From Salvelinus alpinus (Eukaryota > Chordata > Actinopteri > Salmoniformes > Salmonidae): 64,000 bases of DNA. The notes beneath the pieces are model-generated. The model worked only from the letters and a program-made list of their open reading frames with translations. It ran no database searches and was not told the origin of the DNA. The DNA is taken from positions 15,751,867 through 15,815,866 of the forward strand of contig NC_092096.1 of the NCBI RefSeq assembly GCF_045679555.1. Direction: 5' to 3'. The translations under genes were made by a program, and so were the position numbers. This document shows positions 1 to 64,000 of this stretch, piece after piece; the stretch's first letter is position 1; each line of letters starts with the position of its first letter.

Positions 1-1283
1 TTTCCGGTCACCTTGCCCTGGTTAAAAGCAGTGGTTCGCGCTTTCAGTTTCACGCGAATGCTGCCGTTAATCCACGGTTTCTGGTTTGGGAATGTTTTAA
101 TCGTTGCTCTGGGTACGACATCGTCAATGCACTTCCTAATGAACTCGCTCACCGAATCTGCATATTCATCATTGTTGTTGTTGGACGCCGTGCGGAACAT
201 ATTCCAATCCGCGTGATCAAAGCAGTCTTGAAGCGTGGATTCAGATTGGTCGGACCAGCGTTGAACAGACCTGAGCGCGGGAGCTTGTAGTTTTAATTTC
301 TGTTTGTAGGCTGGAATCAACAAAATGGAGTCGTGGTCAGCTTTTCCGAAAGGAGGGCGGGGGAGGGCCTTATATGCGTCGCGGAAGTTAGTATAACAAT
401 GGTCCAGAGTTCTGCCAGCCCTGGTCGGACAATCGATGTGCTGATAGAATTTAGGGAGTTTTGTTTTTAGATTAGCCTTGTTAAAATCCCCAGCTACGAT
501 GAATGCAGCCTCAGGGTGTGTGGTTTCCAGTTTACAGAGAGTCAGATAGAGTTCGTTCAGGGCCATCGATGTGTCTGCTTGGGGGGGAATATATACGGCT
601 GTGATTATGACCGAAGTGAATTCCCTTGGTAGATAATGCGGTCTACATTTGATTGTGAGGAGTTCTAGATCAGGTGAACAGAATGACTTTAGTTCCTGAG
701 TGTTGTTATGATGGTCACACCACGTCTCGTTAATCATGAGGCATACCCCCCCGCCCCTCTTCTTACCAGAAAGATGTATGTTTCTGTCTGCGCGATGCGT
801 GAAGAAACCAGCTGGCTGCACCGACTCCGTTAGCGTCTTTTCAGTTAGCCATGTTTCCGTGAAGCAGAGCACGTTGCAATCCCTGATGTCTCTCTCGAAT
901 GTTACCCGTGCTCGGATTTCATCGACCTTATTCTCAAGAGACTGGACATTGGCGAGTAGTATGCTAGGGAGTGGAGCGCGATGTGCTCGTCTCCGAAGCC
1001 TGACCAGGAGACCGCTACGTTTGCCCCTTTTTCGGCGTCGTGTAGCTTCGCCGGCTGGGATCAGGTCCATTGTATTGGGTGGAAGGCAAGACACTGGATC
1101 CGTTTCGGGAAAGTCATATTCCTGGTAGGAAGGGTGGTTAGTTGACGTTAATCGTATATTCAGTAGTTCCTCCCGGCTGTATGTAATGAAACTTAAGATC
1201 ACCCGGGGTACCAATGTAAGAAATAACACATAGAAAAACAAAATACTGCATATTTTCCAAGGAACGCGAAGCGAGGCAGCCAT
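1..1283 (-). mobile_element. Non-LTR retrotransposon ORF2, endonuclease domain (L2/jockey type), partial
   Basis: An open minus-strand frame begins at ATG 1281-1283 (MAASLRVPWKI) and stays open to the left edge, giving at least 427 codons. It encodes the apurinic-type endonuclease (EEP fold) that nicks target DNA during LINE retrotransposition. Visible motifs in order: FTETWL, GGGVCLMIN, AVYIPPQ, VAGDFN, DHCYT, ADHDSILL, then the linker PNQKPWINGSIR that precedes the reverse transcriptase in fish L2/jockey-like elements. The RT lies outside the window. No stop or frameshift was seen in the stretches translated, so this copy may be young. The clade call rests on remembered family motifs; membership in L2, Rex1 or jockey is not settled. 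Confidence 0.82.
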
Positions 1284-1400
1284 CCTGTTCGGCGCCGGAA
1301 GTTCTGTTCTGTGTCGTGAATAAGTGAACAACAAGAAGGTTTCTGCAAGGACAGGTGTAGTTAGATAGCTAGGTGTAGTTAGCTTGCTAGCTACATATTG
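1284..1400 (-). mobile_element. 5' leader of the LINE
   Basis: The sequence just upstream of the LINE start codon, read on the minus strand, contains CTAACTACACCTGTCCTTG followed by CAGAAACCTTCTTG. It closely matches 12770-12880, 25330-25410 and 26490-26585 on the plus strand. It runs into the assembly gap, so the true 5' end of the element is not visible. Confidence 0.6.
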
Positions 1401-1500
1401 NNNNNNNNNNNNNNNNNNNNNNNNNNNNNNNNNNNNNNNNNNNNNNNNNNNNNNNNNNNNNNNNNNNNNNNNNNNNNNNNNNNNNNNNNNNNNNNNNNNN
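1401..1500. other. Assembly gap (100 N)
   Basis: Exactly 100 N, the usual placeholder for a gap of unknown size. Sequence on the two sides should not be assumed to be adjacent in the genome. Confidence 0.98.
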
Positions 1501-2021
1501 AAAAGTACAATAAAAGTTAGTAGAAACATGTCAAACGATGTTTAAAATCAATCCTCAGGTTGTTTTTGTCATAAATAATAATATTTCAACCGGACAAAAG
1601 CTTTGTCAATAGAAAAGGAGAAACAAGAAAGGCGCGCTCCCAATCACGCGCTGGACTCATGTCTGGGAATTTCCACTGTCCACTCATTGAAAGTGCTGTA
1701 TCTCCCTCATTTTTCAGATTAAAAGCCTGAAACAATGCCTAAAGACTGGCCACATATAGAAGAAGCCATAGAGATCGTGAACTGGGTCCTAAGTCTTTGT
1801 ATGGTAGATAGGCTTTCAATGGAAAAACAGCCTTTCAAAATAATAGTACTTCCTGGATGGATTTTCCACAGGTTTTCGCTTGCCATATCAGTTCTGTTAT
1901 ACTCACAGACATTATTTGAACAGTTTTGGAAACTTTAGAGTTTCCTATGCAAATCTATCAATTATATGCATATCCTAGCTTCTGGGCCTGAGTAGCAGGC
2001 AGTTTAATTTGGGCACGCTTT
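1501..2021. other. Non-coding, nothing recognised
   Basis: AT-rich sequence between the gap and the gag fragment. The only open frame (1735-1938, plus) has no recognisable motif and is not called. Confidence 0.5.
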
Positions 2022-2366
2022 TCATCTAAAATTCCAAATGCTGCTCCCTACTCTAGTGAAGTTAAGTTTCTCTTCAGTCAACGTTGAAGCATTTAATATG
2101 TCCTCGGCTTCATCGCCCATAGAGTAGATCTGTGTATTAACTTGAAATGCCTCATTTGTCATGTTTAAGCCTGATGCTACCCTGTACCTTTCAAAGCGCC
2201 TGATCCATTTCAGCCAGTTTTGAATGTCCATACAAGCAAAATTCTCAGGGGGACAAATGCGAAATCCGTCAGCACTAGCCACTGGCCTGTCCGTGTTTGC
2301 GCCAGAGCCCGTTGAACTTGGAGTCGCAAACCCTGAAATCCCGCCAGTTTCTTCCTCTTGCAACAT
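2022..2366 (-). pseudogene. Gag fragment of a Ty3/gypsy-like LTR retrotransposon
   Basis: The 114-codon minus-strand frame contains PPENFACMDIQNWLKWIRRF, then ASGL, QVNTQIYSMGDEAEDIL and LTEEKLNF. This is the conserved N-terminal part of fish gypsy Gag (capsid-like, forms the particle shell). It ends prematurely after the EEKLNF.V motif. No zinc knuckle, protease or polymerase follows, so it is a dead fragment. No LTR was recognised nearby. The family call is by remembered motif, not a search. Confidence 0.6.
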
Positions 2367-2650
2367 GCTGCTTAGCAGTAACTTAGTCCTTGCTCATTAG
2401 CTAGCAAAATAATGATATGCTCTTTTTTATCTCCATCACTGTGCCCTCCCTGCTTTGAAACAGCCTGAATGTTTGATTTACTTGGTACGTCCTTCACGTT
2501 TATATGATTATTAAAACCACTTCTGACAACATGTAGTATTATCTAAAATAAGGACGCACGATAACGAGGTTCTAGCTCCAGCATGTTTATTAACCTAACC
2601 ATCGCATGTCATACATAGGTACGGATACCCCCAAGGGACATCCTAATACA
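2367..2650. other. Non-coding spacer
   Basis: No gene or repeat family was recognised between the gag fragment and the Tc1 remnant. Confidence 0.4.
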
Positions 2651-3346
2651 GCTATGAGACTCGAAATTGAAGTCAGGTGCATCCTGTATCCATTGATCAT
2701 CCTTGAGATTGATTGGAGTCCACCTGTGGTAAATTCAATTGTTTGGACATGATTTGGAAAGGCGCACACCTGTCTATATAAGGTCCCACAGTTGACAGTA
2801 CATGTCAGAACAAAAACCAAGCCATGAAGGAAGTGTCCATAGAGCTCCGAAACAGGATTGTGTCGAGGCACAGAGCTGGGGAAGTGTACCAAAAAATGTT
2901 TGCAGCATTGAAGGTCCCAAAGAACAGTGTCCTCCATTTTTAAATGGAAGAATTTTAGAACCACCAAGACTTCCCTGTCTGCCAGGACAAACTGAGCAAT
3001 CGGGGTAGAAAACCGATGGTCACTCTGACGGCACTCCAGAATTCCTCTGTGGAGATGGTAGAACCTTCCCGAAAGAGAACCATCTCTGCAGCACTCCTAA
3101 TCAGGTAGTGGGCAGACGGAAGCCACTCCTTTGTAAAAGGCACGACAGCCTGCTTGGAGTTTGCCAAAAGACACCTAAAGACTCAGACCACGAGAAACAA
3201 GATTCTCTGATCTGATGAAACCAAGTTTGAACATGGTGGTGGCAGCATCATGCTGTGGGGATGTTTTTCACCTTCCAACAGGACAATGAACTTAAGCACA
3301 CAGTTAAGACAGTGGCTTCGGGACTTGTCTCAATGTCTTTGAATGT
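2651..3346 (+). mobile_element. Tc1/mariner transposon remnant (salmonid Tc1-like family 1)
   Basis: Plus-strand sequence matches the salmonid Tc1-like transposon that normally encodes a ~340-residue DDE transposase. It runs from the 5' non-coding part (CTATGAGACTCGAAATTGA, GGTCCCACAGTTGACAG) through the start region, the SSVEM stretch and the KRHMTAR-like region to the distal CTTCGGGACTTGTCT. Several large internal deletions and frameshifts remove the catalytic core, so no transposase can be made. Inverted repeats are absent. The 3' side stops at the start of the large direct duplication. Confidence 0.8.
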
Positions 3347-3357
3347 CATAGTTTTCA

Positions 3358-3636
3358 TCGTTATTTCATGAGATGGGTGGACCAAGGAGAAGGACAAGAA
3401 AGGTTAACACTTTTTGTGCAATAATACATGTTTTCATTATACCACTGGCTGTAAATGTGTGTTAACGAATGATTACAGGAAAATGTTAAGGAGTGTGGAG
3501 GAGCATCACAGATCTACCTGTCTGTCCCTCTCTTGCTCACCTGTCTCACTGCCTCCTTCGCCTGTCTCACGGCCTCCACGCTGGTCTTCGATGACAGACA
3601 GGCAGCTACCTAGCCTAAACCCCGCCCTTCTCTGAA
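3358..3636 (+). pseudogene. Partial plus-strand exon pair, paralogous to the proline-rich gene (copy A)
   Basis: The sequence around 3374-3435 (GGACCAAGGAGAAGGACAAG, then AAAG/GT donor and TTGTGCAAT) resembles the end of exon 2 and the start of intron 2 of the proline-rich gene, but on the opposite strand. An acceptor (GATTACAG) at about 3478 is followed by an open stretch with RSVEEHHRST and RQLPSLNPALL ending at a TGA near 3636. It has no upstream exons because the duplication boundary lies just before it. It may be the 3' end of an older, convergently oriented paralogue. Expression is unknown. Confidence 0.35.
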
Positions 3637-4977
3637 TTGGAATCTCCCTGGAATGTTCCAGAATGCCTGAACTTAGAATGCCTGCAGCTGTTTCCATTAT
3701 CTGTTGACTGACTCCATGTTTGATGACTTTACAATCACAGAGAGCTGTTGACTTCAGATGCTTGATGACTTTCAAACATAACCACCAAAGTTGTGCTTCT
3801 TTGGACAACCGTTCTAAAACCATGAAAGGGCTTTTTGGTTTCTTCTTCTTCTTCAGTGTCTTATAAGAGAACATTATAGTGTTTCTGTGCAAAAGGAAAC
3901 ATGCTTATTTGACCGTGGAAAGATCCAGTATCTCCAATATTATTCCAAAGGACTTGACTTTGCAATAAGACCATCAGTCTGTGGATGATGTGTTTTATAA
4001 ATGGTTTTGATGAAATAATACTCTGGATTCATGCATGTGTATGTCTGTTTCCCTTAAGCCATGAAATGGAGGATGAACCTTGGAAAAGGCAGAGGCATCT
4101 TTGAACAGTGATACAATTCAGATAGTGGAATCAGGGACCTCTGCTGGTTGGAATATGACATTGCAGGATGGTGATGAATCAAGGGGAGACTGGCTGGCTG
4201 CTGAAGGATGGATGAACACAATGGACTCAACTTCCACATTGTTCTGTTCATAACTCATCAGTCTTTGGTTTACGAACCACAAACACATCAAGTATCTACT
4301 ATTAAATGTGGGCTGGGTTTTCACTGTTGGAAATGGATGGACTGTTTCAGGAAAAACCTTCAAGTCACATATCATATATGCAATCTAAGACTTACTAAAC
4401 CAGTTGACTTAGTTGGCTTACTGCAAAACAAGAACCATTACTGACCACCTACTTCTGTGATGGACTACTAGGTGAAACAGTCATTCTGTTAGAAGGAACA
4501 ATGTTACAATGTGATGATATCAGGATCTCCAAGGTGTTTTTTCATCTGAGTTTTACTGTTTGACTCCAAAGACTTTTATGATGGTTTATAGTTTTTATCT
4601 AAATTCATGCATTAAATTGTTATATTTTTCATGACATAATCTCTTCTGTTTAATTCAAATGCCTTTAGTGATGAATTAAATGAGTATAAAATGCATCATT
4701 AAATATAATACGATGGGATACTACTAGTATTGTTGCTGGACATTAAACAGTCCTGTAAGATGTCACTGTCTAGTGATATTCTAAGTGGTCTTTTTTAGCA
4801 GTCTGTCCCTTTCACTTTGACAGTGATGCTGTAATGATGTCATATCATCATGTGGTAACTGTCCTCATGATGCAGTATTGTTGATAAAAGATGCTGTTGT
4901 CCATGTGTATGTATGTAATGTGATTGACATGTCCTGAGTCCTGTGTGTCTTCTGTGTGTCTGGGTGGTGTTTGTCCC
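3637..4977. other. Intergenic, no gene recognised
   Basis: AT-rich sequence between the plus-strand exon remnant and a MITE. It includes one unit (around 4452-4510) of the 54-bp repeat that is expanded to four units in copy B at 17193-17402. The open frames at 4054-4444 lie on both strands without motifs and are not called. Confidence 0.5.
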
Positions 4978-5056
4978 AAATGGTACCCTTTTCCCCTATG
5001 TAGTGCACTACTTTTGACCAGGGCCCATAGGGAATAGGGTACCATTTGGAACACAG
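4972..5056. repeat. Palindromic salmonid MITE-like repeat
   Basis: An imperfect inverted repeat: CCCAAATGGTACCCTTTTCC at the left is mirrored by GGGAATAGGGTACCATTTGG at the right, with TAGTGCACTACTTTTGACCA near the centre. The same element occurs at 29515-29605, 29757-29880 and in part at 48112-48172, and its centre is amplified at 44010-44640. It is non-coding and presumably moved by a DNA transposase in trans. Confidence 0.7.
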
Positions 5057-5913
5057 TCTGAGAGTCTAGGAGGCAATATGATTCACACAGCACAGTTTGA
5101 TTGACATGTAGGATCATCTGGATAAATAATAATACAATGAATAAACTTCCCCTTTATTTTAAAGTTGTTCTCAGTTTTGATGCTTGAATTTTATCCATGT
5201 TATTTATCCTGTCAGTTATGACATGTTTTGTCCTGTATCATCTTATAATTAACATATTCATCAGTGTATGTACTCAAAACTCCAAAGATTTTATTTTCTT
5301 CAAGGCTTTTATTTTTATTTCTGTAATGCTTCAGGGAAATGTAGAGACAAGGTCCTGGACAGTAACAGGATTATAGTATTTCTGTCTGAGACACTGTCAT
5401 CATAGAGATCTAGTCGTTTATTTAGATTAGGGTTGGGGTCAATTCCTTTACAATTCAGGAAGTAAACTGAAAGTCCAAATCCAATTTTCCTCAATGCCTC
5501 TCTATGAGAAAATGTCAGTTTATATCCTGTATGGACTTTGAACTGACCCCAACACTGATCTAGAGATAAGTCAGTGACTGTAGACCTCTTGGGGGGGTAG
5601 AGGGGAGGGGAGGCAGGGTGCAGCGGTCCTCTTGGGGGAGTAGTGGTTAAGGGAGGGGAGGCAGGAGGCAGTGGTCCTCTTGGGGGAGTAGTAGTGAGGG
5701 AGACAGAGGACAGTCCAGTCTGATCACTGGAGGTTCTCTTGTTGCAGAGATGGTCTATAGAAGCCTTTTAGTAGCTGACATTCCTAACCTCAACTGAGAG
5801 TGTCTCTGTCCCTCTGATGGCCCTGTTGGTGTCCACTCTGTCTCTCTGTGTGTGTCCTGTTCTTCGCTGTCAGGGACAAAGGGGGGTTGTTGTGGAAATT
5901 GAGGGGGGTGGGG
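5057..5913 (-). other. Presumed 3' UTR/downstream region of proline-rich gene copy A
   Basis: Directly downstream of the stop codon at 5914. Minus-strand AATAAA candidates lie near 5405-5420. A short imperfect tandem repeat (GCGGTCCTCTTGGGGGAGTA type) occupies 5588-5700. The transcript end cannot be fixed by reading. Confidence 0.4.
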
Positions 5914-6233
5914 TTAGTAGTCTTTTGGCAGCATGACCCTGCGGCCCCCCATGAAATGACATAAGGTGATCTTCCTTCTGAAAGGAATGTTGTCCAGGGC
6001 CTCCACTGCCACCCTCTTGTTGCCCCTGACGCTGCTCTCCTCCTGGTCGTACATGGGGCACATGTAGGCGGTTCGCCTCAGGGCGTAGATGTCCACCTCG
6101 TCCTCGTCGTCCCACGGCTGGTAGGGCTGCTGGGAGGGAACGGCCGACTTGACCAGACGGGGCCTCATCATGGCCAGCTCTAGGTCACGGGGGATATGCC
6201 TCAGGCCCAGGCTAGACCTCTGGACTCTGACTC
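5914..6233 (-). CDS. Proline-rich gene of unknown function, copy A, last coding exon
   Basis: The exon is entered at AAAG/GAGTC (6233) in phase 1, which fits the phase-1 donor of exon 2. It encodes 105 residues plus the shared glycine, ending in GRRVMLPKDY and a stop at 5914. The C-terminus is the most protein-like and probably conserved part: RVQRSSLGLRHIPRDLELAM, then QPWDDEDEVDIYALRRTA, CPMYDQEESSVRGNKR and DNIPFRRKITLCHFMGGRR. Copy B encodes almost the same sequence with two fewer acidic residues. I do not recognise the family. The acceptor has a weak pyrimidine tract, so the exact start could be a few codons downstream. Confidence 0.65.
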
Positions 6234-6397
6234 CTTTAAATTACATTACATCAGGTTACATTCATTTATTAGTCATTCATTTATTTGCGTGGTGTTCAAA
6301 TCATCTTCCTGGTCGTACATCAGCATAAACATACATTATACAACATTGACGATATATTCAATAGACAAAATGTGTCATTGCACAAAGAAGTGTTCAC
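6234..6397 (-). other. Intron 2 of proline-rich gene copy A
   Basis: A short intron (164 bp) with donor AAAG/GTGAACA and acceptor TTTAAAG. The equivalent intron in copy B is 154 bp (18466-18619) with donor AAAG/GTTAGCA. Confidence 0.6.
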
Positions 6398-7714
6398 CTT
6401 TCTTTCTCTTCTTCTTGGTCCTTTCATCCCAGGCGTTGGCACTGACAAGGGACACGTTTCCCTGGCCCAGGGAGGGCAGCAGTTTGGGCCGGGGGGCCAC
6501 CGGGGGTTTGGGGACCTTTGGAGGAGGAGCATCCCTCTGGGCTCTCCTGGCCAGCAGGGGTCCTGTCTGGACGAAGGCTTTAGGCTTGATGATGTCCCTG
6601 GGTGGGCTGCTGCTCCTTCTGGCAGCCTCCTCTGGCTGAGCAGCTTTCGGCATGGAGAGAGCAAACACATTGTTGCTGAAGCTGCATGAATCTGAAAGGG
6701 CCAGCTCCTCCAGGGTCACAGGACAGGTAGGATGGGACTCAGGCTGGACCAGGTCCACAGTTCTGGTAGTGATGCTCACAGGACTGGTAGGTTGGGACTC
6801 AAGCATAACGGGACAAACAGGATTACTGGGCTTCACTTTTCTCCTAGTGGTGCGTCGAGGGTTGCTAGGCCTCCCCTCAGGCCTGGAAGGCTGTAAGTCA
6901 GGCTGGACCAGGCCAACTGGTCTAACAGGCCGTCTAGTGGGGCGTCGAGGGTTGCTTGGCCTCCCCTCAGGCCTGGAAGGCTGTAAGTCAGGCTGGACCA
7001 GGCCAACGGGGTTAACAGGCCGTCTAGTGCTGCTTCGAGGGTTGCTTGGCCTCCCCTCAGGTCTTAATGGCTGTACGTCAGGCTGGACCAGGCCAACAGG
7101 GCTAACAGGCCGTCTAGTGGGGCGTCGAGGGTTGCTTGGCCTCTCCTCAGGTCTTGATGGCTGTACTTCAGGCTGGACCAGGCCAACTGGTCTAACAGGC
7201 CGTCTAGTGGGGCATCGAGGGTTGCTAGGCCTCCCATCAGGTCTAGTGATGCTGACAGGGATTCTAGGTGTCATCTCATGCTGGTGCAGGCTCTCTGGGC
7301 TGCTGGGCCGGGAGTCAGGTAGAAGCTTGTAGTTCTTCAGAACCTCAGTGAAGGAGAGATCCTTGTTGCGCTTGCGTCTATTGGTTTTGGCAGGCAGCTG
7401 GGAGTTGCTGCTGTTAAACCAACCGGGAGACTCACGGCATCCATCCTGGACAGGAACTAGGGACTGGAGGTCTCTCCTCTTTCTGTGGGCAGCTCTGGGC
7501 CTCTTGGGACAGATTTCATCAGGAGGGGGAGCCCGAGGTACAACATGCAGGGAGGGGAACGCTGAGGGCCTGAAAGAGGAGGCCATCACTGGGGCCTGGC
7601 TGACCCCTTCTCTCTCCAGCAGCACTCTGTTAGAAGGACAGAGTAGCGGAACACCGGTGGACCTTGGTCCTCCAGACCTATTCAGGTTGGGCCTCCTATT
7701 CATCATTCACTGGT
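6398..7714 (-). CDS. Proline-rich repeat protein of unknown function, copy A, main coding exon
   Basis: The acceptor CTGCAG lies just above 7714. The start ATG is at 7706 (MMNRRPNLNRSGGP) and the donor follows 6398, giving 436 codons plus one base. The protein is basic and proline-rich, with no signal peptide or membrane segment. The N-terminal ~95 residues are unique (KTNRRKRNKDLSFTEVLKNY follows further on). Then come four full and some partial 30-residue repeats of the form RPSNPRRPTRRPV..PVGLVQPD..PSRPEG, encoded by a 90-bp minisatellite. A Pro/Val-rich stretch, the segment EELALSDSCSFSNNVFALSM and a basic end TKKKRKK follow. The long antisense frame on the plus strand is a shadow of the repeat. 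A nuclear or cytoskeletal scaffold role is possible, but nothing in the sequence proves a function. Confidence 0.65.
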
Positions 7715-8038
7715 CTGCAGTATTCTTATCAGAATGCTCCTTCTAGTCTTGAATACTTGGAATAGGAAGTGGCTTTCAGCACAATTAAATTCTATAAAAA
7801 GAGAGCCACAGAAACATCTTTGTTTAGTATTTGGGGAAATTCTAAAAATGTTTTACTGTCTTTCTAATTTCATCAAATTCAGTTCTGAGTTGAAATAATT
7901 ATTTGTGACAAGATATATCCATTAAAATGTAACAACTTTGTTCAATTATTCATGCCTAATAGCCTAGCTATAACTGGTGCTCAATAAAACTGTCTATCCC
8001 CTCATTTATCCAATAAACAGGCAGACAGGCGTACTTAC
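7715..8038 (-). other. Intron 1 of proline-rich gene copy A
   Basis: Bounded by donor CG/GTAAGTACG at 8038-8037 and acceptor ACTGCAG at 7720-7715. AT-rich. Copy B has the matching intron at 19943-20271. Confidence 0.55.
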
Positions 8039-8200
8039 CGTTCACCTTGTACTTCAATCAGCTAATGATCCGTCATTTCACCAGTGGCAGCTTGGTGTTC
8101 GATCATTACGTCATCAGAGGCATTTTGTATTGTGACGCAACAATGCCAAGCATCAACCTTCCTGTCATGGCTGCTCCTGTAGTTTGATAGTCAACGAAGT
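8039..8200 (-). other. Probable non-coding first exon of proline-rich gene copy A
   Basis: A strong donor (CG/GTAAGT) ends this exon at 8039. The 5' boundary is a guess. There is no in-frame start codon before exon 2, so it is likely 5' UTR. Confidence 0.4.
8104..8145 (-). promoter_or_regulatory. CRE-like sites near the presumed start of copy A
   Basis: The minus strand reads GATGACGTAATGATC and, about 30 bp further upstream, GTTGCGTCACAATAC. Both contain TGACG-type CREB/ATF half-sites, close to the presumed transcription start. They are kept in copy B (around 20337-20380). No TATA box was identified. This is motif evidence only. Confidence 0.3.
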
Positions 8201-9173
8201 GTCTTAATCAATCAGACAATCAAACCATCAATGAATGACTGAATTAATGAAGCAATTTCTAATAAATCAGCTTAAGTGTACTGACATAATTAATGGATGA
8301 GACTAACAATTACGAAAACGCATCAAATCAATGATGCGTAAAAGTAGACATAGTAAAGTTCGAAAACGAACCACTTTAGTGGGTCAATAAACTAGCCAAG
8401 ACTTTGGGCGAGGTATATTTGTCCCTATACTGTAGGGCAGGCTCCTTATATATGAGGAACCTGCGACCAGAAAGACTGTTCTAACGTTTTATAAAAAATA
8501 ATCCAACAGGCCATCTTCTTCTGTATACGCGTCTTACTCTTTCCTGTGTTCATCACCCTCGACTAGATATATCTATTCTGTGGCCACCACACGTTTTATA
8601 TGTCACGTTTGTCTTGTAGCTGACAGTGGGGTGCAGACAGGAGCGCAGTTCAGCTCACACAAAGGCGCGGACTGGGGGAATCCGACATGGAGACCTGACG
8701 CCACTTTTACGCGCACTTTCGGATTGGCATACTTTAAAATGAACATAAATATAATCGTAACATACTGGAGGTTGGGCTAAGTGTTCAAGTGTTGGATTTA
8801 CACATTTTAATATAGAGAAATATAGTCTAATAGTGGATCGGCCTACTGTATATCGGCAGTGTTGGTGTGGTAAATAAAACTGCTGATATGCTTTGGCCTG
8901 TATTCTTTTTGCATGTTATTCTTTTTTAAATATTTCGGGAATTCCTTCTAATTTATGAACCAATTACTTATTCAATAATTCGTGTATTTATTTAGCTTAT
9001 CTTGTTTACATGAAATACCCTATGGCATGACCATATAAATAAGAATGAATAGAACAGATATGGAAGCTCTAACCCTGTCAATTGACTGGTATTTATATTT
9101 ATTTAGGATCCCCATTCATTCTTGCCAAGGCAGCATCTACTCTTCCTGGGGTCCAGCAACATTGAGGCAGTTA
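8201..9173. other. Upstream flank of proline-rich gene copy A
   Basis: AT-rich sequence, strongly conserved with 20430-21400 in copy B. No gene was recognised. The short open frames at 8580-8780 and 9045-9293 have no motif. Confidence 0.45.
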
Positions 9174-9860
9174 CGGTGCATTCAAAAAGTATTCAGACCC
9201 CTTGACTTTTTCGACATTTTGTTACGTTACAGGCTTATTCTAAAATGGTTGAATAACGTTTTATCTAATTTATTATTTTTAAAAAGTATTTAAAAAAGTA
9301 TTTACATAAGTATTCAGACTCTTTGCTATGAGACTCGAAATTAAACCCAGGTGCATCCTGTTTCCATCGCTCCTGAGTTCATCTGTGGAGATGGGAGAAC
9401 CTTCCAGAAAGAGAACCATATCTGCAGCACTCCGGCTAATAAAGGGTTTTATGGTAGAGTGGGCAGACGGAAGCCACTCCTCAGTAAAAGACACATGACA
9501 GCCCGCTTGGAGTTTGCCAAAAGGCACCTAAAGACTCTCAGACCATGAGAAACAAGATTCTCTGGTCTGAGGAAACCAAGGTTGAACATGATGGTGGCAA
9601 CATCATGCTGTGGGGATGTTTTTCAGCGGCAGGACCTGGGAGACTAGTCAGAATCGAGGGAAAGATGAACAGAGCAAAGTACAGAGAGGTCCTTGATGAA
9701 AAGCTGCTCCAGATCGCTCAGACTGGGGCGAAGGAACAGCTTCCAACAGGACAATGAACCTAATCACACAGCCAAGACAACGCAGGAGTGGCTTCGGGAC
9801 TCTGAATGTCCTTGAGTGTCCTTTGCCTTGATGACAGCTTTGCACACGTTTTATTTTTAT
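9174..9860 (+). mobile_element. Chimeric Tc1-like transposon remnant, copy A
   Basis: Begins with a Tc1 terminal-repeat sequence (GGTGCATTCAAAAAGTATTC, CATTTTGTTACGTTACAG), then the transposase region with ACCATGAGAAACAAGATTCT and ATCATGCTGTGGGGATGTTT. Large deletions remove parts of the DNA-binding and catalytic regions. The last part, CTTTGCCTTGATGACAGCTT followed by TGCACAC at about 9822-9849, belongs to a different Tc1 family (the one at 15262-16537). The remnant is therefore a fusion of two families. Confidence 0.75.
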
Positions 9861-9984
9861 TTAAGGGAACGATCAGCTTATTATTGTGGACAGATTGTTG
9901 CTTCCATCAATGTAATTGTCTGCATCATTTTCAATCCCCCATATATTTTGGGGGGTAAATATATATATACACATATCTATATAG

Positions 9985-11370
9985 ATATACAAACTTTTTT
10001 TTAGAATATACCTTTATTATTCCCCACAAACCCTACCACCCTTCCCCCAATTGGAGTAAACTAATAAACAATAACACTTAGGCTTCTACCTTCAGTTTAT
10101 ACATCTTATACACATTTTACAGACACAATCTATTTTACAATAGTTATATGTTGTTTGTTTTTAGTCCTTCCTCTATTTCTGATGTCCATCCAGTTTGATT
10201 TATATTTGTAACTGCTATTTCACAACATTTCTGAACCTATATACATTTTACAAACCCCGTATGTTTTACATTGGTTATCTTGTTATTAGTCCCACCCTTC
10301 AGCTCCATTCAACCCCTCCCATCTATCTCTCAACACCATCCATTTTAGATTTTTATTTGCTATATATTTTTGCTATATATTATTTTTCAACTGTGCTGTG
10401 ATGCTTCACAAAATTACTGAACCTTTCTATTCTCATAGCTTCTACAGATTGTAAATAAAAAAATTAAAAATGCTAAATTAATTATATTATTGATTGATTG
10501 TGGCTTTTCAAATCACCCAGTATTGCTATCTGCAGCGTTAGGTCTAGGCAAATGTTGCAATTCTTCAGCCTTCCTGGACCTGTGACCAAAAACGAGCTAC
10601 ATATGGACAATATCAAAATAAATGATCTAATGACTCTGCCTCCTCACAGCAAAATCTGCAGAGCTGGGAAGACTGTATCCCCCATATATATAACAGTTGA
10701 TTGGTTGCAAGAATTTTGGTTAATAATTTAAATAGAAAAATGTGAAGTTTTGAATCCGCCGTTTTGCGTATCTATTCATAAACCATGTGCCATGGAATGG
10801 GTACATCGAAAATCTCTTCCCAACTATTTAGCAATTTATATGGCACAGCTGTCAGTTTTTTGGTCCTTAAATTAAATTGGTGAATGTTTTTATTTACTAC
10901 ACTTTTCTTTAACCATTTATGTTCTTTAATACAGGGCCGACATACAAGTTCCTTACTTTTTTCCACTTGCCTCTTCCATTTCTGTGGTAATGCTGCAATT
11001 AGTTGGTTGTAATTTTGGGTAGAACAGACATTTCCATATGTCTGTGTTAGCTGCATGTGTGACAACTCCACCAGTCCTATTTATGATATCATTCACTAAA
11101 ATTATACCTTTTTTAAACATTTCTTCGAAAAAATATAGTTTTTTAACAAATAGTATTTAAGTTTAACCACTATTTGTTGTATTATTTGTTAACTTTCTAA
11201 GGCTTGTTTAAAAAAAGATATTATGGAGATTATTTTCCTTTTCAAACAACCGAAAGTGAGCAGGTGTAATCTGAATAAAGGGAAAAAGGCAATTCTTGAA
11301 CATTGGATGAGACATTCCTACCAATTTACTAGAGAACCAGTTTGGATTTAAGTATAACTTTTGTATGACT
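9985..11370 (-). mobile_element. L1-type LINE, ORF2 C-terminus and 3' tail, copy A
   Basis: The minus-strand frame 10772-11071 contains LPQKWKRQVEKSKELVCRPC, HQFNLRTKKL and WEEIFDVPIPW. It continues, after frame changes, to the distal cysteine motif region CRFCCEEAESLDHLF of L1 ORF2. This is the C-terminal domain downstream of the reverse transcriptase. Several stops and shifts make it non-functional. Copy B keeps a longer open stretch (22862-23290). A T-rich run on the plus strand at ~9990 fits the 3' end. Confidence 0.6.
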
Positions 11371-11404
11371 GATGCCTTTAGTGAGCGGTCTAATGCTTTA
11401 ATAT

Positions 11405-11814
11405 TGTAATGACCTGTCTAGATCATAAAGGAACAATTGTCCAGACAGAGGGTCGAGTTTACGAATGTATGGTTTATTAACCCAACTTCACACAGGCTAC
11501 TGTTTGGCCGTAGCCCACGACAAATAAATGAATACCCTATAAACCACCCGTTACCTTCTCTTGTGAAGGCCAGACATAAGAGAGAACCATGATTAAACCT
11601 GGTCTTAACTTCCAATGCTCCCTGCCCAACCCCCCTCCACGCCACTCCGCCAACCACCAGGATGCCCGGCTTCAGAACATTCCAGGCATTCCCGTGATTG
11701 GCAGATAGCAGGTTGATTGGCATGTCGGACCCCGTGAAAAGTGGGTACTGGTAAGTACAACACAACAAATTAATAGCCTAACAGGTAACACACAGCTGTC
11801 TGCGGGTCGCTACA
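11405..11814. mobile_element. Solo LTR, copy A
   Basis: A 410-bp segment begins TGTAATGACC and ends GGTCGCTACA, so it has TGTA/TACA ends. It is flanked on both sides by ATAT (11401-11404 and 11815-11818), consistent with a 4-bp target duplication. No internal retroelement sequence is present. Copy B carries the same insertion with the same flanks, so insertion preceded the duplication. Family and orientation are not known. Confidence 0.6.
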
Positions 11815-12009
11815 ATATTTAATTATTTCTGCCCTCCGAATTCATATTCGTTATACACTGTAAAAAAATGACCCACGGGCTTAGTAAATATTGCAAAAGA
11901 GAATCAATGATTTTTACTAAAAATAATAGGTTTCTAGTTTTACTTATATTTTTAAATATAGTACTGTAACGACCCTGTGTTCATAAGCGCGGATATGGAC
12001 TCTGCCGCT

Positions 12010-12095
12010 TGATCAAGCTTTTGCGGCACATTCGATAGCGCGCTGAACTTCTGGCTAGAAGGTCGAGGGTTCGAGACCTGCTCCCTGCCTGTTTC
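12010..12095 (+). repeat. tRNA-like (pol III type) sequence, copy A
   Basis: GGCTAGAAGGTCGAGGGTTC followed by GAGACC resembles an anticodon-arm/variable-loop/T-arm block with a B-box (GGTTCGAGACC). A weaker A-box-like GATAGCGCGCTG lies upstream. The acceptor ends do not pair well, so it is a SINE head or a decayed tRNA copy rather than a working tRNA gene. The counterpart in copy B is at 24665-24740. Confidence 0.4.
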
Positions 12096-12249
12096 AATAC
12101 AGTACTTAATTGATATGTGTTGAAAAAGAATTGCATTTGCAAATAAAAATCCAAGGTAATATGCTGCTAAATTTGAACGAATATTTCTAAGTAACAACCA
12201 ACAACTTTAAAATATGATATTCAAATGATCATTATTGTGTTGGACTGAC

Positions 12250-12340
12250 ATGCTAGATCTACTTATGAACGTCAGTTGTGCTTGGAACATTTCAACGGGC
12301 ATCGTCTTCATCTTTCTCCTCTGGAAAGGCCATGCGGCAG
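12250..12340 (+). CDS. Putative first exon of small membrane-protein locus, copy A
   Basis: ATG at 12250 opens 30 codons (MLDLLMNVSCAWNISTG...FLLWKGHAA) containing a short hydrophobic stretch. They are followed by a strong donor GCGGCAG/GTAAGG. Copy B keeps the same exon at 24901-24991. Joined to the exon 2 below, the downstream membrane segment would be out of frame in both copies, so this start codon may not be the real one. Function unknown. Confidence 0.35.
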
Positions 12341-12837
12341 GTAAGGACCAAATTATCACTTGGAATGTCGTTTGGATCTCTACACATATTTTCAACGAAA
12401 TGCCCAAAATATTCGTTAAATAATATTCTTCAAGTACGAAAAGCCTTTAGCTAGCTATATTGCCAGAGTATGTTATATATTTGAACGTTGATTAGCTAGC
12501 TATTTAACGGCCATGATGTCTGTATAGTTAGCTAGTGGTGGGCATGCTACTAACAAGTAAGTTAGCAGTGCGTTTACTCACCTCAGCGCTGTTTAAGTTT
12601 CGTCATTTTTGTGTACGTTTTATATGAACCGAAATAGCGAAATAGCTAACATATTAGCTACCTAGCTTACCAAAAAATGCATCGTCAGCAAACATTACAG
12701 TAGAACTGACACACATGTGGTCCCCTGCAAGGTAATGTTTGCCTGCTAGGCAAGCTACCCAGGAAGAGACAGGTAGGTAACAATACGTATGCTAGCTAGG
12801 GCTACACCTGGCTATCTAACTACACCTGACCTTGCAG

Positions 12838-13035
12838 AAACCTTACTAGTTCACTTAGTACACAACGCAGAACAGAACAACCAGGTTGAGGGTCAGTGGC
12901 CAAAGCCCGCGAACAGGAACATTCCAAGTTCGAGACAGAAGGGGGGAGTCAGATCGCTATGATCGCCAGGAACTTTACTTTTGGGGTCTATTTTTAATTG
13001 TTGCGCTACTGGTGCTGCCTGTTGATGTTAGGTAG
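12838..13035 (+). pseudogene. Putative second exon of small membrane-protein locus, copy A (broken)
   Basis: Acceptor CCTTGCAG ends at 12837. The frame ending RYDRQELYFWGLFLIVALLV and PVDVR (stop at 13033) has a C-terminal hydrophobic segment of about 17 residues, as in tail-anchored proteins. Relative to copy B there are three single-base insertions (near 12846, 12857 and 12934). One of them creates an in-frame TAG just after the acceptor, so copy A cannot give the same product. The first ~45 bases match the 5' leader of the LINE at 1284-1400. Confidence 0.4.
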
Positions 13036-13620
13036 GCAGCTGCAGGTAGCAGGAGTGATGTTAACATCTTCGGGTTTTGTTTCATTAAATGTATTTTATT
13101 TCATCTGGGTGCTTGTGTCACCTACTAACACCCTGGTACTACCCGTAGCTCCCGTTCTCCTCAGTCGGAGAAAACACTGAGAGTGAAAGGTATGTGTTAT
13201 AGATTACTCCTTTGTAGAAGTCCATAACGTGAAATAAATAAAGCATCCCAAGGTTAATGCTGTAGATATTGTTATAAGGGAGTGTGACTCTATTGAAACA
13301 TGTAACTTTCAGAGTTGTATTGTTGTTATTAATTTAGTTTACAGAGTGTTTAAAGGGCTGCTGTTGCTAGCTAGCATGCCTTTCTGTGATGCAGACGGTT
13401 AGCTGAGGCCGACTAGTGCTGGCGTTGCATTGTGGGAGATGTAGTTTGGTCCTCTACGGTCTGAATGGAATAGAGGCGATTTCACGTTGTAACTTGTTTA
13501 TGTTGCAGTGTTTTTGTACATGAGTTGTTGTATTTTGGTACTGTCAACACTGAAAGCACCTAGCAATGTATTGGGGATGTGAGACGGGTGTTTTACCTTT
13601 CTTCAGGCTCCTGTGTAGAA
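13036..13620. other. Downstream part of copy A, no gene recognised
   Basis: Contains a possible small exon (acceptor TTCTCCTCAG, about 25 bp, donor GAAAG/GTATGT at ~13190) conserved in copy B (~25720). The remainder shows no motif. Confidence 0.3.
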
Positions 13621-14283
13621 AGGAGCTTCTACCTTCTACTGACGAGACCAAGCCCATGCATCCACAGCTATACATACATAGTTTCAGTGTTATCTCAAGG
13701 CTCAGCAGTAAATGTCAGCTTCCCAAGTTGATTTATAGTGGAATGTCTGACTAGTCTCTTATCTCTTACACTCCCTGGGGAGTTCTGTGTCTCTGCATCT
13801 CTTTTATCTTTTAAGATAATTTATTTAATAAAAAAAAATGTTCCCCATGATAGGATCATAAATAAATGAAATGTATAATTTATTTGAAAACACTGTTCCA
13901 CCATGATAGGACAATAAATAAATAAGACGTATAATTTATTATAAAAAGTATATCCATCATCTGAACAACATTGAAAGCTCTCACACCCCCCCCCGCTCAC
14001 AGCAATACATTGGTTCTGGGATATGCAACCATTTCCTTTCTCACTCAACGCCACACTTTCCCAAACATAAGAAAAACACACACCCCACCATCCACACATA
14101 CTGTGCCTTCTGTTGACTGAGTTTTTATCTTCACCATGTTGAATTAGTGCTTTTGTGTTCCAATTAGTTATATTTGAAGATATATAGAAAAGCCATATTT
14201 GTTATTGTATTATTACAATCCATAACCGGGCTAGAATTGTGTTTCATTATTTTCCTCGTCTATAAGAACTTTAATTTTTATAA
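13621..14283. other. Single-copy spacer between the duplicates
   Basis: AT-rich, with a doubled 50-60 bp motif around 13835-13935 (GATAGGA..ATAAATAAAT..GTATAATTTATT). No coding signal. Confidence 0.4.
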
Positions 14284-15150
14284 TAGCCATGGAGTAGTCT
14301 TTGTGTCTCTGAACAACTGGTTATCAATATATAGTTTATCGACGACGAGAGCTACTCGTTTCCCTTTTCATCTATTTTCCTTTAATAGGATACAGAACTT
14401 TACGCCGTTCTGCAATTTCCTTCGGGAACTGGTCATTCATGCCAATTTTGGTCCCAGCAAGTCTTTTACCCAGTCTTTTAACCATTATTTTATCTTTATA
14501 GGAAGCAAATTTGGCAACGATTGGGCGTTCATACCTCTGCCCTCTGTCTGAAGCAGTGTACACGTTCGAGTTGGATTTTGTCGATAACTTGGCGTGGAAT
14601 CTGAAGCGCTGTAAGGAGGAACTCTGTAACTACAGATTCAGGAACTTCTCCTTCTTTCTCTTGGATACCTGTAAGTACCAGATTCTCTCTCATGGATCTA
14701 GTCTGTATGTCAAGTAAGGCTTCTCTCAGAACGATGTTCTCCTTTTTAGGTTCATTCACTTCAGTTTCAGTCTTATTGACTGTCCCTTTTAGCTTGTTTG
14801 TTAGCTTCTCCAATGTCGCAGCTTTTTCATCACTCATTTCGAGGCTTGCCTTCAACTCTTTTATATCCTTACTGACTAATTCAAGTATACCCAGTTTGTC
14901 ATTTATTGATTTTAACAGATTGGTTTCGACCTAAACCATTCCGGTGGTGAAAATAGGAAAACATCTGTGTCTAGAAGAGTCACATTTTCGTTTTGAAATC
15001 GGTTCCCGTCTTACACTCCGTCATGTTTGGGAGTTGCTTGTTTTCGTAATATTTGTTGATACATTTCTCTAGTCTTAAGATTTGTTTTGTGTTATTATCC
15101 AGATTGAAGGTTATCACCCGCCAGATTGTGTAGTGCTAATATTTAGTCGA
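14284..15150 (-). mobile_element. L1-type LINE ORF1 remnant
   Basis: The minus-strand frames carry the order expected for L1 ORF1p, an RNA-binding chaperone: a coiled-coil (ASLEMSDEKAATLEKLTNKL), then SMRENLVLTGIQEKEGE (RRM start), ERPIVAKFASYKDK (RRM end), and a C-terminal domain with NDQFPKEIAERRKVLYP and VDKLYIDNQLF. A frameshift at ~14545 and another near 14375 break the frame. No ORF2 follows, so it is a dead 5' fragment. Confidence 0.65.
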
Positions 15151-15261
15151 ACTTGCCGATACTGAATATTACGTTTTTATCTTGAGGTGCTCTACATAAC
15201 TACGTTCAGTCCGTCATTACCTGTCTCAGTCCCACCCTTACCTGTCTCCTACCACTGTATA

Positions 15262-16537
15262 AAGCTTTGCACACTCTTGGCATTCTCTCAACCAGCTTCA
15301 TGAGGTAGTCACCTGGAATGCATTTCAATTAAGAGGTGTGCCTTGATAAAAGTACATTTTATGGAATTTCTTTCCTTAATGCGTTTGAGCCAATCAGTTG
15401 TGTTGTGACAAGGTAGGATTGGTATACAGAAGATAGCCCTATTTGGTAAAAGACCAAGTCCATATTATGTCAAGAACAGCTCAAATAAGCAAAGAGAAAC
15501 GACAGTCCATCATTACTTTAAGACATGAAGGTCAGTCAATACGGAACATTTCAAGAACTTTGAAAGTTTCTTCAAGTGCAGTGGCAAAAACCATTGAGCG
15601 CTATGATGAAACTGGCTCTCATGAGGACCGCCACAGGAAAGGAAGACCCAGAGTTCCCTCTGCTGCAGAGGTTAATTTCATTAGAATTACCAGCCTCAGA
15701 AATCTGCAATTAACTGCACCTCCGATTGCAGCACAAATAAATGCTTCACAGAGTTCAAGTAAGACACATCTCAACGTCAACTCTTCAGAGGAGACTGCGT
15801 GAGTCAGGCCATCATGGTTGAATTGCTGCAAAGAAATCACTACTAAAGGACACCAATAAGAAGAGACTTTCTTGGGCCAAGAAACACGAGCAATGGACAT
15901 TAGACCGGTGGAAATCTGTCCTTTGGTCTGATGAGTCCAAATTTGAGATTTTTGGTTCCAACCGCTGTGTCTTTGTGAGACGCAGAGTAAGTGAACGGAT
16001 GATCTCTTCATGTGTGGTTCCCACCGTGAAGCATGGAGGAGGAAGGTTGATGGTGTGGGGAGCTTTGCTGGTGACACTGTCAGTGATTTATTTAGAATTC
16101 AAGGCACACTTAACCAGCAGAGTTACGCCATCCCATCTGGTTTGCGCTTAGTGGGACTGTCAACAGGACAATAACCCAACACACCTCCAGGCTGTGAAAG
16201 GGCTATTTGACCAAGGAGGAGAGTGATGGAGTGCTGCATCAGATGACCTGACCTCCACAATCACACAACCTCAACTTATTTGAGATGGTTTGGGATGAGT
16301 TGGACAGCAGAGTGAAGGAAAAGCAGCCAGGAAGTGCTCAGCATATTTGGGAACTCCTTCAAGACTGTTGGAAAAGCATTCCAGGTGACTACCTCATGAT
16401 GCTGGTTGAGAGAATGCCAAGATTGTGCGAAGCTGTCATCAAGGCTAAGGGTGGCTACTTTAAAGAATCAAAAGTATAAAATATATTTTGATTTGTTTAC
16501 CACTTTTGGTTAGTACATGATTCCATATGTGTTATTT
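15262..16537 (+). mobile_element. Tc1/mariner transposon, family 2, frameshifted transposase
   Basis: Begins inside the terminal region (AGCTTTGCACACTCTTGGCA) and reaches TGATTCCATATGTGTTATTT near the other end. The transposase N-terminus is open from about 15464: MSRTAQISKEKRQSIITLRH and QSIRNISRTLKVSSSAVAKT form the helix-turn-helix DNA-binding part. Frameshifts follow near 15700. Later parts ([24 protein letters not shown]-like, LIEMVWDELDSRVKEKQPGS) lie in other frames. The element is nearly full length but inactive. Its 3' end abuts the start of duplication copy B. Confidence 0.8.
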
Positions 16538-16551
16538 CATAGTTTTCATAG

Positions 16552-16803
16552 TTATTTCATGTGATGGGTGGACCAAGAAGAAGGGCAAGAAAGGTTAGCA
16601 TTTCTCCTTGTGCAATAACACGTTTAAATTTCACCACTGGCTGTAACTGTGTGTGTTAACGATTGATTACAGGAAAATGCCAAGGAGTGTGGAGGAGCAT
16701 CGCAGATCTACCCGTCTGTCTCTTTCATCCTCACCTGTCTCACTGCCTCCACGCTGGTCTTCCGATGACAGACAGCTACCTAGCCTGAACCCCGCCCCCC
16801 TCT
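16552..16803 (+). pseudogene. Partial plus-strand exon pair, paralogous to the proline-rich gene (copy B)
   Basis: GGACCAAGAAGAAGGGCAAG/AAAG followed by GTTAGCATTTCTCCTTGTGC matches, at roughly nine of ten bases over ~56 bp, the exon 2/intron 2 junction of the proline-rich gene read from the minus strand at 18590-18640. An acceptor GATTACAG follows, then an open stretch with RSVEEHRRSTRLSLSSSPV and RQLPSLNPAPL ending at a TGA near 16803. An older inverted duplication of the gene would explain it. Confidence 0.4.
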
Positions 16804-16924
16804 GATTCGGAATCTCCCTGGAATGTTCCAGAATGCCTGAACTTAGCATACGTGCTGCATTATCTTTATTAATTTTTATGACTATATGACTTAAGTTATG
16901 ATATTGTTCATTTTGGCTGATGGA

Positions 16925-17095
16925 CTGAGAGCTGTTGACTGACTCCATGCTTGATAACTTTACAATCACAGAGAGCTGTTGACTGACTCCATGCTTGATA
17001 ACTTTACATTCACAGAGAGCTGTTGACTGACTCCATGCTTGATGACTTTACATTCACAGAGAGCTGTTGACTGACTCCATGCTTGATGACTTTCA
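16925..17095. repeat. ~46-bp tandem repeat, about 4 units
   Basis: Core GAGAGCTGTTGACTGACTCC repeated at ~46-50 bp spacing. Copy A has a single unit near 3700-3760, so expansion occurred after the duplication. Confidence 0.75.
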
Positions 17096-17192
17096 AACAC
17101 AACCACCAAAGTTGTGCTTCTTTGGACAACCGTTCTAAAACCATGAAAGGGCTTTTTGGTTTCTTCTTCTTTAGTGTCTAATAAGAGAACAT

Positions 17193-17402
17193 TGGTTGAA
17201 GGAACAACGTTACAATGTGATGGACTACTAGGTGAAACAGTCATTCTGTTAGAAGGAACAACGTTACAATGTGATGGACTACGAGGTGAAACAGTCATTC
17301 TGTTAGAAGGAACAACGTTACATGGTGATGGACTACGAGGTGAAACAGTCATTCTGTTAGAAGGAACAACGTTACAATGTGATGGACTACTAGGTGAAAC
17401 AG
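17193..17402. repeat. 54-bp tandem repeat, about 4 units
   Basis: Core GTGAAACAGTCATTCTGTTA repeated at 54-bp spacing. The period is a multiple of three, so it is open in several frames by chance. Copy A has one unit. Confidence 0.8.
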
Positions 17403-18151
17403 CCACTCAAAACTCCAAAGATTGTATTTTCTTCAAGGCTTTGTTTTTATTTCTGTAATGCTTCAGGGAAATGTAAAGACAAGGTCCTGGACAGTAACAG
17501 GATTATAGTCTTTCTGTCTGAGACACTGTCATCATAGAGATCTAGTAGTTTATTTAGATTAGGGTTGGGGTCAATTCCTTTACAATTCAGGAAGTAAACT
17601 GAAAGTCAAATTCCAATTTTCTTCAATGCCTCTCTGAGAAAATGTCAGTTTACTTCCTGAATTGACTGTATTGACATTGAATTGACCCCAACACTGATCT
17701 AGAGATAAGAGAGAGACTGTAGTCCTCTAGGGGGAGAAGAGGCAGGGAGCAGCGTTCCTCTTGGGGGAGTACAGATGATGGGACTGGAGGTAGGGTGAGG
17801 TGGTCTTCTTGGGGGAGTAGTGGTGAGGGGAGGCAGGGTGCAGCGGTCCTCTTGGTAGAGTAGTGGTGAGGGGAGGCAGGGTGCAGCGGTCCTCTTCGGT
17901 GAGGTGTGGGTGGTGGAGGACAGCCCAGTCTGGTGTATCAGAGATGAGGGGAGAGCCCAGTCTGATCACTGGAGGTTCTCTTGCTCCAGAGATGGTCTAT
18001 AGAAGCCTTTTAGTAGTTTACATTCCTAACCTCAACTGAGGGTCTCTGTCCCTCTGATTGCCTTGTTAGTGTCCACTCTGTCTCTATGTGTGTCCTGTTC
18101 TTCGCTGTCTGGGACAAAGGGGGGTTGTTGTGGAAATTGAGGGGGGTGGGG
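17403..18151 (-). other. Presumed 3' UTR/downstream region of proline-rich gene copy B
   Basis: Corresponds to 5280-5913. A short tandem repeat (GCAGCGGTCCTCTTGG type) occupies about 17712-17900 with a different unit number from copy A. No other gene is seen. Confidence 0.4.
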
Positions 18152-18465
18152 TTAGTAGTCTTTTGGCAGCATGACCCTGCGGCCCCCCATGAAATGACAT
18201 AAGGTGATCTTCCTTCTGAAGGGAATGTTGTCCAGGGCCTCCACTGCCACCCTCTTGTTGCCCCTGACGCTGCTCTCCTCATGGTCGTACATGGGGCACA
18301 TGAAGGCGGTTCGCCTCAGGGCGTAGATGTCCACCTCGTCGTCCCACGGCTGGTAGGGCCGCTGGGAGGGAACGGCTGACTTGACCAGACGGGGCCTCAT
18401 CATGGCCAGCTCTAGGTCACGGGGGATATGCCTCAGGCCCAGGCTAGACCTCTGGACTCTGACTC
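18152..18465 (-). CDS. Proline-rich gene of unknown function, copy B, last coding exon
   Basis: Same architecture as in copy A: acceptor AAAG/GAGTC, phase 1, 103 residues plus the shared glycine, C-terminus GRRVMLPKDY. Relative to copy A it lacks two residues of the acidic run (PWDDEVDIYALRR) and has a few substitutions. Conservation of this exon while the repeat exon changes suggests that the C-terminus carries the function. Confidence 0.65.
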
Positions 18466-18619
18466 CTTTAAATTACATCAGGTTACATTCATTTATATGA
18501 ATGGTTAAAAACAGGAAAATCACCTTCCTGGTCGTACATCAGCAAACAACATACATTATACAATATTGACAATATATTCAATAGACAAAATGTGTCATTG
18601 CACAAAGAGAAGTGCTAAC

Positions 18620-19942
18620 CTTTCTTTCTCTTCTTCTTGGTCCTTTCATCGCAGGCGTTGGCACTGACAAGGGACACGTTTCCCTGGCCCAGGGAGGGCA
18701 GCAGTTTGGGCCGGGGGGCCACCGGGGTTTTGGGGACCTTCTTTGGAGGAGGAGCATCCCTCTGGGCTCTCCTGGCCAGCAGGGGTTCTGTCTGGACGAA
18801 GGCCTCAGGCCTGATGATGTCTCTGGGTGGGCTGCTTGTCCTTCTGGCAGCCTCCTCTGGCTGGGCAGCTTTTGGCATGGAGAGAACAAACACATTGTTG
18901 CTGAACCTGCATGAATCTGAAAGGGCCAGCTCCTCCAGGGTCACAGGACAGGTAGGACGGGACTCAGGCTGGACCAGACTCACTGCAGGACAGGTTGGAC
19001 GGGACTCAAACTGGACTAGGTCCACAGTGCTGGTAGTGATGTTCACAGGACAGGTAGGTCGGGACTCAAGAATAACGGGACACACAGGATTACTGGGCTT
19101 AACTTTTCTCCTAGTGGTGCGTCGAGGGTTGCTAGGCCTCCCTTCAGGCCTGGAAGGCTGTACATCATATTGGACCAGGCCAACGGGGCTAACAGGCCGT
19201 CTAGTGGGGCCCAGAGGGTTGCTAGGCTTCCCCTCAGGTCTGGAAGGCTGTACATCAGGCTGGACCAGGCCAACGGGGGTAACAGGCCGTCTAGTGGTTC
19301 GTCGAGGGTTGCTAGGCCTCCCTTCAGGTCTGGAAGGCTGTACGTCAGGCTGGACCAGGCCAGTTGGTCTAACAGAACGTCTAGGGGGGCGTCGAGTGTT
19401 GCTAGGCCTCCCTTCAGGTCTGGAAGGCTGTACATCATACTTGACCAGGCCAACGGGGCTAACAGGCCGTCTAGTGGGGCCCAGAGGGTTGCTACACCTC
19501 CCTTCAGGTCTGGAAGGCTGTACGTCAAGCTGGACCAGGCCAGTTGGTCTAACAGAACGTCTAGTGGGGCGTCGAGGGTTGCTAGGCTTCCCCTCAGGTC
19601 TGGAAGGCTGTACATCAGACTGGACCAGGCCTACGGGGCTAACAGGCCGTCTATTGAGGGGCCGAGGGTTGCTAGGCCTCCCTTCAGGTTTGGAAGGCTG
19701 TAGGTCAGGCTGGACCAGGCAAACTGGGCTAACAGGCCGTCTAGTTGGGCGTCGAGGGTTGCTTGGCCTCACATGCAGGGAGGGGAACGCTGAGGGCCTG
19801 AAAGAGGAGGCCATCACTGGGGCCTGGCTGACCCCTTCTCTCTCCAGCAGCACTCTGTTAGAAGGACAGAGTAGTGGAACACCGGTGGACCTTGGTCCTC
19901 CAGACCCATTCAGGTTGGGCCTCCTATTCATCATTCACTGGT
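18620..19942 (-). CDS. Proline-rich repeat protein of unknown function, copy B, main coding exon
   Basis: Start ATG at 19934, donor AAAG/GTTAGC below 18620, giving 438 codons plus one base. The N-terminal 55 residues match copy A up to FPSLHV. There copy B jumps straight into the repeat, lacking 103 residues present in copy A, including the basic TNRRKRNKD block. It has seven full 30-residue repeats instead of four, including variants with PLGPTRRPVSP and PTGLVQ, and an extra LVQ.ESRPTCP motif. Total length with the last exon is 542 residues, the same as the model of copy A by coincidence. The frame is intact, so copy B may be expressed, but the loss of a non-repeat block could make it functionally different. 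Confidence 0.62.
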
Positions 19943-20271
19943 CTGCAGTATTCTAATCAGAATGCTCATTCTAGTCTTAAATACTTGGAATAGGAAGTTG
20001 CTTTCAGCACCATTAAATTCTATTAAAAGAGAGCCACAGAAACATCTTTGTTTAGTATTTGGGGAATTGTTTTTCATGTTATTACTGTTTCTTATCTCAT
20101 TTCATCAAAGTCAGTTCTGAGTTGAAATAATTATTTGGGACAAGGTATTCATTAAAATGTAACAACTTCATGCAATTTTTCATGCCTAATAGCCTAGCTA
20201 AAATTGGCGGTCAATAAAACAGTTGTCTATCTCTTCAGTTATCCGATAAACAGTTGGACAGGCGTACTTAC
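19943..20271 (-). other. Intron 1 of proline-rich gene copy B
   Basis: Donor CG/GTAAGT and acceptor ACTGCAG are retained as in copy A. Confidence 0.5.
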
Positions 20272-20430
20272 CGTTAACCTTGACGTTCAATCAGCTAATG
20301 ATCCGTCATTTCACCAGTGGCAGCTTGGTGTTCGATCATTACGTCATCTGAGGCATTTTGTATTGTGACGCAACAATGCCAAGCATCAACCTTCCTGTCA
20401 TGGCTGCTCCTGTAGTTTGATAGTCAACAA
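20272..20430 (-). other. Probable non-coding first exon and proximal promoter, copy B
   Basis: Retains the CRE-like TGACGTAA and GCGTCACAAT motifs of copy A at about 20337-20380. The 5' boundary is not determinable here. Confidence 0.35.
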
Positions 20431-21400
20431 AGTGTATTAATCAGAAAATCAAACCATTAATGAATGACTGAATAATTAAGTAATTTCTAATAAATCAGCT
20501 TAAGTGTGCTGACATAATTAATGGATAAGACTAACAATTACGAAAACATATCAAATCAATGATGCGTAAAAGTAGATTCGCTCCCACAGTAAAATTCGAA
20601 AACGAATCACTTTAGTGGGTCAATAAACTAGCCAAGACATTGGGCGAGGTATATTTGTCCCTATACTGTAGGGCAGGCTACTTATATATGAGGAACCTGC
20701 GACCAGAAAGACTGTTCTAACGTTTTATAAAAAATAATCCAACAGGCCATCTTCTTCTGTATACGCGTCTTACTCTTTCCTGTGTTCATCACCCTCGACT
20801 AGATATATCTATTCTGTGGCCACCACACGTTTTATATGTCACGTTTGTCTTGTAGCTGACAGTGGGGTGCAGACAGGAGCGCAGTTCAGCTCACACAAAG
20901 GCGCGGACTGGGGGAATCCGACATGGAGACCTGACGCCACTTTTGCGCGCACTTTCGGATTGGCCTACTTTAAAATGAACATAAATATAATCGTAACATA
21001 CTGGAGGTTGGGCTAAGTGTTCAAGTGTTGGATTTACACATTTTAATATAGAGAAATATAGTCTAATAGTGGATCGGCCTACTGTATATCGGCAGTGTTG
21101 GTGTGGTAAATAAAACTGCTGATATGCTTTGGCCTGTATTCTTTTTGCATGTTATTATTTTTGAAATATTTCGGGAATTCCTTCTAATTTATTAACCAAA
21201 TACTTATTCAATAATTCGTGTATTTATTTAGCTTATCTTGTTTACATGTAATACCCTATGGCATGACCATATAAATAAGAATGAATAGAACAGACACGGA
21301 AGCTCTAACCCTGTCAATTGACTGGTATTTATATTTATTTAGGATCCCCATTCATTCTTGCCAAGACTCTTCCTGGGGTCCAGCAACATTGAGGCAGTTA
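20431..21400. other. Upstream flank of proline-rich gene copy B
   Basis: Near-identical to 8201-9173. No gene recognised. Confidence 0.45.
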
Positions 21401-22085
21401 CGGTGCATTCAAAAAGTATTCAGACCCCTTGACTTTTTCGACATTTTGTTACGTTACAGGCTTATTCTAAAATGGTTGAATAACGTTTTATCTAATTTAT
21501 TATAAAAAAATATATTTTAAAAAGTATTTACATAAGTATTCAGACTCTTTGCTATGAGACTCGAAATTGAACCCAGGTGCATCCTATTTCCATCGCTCCT
21601 GAGTTCATCTGTGGAGATGGGAGAACCTTCCAGAAAGAGAACCATATCTGCAGCACTCCGGCTAATAAAGGTTTTTATGGTAGAGTGGGCAGACGGAAGC
21701 CACTCCTCAGTAAAAGACACATGACAGCCCGCTTGGAGTTTTCCAAAAGGCACCTAAAGACTCTCAGACCATGAGAAACAAGATTCTCTGGTCTGATTAA
21801 ACCAAGGTTGAACATGATGGTGGCAACATCATGCTGTGGGGATGTTTTTCAGCGGCAGGGCCTGGGAGACTAGTCAGAATCGAGGGAAAGATGAACAGAG
21901 CAAAGTACAGAGAGGTCCTTGATGAAAACCTGCTCCAGATCGCTCAGACTGGGGCGAAGGAACACCTTCCAACAGGACTATGAACCTAATCACACAGCCA
22001 AGACAACGCAGGAGTGGCTTCGGGACTTGTCTCTGAATGTCCTTGAGTGTCCTTTGCCTTGATGACAGCTTTGCACACGTTTTAT
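21401..22085 (+). mobile_element. Chimeric Tc1-like transposon remnant, copy B
   Basis: Same structure and same family-1/family-2 junction (CTTTGCCTTGATGACAGCTT) as 9174-9860, so the chimera formed before the segment was duplicated. Confidence 0.75.
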
Positions 22086-22224
22086 TTTTATTTAAGGGAA
22101 CGATCAGCTTATTATCGTGGAAAGATTGTTGCTTCCATCAATGTAATTGTCTGCATCATTTTCAAGCCCCCATATATTTTGGGGGTTGAATATATATATA
22201 TATACACATATCTATATAGATATA

Positions 22225-23510
22225 CAAACTTTTTTTTAGAATATACCTTTATTATTCCCCACAAACCCTACCACCCTTCCCCCAATTGGAGTAAACTAAT
22301 AAACAATAACACTTAGGCTTCTACCTTCAGTTTATACATCTTATACACATTTTACAGACACAATCTATTTTACAATAGTTAGATGTTTGTTTTTAGTCCT
22401 TCCTCTATTTCTGATGTCCATCCAGTTTGATTTCTATTTGTAACTGTGCTATTTCACAACATTTCTGAACCTATATACATTTTACAAACCCCGTATGTTT
22501 TACATTGGTTATCTTGTTACTAGTCCCACCCTTCAGCTCCATTCAACCCCTCCCATCTATCTCTCAACACCATCCATTTTAGATTTATATTTGCTATATA
22601 TTTTTCAACTGTGCTGTGATGCTTCACAAAATTACTGAACCTTTCTATTCTCATAGCTTCTACAGATTGTAAATAAAATTTTAAAAAATGCTAAATTAAT
22701 TATATTATTGATTGATTATGGCTTTTCAAATCACCCAGTATTGCTATCTGCAGCGTTAGGTCTAGGCAAATGTTGCAATTCTTCAGCCTTCCTGGACCTG
22801 TGACCAAAAACGAGCTACATATGGACAATATCAAAATAAATGATCTAATGACTCTGCCTCCTCACAGCAAAATCTGCAGAGCTGGGAAGACTGTATCCCC
22901 CATATATATAACATTTTGATTGGTTGCAAGAATTTTGGTTAGTAATTTAAATAGAAAAATGTGAAGTTTTGAATCCGCCGTTTTGCGTATCAATTCATAA
23001 ACCATGTGCCATGGAATGGGTACATCGAAAATCTCTCCCCAACTATTTAGCAATTTATATGGCACAGCTGTCAGTTTTTTGGTCCTTAAATTAAATTGGT
23101 GAATGTTTTTATTTATTACACTTTTCTTTAACCATTTATGTTCTTTAATACAGGGCCGACATACAAGTTCCTTACTTTTTTCCACTTGCCTCTTCCATTT
23201 TTGTGGTAATGCTGCAATTAGTTGGTTGTAATTTTGGGTAGAACAGACATTTCCATATGTCTGTGTTAGCTGCATGTGTGACAACTCCACCAGTCCTATT
23301 TATGATATCATTCACAAAAATTATACTTTTTTTAAAAAAAAATATTCGAAAAAATATAGTTTTTATACAAATAGTATTTAAGTTTAACCACTATTTGTTG
23401 TATTATTTGTTCTGTCTTTTCAGGTGGATTAAACTGAAATTGCAACCAACTTTCAACCAGCTTGCAACCAGCTTGTTTAAAAAAGAACGATATTATGGAG
23501 ATTATTTTCC
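22225..23510 (-). mobile_element. L1-type LINE, ORF2 C-terminus and 3' tail, copy B
   Basis: A longer open minus-strand stretch (22862-23290) than in copy A: LPQKWKRQVEKSKELVCRPC, WGEIFDVPIPWHMVYELIRK, then FLFKLLTKILATNQNVIYMG, matching the L1 ORF2 C-terminal domain. The distal cysteine motif lies in another frame. The 5' side is interrupted by the SINE at 23520. Confidence 0.6.
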
Positions 23511-23519
23511 TTTTCCTTC

Positions 23520-23782
23520 CCCAAACATACCACTGCTGGCTTGCTTCTGAAGCTAAGCAGGGTTGGTCCTGGTCAGTCCCTGGATGGGAGACCAGATGCT
23601 GCTGGAAGTGGTGTTGGAGGGCCAGTAGGAGGCACTCTTTCCTCTGGTCTAAACAAAAGATCCCAATGCCCCAGGGCAGTGATTGGGGACACTGCTCTGT
23701 GTAGGGTGCCGTCTTTCGGATGGGACGTTAAACGGGTGTCCTGACTCTCTGAGGTCATTAAAGATCCCATGGCACTTATCGT

Positions 23783-23816
<34 letters not shown>

Positions 23817-23990
23817 AATTCCCAATCTGGCCCTCAACCATCACGGTCACCTAATCATCCCCAGTTTACAATTGGCTCATTCATCCCCCTCCTCTCCCCT
23901 GTAACTATTCCCCAGGTCGTTGCTGCAAATGAGAACGTGTTCTCAGTCAACTTACCTGGTAAAATAACGGATAAATAAAAAAATAAAAAA
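23520..23990 (+). mobile_element. 5S rRNA-derived SINE
   Basis: The head carries 5S rRNA-like sequence (GAAGCTAAGCAGGGTTGGTC, GGATGGGAGACCAGATGCTG), that is, the pol III internal control region. A fish SINE body follows (GGTGCCGTCTTTCGGATGGG, GAGAACGTGTTCTCAGTCAA), with an A-rich ATAAATAAAAAAATAAAA tail. Copy A lacks it at the equivalent site (~11245), so it inserted after the duplication. It is retroposed by a partner LINE and is not a working 5S gene because the 5S part is internally deleted. Confidence 0.8.
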
Positions 23991-24145
23991 CCGAAAGTGA
24001 GCAGGTGTAATCTGAATAAAGGGAAAAAGGCAATTCTTGAACATTGGATGAGACATTCCTACCAATTTACTAGAGAACCAGTTTGGATTTAAGTATAACT
24101 TTTGTGTGACTGATGCCTTTAGTGAGCGGTCTAATGCTTTAATAT

Positions 24146-24533
24146 TGTAATGACCTGACTAGATCATAAAGGAACAATTGTCCAGACAGAGGGTCGAGTT
24201 TACGAATGTACGGTTTATTAACCCAACTTCACACAGGCTACTGTTTGGCCGTAGCCCACGCCAAATAAATGAAGGATACCTTATAAACCACCCGTAACCT
24301 TCTCTTGTGAAGGCCAGACACAAGAGAGAGAACCATGATTAAACCTGGTCTTATTAACTTCCAATGCTCCCTGCCCAACCCCCCTCCACGCCACTCCGCC
24401 AACCACCAGGATGCCCGGCTTCAGAACATTCCAGGCATTCCCGTGATTGGCAGATAGCAGGTTGATTGGCATGTCGGACCCCGCGAACACTGGGTACTGG
24501 TAAGTACAACACAACAAACTAATAGTCGCTACA
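24146..24533. mobile_element. Solo LTR, copy B
   Basis: 388-bp counterpart of 11405-11814 with the same TGTA/TACA ends and the same flanking ATAT. A ~30-bp internal block near the right end is deleted. Confidence 0.6.
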
Positions 24534-24664
24534 ATATTTAATAATTTCTGCCTTCCGAATTCATATTCGTTATACACTGTAAAAAACGACCCACGGGCTT
24601 AGTAAATATTGCAAAAGAAAATCAATGATTTTTACTAAAAATAATAGGTTTCTGGTTTTACTTA

Positions 24665-24740
24665 CATGCTTTTGCGGCACATTCGATAGCGCACTGGACT
24701 TCTGGCTAGAAGGTCGAGGGTTCGAGACCTGCTCCCTGCC
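24665..24740 (+). repeat. tRNA-like (pol III type) sequence, copy B
   Basis: Counterpart of 12010-12095 with the same B-box-like GGTTCGAGACC. About 50 bp found just upstream in copy A are missing here. Confidence 0.4.
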
Positions 24741-24900
24741 TGTTTCAATACAGTACTTAATTGATATGTGTTGAAAAAGACTTGCATTTGCAAATAAAAA
24801 TCCAAGGTAATATGCTGCTAAATTTGAACGAATATTTCTAAGTAACAACCAACAACTTAAAAATATGATATTCAAATGATCATTATTGTGTTGGACTGAC

Positions 24901-24991
24901 ATGCTAGATCTAGTTATGAACGTCAGTTGTGCTTGGAACATTTCAACGGGCATCATCTTGATCTTTCTCCTCTGGAAAGGACATGTGGCAG
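24901..24991 (+). CDS. Putative first exon of small membrane-protein locus, copy B
   Basis: As in copy A, ATG at 24901 opens 30 codons up to the donor GTGGCAG/GTAAGG. An alternative short start, ATG TGG CAG at the very end of the exon (24983-24991), is in frame with the open exon 2 and would give a 67-residue protein. Which is used cannot be decided from sequence. Confidence 0.35.
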
Positions 24992-25374
24992 GTAAGGACC
25001 AAATTATCACTTGGAATGTAGTTTGGATCTCTACACATATTTTCAACGAAATGCCCAACATTTTCATTAAATATTATTCATCAAGTACAATAAGCCTTTA
25101 GCTAGCTATATTGCCAGAGTACGTTATATATCTCAGCGCTGTTTAAGTTTTGTCGTTTTTGTGTACGTTTTATATTAACCGAAATAGCTATGTAACATAT
25201 TAGCTACCTAGCTTACCAAAAAATGCATCGTCAGCAAACATTACAGTAGAACTGAACATGGTCCCCTGGAAGGTAATGTTTGCCTACTAGGCAAGCTACC
25301 CAGGAAGAGACAGGAAGGAACAATACGTAGCTAGCTAACTACACCTAGCTATCTAACTACACCTGTCCTTGCAG

Positions 25375-25569
25375 AAACCTTCTTGTTCACTTATTCACAA
25401 CGCAGAACAGAACAACCAGGTTGAGGGTCAGTGGCCAAAGCCCGCGAACAGGAATATTCCAAGTTCAGACAGAAGGGGGGAGTCAGATCGCTATGATCGC
25501 CAGGAACTTTACTTTTGGTGTCTATTTTTAATTGTTGCGCTACTGGTGCTGCCTGTTGATGTTAGGTAG
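25375..25569 (+). CDS. Putative second exon of small membrane-protein locus, copy B (open)
   Basis: Open from the acceptor (CTTGCAG) to the stop at 25567-25569. It encodes a polar region (QWPKPANRNIPSSDRRGESD) followed by a hydrophobic C-terminal segment (YFWCLFLIVALLVLPVDV). This looks like a small tail-anchored or single-pass membrane protein. The first ~45 bases resemble LINE leader sequence, so the N-terminal residues may be transposon-derived. No known family was recognised. Confidence 0.4.
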   Translation, partial: KPSCSLIHNAEQNNQVEGQWPKPANRNIPSSDRRGESDRYDRQELYFWCLFLIVALLVLPVDVR

Positions 25570-26154
25570 GCAGCTACAGTAGCTGGATGATGTTAACATC
25601 TTCGGGTTTTGTTTCATTAAATGTATTTTATTTCATCTGGGTGCTTGTGTCACCTACTAACACCCTGGTACTACCCGTAGCTCCCGTTCTCCTCAGTCCG
25701 AGAAAACACTGAGAGAGAAAGGTATGTGTTGTAGATTACTCCTTTGTAGAAGTCCATACCGTGAAATAAATAAAGCATCCCAAGGTTAATGCTGTAGATA
25801 TTGTTATAAGGGAGTGTGAGACTATTGAAACATGTAACTTTCAGAGTTTTATTGTTGTTATTATAATAGTTTACAGAGTGTTAAAAGTGCTGCTGTTGCT
25901 AGCTAGCATGCCTTTCTGGGATGCAGACGGTTAGCTGAGCTGCCGACTGGTGCTGGCGTTGCATTGTGGGAGATGTAGTTTGGTCCTCTACGATCCGAAT
26001 GGAATAGAGGCGATTTCACGTTGTAACTTGTTTATGTTGCAGTGTTTTTGTACATGAGTTGTTGTATTTTGGTACTGTCAACACTGAAAGCACCTAGCAA
26101 TGTATTGGGGATGTGAGACATGTGTTTTACCTTTCTTCAGGCTCCTGTGTAGAA
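25570..26154. other. Downstream part of copy B, no gene recognised
   Basis: Matches 13036-13620. Nothing further is visible. Confidence 0.3.
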
Positions 26155-26411
26155 CAACTTGTCAGATGGTGCATTGGAGACTGATGTGTTCCTGTCCTGT
26201 CTTTTCACAATACTATTTCAGGTATGGTTCTATTGTCTAAGAATTAAGATGATACATTCTTTGTATTAAGGACTGGTTATTATTTTATAGTATACATTAT
26301 GGCTTTATGTATGAGTGTGATTGTGTGAGACTGAGAGAAAAGAACAACTTGTCATATGGTGCATTGGAGACTGATGTGTTCCTGTCCTGTCTTTTCACAA
26401 TACTATTTCAG
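26152..26411 (+). repeat. 69-bp direct repeat pair with splice-like ends
   Basis: AACAACTTGTCAGATGGTGC ... ACAATACTATTTCAG occurs at 26153-26221 and again at 26344-26412 with one or two differences. The first copy is preceded by TGTGTAG and followed by GTATGG. The second is followed directly by ATCAACATAAAAGCC. The first copy starts exactly where duplication B ends. Confidence 0.6.
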
Positions 26412-26489
26412 ATCAACATAAAAGCCTAAAAGACAGCCGTGGTGTCGCTCTTCATTTCTTGGTTCTCCTGTGGTACATAAGAAACCCGC

Positions 26490-26600
26490 TACACGTAGCT
26501 AGCTACACCTAGCTTTCTAACTACACCTAGCTATCTAACTACACCTGTCCTTGCAGAAACCTTCTTGTTGTTCACGTATTCACAACGTGTTCAAGGCAGC
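26490..26600 (+). repeat. LINE-leader-like sequence
   Basis: GCTAGCTACACCTAG, CTATCTAACTACACCTGTCC and TTGCAGAAACCTTCTTGTTG match the reverse complement of 1310-1395, the leader of the LINE at the left edge. No LINE coding sequence follows. Confidence 0.55.
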
Positions 26601-26631
26601 ACCGCAAACGTTGACTTTGTGCAGTAGTTAT

Positions 26632-26960
26632 CAATCAATCAATTTTATTTTATATAGCCCTTCTTACACCAGCTGATATCTCAAAGTGCTGTACAGAAAC
26701 CCAGCCTAAAACCCCAAACAGCAAGCAATGCAGGTGTAGAAGCACGGTGGCTAGGAAAAACTCCCTAGAAAGGCCAAAACCTAGGAAGAAACCTAGAGAG
26801 GAACCAGGCTATGAGGGGTGGCCAGTCCTCTTCTGGCTGTGCCGGGTGGAGATTATAACAGAACTATGCCAAGATGTTCAAAAATGTTCATAAGTGACAA
26901 ACATGGTCAAATAATAAACATGAATAATTTTCAGTTGGCTTTTCATAGCCGATCATCAAG
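26632..26960. repeat. Dispersed salmonid repeat (unclassified)
   Basis: Contains GTGCTGTACAGAAACCCAGC, CTAGGAAAAACTCCCTAGAA and GGAACCAGGCTATGAGGGGT, a sequence I know as very common in salmonid genomes. It is non-coding here. The class (LINE tail or non-autonomous element) is uncertain. Confidence 0.5.
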
Positions 26961-27225
26961 AGTTATCTAGTCAATATCTAACAGCCAAACTAGCTAAATT
27001 AAATAATTGGTCTGGCTAGTAAGATAGATAACAAGCAGCTCTTCCAAGTCAGCTTGGTTTTCTGTTTTTTTTAGCTAGCTATCTAAAGCTCAGATGGAAT
27101 CCAGAAATGTAAACAGAATACAGGTACCCCTTGGACAGGATACACAGGATGTTTTTATGACAGTAACCCAACATTAGTGTGAATAATAGGTATTAGATGT
27201 ATTTTTTTTACTTAATCAGGTAGGC

Positions 27226-27255
27226 TGGGAGGGAACGGCTGACTTGACCAGCTCA
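27226..27255 (-). pseudogene. 28-bp fragment of the proline-rich gene's last exon
   Basis: GCTGGGAGGGAACGGCTGAC followed by TTGACCAG is identical to 18361-18388 in copy B (copy A has one difference). It is an isolated piece with no neighbouring exon sequence. Confidence 0.6.
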
Positions 27256-27514
27256 TAGATCATAGATTTCACCTGGTCAGTCTGTCATGGAAAGAGCAGG
27301 TGCCCTTAATGTTTTGTCAATCAGTGCAGACAACCGTTCTTACTGTTGGAGATCAATGTGCTGTTACCACCAATAAATAAAAAGAAATGGTTCAATCCCG
27401 GGGTTCCAGAAGAGTAACCAGCAGAGGTTATGGAGGAAAACCTCTGATAAGTGTCCAGGAGATAATCTCTATAACCTCCTCTCAGATTGACCCAGAGAGG
27501 CTGCTACTCAGACA

Positions 27515-27735
27515 CGCCACACCCAGGGCTTGAACTCAGTACCCTGCAGTCAGTGGGCAGGAAGCGTACCACCCAGGGCTTGAACTCAGTACCCTGCAGT
27601 CAGTGAGCAGGAAGCTTACCACCCAGGGCTTGAACTCAGTACCCTGCAGTCAGTGGGCAGGAAGCTTACCACCCAGGGCTTGAACTCAGTGAGCAGGAAG
27701 CGTACCACCCAGGGCTTGAACTCAGTACCAGAGAG
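27515..27735. repeat. ~50-bp tandem repeat, about 5 units
   Basis: Core ACCCAGGGCTTGAACTCAGT repeated at ~50 bp spacing, with some units shortened. Confidence 0.85.
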
Positions 27736-28125
27736 CTCAGCTAATTCCCTACTGAACCATCCTAACCTTCTACTAGACTGGAACAGTAATGTACAGGCTT
27801 TTCCTCAAAACCTATTGTCAGATGGGATGGAGTGTTGACCTTCTCCAGTACTGTTGAGGCTGCCAGGAGTTCGAGAGGTATTGTGGAAAGACGAACAGTA
27901 TTAGATACAGGCCTCAGAACGTACACACATGTTTTATACCTCATTTCACCACTAGATGGCAACAGTCTAATGAAAAAGGCATGTAGGACAACAAACTGGG
28001 CAAGAAAAATAAAGGAATGTCTGATAATAAAATCCCACAACAAGTGACCATTTGAAATGCACCTCAAGTCATCAACATAAAGTATTAGATATCACAAAGC
28101 CAAATAAACACATAAAACTTTCCCA
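27736..28125. other. Intergenic, no gene recognised
   Basis: Lies between the tandem repeat and the presumed end of the adipor2 transcript. Overlapping short open frames on both strands lack motifs. Confidence 0.4.
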
Positions 28126-28139
28126 GAATTCAAACCCTT

Positions 28140-28145
28140 TTTATT
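28140..28145 (-). promoter_or_regulatory. Candidate polyadenylation signal of adipor2
   Basis: AATAAA on the minus strand, followed within 30 bases by the GT/T-rich GTTTTATGTGTTTATTTGG, as expected of a cleavage/polyadenylation site. Confidence 0.4.
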
Positions 28146-28354
28146 AGAACATTTACAGCAGATATAAAGACCTATTGCAAATCACACGGTCACCACTGGA
28201 CGTGTGCTTCAACAAACAATATGCACTTCCCAACAAAAAAAGAAATAAATTCATTTAAAAAAAACTAAACATCTGTTTTCCTTTGATTTTTTTGTTGTTG
28301 AAATGTCCCAATGAAACAAAGGCCTTGTAACTCTGGGCTGAAGATTGAGAAGTT

Positions 28355-28525
28355 AAGACATCTATATAGTCTCAACACAGAGCATTAAGGACCTAGCCTG
28401 CTCCCAGATGTCTTTCTATATAGTCTCAACACAGAGCATTAAGGACCTAACCTGGTCCCAGATGTCTTTCTATATAGTCTCAACACAGAGCATTAAGGAC
28501 CTAGCCTGGTCCCAGATGGCTTCGA
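28355..28525. repeat. ~55-bp tandem repeat, 3 units
   Basis: Core AGTCTCAACACAGAGCATTA repeated three times at ~55 bp spacing. Confidence 0.85.
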
Positions 28526-29514
28526 GCCAACTTCGACACTCACAGTCTGACAATGAGTTGGGGCAAGACAGCACAAACACATCTGGGACCAGGCTATCAA
28601 GGATCCAAACCCAAGAGAAGGACAGAAAGGGGGGGAAAAGAGTCAAGAGTGGAAACTGCCTCCCTGATTATATTTTTAACTCCGATGATCAAATACACTC
28701 CTCTACAACAGAGTTATATGGAGGGTTTAAGGTCCGACTCCACTGTCTGGTCTAGCCTAGTTGCCAGATCTGTACAGGCTTAAGCAAAATTTCAGACTTT
28801 CAATGTCATGACATTATTTGTCTAAAGCACATCCTGACCTGGCAACCAAGCTAGGTGGGACCACTGTTCTCTAGTGCAACTGAGATCAAGGTGTCAGATG
28901 CACCGCCTGTATATCGTCACAATGAATACATGACTGTTAGTGTTTGAACTGGAGTGACTGGTACAGAAGTAGTAAGACTGAGCAGGTGTGTGGCGGATGA
29001 ATCTGAAGTGGAGAGAGAAGGATCTCAGCCTCAGCACAGCTATGCACCGTGGCGCAGATACACGTCTAGAAAGTAGATCTGATACACATGAATAACTAAA
29101 AGGACTCAATTCAATCCGTATCGCCGAAGCTCACCTCGCATTGAGCCGACTTACGCAGCGTTTACCACGAATGCAGTCTCCGCGAAACGACTGCTTTTAA
29201 ATCGTGCTATAACGCTGAACTTCGTCAATGGACTGAATCAAGCCCTAATACACCACGCAGAGCCCCAGAGTGACACCCCTCTGAGTGAATCTGCTATTAC
29301 ATGTTTCCATCTTTTCAAATCACATACACCCCCTTTAAAAGAGAATAGAAAACCTCCCCAAAAAACAGACACAATTGGTACAGTATTGGAGCAAGAAAAA
29401 AACCGACTTAAAGCCTGTGATGATAATGACTATTAGACTAAATAATAGCATTCAAAATAAACACATTTAAATGCATATTTTGTTCTGAAATATTGATCTT
29501 CTGTTTTTATTCTG

Positions 29515-29605
29515 AGTCCCAAATGGCACACTATTCCCTATATAGGTCACTACCTGGTCAAAAGTAGTGCACTAAATAGGGAATATGGTGCCCTTTGGGC
29601 CGTAG
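29515..29605. repeat. Palindromic MITE-like repeat
   Basis: GTCCCAAATGGCACACTATT on the left is mirrored by AATATGGTGCCCTTTGGGCC, with TAGTGCACT inside. Same family as 4972-5056. Confidence 0.65.
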
Positions 29606-29756
29606 TCTTAAAGTCAATGAATCACACACTTCACACAAAACGTAGTACAAAGTCACTTTATGCCAGAGCAGAAAGAAGAGAGGCTCGCTTGGTAAGGGGA
29701 TAGAAACGGACAACATCTCACTGATGACAGTTTCACTTACGGTTTGAGAAACAAAT

Positions 29757-29880
29757 GCATCCCCAATGGCACCCTGTTCCCTAAAACATCCTCGTACTAC
29801 TTTTGACTTACGCTGGGCTCTGGTCAAAAGTAGTGCACTATATAAAAAGGGAATAGTGTGCCATTGTGGACACGCACCGA
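29757..29880. repeat. Palindromic MITE-like repeat
   Basis: CCCCAATGGCACCCTGTTCC on the left is mirrored by GGGAATAGTGTGCCATTGTG on the right, with AAAAGTAGTGCACTATATAA inside. Confidence 0.65.
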
Positions 29881-31009
29881 CGTTGGCTTCTAATGTTAGG
29901 AAGGACGGGTGGTGTTGACTGTTGGGATGACACACTAGTCAGTGACACACTAGATGTCACGGTCTAATGGAATGAGATAAAGTAGCTACACGTCAACTAT
30001 TCCTCATGTAGTGCACTACTGTTGAAAAGAATATGAACAGAATTCAGCACCTGATTTGTCAACTGGGGCTCAACTTCAGCCAGTCACAGGTCACATCTCC
30101 ACCCTCGGGCTTAACCCTTGCTGAGCCGGAGAAATTGCCGACCCTCCTCCCTCGTTATGAAGTTGGATCTCCCTCTCCCCTTCACACGTCTCAACTCTTT
30201 GTGCCATAGCTCCCTTCAACAGTGTTCTCCTATATTCCCCACTTTACTTCCCCCCTCTGGCCAAATGATTGGTTTTTACACAATGGTGTTTTCTTGGTTG
30301 TTGCCGCATCATCTTTGTTGATTTTTTAAATTCAATATCTTAACATTTTTTTTATTTTTTATTATTATTATATATATTTTATACAAATCTATATAACCCG
30401 AATTTAGAAATCTTATTTACATGAAAAACGTTGAAAAGCGGCTAGCCTGCCCGTCCCCCAATCCGCACCCACCTTTTTCATGAAAAAAATTAAATAAAAT
30501 CTACACATAATTAAATTTTCTTTCTCTTTTTTTGTAAAGCTTTTCTTTCCACCACTATAGCATTAAGAAACCCCCAACATTGTATTTTTTTGTTGCTTTG
30601 CACCGTGAGCACAACGTTTAGAATGATAATAATCAGAACAACCACTTCAATATTTTACTCAAAATTCACACTATTTTTTTTTTGTTGAGGGGGCGGGACC
30701 AGTCTCAAAAATGTCCAAAACCCCTAGATGCAGTTATTGAAAACAAGATGGAGGAGAAGAAAAACAAACGAGACGTAGGTCATTTTTTCCAACTGAAAAG
30801 AAAACCTTGTCTTTTTTTCCACGTGTGTCCTCTAAGGGGTCTCCTGTAGACATGTACAGAGAGAGACGGGTCGCTACTGGGGAGTCAGTGTGTGTGTGTG
30901 TGTGTGTGTGTGTTCATCAGTCTCCCGTGTCTGTATGTGTTATGCGTGTGTGTGTGTGTATATATGCGTGTCTCCCCCTGGTGGTGTGTTGACGTGACGT
31001 GCAGGATCT

Positions 31010-31138
31010 TCACAGGGCATTGTCCTCTTCACAGCCCGCCCCGGCAGCGTAGCGGAAGGCCTGCAGGTTGGACACGCCGTGGAAATGGACGAACGCTCCC
31101 GCCACCACCAGGACGTGGAACAACTGATGAGAGTGGAA
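31010..31138 (-). CDS. adipor2: adipor2, last coding exon
   Basis: Acceptor CTCCAG above 31138; stop TGA at 31010-31012. It encodes 42 residues, beginning FHSHQLFH, with two of the zinc-binding histidines (the His of SHQ and the His of LFH), then [14 protein letters not shown] and the C-terminal tail ending CEEDNAL. Human AdipoR2 ends CSEEDAL, while AdipoR1 ends differently. Together with HFHGVSN and PGKCDIW this identifies type 2. Confidence 0.95.
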   Translation of the reverse strand, partial: FHSHQLFHVLVVAGAFVHFHGVSNLQAFRYAAGAGCEEDNAL

Positions 31139-33186
31139 CTGGAGGGAGAGAGAGGAGGAGAGAGGGAGGATCAGTGAAGATTTCAGTTACTTCTGATTTA
31201 GCCTCCATGGTTGCTGGGTCATGTATCGACCTACATTAGTGAAGCCTGACTACCAGTCAGTTTTTATATATATTTTTATTTAACTAGGCAAGTCAGTTAA
31301 GAACAAATTCTTATTTACAATGATGGCCTACAACCACCAGCCAAATCCGGGTGACGCTGGGCACCACCCTATAGGACTCCCAATCATGGCCGGTTGTGAT
31401 ACAGCCTGGAATCGAACCAGGGTGTCTGTAGTGACACCTCTAGCACTGAGATGCAGTGCCTTAGACCGCTGCACCACTCGGGAGCCCGTGTCCCAAGACA
31501 ACTCCTTCACTCATTGTCATGTTTGGTTTGCAACAGACGGACATGGGAGTTAACAAGAGAACCAACAGATCTGGGACCAGGTTAACGTTCATGTGCTCTC
31601 TATGTTTGTAGTAAATAATGTCTGAGGATCAGAGATGGTGTCTCTAAAAACAGCCCATAGCTCCTTTAACATCAAGATGGTCCACACAGTCAGCCGTACA
31701 TCCAGGTGTGCCACTAAGACACAGGAAGTTTCAGTCCAGGGTTTCCCCAAACTCCGTCCACAGGACCCCAAGAGGAGCACGTTTTGGTCTCCCCCCAGTA
31801 CTACACAGCTGACTCAAATCACCAACTCATCATCACACCTTGATCATTTGAATCAGCTGTGTAGTGTTAGGGGGGAAAAACAAAACGTGCAATCCCTTGT
31901 GTGTTTGTGTAAACAACATGCCCAGACTATGTCATGGAGGAGTTGGTGTAGACCAAATACCTGCCACGCTACATTGCTCATCTAACTCAGCGATGTACCA
32001 TCATGCCCTTCTGTCCCGGTCCTCTCCTCCCTTCTACGTGGGTAACACAGGGCTCATGTTGGGGCTAACTACCATCTCCAGATGTAGAAAACGGGAGGGA
32101 ATAATCCCCCACACACTGACCTGAGACACACACACACACTACTGTCCTAAAGTACTGGAACAGAGAGGATATTAACCTCCCACTACACACTACTGTCCTA
32201 AAGTACTGTAACAGAGAGGATATTAACCTCCCACTACACACAGTACTGTCCTAAAGTACTGGAACAGAGAGGATATTAACCTCCCACTACACACTACTGT
32301 CCTAAAGTACTGTAACAGAGAGGATATTAACCTCCCACTACACACTACTGTCCTAAAGTACTGTAACAGAGAGGATATTAACCTCCCACTACACACTACT
32401 GTCCTAAAGTACTGTAACAGAGAGGATATTAACCTCCCACTACACACTACTGTCCTAAAGTACTGTAACAGAGAGGATATTAACCTCCCACTACACACTA
32501 CTGTCCTAAAGTAGTGTAACAGAGAGGATATTAACCTCCCACAACACAGTACTGTCCTAAAGTAGTGTAACAGAGAGGATATTAACCTCCCACTACACAC
32601 TACTGTCCTAAAGTACTGTAACAGAGAGGATATTAACCTCCCACTACACACTACTGTCCTAAAGTACTGTAACAGAGAGGCTATTAACCTCCCACTACAC
32701 ACTACTGTCCAAAAGTACTGGAACAGAGAGGATATTAACCTCCCACTACACACTACTGTCCTAAAGTACTGGAACAGAGAGGATATTAACCTCCCACTAC
32801 ACAGTACTGTCCTAAAGTACTGGAACAGAGAGGATATTAACCTCCCACCAGCTGAGGACCAGAAAGGGGGGAGGAGAGGGGCAGCGAGGCCCAGCCTGAC
32901 GTCCCTGTTCTGGGCTAGCTCTCCCAGGCCTGCCCCCTCTCCAGCTGGGTGTTAATGAAGGGGAACCACCGGGTCACACGTGACGGGGTGTAAAGGATGG
33001 TACTGTCATACTAAATGATCTAACCACAGCCCTATACAATGTCCTCAATTCATTATTGACCTTCAGCTGTTTGAGGGAGACTGAGGAAAAGGTTTCCCCA
33101 AAACAAACACATCTGGGATCAATCAGCCCACACTAAACAGCCAGAGAGTTATATTTAACTCCACTATGTGTGTCTCCAAGCTGTCC

Positions 33187-33235
<49 letters not shown>

Positions 33236-36200
33236 GCTGACTGCAGCTCAGAGGTTCTCTACTTGTACCCACCCAGATGTCACATTTCCCGGGGAAGAAC
33301 CTCTCTGGGATGCGGGCTGCGTAGATACAGGCTCCAGAGATGTAGAGAGTAGCCATGAGGAGGAGCCAGCCCATCTGACCCATAGTAGTGGCTCGCAGCA
33401 AGCCTTCAGTGATGACAAAGTGCAGGGTGGGGACCACACCGCTCAGACCCAGACCTACAAACACTCCTGGAGACAGACAGAGACAGACGGGTTAATATAG
33501 ACAGACAGACGGGATAATATAGACAGACAGACAGGGTTTAATATAGACAGACAGACGATAATACAGACAGGGGTTAATATAGACAGACAGACAGGGGTTA
33601 ATATAGACAGACAGACAGGGGTTAATATAGACAGACAGACAGGGGTTAATATAGACAGACAGACAGGGATTAATATAGACAGACAGACAGACGATAATAC
33701 AGACAGGGGTTAATATAGACAGAGACAGACAGGGGATAATACAGACAGACAGGGGATAATACAGACCGAGGGGTTAATACAGACAGACAGAGACAGACAG
33801 GGGTTAATACAGACAGACAGGAGTTCAGACAGACAGACAGACAGACAGGGGTTAATACAGACAGACAGGGGTTTGTTCACATCTGAGTGGTTACACCTGA
33901 CAATAACTGTACCCTCACTGATCTCGTTCTGTTGATTTCACTGATGTTACATAAGGCCTCGCTACACATGACTGTCCACTGTATTTCCAGAGAGACAGAG
34001 GAAGACAGACAGAAAACTGAAGAGGAAAAGAGAGACCGAGTGAGAGATGGAGAGATAGAGAGAATGACCCTCCTGTCCTACCCTGCCTGGCAGCCACCTC
34101 GTCTTAACAGACACTGGGTCCCTGGGTCTGGCACCAGGCCGCTGGGCCTAACGACCCCATAAACGTCACAGAGGACTGATGAGCACCAGTTTAACGGGCT
34201 CCATAAAACACAAAGAGGAGGGAGAGGGTGTGTGTGTCTGTGTGGGGGGAGGGGGGGGAGAGAGGATAGAGGGGAGGGAGGGAGGAGGAAAGACGGCCAG
34301 CCTGAGGGCAGCCTGGCACGTGGAAAGGAGATGGGGGGATGAGGAGGAGCAAGAGGGAGGAGATCCCAGTGTTGGCTCATTATTTTAGGGCCCCCTCTAC
34401 TGGCAGGAGACCCATCAGGAGACTAAGAGAGGGAGGAGGGAGAGAGAGAGGTGGGGAATTCACCAGAGATACAGCTAGTTATGTTATTAGAATACGTTGG
34501 GCAGGGGAGTCGAGACGGAGAAGGGACTGATACACAAAACCAAGATGGAAACATAGATCAAACTGAAAGGATATGAGCAAACATTCATTCACACAGTTTA
34601 GATTCCAAAACAAAAAGGGCACGTAGACACACCCACAGTGACTGACCTGCTCTGACGCCGCGGTACTGTGGCTTAGCGAAGAAGTCACACTGTGAGACGA
34701 TGATGGCAGAGACTCCTAGTATGCAGACTACTACCAGGTAGATTAACCTGGGGTTGGGAGAGCAGTAGAACGAGTAGTAGAGCCACGGAACAAAGGAGCC
34801 CATGATCAGGAAGGCTATGCCAGAGTAGTCCAGTCTGGAGACAGACAGAGAGACAGATGAATGATCTGGATCAGAGAAACTACGTGTCAATCATTCCGTT
34901 TCCACAGTAACGCTTAGGGAACATCTACATTGTGACGTCATGCCAATAAAGCAATTTGAAATTGATATATTTTGTTTTATTGACACAGAGAGAGAGACAG
35001 ACAGAGAGAGACAGACAGAGAAAGAGAGACAGACAGAGCGAGGTTACACCAATGACTAAACATCTGTTCCATCAACTGCTTCAACCAATAGAACCAACGG
35101 AATAGTCCCAAAAGTGCAAACTCAAGACAAAATCAAGTGTAACCCCCCAATTAAAGTATTTGGCACTGGTTCTGCTATCAACACGTGTGGTGCAGTCTGG
35201 AGTCAGGTGCACGAAAGGCTAATTTAACCATGGTCTTACTTGGAGAAGACGCGAGAGACGCCCTCAGAGTGGCAGTAGACGGTGTGGAAGAGCCAGGAGA
35301 AGGACAGACACAGGATGGCCCCGATGAAGAAGATACCGATCACTATCTTCTCCTGGAACGGGGCAGCAAAGTACATGTTGGAACGAAACATATACATGAT
35401 GCCCAGGCACAGGAAGAACAGACAGCCTGGAGGAAGGAGAGAGAGGGAGAGAGATGGAGGGAGGGAAGGGGAAGAGAGATGGAGAGATGGAGGGAGGGGG
35501 GAGAGAGAGAGGGAGGGAGGGAGGGGGAGAGAGAGAGATGGAGGGAGGACGGGGGGAGAGAGAGAGGGGGGGGAGAGAGAGAGAGAGAGGGAGGGAGGGA
35601 GGAGGGAGGGGGAGAGAGATGGAGGGAGGAAGGGAGAGAGAGATGGAGGGAGGGAAGGGGAGAGAGAGTCAGTCTGATCTATCAGTTGTATACATACTGA
35701 ATCACAGTGATCATATGGACTCCTGTTCAACGTTATGACCTAGCTAGCTCAACTTTACTGAGTTTTGTCACATATACTATAGATTTATAAAAACATGTCT
35801 GATTTATATTCTAATTTGTAGTCTCACTTGTCAGTGGCTGTGGGAAGAGACTAAACGATGTGAGTTGTGATACTAAAAGTGTACACTAGGTGGTAGTGGT
35901 GGGTAGAGAACGCACTTTGTTTGTGTGCACATGAGGTGTGATGGTGTCCCGCCTTGATTCAGTCAGGCTGAGTAACAATATGGCTGTGTCCTCTACAGCG
36001 GGGGGGGGGGGGCTGTGTCCTCTACAGATGGAGGGGGGGGGGGGGGGGTCCTCTTGTCCAGTGTTTCTCAAACTGGGTCCTGGGGCCCCCTCTGGGTGCA
36101 GGTTTTGGTGTTAACTCTAGCATTACACTGCTGATTGAAATAACCATCACATCAAACGTTGATGATTTGTATCAGCTGTGTAGTGCTGGAACCAAAACCA

Positions 36201-37656
36201 AAAGGTGGTTCCCCCGGGGGGTTGAGTCAGTAAACTGAGTCACACTATGCAACAGATTCACCAGAAGGAGAGAAACACAGTGAGTTACTTCACTCTGCTA
36301 GCCACACTGACCTCAGTGTGTGTAGACCCTGTCAGACCTCAGTGTGTGTAGACCCTGTCAGACCTCAGTGTGTGTAGACCCTGTCAGACCTCAGTGTGTG
36401 TTGACCCTGTCAGACCTCAGTGTGTGTTGACCCTGTCAGACCTCAGTGTGTGTAGACCCTGTCAGACCTCAGTGTGTGTTGACCCTGTCAGACCTCAGTG
36501 TGTGTAGACCCTGTCAGACCTCAGTGTGTGTAGACCCTGTCAGACCTCAGTGTGTGTAGACCCTGTCAGACCTCAGTGTGTGTAGACCCTGTCAGACCTC
36601 AGTGTGTGTGGACCCTGTCAGACCTCAGTGTGTGTGGACCCTGTCAGACCTCAGTGTGTGGACCCTGTCATAACACCACAACCTCCTGTCCCCGTTCTCA
36701 AAAGGACAGTGGGCTTCTAACCCAGCTAAATGGCTCCAACCCTAACCCAGCTAAATGGCTCCAACCCTAACCCAGCTAAATGGCTCCAACCCTAACCCAG
36801 CTAAATGGTTCCAACCCTAACCCAGCTAAATGGTTCCAACCCTAACCCAGCTAAATGGTTCCAACCCTAACCCAGCTAAATGGCTCCAACCCTAACCCAG
36901 CTAAATGGCTCCAACCCTAACCCAGCTAATTGGGTCCAACCCTAACCCAGCTAAATGGGTCCAACCCTAACCCAGCTAAATGGTTCCAACCCTAACCCAG
37001 CTAAATGGCTCCAACCCTAACCCAGCTAAATGGCTCCAACCCTAACCCAGCTAAATGGTTCCAACCCTAACCCAGCTAAATGGTTCCAACCCTAACCCAG
37101 CTAAATGGTTCCAACCCTAACCCAGCTAATTGGTTCCAACCCTAACCCAGCTAATTGGTTCCAACCCTAACCCAGCTAATTGGTTCCAACCCTAACCCAG
37201 CTAAATGGCTCCAACCCTAACCCAGCTAAATGGCTCCAACCCTAACCCAGCTAAATGGCTCCAACCCTAACCCAGCTAAATGGTTCCAACCCTAACCCAG
37301 CTAAATGGTTCCAACCCTAACCCAGCTAAAAGGTTCCAACCCTAACCCAGCTAAATGGCTCCAACCCTAACCCAGCTAAATGGTTCCAACCCTAACCCAG
37401 CTAAATGGTTCCAACCCTAACCCAGCTAAATGGTTCCAACCCTAACCCAGCTAAATGGTTCCAACCCTAACCCAGCTAAATGGTTCCAACCCTAACCCAG
37501 CTAAATGGCTCCAACCCTAACCCAGCTAAATGGGTCTAACCCTAACCCAGCTAAATGGGTCTAACCAACTAATGTGAATATTCAGTTCTGTTTACTCAGA
37601 GGCCCTGTCCTTATTTAATGCCCAACGCATCTGCGCTGGAGCGGAAGAGAGTCTGT

Positions 37657-37722
<66 letters not shown>

Positions 37723-37821
37723 TTTGCTCTGTGCTCCCATATTATTCTATCATTTCTGCACGTGTGAGCAGGGACCTCATGTTAGTCTGTCTGTGTATTG
37801 GCTGGTCCTTAGTCTGACTCT

Positions 37822-37899
<78 letters not shown>

Positions 37900-40800
37900 C
37901 GTCTTAAACCCGGCATGATGGAAGCAGCAGAGTGCTAGAGCAGAGAGCAGATAGCGGGGAACGTTAACACCATTACGAGTGATTAGGGCAGGACGTTATG
38001 ACATGGCAGATTAACCATGCTACTCTATAAAGAGACAACACATAGTATTAAACACTGTGTTTTATTCTCTGTGTGGCTCAGCTGTGGCCTGCTAATTCTC
38101 TCTTCTCCTCTACCACCCCACCCCCTCTCCTCTACCACCCCACCCCCGCTCCTCTACCACCCCACCCCCGCTCCTCTACCACCCCACCCCCGCTCCTCTA
38201 CCACCCCACCCCCTCTCTGCTCCTCTACAGTTTGTGGTCCCCAGAACAGAAAAGGTTGGGAATGACTGTTCTGTGATCTAATTAGCTGTGGGTTTCTAAG
38301 GGTGTAGTGATCTAATTAGCTGTTAAGTCACTCAAACCAAAGTAAATGTCACCATCAAAAGACATTAATTTGCTAGCTTTGTTTGAAAAATATATTTCAA
38401 TTTAAATGCTAGCTTGGTGTGTGTTAGTGATTGTGTCGTCCCCCCCCGACCACTCTCTTACCCAGCAGGTGACTAGCTTGGTGTGTATCAGTGATTGTGT
38501 CCCCCCCCCCGACCACTCTTACCCAGCAGGTGACTAGCTTGGTGTGCGTTAGTGATTGTGTCCCCCCCCCTGACCACTCTTACCCAGCAGGTGAGTCCAG
38601 ATGTTGCCCGTCTCAGTGTGGATCCTGAAGATGCTCTTGAAGCAGGCCCTGAAGGAGGGCATGGGCGGTCGGTGGCCGTGGCGGAGATACTCGTTATCCT
38701 TCAGCCACTCAGGCAGCACGTCATGAGGGATGACCCGCCACCGGCCTTCCCACACCTTGGAAGAAGACACAGGGAGAGACGCGGAAAAACACTTCATTAG
38801 GGTTTCCTCCGAAACGGGATTGAACTTGAGTTACGAATATAATTATACAAGTGAGGGGGAAAAGGAGTGTTCTCTTTCGTGTATCTCTCATATTTCCATT
38901 TGATGTTCAGGGTGAATTGACATGTCCAGTGGAGACGCAGGCTGGGACAGAGCAGGCTGGGACAGAGCAGGCTGGGACAGAGCAGGCTGGGACAGAGCAG
39001 GCCGGGACAGAGCAGGCCGGGACAGAGCAGGCCGGGACAGAGCAGGCCGGGACAGAGCAGGCCGGGACAGAGCAGGCCGGGACAGAGCAGGCCGGGACAG
39101 AGCAGGCCGGGACAGAGCAGGCCGGGACAGAGCAGGCCGGGACAGAGCAGGCCGGGACAGAGCAGGCCGGGACAGAGCAGGCCGGGACAGAGCAGGCCGG
39201 GACAGAGCAGGCCGGGACAGAGCAGGCCGGGACAGAGCAGGCCGGGACAGAGCAGGCCGGAGGGAATAGCTACACTGTTTATATTCAGCCATATACCCAG
39301 ACCTTTATTCAAGGTTAAATGTGGCGATTCGTGCTTTCAGTGTTGCGCGAATGCCGCCATCCATCCACGGTTTCTGGTTAGGGTAGGTTTTAATAGTCAC
39401 AGTGGGCACAACATCTCCAATGCACTTCTTTATAAACTCAAGCGTGGCTTCCGATTGGTCAGACCAGCGTTGAATGGTTCTCATCACTGGTACATCCTAT
39501 TTGAGTTTCTGGCTTTAAGATGGTACGAGCAAGATGGTGTCGTGGTCGGATTTGCCGAAGGGAGGGCGGTAGAGGGCTCTGCATGCATCGCGGAAGTTAG
39601 AGTAGCAGTGATCAAATGCATTACCCATGCGCATAGTGCAATCAATATGCTGATAGACTTTAGGTAGCCATGTTCTCAAATGTGCTTTGTTAAAACCCCC
39701 AGCTACAATGAATGCAGCCTCAGGTTATGTGGTTTCCAGTTTACATAGAGTCCAGTGAAGTTCCTTTAGGGCCATCTTGGTGTCTGCTTGATGGGGAATG
39801 TACACAGCTGTGACAGCTGTGACGAGAATTCTCTTGGTAGGTAAAATGGCCGGCATTTGATTGTAAGGAATTCTAGATCGGGTGAGCAGAAGAACTTGAG
39901 TTCCTGTATGTTGTTATGATTAGACCATGAGTCATACACCCCCGCCCTTCCTCTACCCAGAGGTGTTTATCTCTGTCGGCGCGATGCATGAAGCCCAGTG
40001 GTTGAACCGACTCCAACATCATATCCCGAGAGAGCCATGTTTCCGTGAAACAGAGAATCTTACAATCTCTGATGTCTCTCTGGAAGGCAACCCTTGCTCT
40101 GATTTCATCTACCTTGTTGTCAAGAGACTGGACCTTGGCGAGTAGTATACCTGGGAGCGTTGAGCGATGTGCCCGTCTACCGAGCGGGACCAGAAGACCG
40201 CTCCGTCTGCCCCTTCAGCGGCGCTGTTGTTTTGGGTCGGATACTGGGATTAGAGACATTGTCCTAGGAACAGAGTAACCGCTGTCAGGACAGGAAACTA
40301 GGAACAGAGTAGCCGCTGTCAGGGCAGGAAACTAGGAACAGAGTAGCCGCTGTCAGGGCAGGAAACTAGGAACAGAGTAGCCGCTGTCAGGGCAGGAAAC
40401 TAGGAACAGAGTAGCCGCTGTCAGGGCAGGAAACTAGGAACAGAGTAGCCGCTGTCAGGGCAGGAAACTAGGAACAGAATAGCCGCTGTCAGGACAGGCA
40501 CTAGGAACAGAGTAGCCGCTGTCAGGACAGGAAACTAGGAACAGAGTAGCCGCTGTCAGGGCAGACACTGGGAACAGAGTAGCCGCTGTCAGGACAGGAA
40601 ACTAGGAACAGAGTAGTCGCTGTCAGGGCAGGAAACTAGGAACAGAGTAACCGCTGTCAGGACAGACACTGGGAACAGAGTAGCCGCTGTTAGGGCAGAC
40701 ACTGGGAACAGAGTAGCCGCTGTCAGGGCAGGAAACTAGGAACAGAGTAGCCGCTGTCAGGACAGGAAACTAGGAACAGAGTAGCCGCTGTCAGGGCAGG

Positions 40801-43800
40801 AAACTAGGAACAGAGTAGCCGCTGTCAGGGCAGGAAACTAGGAACAGAGTAGCCGCTGTCAGGGCAGGAAACTAGGAACAGAGTAGCCGCTGTCAGGACA
40901 GGAAACTAGGACCAGAGTAGCCGCCGTCAGGGCAGGCACTAGGAACAGAGTAGTCGCCGTCAGGGCAGGCACTAGGAACAGAGTAGCCGCTGTCAGGGCA
41001 GGAAACTAGGAACAGAGTAGCCGCTGTCAGGGCAGGAAACTAGGAACAGAGTAGCCGCTGTCAGGGCAGGAAACTAGGAACAGAGTAGCCGCTGTTAGGA
41101 CAGGAAACTAGGAACAGAGTAGCCGCTGTCAGGGCAGGAAACTAGGAACAGAGTAGCCGCTGTCAGGACAGGAAACTAGGACCAGAGTAGCCGCCGTCAG
41201 GGCAGGCACTAGGAACAGAGTAGTCGCCGTCAGGGCAGGAAACTAGGAACAGAGTAGCCGCTGTCAGGACAGACACTAGGAACAGAGTAGCCGCTGTCAG
41301 GGCAGGAAACTAGGAACAGAGTAGCCGCTGTCAGGGCAGGAAACTAGGAACAGAGTAGCCGCTGTCAGGACAGGAAACTAGGAACAGAGTAGCCGCTGTC
41401 AGGGCAGGAAACTAGGAACAGAGTAGCCGCTGTCAGGGCAGGAAACTAGGAACAGAGTAGCCGCTGTCAGGGCAGGAAACTAGGAACAGAGTAGCCGCTG
41501 TCAGGGCAGGAAACTAGGAACAGAGTAGCCGCTGTTAGGACAGGAAACTAGGAACAGAGTAGCCGCTGTCAGGGCAGGAAACTAGGAACAGAGTAGCCGC
41601 TGTCAGGACAGGAAACTAGGACCAGAGTAGCCGCCGTCAGGGCAGGCACTAGGAACAGAGTAGTCGCCGTCAGGGCAGGAAACTAGGAACAGAGTAGCCG
41701 CCGTCAGGACAGACACTAGGAACAGAGTAGCCGCTGTCAGGGCAGGAAACTAGGAACAGAGTAGCCGCTGTCAGGGCAGGAAACTAGGAACAGAGTAGCC
41801 GCTGTCAGGACAGGAAACTAGGAACAGAGTAGCCGCTGTCAGGGCAGGAAACTAGGAACAGAGTAGCCGCTGTCAGGGCAGGAAACTAGGAACAGAGTAG
41901 CCGCTGTCAGGACAGGAAACTAGGACCAGAGTAGCCGCCGTCAGGGCAGGCACTAGGAACAGAGTAGTCGCCGTCAGGGCAGGAAACTAGGAACAGAGTA
42001 GCCGCTGTCAGGACAGACACTAGGAACAGAGTAGCCGCTGTCAGGGCAGGAAACTAGGAACAGAGTAGCCGCTGTCAGGGCAGGAAACTAGGAACAGAGT
42101 AGCCGCTGTCAGGACAGGAAACTAGGAACAGAGTAGCCGCTGTCAGGGCAGGAAACTAGGAACAGAGTAGCCGCTGTCAGGGCAGGAAACTAGGAACAGA
42201 GTAGCCGCTGTCAGGACAGGAAACTAGGAACAGAGTAGCCGCTGTCAGGACAGGAAACTAGGAACAAAGTAGCCGCTGTCAGGGCAGGAAACTAGGAACA
42301 GAGTAGCCGCTGTCAGGGCAGGAAACTAGGAACAGAGTAGCCGCTGTCAGGACAGGAAACTAGGAACAGAGTAGCCGCTGTCAGGGCAGGAAACTAGGAA
42401 CAGAGTAGCCGCTGTCAGGGCAGGAAACTAGGAACAGAGTAGCCGCTGTCAGGGCAGGAAACTAGGAACAGGGCAGGAAACTAGGAACAGAGTAGCCGCT
42501 GTCAGGACAGGAAACTAGGAACAGAGTAGCCGCTGTCAGGACAGGCACTAGGAACAGAGTAGCCGCTGTCAGGACAGGCACTAGGAACAGAGTAGCCGCT
42601 GTCAGGACAGTGGTGGGTTACACCAGGGTTGGACCATGGTTCAAAATAAACATAACATCTCATTCTACCCAGGCCTCCTCCTGTATTAGACTACTGTTCC
42701 ACAGGCCTCCCTAACACAGATTTTACATAGGGAGTTTCTGATAGGCTAATTGACATCATTTGAGTCAATTGGAGGTGTACCTGTGGATGTATTTCAAGGC
42801 CTACCGTCAAACTCAGTGCCTCTTTGCTTGACATCATGGGAAAATCCAAAGAAATCAGCCAAGACCTCAGAAAAAAAATTGTAGACCTCCACAAGTCTGG
42901 TTCATCCTTGGGAGCAATTTCCAAACGCCTGAAGGTACCACGTTCATCTGTACAAACAATAGTACGCGAGTATAAACACCATGGGACCACGCAGCCGTCA
43001 TACCGCTCAGGAAGGGGTCACGTTCTGTCTCCTAGAGATGAACGTACTTTGGTGCGAAATGTGCAAGTCAATCCCAGAACAACAGCAAAGGACCTTGTGA
43101 AGATGCTGGAGGAAACAGGTACAAAAGTATATATCCACAGTAAAACGAGTCCTATATCGACATTACCTGAAAGGCCGCTCAGCAAGGAAGAAGCCACGGC
43201 TCCAAAGCCGCCATAAAAAAACCAGACTACGGTTTGCAACTGCACATGGGGACAAAGATTGTACTTCTTGGAAAAATGTCCTCTGGTCTGATGAAACAAA
43301 AATATAACTGTTTGGCCATAATGACCGTAATGACCACTATTTTGTAAATGACATCGCCGAAGTCAAGGATCGGTAGGATAGTCAGTTTTACAAGGGTATG
43401 TTTGGCAGCATGAGTAAAGGAGGCTTTGTTGCGAAATAGGAAGCCGATTCTAGATTTAATTTATGATTGGAGATGCTTAATGTGAGTGTGCCTACATGGC
43501 AACCTTGTTAGTTAGTTAGGCTCACCAGCTATGTACACCTTGTAGTTATCATGGTCAGACGACGTGCCCAGAGGCCCCGACCCCCAGGGGGCTCACATTG
43601 ATTTTGCTGAATCACTCAGGTATTACATGAACACAGATTACGTGGCAGAATCTGTAGAATCGCAGGAAATGTGCTTTAAAACGGCTAAATGTCCCCCCCC
43701 CCCCCACACCCCCATCAAGAGGGATGTGAACAGTTTAGGTTGCTAGTACCTCTGATATAGGCCGATACTGCTGATACAGACACATGCAGAAATGTGAAGC

Positions 43801-46800
43801 TAGTTCCATGCACGTGGCATTCTCCATTTGTCAACGCTAGAGCTAGAGGGAAGGAGAGAGGGAGGTCTGCCTATTTGGCAATGATAGAGGAGGGAGGAGA
43901 GAAGGAGGAGGGAAATGTGAGGTGTGTGTACAGTGTTAGACCTAAAGGTCTGGTGACCACTCATGTGATACCAACGTCTCTCCAGACTAGCTAACCTGGT
44001 CAGGAACACACAGGTCCCTAATGGCACCCTATTCCCTATGTAGTGCGTAGTGCACCAGGGCCCTATTCCCTATGTAGTGGACTACTTCAGACCAGAGCCC
44101 TATTCCCTATATATAGTGCACTACTTTAGACCAGAGCCCTATTCCCTATATAGTGCACTACTGTTTACCAGAGCCCTATTCCCTATATATAGTGCACTAC
44201 TTTATACCAGAGCCCTATTCCCTATATAGTACACTACTTTAGACTAGAGCCCTATATAGTGCACTACTTTAGACCAGAGCCCTATATAGTGCACTACTTT
44301 AGACCAGAGCCCTATATAGTGCACTACTTTAAACCAGAGCCCTATTCCCTATATAGTACACTACTTTAGACCAGAGCCCTATATAGTGCACTACTTTAGA
44401 CCAGAGCCCTATATAGTGCACTACTTTAGACCAGAGCCCTATTCCCTATATAGTGCACTACTTTAGACCAGAGCCCTATATAGTGCACTACTTTAGACCA
44501 GAGCCCTATTCCCTATATAGTGCACTACTTTAGACCAGAGCCCTATATAGTGCACTACTTTAGACCAGGGCCCTATATAGTGCACTACTTTAGACCAGAG
44601 CCCTATTCCCTATGTAGTGCACTACTTTAGACCAGGGCCGATAGGGGTGGGCACAGGAGAGCGAGAAACAGTTGTTGTTGTTGACTAATTCTGAGTCATC
44701 AAGTGATTTATTTCAGTAATTGAAAGCCTGCGGTTTGCCATTTCAGCACCAGTTAGATGTCTGTTCCCATCAACTGCAGAATTCTGAGCAGCGTAGGTTC
44801 ATTTCTAGTTGGCCCCCGTTCCAGAGGTTAGGCATCACAGAGTACATATTGCAGGGCTGTGTTCAGTAGGGCACACACATAGCAAAACATTTAGCAACAG
44901 ATACATTCGTTCTATTGGATAAGTTAATGTTTAGAACCTCCCTGTTTCAAAACGTTTTTGTCTCTCTACTGAACATGACAATCATGCCACATAACCCACT
45001 GGGGCGACAGAGAGAGATGAACAAACCTCCCTGTTTCAAAATGTTTTTTTCTCCCTACTGAACATGGCAATCATGCCACATAACCCACTGGGGCGACAGA
45101 GAGAGATGAACAAACCTCCCTGTTTCAAAACGTTTTTGTCTCTCTACTGAACATGACAATCATGCCACATAACCCACTGGGGCGACAGAGAGAGATGAAC
45201 AAACCTCCGTGTGATAACGACAGAATAAACTGGTCTAAAATGTCACCCTCATCAAAAGTGGTGCACTTTACAGGGAAAAGGCTGCCATTTCAAATCAAAT
45301 CTAATGTTATTTATCACATGCGCCGAATACAACAGGTGTAGGTAGACCTTACAGTGATATGCTTACTTACAAGTCCTTAAACAATTCAGTTGAAAAAATA
45401 ACAAAAAAATAAAGAATAAGAAATAAAAGTAACAAGTACTTTTACCGGGGTACCGGTACCCCCTGCACATTGACTCTGTACCGGTACCCCGGTAAAAGTA
45501 CTTGTTACTTTTATTTCTTATTCTTTATTTTTTTGTTATTTTTTCAACTGAATTGTTACTTTTACCGAGTCAATGTGCAGGGGGTAGCGGTACAGAGTCA
45601 ATGTGCAGGGGGTAGCGGTACAGAGTCAATGTGCAGGGGGTAGCGGTACAGAGTCAATGTGCAGGGGGTAGCGGTACAGAGTCAATGTGCAGGGGGTAGC
45701 GGTACAGAGTCAATGTGCAGGGGGTAGCGGTACAGAGTCAATGTGCAGGGGGTAGCGGTACAGAGTCAATGTGCAGGGGGTAGCGGTACAGAGTCAATGT
45801 GCAGGGGGTAGCGGTACAGAGTCAATGTGCAGGGGGTAGCGGTACAGAGTCAATGTGCAGGGGGTAGCGGTACAGAGTCAATGTGCAGGGGGTAGCGGTA
45901 CAGAGTCAATGTGCAGGGGGTAGCGGTACAGAGTCAATGTGCAGGGGGTAGCGGTACAGAGTCAATGTGCAGGGGGTAGCGGTACAGAGTCAATGTGCAG
46001 GGGGTAGCGGTACAGAGTCAATGTGCAGGGGGTAGCGGTACAGAGTCAATGTGCAGGGGGTAGCGGTACAGAGTCAATGTGCAGGGGGTAGCGGTACAGA
46101 GTCAATGTGCAGGGGGTAGCGGTACAGAGTCAATGTGCAGGGGGTAGCGGTACAGAGTCAATGTGCAGGGGGTACCGGTACAGAGTCAATGTGAGGGGGT
46201 ACCGGTACAGAGTCAATGTGCAGGGGGTAGCGGTACAGAGTCAATGTGCAGGGGGTAGCGGTACAGAGTCAATGTGCAGGAGGTAGCGGTACAGAGTCAA
46301 TGTGCATGGGGTAGCGGTACAGAGTCAATGTGCAGGAGGTAGCGGTACAGAGTCAATGTGAGGGGTACCGGTACAGAGTCAATGTGCAGGGGGTAGCGGT
46401 ACAGAGTCAATGTGCAGGGGGTAGCGGTACAGAGTCAATGTGCAGGGGGTAGCGGTACAGAGTCAATGTGCATGGGGTAGCGGTACAGAGTCAATGTGCA
46501 GGGGGTAGCGGTACAGAGTCAATGTGCAGGGGGTAGCGGTACAGAGTCAATGTGCAGGAGGTACCGGTACAGAGTCAATGTGCAGGGGGTAGCGGTACAG
46601 AGTCAATGTGCAGGGGGTAGCGGTACAGAGTCAATGTGCAGGGGGTACCGGTACAGAGTCAATGTGCAGGGGTACCGGTACAGAGTCAATGTGCAGGGGA
46701 ACCGGTACAGAGTCAATGTGCAGGGGAACCGGTACAGAGTCAATGTGCAGGAGGTACCGGTACAGAGTCAATGTGCAGGGGTACCGGTACAGAGTCAATG

Positions 46801-47521
46801 TGCAGGGGAACCGGTACAGAGTCAATGTGCAGGAGGTACCGGTACAGAGTCAATGTGCAGGGGAACCGGTACAGAGTCAATGTGCAGGAGGTACCGGTAC
46901 AGAGTCAATGTGCGGGGGGTAGCGGTACAGAGTCAATGTGCAGGAGGTACCGGTACAGAGTCAATGTGCAGGGGAACCGGTACAGAGTCAATGTGCAGGG
47001 GGTACCGGTACAGAGTCAATGTGCAGGGGTACCGGTACAGAGTCAATGTGCAGGGGAACCGGTACAGAGTCAATGTGCAGGAGGTACCGGTACAGAGTCA
47101 ATGTGCAGGGGAACCGGTACAGAGTCAATGTGCAGGAGGTACCGGTACAGAGTCAATGTGCAGGGGTACCGGTACAGAGTCAATGTGCAGGGGTACCGGT
47201 ACAGAGTCAATGTGCAGGGGTACCGGTACAGAGTCAATGTGCAGGGGAACCGGTTAGTCCACATACACTACATGACCAAAAGTATGTCCAAGGTGAGACT
47301 TCGGGGGACCAGTGTGTGTGTGTGTGTGTGAGACTGACCTTGTGAACAAACTCCTCCATCTTCTCCATGGCGTGGTGGGCCTGTAGTAGAGGTGTCATGC
47401 CCATGAAGCCCTCGTCTGAAGTCTTGAAGTCCTCCTCCCCTGCAGAGGTAGAGTCCATCTCTCCATCTCTCTCCCCCTCCTCTCCATCAGTCACTTTCTG
47501 CAACTCCAGCGCATTGGGTCT
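31010..47521 (-). CDS. adipor2: adiponectin receptor 2 (partial, six coding exons)
   Basis: Joining 47521-47339, 38755-38584, 35426-35240, 34834-34647, 33466-33273 and 31138-31010 gives 351 codons in one frame (350 residues plus stop). Every junction is GT/AG with matching phases (0, 1, 2, 1, 0). The product is a PAQR-family receptor: seven membrane segments, N-terminus inside, with a zinc site tied to ceramidase activity. In mammals it signals adiponectin to AMPK/PPAR-alpha and regulates membrane fluidity. Zinc ligands are intact: the first His of HTVYCH, the Asp of KLDYSG, and SHQ..FH. Human AdipoR2 is 386 residues, so about 40 N-terminal residues are missing. That first coding exon was not found between 47522 and 64000. 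Introns hold many minisatellites and mobile elements. Confidence 0.95.
31270..31488 (-). mobile_element. tRNA-derived SINE (salmonid HpaI type)
   Basis: On the minus strand the element starts GGGCTCCCGAGTGGTGCAGC (tRNA-like head with A-box) and has the B-box GGTTCGATTCC. It ends with CTTAACTGACTTGCCTAGTT and an AAATAAAAATA tail. This is the well-known salmonid SINE, placed in the adipor2 intron just upstream of the last exon. Confidence 0.85.
31489..32135. other. adipor2 intron, includes a second palindromic repeat family
   Basis: 31740-31890 contains CCAGTACTACACAGCTGACT mirrored by TCAGCTGTGTAGTGTTAGGG, a common salmonid palindromic element, also at 36060-36215. The remainder is unassigned intron. 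Confidence 0.5.
32136..32848. repeat. 51-bp minisatellite, about 14 units
   Basis: Core TGTCCTAAAGTACTGTAACA repeated at 51-bp spacing. The period is 17 codons, which keeps a spurious minus-strand frame open. Confidence 0.92.
32849..33189. other. adipor2 intron, no feature
   Basis: Unique intron sequence. No coding or repeat signal recognised. Confidence 0.4.
33190..33234. repeat. (TG)n microsatellite
   Basis: About 22 TG units in the intron, next to exon 33273-33466. Confidence 0.95.
33273..33466 (-). CDS. adipor2: adipor2 exon with membrane segments 5-6
   Basis: Entered in phase 1 (CTCCAG/GAGTG), leaves in phase 0 (ATCTGG/GTGGGT). It encodes [16 protein letters not shown] through [26 protein letters not shown] is the signature loop of adiponectin receptors. 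Confidence 0.95.
33480..33880. repeat. ~22-26 bp GACA-rich minisatellite
   Basis: AGACAGACAGACAGGGGTTA-type units with variable (GACA)n number. Confidence 0.85.
33881..34646. other. adipor2 intron, purine-rich
   Basis: Contains GA/GGA-rich stretches (34200-34470). No gene evidence on either strand. Confidence 0.45.
34647..34834 (-). CDS. adipor2: adipor2 exon with membrane segments 3-4
   Basis: Completes the split Lys of SK/LDYSG. The Asp of LDYSG is a zinc ligand. Continues [17 protein letters not shown] through [14 protein letters not shown] and leaves in phase 1 (GCAG/GTCAGT). The Trp of human SQWDMF is Cys here. Confidence 0.95.
34835..35239. other. adipor2 intron
   Basis: Includes a short GACA/GAGA repeat at 34985-35042. 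Otherwise unremarkable. Confidence 0.45.
35240..35426 (-). CDS. adipor2: adipor2 exon with membrane segments 1-2
   Basis: Encodes [19 protein letters not shown], then [20 protein letters not shown]. The first His of HTVYCH is a zinc ligand. Entered in phase 1, leaves in phase 2 (TCCAA/GTAAGA). Confidence 0.95.
35428..35670. repeat. GA/GGA-rich purine tract
   Basis: About 240 bp of almost pure GA/GGGA repeats directly against the exon acceptor. On the transcribed strand this is a long pyrimidine tract. Confidence 0.85.
35671..36300. other. adipor2 intron with G-runs and palindromic repeat
   Basis: Two G homopolymers of more than 12 (36000-36012 and 36033-36048) separated by CTGTGTCCTCTACAG. 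36060-36215 is a second copy of the palindromic element at 31740-31890 (ATCAGCTGTGTAGTGCTGGA). Confidence 0.5.
36303..36670. repeat. 26-bp minisatellite, ~14 units
   Basis: Core GTAGACCCTGTCAGACCTCA at 26-bp spacing, with GTTGACC and GTGGACC variants. Confidence 0.93.
36716..37565. repeat. 25-bp minisatellite with telomere-like motif, ~34 units
   Basis: Core CCAACCCTAACCCAGCTAAA at 25-bp spacing. Every unit contains AACCCTAACCC, one and a half copies of the vertebrate telomere repeat. Confidence 0.93.
37663..37721. repeat. (TG)n microsatellite
   Basis: About 29 TG units. Confidence 0.95.
37826..37898. repeat. (TG)n microsatellite
   Basis: About 36 TG units. Confidence 0.95.
37899..38583. 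other. adipor2 intron
   Basis: Contains a ~21-bp C-rich repeat (CCTCTACCACCCCACCCCCG, 38103-38216). From 38410 it has three ~60-bp units ending CCCAGCAGGTGACTAGCTTG / GTGAGTCCAG; the last unit runs into the real donor of the exon at 38584. Confidence 0.55.
38584..38755 (-). CDS. adipor2: adipor2 exon, cytosolic N-domain
   Basis: Starts [20 protein letters not shown] (phase 0), continues [20 protein letters not shown] and [11 protein letters not shown], and leaves in phase 1. Highly conserved in vertebrate adiponectin receptors. Confidence 0.95.
38941..39260. repeat. 15-bp minisatellite, ~21 units
   Basis: Unit GCCGGGACAGAGCAG (first four units GCTGGG). The period is a multiple of three, so several frames stay open on both strands; none is coding. 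Confidence 0.95.
39310..40262 (-). mobile_element. L2/jockey-like LINE endonuclease fragment, degenerate
   Basis: Diverged relative of the element at 1-1283, same strand. The minus strand reads [28 protein letters not shown], then with stops and frameshifts down to [20 protein letters not shown]. Inactive. Confidence 0.75.
40262..42612. repeat. 34-bp minisatellite, ~69 units
   Basis: Core GGAACAGAGTAGCCGCTGTC at 34-bp spacing (short units of 31-32 bp with GGCACT or AGACACT). A variant block containing ACTAGGACCAGAGTAGCCGC followed by a GTCGCCGTC unit recurs at ~40910, 41180, 41620 and 41925, showing higher-order structure. Confidence 0.95.
42729..43335 (+). mobile_element. Sleeping Beauty-like Tc1 transposon, 3'-truncated
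   Basis: ATG at 42836 opens [20 protein letters not shown] with the PAI-type DNA-binding domain ([20 protein letters not shown]) and [21 protein letters not shown] small deletion near 43130 shifts the frame before the second helical domain. The later WSDETKI region is out of frame and the remaining catalytic part is absent. The segment upstream (TCTGATAGGCTAATTGACAT) is the element's leader. Lies in the adipor2 intron, opposite strand. Confidence 0.85.
43350..43480. repeat. Dispersed salmonid repeat fragment
   Basis: CGCCGAAGTCAAGGATCGGT, TATGTTTGGCAGCATGAGTA and AATAGGAAGCCGATTCTAGA form a sequence I recall as common in salmonid DNA; class not known. Confidence 0.4.
43481..44009. other. adipor2 intron
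   Basis: No gene or repeat recognised apart from a C homopolymer near 43690. Confidence 0.4.
44010..44640. repeat. Tandem array derived from the palindromic MITE
   Basis: CTATATAGTGCACTACTTTA and GACCAGAGCC repeat at ~30 or ~40 bp spacing (the longer form adds CTATTCC). The array opens with GGCACCCTATTCCCTATGTA, the normal left arm of the MITE family at 4972-5056. Confidence 0.85.
44935..45210. repeat. ~89-bp tandem repeat, 3 units
   Basis: Core CATGCCACATAACCCACTGG appears three times (44985, 45074, 45162) with CCTCCCTGTTTCAAAA between. Confidence 0.9.
45290..45381. repeat. Dispersed salmonid repeat, 5' part
   Basis: ATTTATCACATGCGCCGAAT, ACAACAGGTGTAGGTAGACC and GCTTACTTACAAGTCCTTAA belong to a repeat I know as widespread in salmonids, whose normal tail includes a GAGTCAATGTGC motif. 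Here that tail is what has expanded into the 28-bp array. Confidence 0.55.
45382..45555. repeat. Perfect inverted repeat, 78-bp arms, 18-nt loop
   Basis: Left arm 45382-45459 (begins CAATTCAGTTGAAAAAATAA, ends GGGGTACCGGTAC) is the exact reverse complement of 45478-45555. The 18-nt loop is the reverse complement of part of the 28-bp repeat unit that follows. Such a structure could extrude as a cruciform. Confidence 0.95.
45560..47252. repeat. 28-bp minisatellite, ~60 units
   Basis: Core GTACAGAGTCAATGTGCAGG with GGGGTAGCG, GGGGTACCG, GAGGTACCG or GGGAACCG between. GTAGCG dominates the first kilobase; ACC variants of 26-28 bp dominate after 46640, so the array has two zones. All long open frames across it are repeat artefacts. 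Confidence 0.95.
47339..47521 (-). CDS. adipor2: adipor2 exon, N-terminal cytosolic region
   Basis: Acceptor GTTCTCAG above 47521, donor CACAAG/GTCAGT below 47339, phase 0 at both ends, 61 codons. The first half is an acidic, variable region ([20 protein letters not shown]). It then has the conserved [20 protein letters not shown] and EEFVHKV. There is no Met suitable as a start, so at least one coding exon lies upstream. Confidence 0.93.
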
Positions 47522-47541
47522 CTGAGAACACAAGAACAGAA

Positions 47542-47860
47542 CACCCAGTCAGAACAACAAAACCCCCAGTCAGAACAACAGACCCCCCCGTAAGAACAAC
47601 AGACCCCCCGTAAGAACAACAGACCCCCCAGTCAGAACAACAGACCCCCCAGTCAGAACAGACCCCCCAGTCAGAACAACAGACCCCCCAGTCAGAACAA
47701 CAGACCCCCCAGTCAGAACAACAGACCCCCCAGTCGGCACAACAGACCCCCCAGTCGGCACAACAGACCCCCCAGTCGGCACAACAGACCCCCCAGTCGG
47801 CACAACAGACCCCCCAGTCAGAACAACAGACCCCCCCGTCAGAACAACAGACCCCTCAGA
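47542..47860. repeat. 21-bp minisatellite, ~15 units
   Basis: Core ACAGACCCCCCAGTCAGAAC at 21-bp spacing with GTCGGCAC variants, starting ~20 bp from the exon acceptor. Confidence 0.93.
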
Positions 47861-48198
47861 TCGTTGTTCCACAGACGAGGTTACACAGAACACACACACA
47901 GGACTCAGGTTAGAGCCCATTGCCCTACATCACAAACTGAATATCAGGCCATTGTGTGACACACATACACACACACACACACAAACGGCTAATTAATAAA
48001 CCATTGATTGGTGTGACCTGGCTCATGGCAATTTCTAGCTGCTTTGAGTTTTACAACCCCAGACCTGCTTTGTATGATTTTAAGCCCCTCTCCCCATCCC
48101 AACGCTGACCCAATAGCACCCTATGGGCCCTGGTCAAACAGTGGAATAGGGTACCATTTGGGAAGGAGCCCAGTGTGGCTCACTCCCCAATCACCAAC

Positions 48199-48236
<38 letters not shown>

Positions 48237-48375
48237 CCCTACTATCCCTACTACACAGGCAGAAAGCAATTACAATAATCAGTGAGGTGGTGGGGGGGGG
48301 ATTAATATGCCAGAGACATTCATCATCACACACATCGGCCCCTTCAATTTACTCACACACCATGCAGGCCTGCTT

Positions 48376-48470
<95 letters not shown>

Positions 48471-48485
48471 AGGTGGCCTGTACAA
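47861..48485. other. adipor2 intron with microsatellites
   Basis: Contains a partial MITE (CACCCTATGGGCCCTGGTCA to AATAGGGTACCATTTGGGAA, 48116-48163), a TG run (48200-48232) and a long AC run (48378-48468, ~45 units). Confidence 0.7.
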
Positions 48486-48785
48486 TGACAGTCTTCCCTG
48501 CCGCCATCAGGCTTGACCTGTTATCTAGCCAGGCCTTCTTCCCTGCTGCCATCAGGCTTGACCTGTTATCTAGCCAGGCCTTCTTCCCTGCTACCATCAG
48601 GCTTGACCTGTTATCTAGCCAGGCCTTCTTCCCTGCTACCATCCGGCTTGACCTGTTATCTAGCCAGGCCTTCTTCCCTGCTACCATCCGGCTTGACCTG
48701 TTATCTAGCCAGGCCTTCTTCCCTGCTACCATCCGGCTTGACCTGTTACCTAGCCAGGCCTTCTTCCCTGCCCCCGTCAGGCTTG
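48486..48785. repeat. 45-bp minisatellite, ~6.5 units
   Basis: Core GCTTGACCTGTTATCTAGCC at 45-bp spacing. The last unit changes into the 60-bp array through GTCAGGCTTGAATTAATAAC. Confidence 0.93.
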
Positions 48786-49512
48786 AATTAATAACAATAC
48801 CAGGAGCTGGCACTCTGACACACAGTGACTGTAGGGGAAGGTCTGAATCAATAACAATACCAGGAGCTGGCACTCTGACACATAGTGACTGTAGGGGAAG
48901 GTCTGAATCAATAACAATACCAGGAGCTGGCACTCTGACACACAGTGACTGTAGGGGAAGGTCTGAATCAATAACAATACCAGGAGCTGGCACTCTGACA
49001 CACAGTGACTGTAGGGGAAGGTCTGAATCAATAACAATACCAGGAGCTGGCACTCTGACACACAGTGACTGTAGGGGAAGGTCTGAATCAATAACAATAC
49101 CAGGAGCTGGCACTCTGACACACAGTGACTGTAGGGGAAGGTCTGAATCAATAACAATACCAGGAGCTGGCACTCTGACACACAGTGACTGTAGGGGAAG
49201 GTCTGAATCAATAACAATACCAGGAGCTGGCACTCTGACACACAGTGACTGTAGGGGAAGGTCTGAATCAATAACAATACCAGGAGCTGGCACTCTGACA
49301 CACAGTGACTGTAGGGGAAGGTCTGAATCAATAACAATACCAGGAGCTGGCACTCTGACACACAGTGACTGTAGGGGAAGGTCTGAATCAATAACAATAC
49401 CAGGAGCTGGCACTCTGACACACAGTGACTGTAGGGGAAGGTCTGAATCAATAACAATACCAGGAGCTGGCACTCTGACACACAGTGACTGTAGGGGAAG
49501 GTCTGTTCTGAA
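48786..49512. repeat. 60-bp minisatellite, 12 near-identical units
   Basis: Core CAATACCAGGAGCTGGCACT at exactly 60-bp spacing. By eye only the first unit (ATTAATAAC) and one CATAGTGACT unit differ. Such homogeneity indicates very recent expansion. There are no unique spacers, so this is not a CRISPR. Confidence 0.96.
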
Positions 49513-50234
49513 TAAATAGTAAGCAGGTTGCAGCAGAAGTAGGACAACATGAAAACCCTGTCCTGATGGTGAACAAGAGAGTCCCCACACATACATACTG
49601 TATATTAATATTCAATAGGGGTCTATCCCATGGTACTGCTCAACACTCATTGCACGGACAACATCATTTGAAAATAAATAAATACAATTATATATATATA
49701 TATAAATAAAAGAGAGAAGGAAAGATGAGGCAAGAAACAAGGGAAAGGGAGACTCACTAGTAGACTCAGAGAGTGTACGACAATTTCAGGTGACAAAAAG
49801 AAAGTTAGGCCAAGTGATAAAACCAGAGAGAGGGAGAGAGAGAGGTAAGAAGGTGAGAAATATACAGAGCGAGAATGAGAACAGATTCAATGGGAAAGTG
49901 TTTCTGAGCCGAGGTGCAAGTAAGGGAGAATGAGAGAGAGGAGAGCAGGACACATACAGAACTAGAATACACTACTATAAATGTAGTCACACACACACAC
50001 ACACACACTACTCCAGTATAGATTTAGTTAGACTACAGCTGAACCTCCCCACGGCTTTCTGTCAACGTTCATTCTATTTTCACATCACAACATTCATAGT
50101 CACTAAAAATAGAAGCTGTAGCCATTCACCATCTACACTCTTCACACACAACTGAAGCTTCCAGAGGGTTGATGCAGGGTGCCAAGTCATCTGAAAACAG
50201 GAGCATAGAGATGAAGTGACGCTCAAACTACACT
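49513..50234. other. adipor2 intron or 5' region, unique sequence
   Basis: Includes a (TA)n tract near 49690 and an (AC)n run at 49989-50008. A minus-strand acceptor-like TTTTCAG before ATGACTTGGCACCC (~50190) was considered as an exon and not accepted. Confidence 0.45.
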
Positions 50235-52949
50235 TACTAACTTTATGTAGACAGAGAGAGATGAACAGTAGCACCAGGCTACTATATGTAGACAGAGAGA
50301 GATGAACAGTAGCACCAGGCTACTATATGTAGACAGAGAGAGAGATGAACAGTGGTACCAGGCTACTATATGTAGACAGAGAGATATGAACAGTAGCACC
50401 AGGCTACTATATGTAGACAGAGAGAGAGATGAACAGTAGAACCAGGCTACTATATGTAGACAGAGAGAGATGAACAGTAGCACCAGGCTACTATATGTAG
50501 ACAGAGAGAGAGATGAACAGTAGAACCAGGCTACTATATGTAGACAGAGAGAGATGAACAGTAGCACCAGGCTACTATATGTAGACAGAGAGAGAGATGA
50601 ACAGTAGCACCAGGCTACTATATGTAGACAGAGAGAGATGAACAGTAGCACCAGGCTACTATATGTAGACAGAGAGAGATGAACAGTAGCACCAGGCTAC
50701 TATATGTAGACAGAGAGAGATGAACAGTAGCACCAGGCTACTATATGTAGACAGAGAGAGATGAACAGTGGAACCAGGCTACTATATGTAGACAGAGAGA
50801 GATGAACAGTAGAACCAGGCTACTATATGTAGACAGAGAGAGAGATGAACAGTAGCACCAGGCTACTATATGTAGACAGAGAGAGAGATGAACAGTAGAA
50901 CCAGGCTACTATATGTAGACAGAGAGAGAGATGAACAGTAGCACCAGGCTACTATATGTAGACAGAGAGAGAGAGATGAACAGTAGAACCAGGCTACTAT
51001 ATGTAGACGGAGAGAGATGAACAGTAGAACCAGGCTACTATATGTAGACAGAGAGAGAGATGAACAGTAGAACCAGGCTACTATATGTAGACAGAGAGAG
51101 AGATGAACAGTAGCACCAGGCTACTATATGTAGACAGAGAGAGAGATGAACAGTAGCACCAGGCTACTATATGTAGACAGAGAGAGAGAGATGAACAGTA
51201 GAACCAGGCTACTATATGTAGACGGAGAGAGAGAGAGCGATAAACAGTGGCACCAGGCTACTATATGTGGACAGAGAGAGATGAACAGTAGAACCAGGCT
51301 ACTATATGTAGACAGAGAGAGAGATGAACAGTAGAACCAGGCTACTATATGTAGACAGAGAGAGATGAACAGTAGAACCAGGCTACTATATGTAGACGGA
51401 GAGAGAGAGATGAACAGTAGCACCAGGCTACTATATGTAGACAGAGACAGAGAGATGAACAGTAGAACCAGGCTACTATATGTAGACGGAGAGAGAGAGA
51501 GCGATAAACAGTGGCACCAGGCTACTATATGTGGACAGAGAGAGATGAACAGTAGCACCAGGCTACTATATGTAGACAGAGAGAGAGATGAACAGTAGCA
51601 CCAGGCTACTATATGTAGACAGAGAGAGATGAACAGTAGCACCAGGCTACTATATGTAGACAGAGAGAGATGAACAGTAGAACCAGGCTACTATATGTAG
51701 ACAGAGAGAGATGAACAGTAGAACCAGGCTACTATATGTAGACAGAGAGAGAGATGAACAGTAGAACCAGGCTACTATATGTAGACAGAGAGAGAGATGA
51801 ACAGTAGAACCAGGCTACTATATGTAGACAGAGAGAGAGATGAACAGTAGAACCAGGCTACTATATGTAGACAGAGAGAGAGATGAACAGTAGCACCAGG
51901 CTACTATATGTAGACAGAGAGAGATGAACAGTAGAACCAGGCTACTATATGTAGACAGAGAGAGATGAACAGTAGAACCAGGCTACTATATGTAGACAGA
52001 GAGAGAGATGAACAGTAGAACCAGGCTACTATATGTAGACAGAGAGAGAGATGAACAGTAGCACCAGGCTACTATATGTAGACAGAGAGAGAGATGAACA
52101 GTAGAACCAGGCTACTATATGTAGACAGAGAGAGAGATGAACAGTAGAACCAGGCTACTATATGTAGACAGAGAGAGATGAACAGTAGAACCAGGCTACT
52201 ATATGTAGACAGAGAGAGAGATGAACAGTAGAACCAGGCTACTATATGTAGACAGAGAGAGAGATGAACAGTAGCACCAGGCTACTATATGTAGACAGAG
52301 AGAGATGAACAGTAGCACCAGGCTACTATATGTAGACAGAGAGAGAGATGAACAGTAGCACCAGGCTACTATATGTAGACAGAGAGAGATGAACAGTAGC
52401 ACCAGGCTACTATATGTAGACAGAGAGAGATGAACAGTAGCACCAGGCTACTATATGTAGACAGAGAGAGATGAACAGTAGCACCAGGCTACTATATGTA
52501 GACAGAGAGAGAGATGAACAGTAGCACCAGGCTACTATATGTAGACAGAGAGAGATGAACAGTAGCACCAGGCTACTATATGTAGACAGAGAGAGATGAA
52601 CAGTAGCACCAGGCTACTATATGTAGACAGAGAGAGATGAACAGTAGCACCAGGCTACTATATGTAGACAGAGAGAGATGAACAGTGGCACCAGGCTACT
52701 ATATGTAGACAGAGAGAGATGAACAGTAGCACCAGGCTACTATATGTAGACAGAGAGAGATGAACAGTGGAACCAGGCTACTATATGTAGACAGAGAGAG
52801 ATGAACAGTAGAACCAGGCTACTATATGTAGACAGAGAGAGAGATGAACAGTAGCACCAGGCTACTATATGTAGACAGAGAGAGAGATGAACAGTAGAAC
52901 CAGGCTACTATATGTAGACAGAGAGAGAGATGAACAGTAGCACCAGGCT
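50235..52949. repeat. ~42-bp minisatellite, left block
   Basis: Core CCAGGCTACTATATGTAGAC with a variable (GA)n and ATGAACAGTAGAA or ATGAACAGTAGCA. Unit length is 39-47 bp depending on GA number. Interrupted on the right by the BEL/Pao element. Confidence 0.96.
52945..52949. other. Target-site duplication, left
   Basis: AGGCT, part of the minisatellite unit, repeated at 59411-59415 on the other side of the insertion. Confidence 0.8.
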
Positions 52950-53742
52950 TATTCTGCCCTTGAGTTGCGTTCCCATGCAAAACTAGACAGATAGCTAACA
53001 ACTAAGTCTTCAATAAAACTCCCAAGGCGTAACTTTTCTTGAATGAATATATTGTAAACGTTTATGTTGTAAAACTGCAAAACACAGAAAAGAATATACT
53101 TTAGTATTCAATTCACACCAACATACTGTAGCTGTACATTATACATTTGAAGTTGCATGAATACAAAGCACGTGCTACGGTACCATGCATCTGGCATGAT
53201 GCCAAACCATATAGCTAATTGCTTTCTCATATGGTAATTGACTAACTCCTTTCATTACTCTAATAATGTACAACCATCTATGTAGAATAACAAGGCATAT
53301 TACACTAGAAACAGTAACAAAAATACAGTATTGTATATTTTACAATTCGTTTGCATGACGCACGAGCAAAGTAATACAGCTAACATCATACATGAAAGGC
53401 ATTGCAATTTGTGAGTAAATGCAACCAACCAACATTGATATGTAAGAAACTCTATCAATAACAAGATTATCATCATTAGCTAAATGCTTGAATCGAACTT
53501 ACAAACAAATATTTTCCAAGGCTGAAGCGTGACAAGAAATAACTAAACTGAAAGACCTGCACCGTAGCGTTGTTTTTAGCTGCTTCTAAGCGTGCAGAAC
53601 GAATTCTCTACTTCCTGTTTGTGTACACTCTAAGTACCAGAAAGCTCCACTAGGGGGCAAATAACATCATGGAACACAATGAAAATCCATTTTAACTATT
53701 GTAATAAAATAATCTGTTACCTTCTAACAGGATGGCAGCACA
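52950..53742 (-). mobile_element. BEL/Pao 3' LTR (793 bp)
   Basis: In element orientation it starts TGTGCTGCCATCC and ends AAGGGCAGAATA. Reading line by line, it is identical to 58618-59410, so the insertion is recent. Confidence 0.93.
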
Positions 53743-53752
53743 CTCCCCGCCT
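53743..53752 (-). other. Polypurine tract
   Basis: AGGCGGGGAG on the minus strand, directly before the 3' LTR; the usual primer for plus-strand DNA synthesis. Confidence 0.75.
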
Positions 53753-53831
53753 GGTATAATGAAATTGTGCCACTATGAAATAAAACATATCAAGAAACAA
53801 ATAATGTCCTTTCTATTATTATCTTTTGTCT

Positions 53832-53930
53832 CTAGGATGCTTCAGAAAGAAGAACAACAATCTCTGAGATTGGTCTCAGAAACACCTTAGCAGCTCCTTG
53901 CTTGACAATGTTTAGTTCTACTTTCCTAAC
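53832..53930 (-). pseudogene. Residual C-terminus of the BEL/Pao integrase region
   Basis: In a different frame from the main ORF, and overlapping its last codons, the minus strand reads VRKVELNIVKQG then VFLRPISEIVVLLSE and a stop at 53832. This is the usual end of the BEL/Pao polyprotein after the integrase. The ~300-400 residues that should precede it are absent. Confidence 0.7.
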
Positions 53931-56900
53931 CTTTTTGTCAGTACTGGGAAAGGTTTTTTGAGTGTACTTTGTTTTGGGAACTCTTTTCCTTTTTCAAGGC
54001 ATTTGAATTCTTCTCTGAAGGCTTCATGTTGCACACAGTGAATGATTGCTGTTTTGGCTTGTGACAACTCACTTGTACCGCATGGTTTATTACAGTCATG
54101 CCAGCCTCTGCAGCTGGTGTTGTCCGCACCTTCATGGAAGGATCTGGCAACATGAATGAGTCGTGCTGTGGCTCGATTGAGAGCTTTCCAGCTTGAGAAC
54201 CTCTCAAAGCGATGAGAGCCGAGTTGAGCTCCAGAAACCTTAGAGGCGAAGACAGTGACGTCTGGTCGAATCTCTGCGTCTGCGTGAGGCTCTACAAGGT
54301 CAAAATTTATGTTCTCAGGCTCACTTGAGTTTGTTTGGGTCAGGAAAGGTGGACCTGAGAACCAACTGGTGTACTTTAAGAGCGCAGCAAGTATAGGCCT
54401 GGTTGCATGGTCTGCTGGATTGCTGTCAGTGTTTACATAACACCACTGATCTGGATGGGTAGACTTCCTGATGCGAGTTACCCTATTGGCAACATACACA
54501 TAGAATCTTTTGGTGACATTGCGGATGTAACCGAGAACTATCTTACTGTCTGTGTAGAACTTGGCCACATTTACATCAATGTCAATTTCGTCTCTGATCA
54601 GGTCATACATCTCAACAGCTAGCAAAGCCGCACACAGTTCTAGGCGTGGGATAGTGTGGGCCGGACGAGGGGCCAATTTTGATTTCCCCATGACAAATCC
54701 AACATGGCATTGACCTTCCGAGTCAATAACTCTCAGGTAGGCTACCGCTCCTATGGCTACTGTAGAGGCATCCGAGAAGATGTGTAGCTCTCTTCTTTGA
54801 GTGGTAGACAAGGAGACTGGGATGTAGGTCCGCTGAATATACATATGTTCCAACTCCATCAAAGAATCCTTCCACATTTTCCATTTCTCTTCTTTTTCTG
54901 GGGGAAGAGGGGCATCCCACTCACTCTGATCAGAAGAGAGTTCTCTGATTAAGGCTTTACCTTGCATTGTTATTGGAGCCACGAACCCAAGGGGGTCATA
55001 AAGACTATTCACTGTGGACAGGATGCCTCTCCGCGTAAAAGGCTTCTCATTGTGGGACACCTGGAATGAGAAGCTGTCTGTTTCCAGGTTCCAGGAAAGT
55101 CCCAGACTCCGTTGAAAGGGGAGAGGATCCACTCCTAGGTCCAGATCTTTTAAGTCTTTTGCACGGTCCTCCATAGGGAAGGCTTCCATAACTGTTTTGC
55201 TATTGGATGCAATCTTGTGTAGTTTCATGTTGGACTCCGCCAACATTGCTTGTGTTTTTCTTAGAATGTTGATAGCTTCTTCTGTTGTAGCTACTGATGT
55301 CAGCCCATCATCGACGTAGAAGTTCCTCACTACATATTGCTTGGGTTCTGATCCATGTTCCTTCTCACCCTGTAGCGCTGCTCGTCTCATGCAGTAGATG
55401 GCTACGGCTGGTGAAGGGCTGTTCCCAAATACATGGACTTTCATCCTGTACTCAGTTATGTTTCTATCTGGATTGTTGTCTTCATACCAGAGAAACCTTA
55501 AGTAATCTCTGTGATCCTCACGTACACCAAAACAGTAAAACATTTGTTGCACATCTGCTGTTAGTGCAATGCAATCCTTGCGGAAGCGCATTAGGACACC
55601 CAAGAGTGTGTTGTTTAAGTCTGGACCACTGAGCAGAACATCGTTAAGTGACACGCCTTGACACTTAGCACTGGAGTCAAATACTACTCTTATTTGTTCA
55701 GGCTTTTGTGGATGGTAAACACCAAATATGGGTAGATACCAACATTCTTTGTCTCCCTCTAGTGGCGGTGAAGGTTCGGCTTGGTCGTTATCCAGCATCT
55801 TTTGCATGAAGTCAATAAAATGACGCTTCATGTCAGGCTTTTTGTCTAAAGTCCTGCGAAGTGATGTGAGACGGTTTATGGCCTGCTCCCTGTTATTAGG
55901 AAGGCGACGTCGAGTGGGGCGAAAAGGTAGTGGAGCCACCCAGTTGTTTCCATCATCCTGGAAAACCTGTTTGTCCATAATGTCCAAAAAGGCTTTGTCC
56001 TCCACTGATGGTGCTGGTTTATCATCGTCTTGTGTTTTGTCGAACACGGAACATCCCAGGTTGTCTGTGTTCACAGTTGTGTTTGGATCTCTCGAGTGCA
56101 TTGTAGAGGGAGAGATGTGTTTCTGAGCTACACTGTTGTAGTTCTCTTTTACCTGGATGATGTCAGGGCAAGGGCTCAGATAGGATGTGCGACCATTCTG
56201 AAGTATGTTTGTCCTGAACACGTTAACATTGGCTGGTCGGTGAGCCGTTCCCAGACAGACCTCACCCACGATGACCCACCCGAGGTCGAGTCGCTGTGCA
56301 TAAGGAGTGTCGTGGGGCCCATTGATTTGCTCTCGTACCTTGTGTACCCTTAAGATGTCTCGTCCTAAGAGCAGGAGGATGGGAGCGTCTGGGTCCACAG
56401 CTGGAATTTTGTCCATAACTGGTTGCAGATGGGGATGATGATACGCAATGTCGGGGGAGGGAATCTCCGTCCTATCGTCTGGCATCATATCACACTCTAT
56501 CAGAGTAGGGAGAGATAGCTGCATGTGTCCGTCTATAGACTCCACCATGAAGTTGACGGCTCTCCTGCCTGAAGTCTCTGTTACCCCAGAACAGGTCTTC
56601 ATGGTGTATGGAGCAGAGTTGTCATTGATGTTGAAGAGATTGAAAAACTCTGTCTTGGCCAGAGATTTGTTACTCTGTTCATCAAGCACTACATACATTT
56701 TGACAGCTTTCTCTCTTTTCCCAGCCGGATAAGCTTTAACTAGGCATATTTTTGAACATGATCTTGGATTAACTGCCTCACCACAGATCTCCGTACACTT
56801 TGAGGTGACAGATAGAAGAGCATCGTCACCTTGCTCCCCGCCATGCTCTTTCTCTGCTGTAGCAGTGTCTGTATTTGAAGGGGCTGGACCTGGATGCAGA

Positions 56901-58522
56901 GCAGCAAGATGTCTGTCGCTGTCGCACTCTGAGCACTTGATTGACACCTTACAGTCTTTAGCTCTGTGCTGAGTTGACCCACAACATCGGAAACAAATTC
57001 CATTCTCTTTGAGATATGATTTGCGCTCATCTAGAGTTTTGTACCTAAACCCACAACACTTTTTAAGAGGATGAGGTTTGTTATGTATCGGGCAGTGATG
57101 GTCAGGGTTTTCAATCTTTGTCTTACTGGGTTTGGTTTGGTGGTCTGAGGGCTCAGATGACACATCGGTTTTGTATACAGTCACAGGTGTCTTGCTGCTG
57201 TACCTGGCAGGTTTCTCACTTTTCATAGACACCTGGTTAGTTGCGGTGTAGAGGGTGAAACTGGGGTCGTTTCTAGTTTTCGCCTGGTTCCTGATGAATC
57301 TCGAGAAGAACGAGAATGCTGGGAATGCTACCCGATAGTCCTCCTTGTATTTGGATCCCTGCGCAATCCATTTTTCTTGTAAACTGAATGGTAGTTTCTC
57401 TACTATAGGGTTTACCCCCCGAGATGTGTCCAGATAAGCGAGGCCTGGAAGGTACCCTTCTACTTTAGCACACTCCAGTTCGAGAAGAATGTCACCTAGT
57501 TCTCTTAGTTTGTGATTGTCTTTGTTAGCCAGTTTTGGAAAATCATCAATTTTCTTCAACAGTGCATTCTCGATCACTTCAGGTGTACCATAGCACTCTT
57601 CTAGTCGTTGCCAGACCATGTTAAGCCCTGCTGTTGCGTTGAAAATATGGACAGATCTAATTCTGTTTGCTTGCTCAGACGACTCTGCCCCTAGCCACTT
57701 GGTAATTAGATCTAACTCTTCCCTGGCTGATAAATTCAAGTCTCTGATCGCATTGAGAAAGGATGCTTTCCATGCCCAATAATTTTCAGGGCGATCATCA
57801 AACTTCAGGAGTCCGGAACTCACCATCTCACGGCGTAGGAGGTACTTGATGAGGTCTGGTGCCACTTGTGACTCAGGGACGCTTTGTGTGTGTGACTGGA
57901 AGTGGGCTTGTTTTCCATTTACACCATGCTGCTGTTCATTTCTTTTGAACGGAGAGTCTCTGCTCATGTTCTGTTGTTTGCTACTTTCTGGATTATAGTA
58001 TGTAGCTGGGTCAACACTAAGCTCTTGTTTCTCCACTTCAAATGGAAGTTCAGCAAAGTAGGGCCTAGCATGTTGTTGCACATACTCACAGGTACGCTGG
58101 ACTGGACTTAAGGGCTGTGTCCCTGTGTCTAGTTCTTTGTGAAGTTCTCTGCGTTCTGATCCTACAGCTTCTTCAAAGGCTGCAGCTTCAGCCAACGCAG
58201 CAGCAGCTGTTCTCTCAACTTGGAGAACATATAAACTTGCCTCGAGGTCAGCTTTTTGCTTCAACAAGCTGGCCTCTATTTCTGCCTTTTGTTTCATCAC
58301 AGAAGCTTCCTTCTCAGCATAGGAGACTTGTGCACGCGCTGCGTCTGCTCTGGCGCGTGCTTTGATGGCTGCAGAACTCACCGTTGAGGATCTGCTTGAC
58401 TGTTTTGATGACCTTGATCTTGTAGATTGAGACTTGGTCCCAATGTGCTGAAGAGGCTCCTCCATCTCTCTCTGTCGAACTCTTGGCTCTGGTTGTTGTA
58501 CCGTAGACTGCTGGTCTTCCAT
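53918..58522 (-). CDS. BEL/Pao retrotransposon Gag-Pol polyprotein lacking integrase
   Basis: ATG at 58520-58522 (MEDQQSTVQQ) opens 1534 codons. The annotated frame can extend to 58567 only with a non-ATG start. Order, numbered from this ATG: Ala/Glu/Lys-rich coiled coil (~53-120); gag-like DUF1759 region starting LIKYLLRREMVSSG (~224); Cys/His knuckles (CPIHNKPHPLKKC, CFRCCGSTQHRAKDC, CSEC; ~475-545); aspartyl-protease-like VVLDEQSNKSLA (~611; DEQSN in place of the DTG loop, as usual in BEL/Pao); reverse transcriptase with DVQQMF (~989) and YVDD (~1069); Pao-type RNase H with FSDAS (~1250), PRLELCAAL (~1285), FYTDSK (~1312) and NPADHATR (~1367). It ends at KRLGK where zinc-binding HHCC and integrase domains should follow. 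No internal stop. The polyprotein packages, processes and reverse-transcribes the element RNA. Confidence 0.92.
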   Translation of the reverse strand: MEDQQSTVQQPEPRVRQREMEEPLQHIGTKSQSTRSRSSKQSSRSSTVSSAAIKARARADAARAQVSYAEKEASVMKQKAEIEASLLKQKADLEASLYVLQVERTAAAALAEAAAFEEAVGSERRELHKELDTGTQPLSPVQRTCEYVQQHARPYFAELPFEVEKQELSVDPATYYNPESSKQQNMSRDSPFKRNEQQHGVNGKQAHFQSHTQSVPESQVAPDLIKYLLRREMVSSGLLKFDDRPENYWAWKASFLNAIRDLNLSAREELDLITKWLGAESSEQANRIRSVHIFNATAGLNMVWQRLEECYGTPEVIENALLKKIDDFPKLANKDNHKLRELGDILLELECAKVEGYLPGLAYLDTSRGVNPIVEKLPFSLQEKWIAQGSKYKEDYRVAFPAFSFFSRFIRNQAKTRNDPSFTLYTATNQVSMKSEKPARYSSKTPVTVYKTDVSSEPSDHQTKPSKTKIENPDHHCPIHNKPHPLKKCCGFRYKTLDERKSYLKENGICFRCCGSTQHRAKDCKVSIKCSECDSDRHLAALHPGPAPSNTDTATAEKEHGGEQGDDALLSVTSKCTEICGEAVNPRSCSKICLVKAYPAGKREKAVKMYVVLDEQSNKSLAKTEFFNLFNINDNSAPYTMKTCSGVTETSGRRAVNFMVESIDGHMQLSLPTLIECDMMPDDRTEIPSPDIAYHHPHLQPVMDKIPAVDPDAPILLLLGRDILRVHKVREQINGPHDTPYAQRLDLGWVIVGEVCLGTAHRPANVNVFRTNILQNGRTSYLSPCPDIIQVKENYNSVAQKHISPSTMHSRDPNTTVNTDNLGCSVFDKTQDDDKPAPSVEDKAFLDIMDKQVFQDDGNNWVAPLPFRPTRRRLPNNREQAINRLTSLRRTLDKKPDMKRHFIDFMQKMLDNDQAEPSPPLEGDKECWYLPIFGVYHPQKPEQIRVVFDSSAKCQGVSLNDVLLSGPDLNNTLLGVLMRFRKDCIALTADVQQMFYCFGVREDHRDYLRFLWYEDNNPDRNITEYRMKVHVFGNSPSPAVAIYCMRRAALQGEKEHGSEPKQYVVRNFYVDDGLTSVATTEEAINILRKTQAMLAESNMKLHKIASNSKTVMEAFPMEDRAKDLKDLDLGVDPLPFQRSLGLSWNLETDSFSFQVSHNEKPFTRRGILSTVNSLYDPLGFVAPITMQGKALIRELSSDQSEWDAPLPPEKEEKWKMWKDSLMELEHMYIQRTYIPVSLSTTQRRELHIFSDASTVAIGAVAYLRVIDSEGQCHVGFVMGKSKLAPRPAHTIPRLELCAALLAVEMYDLIRDEIDIDVNVAKFYTDSKIVLGYIRNVTKRFYVYVANRVTRIRKSTHPDQWCYVNTDSNPADHATRPILAALLKYTSWFSGPPFLTQTNSSEPENINFDLVEPHADAEIRPDVTVFASKVSGAQLGSHRFERFSSWKALNRATARLIHVARSFHEGADNTSCRGWHDCNKPCGTSELSQAKTAIIHCVQHEAFREEFKCLEKGKEFPKQSTLKKPFPVLTKRLGK

Positions 58523-58617
58523 AGGAACAGAGGCTTTGTTGGCTGATGAATGTAGAAACAAAACCACCGTGTGTGGTTATTCTTGAGCTTGAGCCCGCCG
58601 TGATGATGTTTTTTTAC
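58523..58617 (-). other. BEL/Pao leader between 5' LTR and ORF
   Basis: 95 nt. The primer-binding site should start next to the LTR (GTAAAAAAACATCATCACGG in element orientation). I could not match it to a tRNA by eye. Confidence 0.5.
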
Positions 58618-59410
58618 TATTCTGCCCTTGAGTTGCGTTCCCATGCAAAACTAGACAGATAGCTAACAACTAAGTCTTCAATAAAACTCCCAAGGCGTAA
58701 CTTTTCTTGAATGAATATATTGTAAACGTTTATGTTGTAAAACTGCAAAACACAGAAAAGAATATACTTTAGTATTCAATTCACACCAACATACTGTAGC
58801 TGTACATTATACATTTGAAGTTGCATGAATACAAAGCACGTGCTACGGTACCATGCATCTGGCATGATGCCAAACCATATAGCTAATTGCTTTCTCATAT
58901 GGTAATTGACTAACTCCTTTCATTACTCTAATAATGTACAACCATCTATGTAGAATAACAAGGCATATTACACTAGAAACAGTAACAAAAATACAGTATT
59001 GTATATTTTACAATTCGTTTGCATGACGCACGAGCAAAGTAATACAGCTAACATCATACATGAAAGGCATTGCAATTTGTGAGTAAATGCAACCAACCAA
59101 CATTGATATGTAAGAAACTCTATCAATAACAAGATTATCATCATTAGCTAAATGCTTGAATCGAACTTACAAACAAATATTTTCCAAGGCTGAAGCGTGA
59201 CAAGAAATAACTAAACTGAAAGACCTGCACCGTAGCGTTGTTTTTAGCTGCTTCTAAGCGTGCAGAACGAATTCTCTACTTCCTGTTTGTGTACACTCTA
59301 AGTACCAGAAAGCTCCACTAGGGGGCAAATAACATCATGGAACACAATGAAAATCCATTTTAACTATTGTAATAAAATAATCTGTTACCTTCTAACAGGA
59401 TGGCAGCACA
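58618..59410 (-). mobile_element. BEL/Pao 5' LTR (793 bp)
   Basis: Identical by eye to 52950-53742. It contains the element's promoter and polyadenylation functions by family analogy. The flank AGGCT at 59411-59415 completes the 5-bp target duplication, the size expected for BEL/Pao. Confidence 0.93.
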
Positions 59411-62400
59411 AGGCTACTATATGTAGACAGAGAGAGATGAACAGTAGCACCAGGCTACTATATGTAGACAGAGAGAGATGAACAGTAGAACCAGGCTACT
59501 ATATGTAGACAGAGAGAGATGAACAGTAGCACCAGGCTACTATATGTAGACAGAGAGAGATGAACAGTAGCACCAGGCTACTATATGTAGACAGAGAGAG
59601 ATGAACAGTAGAACCAGGCTACTATATGTAGACAGAGAGAGATGAACAGTAGCACCAGGCTACTATATGTAGACAGAGAGAGATGAACAGTAGCACCAGG
59701 CTACTATATGTAGACAGAGAGAGAGATGAACAGTGGAACCAGGCTACTATATGTAGACAGAGAGAGATGAACAGTGGAACCAGGCTACTATATGTAGACA
59801 GAGAGAGATGAACAGTAGAACCAGGCTACTATATGTAGACAGAGAGAGAGATGAACAGTAGAACCAGGCTACTATATGTAGACAGAGAGAGAGATGAACA
59901 GTAGCACCAGGGTACTATATGTAGACAGAGAGAGAGATGAACAGTAGAACCAGGCTACTATATGTAGACAGAGAGAGAGATGAACAGTAGAACCAGGCTA
60001 CTATATGTAGACAGAGAGAGAGATGAACAGTAGCACCAGGCTACTATATGTAGACAGAGAGAGAGATGAACAGTAGAACCAGGCTACTATATGTAGACAG
60101 AGAGAGATGAACAGTAGAACCAGGCTACTATATGTAGACAGAGAGAGATGAACAGTAGAACCAGGCTACTATATGTAGACAGAGAGAGAGATGAACAGTA
60201 GAACCAGGCTACTATATGTGGACAGAGAGAGATGAACAGTAGAACCAGGCTACTATATGTAGACAGAGAGAGAGATGAACAGTAGCACCAGGCTACTATA
60301 TGTAGACAGAGAGAGAGATGAACAGTGGTACCAGGCTACTATATGTAGACAGAGAGAGATGAACAGTAGCACCAGGCTACTATATGTAGACAGAGAGAGA
60401 GATGAACAGTAGAACCAGGCTACTATATGTAGACAGAGAGAGAGATGAACAGTGGTACCAGGCTACTATATGTAGACAGAGAGAGATGAACAGTGGTACC
60501 AGGCTACTATATGTAGACAGAGAGAGAGATAAACAGTGGTACCAGGCTACTATATGTAGACAGAGAGAGATAAACAGTGGTACCAGGCTACTATATGTAG
60601 ACAGAGAGAGATGAACAGTAGCACCAGGCTACTTTATGTAGACAGAGAGAGAGATGAACAGTAGAACCAGGCTACTATATGTAGACAGAGAGAGATGAAC
60701 AGTGGCACCAGGCTACTATATGTAGACAGAGAGAGAGATGAACAGTAGCACCAGGCTACTATATGTAGACAGAGAGAGAGATGAACAGTAGAACCAGGCT
60801 ACTATATGTAGACAGAGAGAGATGAACAGTGGCACCAGGCTACTATATGTAGACAGAGAGAGAGATGAACAGTAGCACCAGGCTACTATATGTAGACAGA
60901 GAGAGAGATGAACAGTAGAACCAGGCTACTATATGTAGACAGAGAGAGATGAACAGTGGCACCAGGCTACTATATGTAGACAGAGAGAGAGATGAACAGT
61001 AGCACCAGGCTACTATATGTAGACAGAGAGAGAGATGAACAGTAGCACCAGGCTACTACATGTAGACAGAGAGAGATGAACAGTAGAACCAGGCTACTAT
61101 ATGTAGACAGAGAGAGATGAACAGTAGAACCAGGCTACTATATGTAGACGGAGAGAGATGAACAGTAGAACCAGGCTACTATATGTAGAGAGAGAGAGAT
61201 GAACAGTAGCACCAGGCTACTATATGTAGACAGAGAGAGAGATGAACAGTAGAACCAGGCTACTATATGTAGACAGAGAGAGAGATGAACAGTAGAACCA
61301 GGCTACTATATGTAGACAGAGAGAGAGAGAGAGAGAGAGAGCGATAAACAGTAGCACCAGGCTACTATATGTAGACAGAGAGAGAGAGATGAACAGTAGA
61401 ACCAGGCTACTATATGTAGAGAGAGAGAGAGAGATGAACAGTAGCACCAGGCTACTATATGTAGAGAGAGAGAGAGAGATGAACAGTAGAACCAGGCTAC
61501 TATATGTAGACAGAGAGAGAGATGAACAGTAGAACCAGGCTACTATATGTAGACAGAGAGAGAGATGAACAGTAGAACCAGGCTACTATATGTAGACAGA
61601 GAGAGAGATGAACAGTAGAACCAGGCTACTATATGTAGAGAGAGAGAGATGAACAGTAGAACCAGGCTACTATATGTAGACAGAGAGAGATGAACAGTAG
61701 AACCAGGCTACTATATGTAGACAGAGAGAGATGAACAGTAGAACCAGGCTACTATATGTAGACAGAGAGAGATGAACAGTAGAACCAGGCTACTATATGT
61801 AGACGGAGAGAGAGAGATGAACAGTAGCACCAGGCTACTATATGTAGACAGAGAGAGAGAGATGAACAGTAGAACCAGGCTACTATATGTAGACGGAGAG
61901 AGAGAGAGCGATAAACAGTGGCACCAGGCTACTATATGTGGACAGAGAGAGATGAACAGTAGAACCAGGCTACTATATGTAGACAGAGAGAGAGATGAAC
62001 AGTAGAACCAGGCTACTATATGTAGACAGAGAGAGATGAACAGTAGAACCAGGCTACTATATGTAGACGGAGAGAGAGAGATGAACAGTAGCACCAGGCT
62101 ACTATATGTAGACAGAGACAGAGAGATGAACAGTAGAACCAGGCTACTATATGTAGACGGAGAGAGAGAGAGCGATAAACAGTGGCACCAGGCTACTATA
62201 TGTGGACAGAGAGAGATGAACAGTAGAACCAGGCTACTATATGTAGACAGAGAGAGAGATGAACAGTAGAACCAGGCTACTATATGTAGACAGAGAGAGA
62301 TGAACAGTAGAACCAGGCTACTATATGTAGACAGAGAGAGATGAACAGTAGAACCAGGCTACTATATGTAGACAGAGAGAGAGAGATGAACAGTGGCACC

Positions 62401-63789
62401 AGGCTACTATATGTAGAGAGAGAGAGATGAACAGTAGAACCAGGCTACTATATGTAGACAGAGAGAGAGAGATGAACAGTGGCACCAGGCTACTATATGT
62501 AGACAGAGAGAGATGAACAGTAGAACCAGGCTACTATATGTAGACAGAGAGAGAGATGAACAGTAGAACCAGGCTACTATATGTAGACAGAGAGAGAGAG
62601 AGAGAGAGAGCGATAAACAGTGGCACCAGGCTACTATATGTAGACAGAGAGAGAGAGATGAACAGTAGCACCAGGCTACTATATGTAGACAGAGAGAGAT
62701 GAACAGTAGAACCAGGCTACTATATGTAGAGAGAGAGAGATGAACAGTAGAACCAGGCTACTATATGTAGAGAGAGAGAGATGAACAGTAGAACCAGGCT
62801 ACTATATGTAGACAGAGAGAGATGAACAGTAGAACCAGGCTACTATATGTAGACAGAGAGATGAACAGTAGAACCAGGCTACTATATGTAGACGGAGAGA
62901 GAGAGAGCGATAAACAGTGGCACCAGGCTACTATATGTGGACAGAGAGAGATGAACAGTAGAACCAGGCTACTATATGTAGACAGAGAGAGAGATGAACA
63001 GTAGAACCAGGCTACTATATGTGGACAGAGAGAGATGAACAGTAGAACCAGGCTACTATATGTAGACAGAGAGAGATGAACAGTGGTACCAGGCTACTAT
63101 ATGTAGACAGAGAGAGATGAACAGTGGCACCAGGCTACTATATGTAGACAGAGAGAGAGAGATGAACAGTAGAACCAGGCTACTATATGTAGACAGAGAG
63201 AGAGATGAACAGTAGAACCAGGCTACTATATGTAGACAGAGAGAGAGAGAGAGAGAGAGCGATAAACAGTGGCACCAGGCTACTATATGTAGACAGAGAG
63301 AGAGAGATGAACAGTAGCACCAGGCTACTATATGTAGACAGAGAGAGATGAACAGTAGAACCAGGCTACTATATGTAGAGAGAGAGAGATGAACAGTAGA
63401 ACCAGGCTACTATATGTAGAGAGAGAGAGATGAACAGTAGAACCAGGCTACTATATGTAGACAGAGAGAGATGAACAGTAGAACCAGGCTACTATATGTA
63501 GACAGAGAGATGAACAGTAGAACCAGGCTACTATATGTAGACGGAGAGAGAGAGAGCGATAAACAGTGGCACCAGGCTACTATATGTGGACAGAGAGAGA
63601 TGAACAGTAGAACCAGGCTACTATATGTAGACAGAGAGAGAGATGAACAGTAGAACCAGGCTACTATATGTGGACAGAGAGAGATGAACAGTAGAACCAG
63701 GCTACTATATGTAGACAGAGAGAGATGAACAGTGGTACCAGGCTACTATATGTAGACAGAGAGAGATGAACAGTGGTACCAGGCTACTA
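59411..63789. repeat. ~42-bp minisatellite, right block
   Basis: Same unit as the left block. Higher-order repeats are visible: a 649-bp period (the (GA)n-GCGATAAACAGTGG marker at 62611 and 63260) and a 264-bp period (markers at 61909 and 62173). The latter is also present on the left side at 51239 and 51502. Frames of 60-130 codons are artefacts of the 42-bp period. Confidence 0.96.
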
Positions 63790-64000
63790 AATGATGCATA
63801 CCAGATCTTTATATACCGTTTATTCATGGAGCAACAGAGGGGTGCTAGGCTAGTGTTAGATGAGACGCTAGCCGTATTTATAATACATGACTAACCCCTT
63901 TCCCATGCCCACCAAGCCCAGCCAGACTTCCAGAGCATTCCAACAACATGGCCTGGCCAGTGTGTGTGTGTGTTTTGCAGGCGGTGCAATATCACACACT
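63790..64000. other. Unique sequence at the right edge
   Basis: No coding signal. It contains a short (TG)n and a TTTATTCATGGAGCAACAGA stretch that could be the edge of another LTR; not decidable. Confidence 0.35.

What the first reader, a model, noticed from the sequence alone, without database searches (positions are those of the whole stretch)
52945..59415. Young BEL/Pao insertion that lacks its own integrase
The two 793-bp LTRs read as identical, target duplication AGGCT is intact, the polypurine tract is present, and the 1534-codon gag-protease-RT-RNaseH frame is open. Yet the ORF stops at the point where the HHCC and integrase domains should begin, and only the last ~30 residues of the integrase region survive in another frame at 53832-53930. 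BEL/Pao elements need integrase to insert. Either this is a non-autonomous derivative mobilised by integrase from a full-length relative, or the deletion happened after a very recent insertion. A deletion-derivative family that keeps Gag and RT but borrows integrase would be unusual.
Basis: partly seen in the sequence, partly recalled or inferred. Interest (0 to 1): 0.78.

Follow-up and report, generated by a model that had tools for sequence, protein, structure and literature searches.

The report
Mobile retrotransposon family without integrase
This jumping gene lost the enzyme it needs to insert itself, yet many copies with the same loss are scattered through this genome, so it most likely spreads by borrowing the enzyme from relatives in the same genome that still have it.

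Summary
The window holds a young BEL/Pao element: identical 793-bp LTRs and an open 1534-codon Gag-to-RNaseH frame, lacking about 1.13 kb of integrase that near-identical (about 99%) relatives carry. The same junction is at 21 places in this genome. Ten of 12 two-LTR copies have matching 5-bp target duplications, all ten different; six of 12 have identical LTRs. So the deletion was inherited and amplified, not made after insertion here. Further integrase-deletion classes exist; the copies read of two of them (2 of 2 sites, 3 of 7 sites) also have their own duplications and open frames across the deletion. Only 7 of 49 internal-to-3'-LTR boundaries adjoin the whole integrase segment; at least one such copy has an open integrase frame. 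SNPs suggest exchange between the two kinds, and shared coding SNPs show constraint (dN/dS about 0.33). Best mechanism (inferred): the copies keep making Gag and RT and share integrase in mixed particles. Deletion derivatives moved in trans are known (mouse IAP IΔ1, ETn/MusD); I found no integrase-specific, repeated version in BEL/Pao in my searches.

The parts
52945..52949 (.). target-site duplication AGGCT, left copy
   Evidence: lies in an array whose units hold AGGCT
52950..53742 (-). 3' LTR (793 bp)
   Evidence: 793 of 793 identical to the other LTR
53743..53752 (-). purine-rich stretch next to the 3' LTR (polypurine-tract-like)
   Evidence: the boundary that contains it is found at 49 places with up to 3 mismatches
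53835..53936 (-). remnant of the integrase C-terminus, out of frame with the long ORF
   Evidence: nearly the same residues end the integrase frame of L039
53952..53962 (-). deletion junction: about 1.13 kb of integrase absent, A-run microhomology
   Evidence: pattern at 20 places
53918..58522 (-). open frame of 1534 codons, Gag to RNase H region, closing about 12 codons past the junction
54545..55036 (-). Peptidase_A17 (Pao) domain; DAS motif at 54764-54772
   Evidence: Pfam E 1.2e-46; motif
55214..55603 (-). reverse transcriptase region, YVDD at 55307-55318
   Evidence: RVT_1 E 6e-6, below Pfam cut-off; motif
56657..56692 (-). protease-like motif VVLDEQSNKSLA
   Evidence: no Pfam hit
56951..56995 (-). 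Cys-His (zinc-knuckle-like) motif
57485..57667 (-). DUF1759 (Gag-like) match
   Evidence: E 2e-4, below Pfam cut-off
58618..59410 (-). 5' LTR (793 bp)
59411..59415 (.). target-site duplication AGGCT, right copy
50240..52949 (.). minisatellite (41/43 bp) that took the insertion, left part
59411..63793 (.). same minisatellite, right part

Best explanation
The element is one member of an integrase-deleted BEL/Pao subfamily that has kept moving. A deletion of about 1.13 kb, most likely made by template switching at a short A-run repeat during reverse transcription, removed the integrase zinc-binding and catalytic domains, and probably arose once (SNP evidence next to the junction). Copies with this junction were then transcribed, packaged and reverse-transcribed, probably in part with Gag and RT from their own open frame, and were inserted by integrase made by integrase-bearing relatives with the same LTRs, packaged in the same particles. 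Shown: the shared junction, independent target duplications, young LTR pairs, open frames in about half of the readable copies, constraint on shared SNPs, co-resident integrase-bearing relatives, and SNP combinations that point to exchange between the two kinds. Inferred: the template switch, trans-supply of integrase, co-packaging, and use of own Gag and RT.
For: The junction is at 21 places. Ten of 12 two-LTR copies have identical 5-bp duplications, all ten different. LTR pairs differ at 0 sites in 6 of 12 copies, at 1 in 2, and at 3 to 8 in the other 4. Precise 5-bp duplications point to integrase-catalysed insertion; the integrase-bearing C6 copy has one too (ATGTT). Integrase-bearing relatives are 98.9-99.1% identical upstream of the junction, with DUF5641 (E 2e-26), rve (E 6e-6, below cut-off) and a weak H2C2 match. 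Three of 10 such stretches read stay open past the catalytic region. Single origin: at INT 4607, about 50 bases from the junction, 17 of 19 junction rows share a state seen in 0 of 10 integrase-bearing rows, and 0 of 19 junction rows have the INT 4643 allele seen in 6 of 10 integrase-bearing rows. 26 of 75 SNPs show all four junction-by-allele combinations, and L037 carries a tail identical to the window's. Shared coding SNPs: 23 synonymous, 19 nonsynonymous, 0 stops (dN/dS about 0.33); private SNPs: 24, 49 and 5 stops (about 0.8); Fisher P 0.012. Two other integrase-deleted classes have their own duplications and open frames in the copies read.
Against: No transcript, particle or mobility data. 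Eight of 15 fully readable junction copies have broken frames, two of them with identical LTRs (L010, L015), so own Gag/RT is not strictly needed. Exchange with integrase-bearing copies means that the constraint may have acted while the sequence was in them. The four-combination SNPs could also come from gene conversion, from recurrent deletion, or partly from decay in older copies; no SNP of the 75 is fixed between the two kinds. Two of 12 copies (L017, L022) gave no matching duplication.
Confidence: 0.86

Rival explanations
1. The integrase was lost after a recent insertion at this locus only (local deletion).
For: Identical LTRs and an open frame at this locus are equally expected.
Against: The same junction is at 21 places, with different duplications and unrelated flanks in the copies tested.
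Confidence: 0.01
2. The same deletion forms afresh in many reverse-transcription cycles at a hot-spot repeat, so the copies are one-cycle by-products and not a lineage.
For: All four junctions examined have 3-8 bp of microhomology, counted by eye from printed sequences. Recurrence on several backbones would also give the four-combination SNPs and the mixed placement.
Against: 17 of 19 junction rows share the INT 4607 state, seen in 0 of 10 integrase-bearing rows, and none has the INT 4643 allele of the young integrase-bearing copies. The junction letters are identical in most copies.
Confidence: 0.06
3. Junction copies are wholly passive passengers: Gag, RT and integrase all come from integrase-bearing relatives, and the open frame is only a sign of youth.
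For: Young broken copies exist (L010, L015); gag-RT of young integrase-bearing copies is nearly identical to that of young junction copies.
Against: Frames are open to the same end in the diverged junction copies L009 and L020; shared coding SNPs show constraint and no stops; two other integrase-deleted classes also keep long open frames in the copies read.
Confidence: 0.25
4. Assembly artefact: repeats were collapsed so that integrase is missing in the assembly only.
For: Runs of N lie in or next to some copies (L010, L040, L042).
Against: Twenty-one places, the fetched ones with locus-specific SNPs and flanks; several different deletion classes; integrase-bearing copies assembled in the same genome.
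Confidence: 0.02

Closest known systems
Mouse IAP IΔ1 elements
   Same: Non-autonomous deletion derivative of an LTR element, with a 1.9-kb gag-pol deletion; accounts for most IAP insertional mutations (PMC7472028, passages seen).
   Different: An endogenous retrovirus family with a gag-pol deletion; here it is BEL/Pao, the loss starts at integrase, and the Gag-RT frame is open in 7 of 15 readable copies.
Mouse ETn elements mobilised by MusD
   Same: Moved by the machinery of coding relatives (PMC7472028, passages).
   Different: [quoted passage not shown] the junction copies here keep RT.
BEL/Pao elements of animals (Suzu, Sinbad, roo)
   Same: Order Gag, protease, RT, RNase H, then integrase, as in the relatives here (Sinbad: PMC554778, passages). 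The roo paper raises the possibility that non-autonomous copies use autonomous ones (PMC3087523, passages).
   Different: No integrase-less amplified class is described in the passages I saw; here there are several.
Defective LTR retrotransposons of Culex
   Same: Truncated copies related to putatively active families; use of relatives' machinery in trans is proposed (PMC3286476, passages).
   Different: The group featured there lacks coding sequence and has no known active relative.

Membership tests
BEL/Pao LTR retrotransposons | Pao-type Peptidase_A17 domain downstream of RT in one Gag-Pol frame | tested here: met
   (E 1.2e-46); open frame
BEL/Pao LTR retrotransposons | RT domain of BEL/Pao type | tested here: inconclusive
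   RVT_1 below Pfam cut-off, YVDD present; no RT tree with named elements was built
BEL/Pao LTR retrotransposons | DUF1759-type Gag and Cys-His boxes | tested here: inconclusive
   DUF1759 E 2e-4, below cut-off; one Cys-His motif matched the patterns used, against a triple box in the Sinbad paper
BEL/Pao LTR retrotransposons | aspartic protease motif LLDxG (typical according to PMC554778) | tested here: not met
   the motif reads VVLDEQSN in 19 of the 20 rows that cover it, junction and integrase-bearing alike, and VVLDEQRN in L025. I treat this as typical and not defining, so the BEL/Pao filing rests on A17 and gene order
BEL/Pao LTR retrotransposons | integrase with zinc-binding and DDE domains | tested here: not met
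   absent from the window copy; present in relatives. The copy is a deletion derivative of the family, not an autonomous member
Non-autonomous deletion derivative moved in trans | one deletion junction shared by independent insertions | tested here: met
Non-autonomous deletion derivative moved in trans | same LTR ends as an integrase-bearing relative | tested here: met
   5' LTR of C15:36.05M identical over the 783 bases present, its 3' LTR matches at full score; 5' LTRs of C5 and C6 copies 99.7% or more
Non-autonomous deletion derivative moved in trans | a co-resident relative with an open integrase frame | tested here: met
   at least one copy
Non-autonomous deletion derivative moved in trans | mobilisation in trans shown by experiment | not testable with these tools
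   no experiment available

The most novel reading that the evidence does not exclude
In this BEL/Pao population integrase behaves as a shared good. At least four different deletions have removed it, the losers keep Gag and RT frames open and keep inserting, and they hold 32 of 41 insertion sites with this 3' boundary (arrays counted once) against 7 with the whole integrase segment. Integrase would be the one function that works freely in trans, while Gag and RT act mainly on the RNA that encoded them.
Probability: 0.4. Interest if true: 0.78.

Novelty: new variant of a known kind. Interest (0 to 1): 0.64.

Why it matters
It gives a natural experiment on which retroelement proteins act in cis and which can be shared. 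Here integrase has been lost several times in one family while Gag and RT coding was kept in many copies, and the losers outnumber the possible donors. That makes the cis-preference question in LTR retrotransposons testable from sequence, and it predicts when such a family will collapse, namely when the last integrase donor is silenced or lost.

Tried and rejected
Rejected: local loss after insertion; assembly error as the main cause; chance frame (seven copies are open to the same end).

Led nowhere: relatives in IMG/VR and in GTDB genomes gave none. Pfam on the short tail and pre-integrase pieces gave nothing useful. A PDB sequence search on the protease-like piece gave only weak zinc-knuckle hits. 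Paper search found nothing; 63 and 70 were off topic; 72 was mostly off topic but listed the paper used for IAP IΔ1. The trees of pieces P1-P3 did not separate junction from integrase-bearing copies in gag-RT; I then looked for exchange. Piece P4 had no integrase-bearing rows because those loci were cut there. The microhomology script used wrong diagonals near small indels, so its run lengths are not used and I read them from the printed letters; its deletion sizes were measured on L043, which is 13 bases short there, so I use for the window's deletion and rounded coordinates for the others. An early count of 7-9 bp microhomology for the window's junction came from L037, whose tail is junction-like; against the other relatives it is 3-5 bp. 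Against the shared-good reading: some older integrase-bearing copies have lost RT sequence instead (L046 to L051), and most integrase frames read are broken (7 of 10). Not done: an RT tree with named BEL/Pao elements, primer-site identification, structure prediction, other assemblies; the gag-piece genome search did not complete.
Full report
What is there. The window is C11:15751867-15815866 of a 2.37-Gb genome held without a name. On the minus strand at 52950-59410 lies an LTR element of 6461 bp with two identical 793-bp LTRs. Its long frame runs from ATG at 58522 to a stop at 53918, 1534 codons. Peptidase_A17 is clear (E 1.2e-46); RVT_1 and DUF1759 lie below Pfam's cut-offs. The element interrupts a minisatellite whose units carry AGGCT, so the duplication at this locus is weak evidence by itself.

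The missing part. Searching 558 bp across the suspected junction in the own genome gave 41 matches (40 of 85 candidates scored); 22 places match all 558 bp in one piece, and others match the two sides apart. Three of the latter (L037-L039) hold a segment between the two sides; the upstream flank is 98.9-99.1% and the downstream flank 98.6-100% identical to the window. From the coordinates the deletion is 1135-1137 bp. In L039 the frame runs through the segment to a tail that is the out-of-frame remnant seen in the window; it matches DUF5641, rve (below cut-off) and weakly H2C2. The segment has no match in the window or in the 21 other junction-type loci tested, L009-L028 and L030.

A family, not an accident. 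The junction 35-mer occurs at 20 places with up to 3 mismatches, 0 for the reversed control. L025 has the same junction with more mismatches, making 21; L027 and L028 have a different junction close by, which may be a separate deletion or a later change. Of the 20 stretches fetched plus the window, 12 have two LTRs that align nearly end to end; 10 of these 12 have identical 5-bp duplications, all ten different; L017 and L022 do not match. LTR pairs differ at 0 sites in six (window, L010, L012, L014, L015, L016), 1 in L020 and L021, 3 in L009, 6 in L017, 8 in L019 and L022; L017 and L020 have one gap column each, and the L022 figure includes 23 end bases that did not align. Of 31 flanks compared, only the window's two (its minisatellite) and one pair (L012 and L014, 149 bp at 92%) are alike. 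The deletion therefore came before these insertions and was copied over a range of times. I give no dates, because I have no rate for this host.

Coding state. Of 15 junction copies whose frame can be read in full, 7 are open to the same end (window, L009, L012, L014, L016, L020, L021) and 8 are broken; L018 is open as far as it was fetched. Among 14 junction copies (L011, L013, L023, L025 and L026 were left out as partial or older), SNPs shared by two or more copies are 23 synonymous, 19 nonsynonymous and 0 stops; private SNPs are 24, 49 and 5 (Fisher P 0.012; dN/dS about 0.33 and 0.8). So the replicating lineage was under constraint and copies decay after insertion. The caveat is exchange with integrase-bearing copies.

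Relation to integrase-bearing copies. In gag-RT the young integrase-bearing copies lie among young junction copies. With 19 junction rows and 7 integrase-bearing copies (the C1 and C13 clusters and L027/L028 left out), 26 of 75 biallelic SNPs show all four combinations of junction state and allele, including 2 of 2 SNPs downstream of the deletion, and none is fixed between the kinds. L037 has a tail identical to the window's. Next to the junction the picture is tree-like: at INT 4607 17 of 19 junction rows (not L025 and L026) share a state found in 0 of 10 integrase-bearing rows, and at INT 4643 an allele of 6 of 10 integrase-bearing rows is in 0 of 19 junction rows (C5:41.33M and the second C15:54.87M copy were not in this table). 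I read this as one deletion event followed by recombination, most simply template switching between RNAs packaged together. Gene conversion, or recurrent deletion, could give part of the pattern.

More integrase-deleted classes. A search with the integrase segment gave 57 matches (40 of 58 candidates scored). I classed the 49 internal-to-3'-LTR boundaries by coordinates: 21 junction copies, 2 of the L027/L028 kind, 14 with only IN 802-1130, 2 with only IN 696-1130, 1 with only IN 940-1130, 7 with the whole segment, 2 unclassified. One of the 7 (C29) has lost RT sequence. The IN696 class lacks about 0.9 kb: both copies have their own duplications (CATTT, GTGGG). The C40 copy has a continuous 1639-codon frame from ATG to the natural end; the C17 copy, read in two stretches, is open in both. 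The IN802 class lacks about 1.8 kb: the three copies fetched (of 7 sites) have duplications CTGGG, ACCAC and ACTAG, LTR differences of 4, 5 and 0, and open stretches of 1340, 1352 and 1319 codons across the deletion. It has lost most of the Peptidase_A17 region with the DAS motif as well, since its junction leaves the element at INT 3654. The IN940 class is known only from search hits. The four junctions examined have 3-8 bp microhomology by eye, as expected of template switching.

Donors. Three of 10 integrase-bearing stretches read stay open past the catalytic region, 7 close early. The C6 copy has identical LTRs and a 5-bp duplication ATGTT, so an integrase-bearing copy also inserted recently. 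Gag-RT stretches of three such copies (L040-L042) have no stop in 1383-1395 codons.

Mechanism. The best model is that junction RNAs are packaged with integrase-bearing RNAs, use Gag and RT partly of their own making, and are inserted by integrase from the relatives, which would recognise the same LTR ends. Trans-supply is inferred from integrase-type duplications on copies that cannot make integrase. Use of own Gag and RT is inferred from the open frames and the constraint, and is the weaker step because young broken copies exist.

Compared with what is known. Trans-mobilised deletion derivatives are known: ETn by MusD, and the IAP IΔ1 type with a 1.9-kb gag-pol deletion (PMC7472028, passages). 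For BEL/Pao, the roo paper suggests that non-autonomous copies may use autonomous ones (PMC3087523, passages). Searches listed no paper that I recognised, from title and start of abstract, as describing integrase-less amplified BEL/Pao; besides PMC7472028 I saw passages of five papers. The library lacks most subscription journals, so this absence is weak. I rate it a new variant of a known kind.

Noticed in passing
G000 C19:41978114-42006985 and C6:36893541-36907591: Head-to-tail arrays of the IN802-class element (six units spaced 4937 bp, three spaced 4933 bp), probably from unequal LTR recombination.
   Followed up: partly
L018 (C15:54858700-54868699): Two junction-type internal regions share an LTR, and the first holds an internal duplication.
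   Followed up: no
window 56657-56692: The protease-like motif reads LDEQSN in place of LD[ST]G, in integrase-bearing copies too; whether the protease works is open.
   Followed up: partly
L025, L027, L028: Older copies carry an LTR form lacking about LTR 241-668; in L025 the two LTRs differ in this.
   Followed up: no
L027 and L028: A second integrase junction at an AGTAC repeat close to the main one: separate deletion or later change.
   Followed up: partly
G000 C1:53.8-54.06 Mb and C13:5.19-5.21 Mb: Clusters of older copies, several 18-23 kb apart, that keep integrase sequence; the five read (L047-L051) lack part of RT.
   Followed up: no
genome-wide: 177 LTR 3' ends against 39 upstream and 49 downstream internal boundaries, each with up to 3 mismatches, so roughly half the LTRs look solo.
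   Followed up: no
window 58557-58617: No usual primer-binding site starting with TGG directly after the 5' LTR; the primer is unknown.
   Followed up: no
window 32134-63793: A very dense run of minisatellites with many different units.
   Followed up: no
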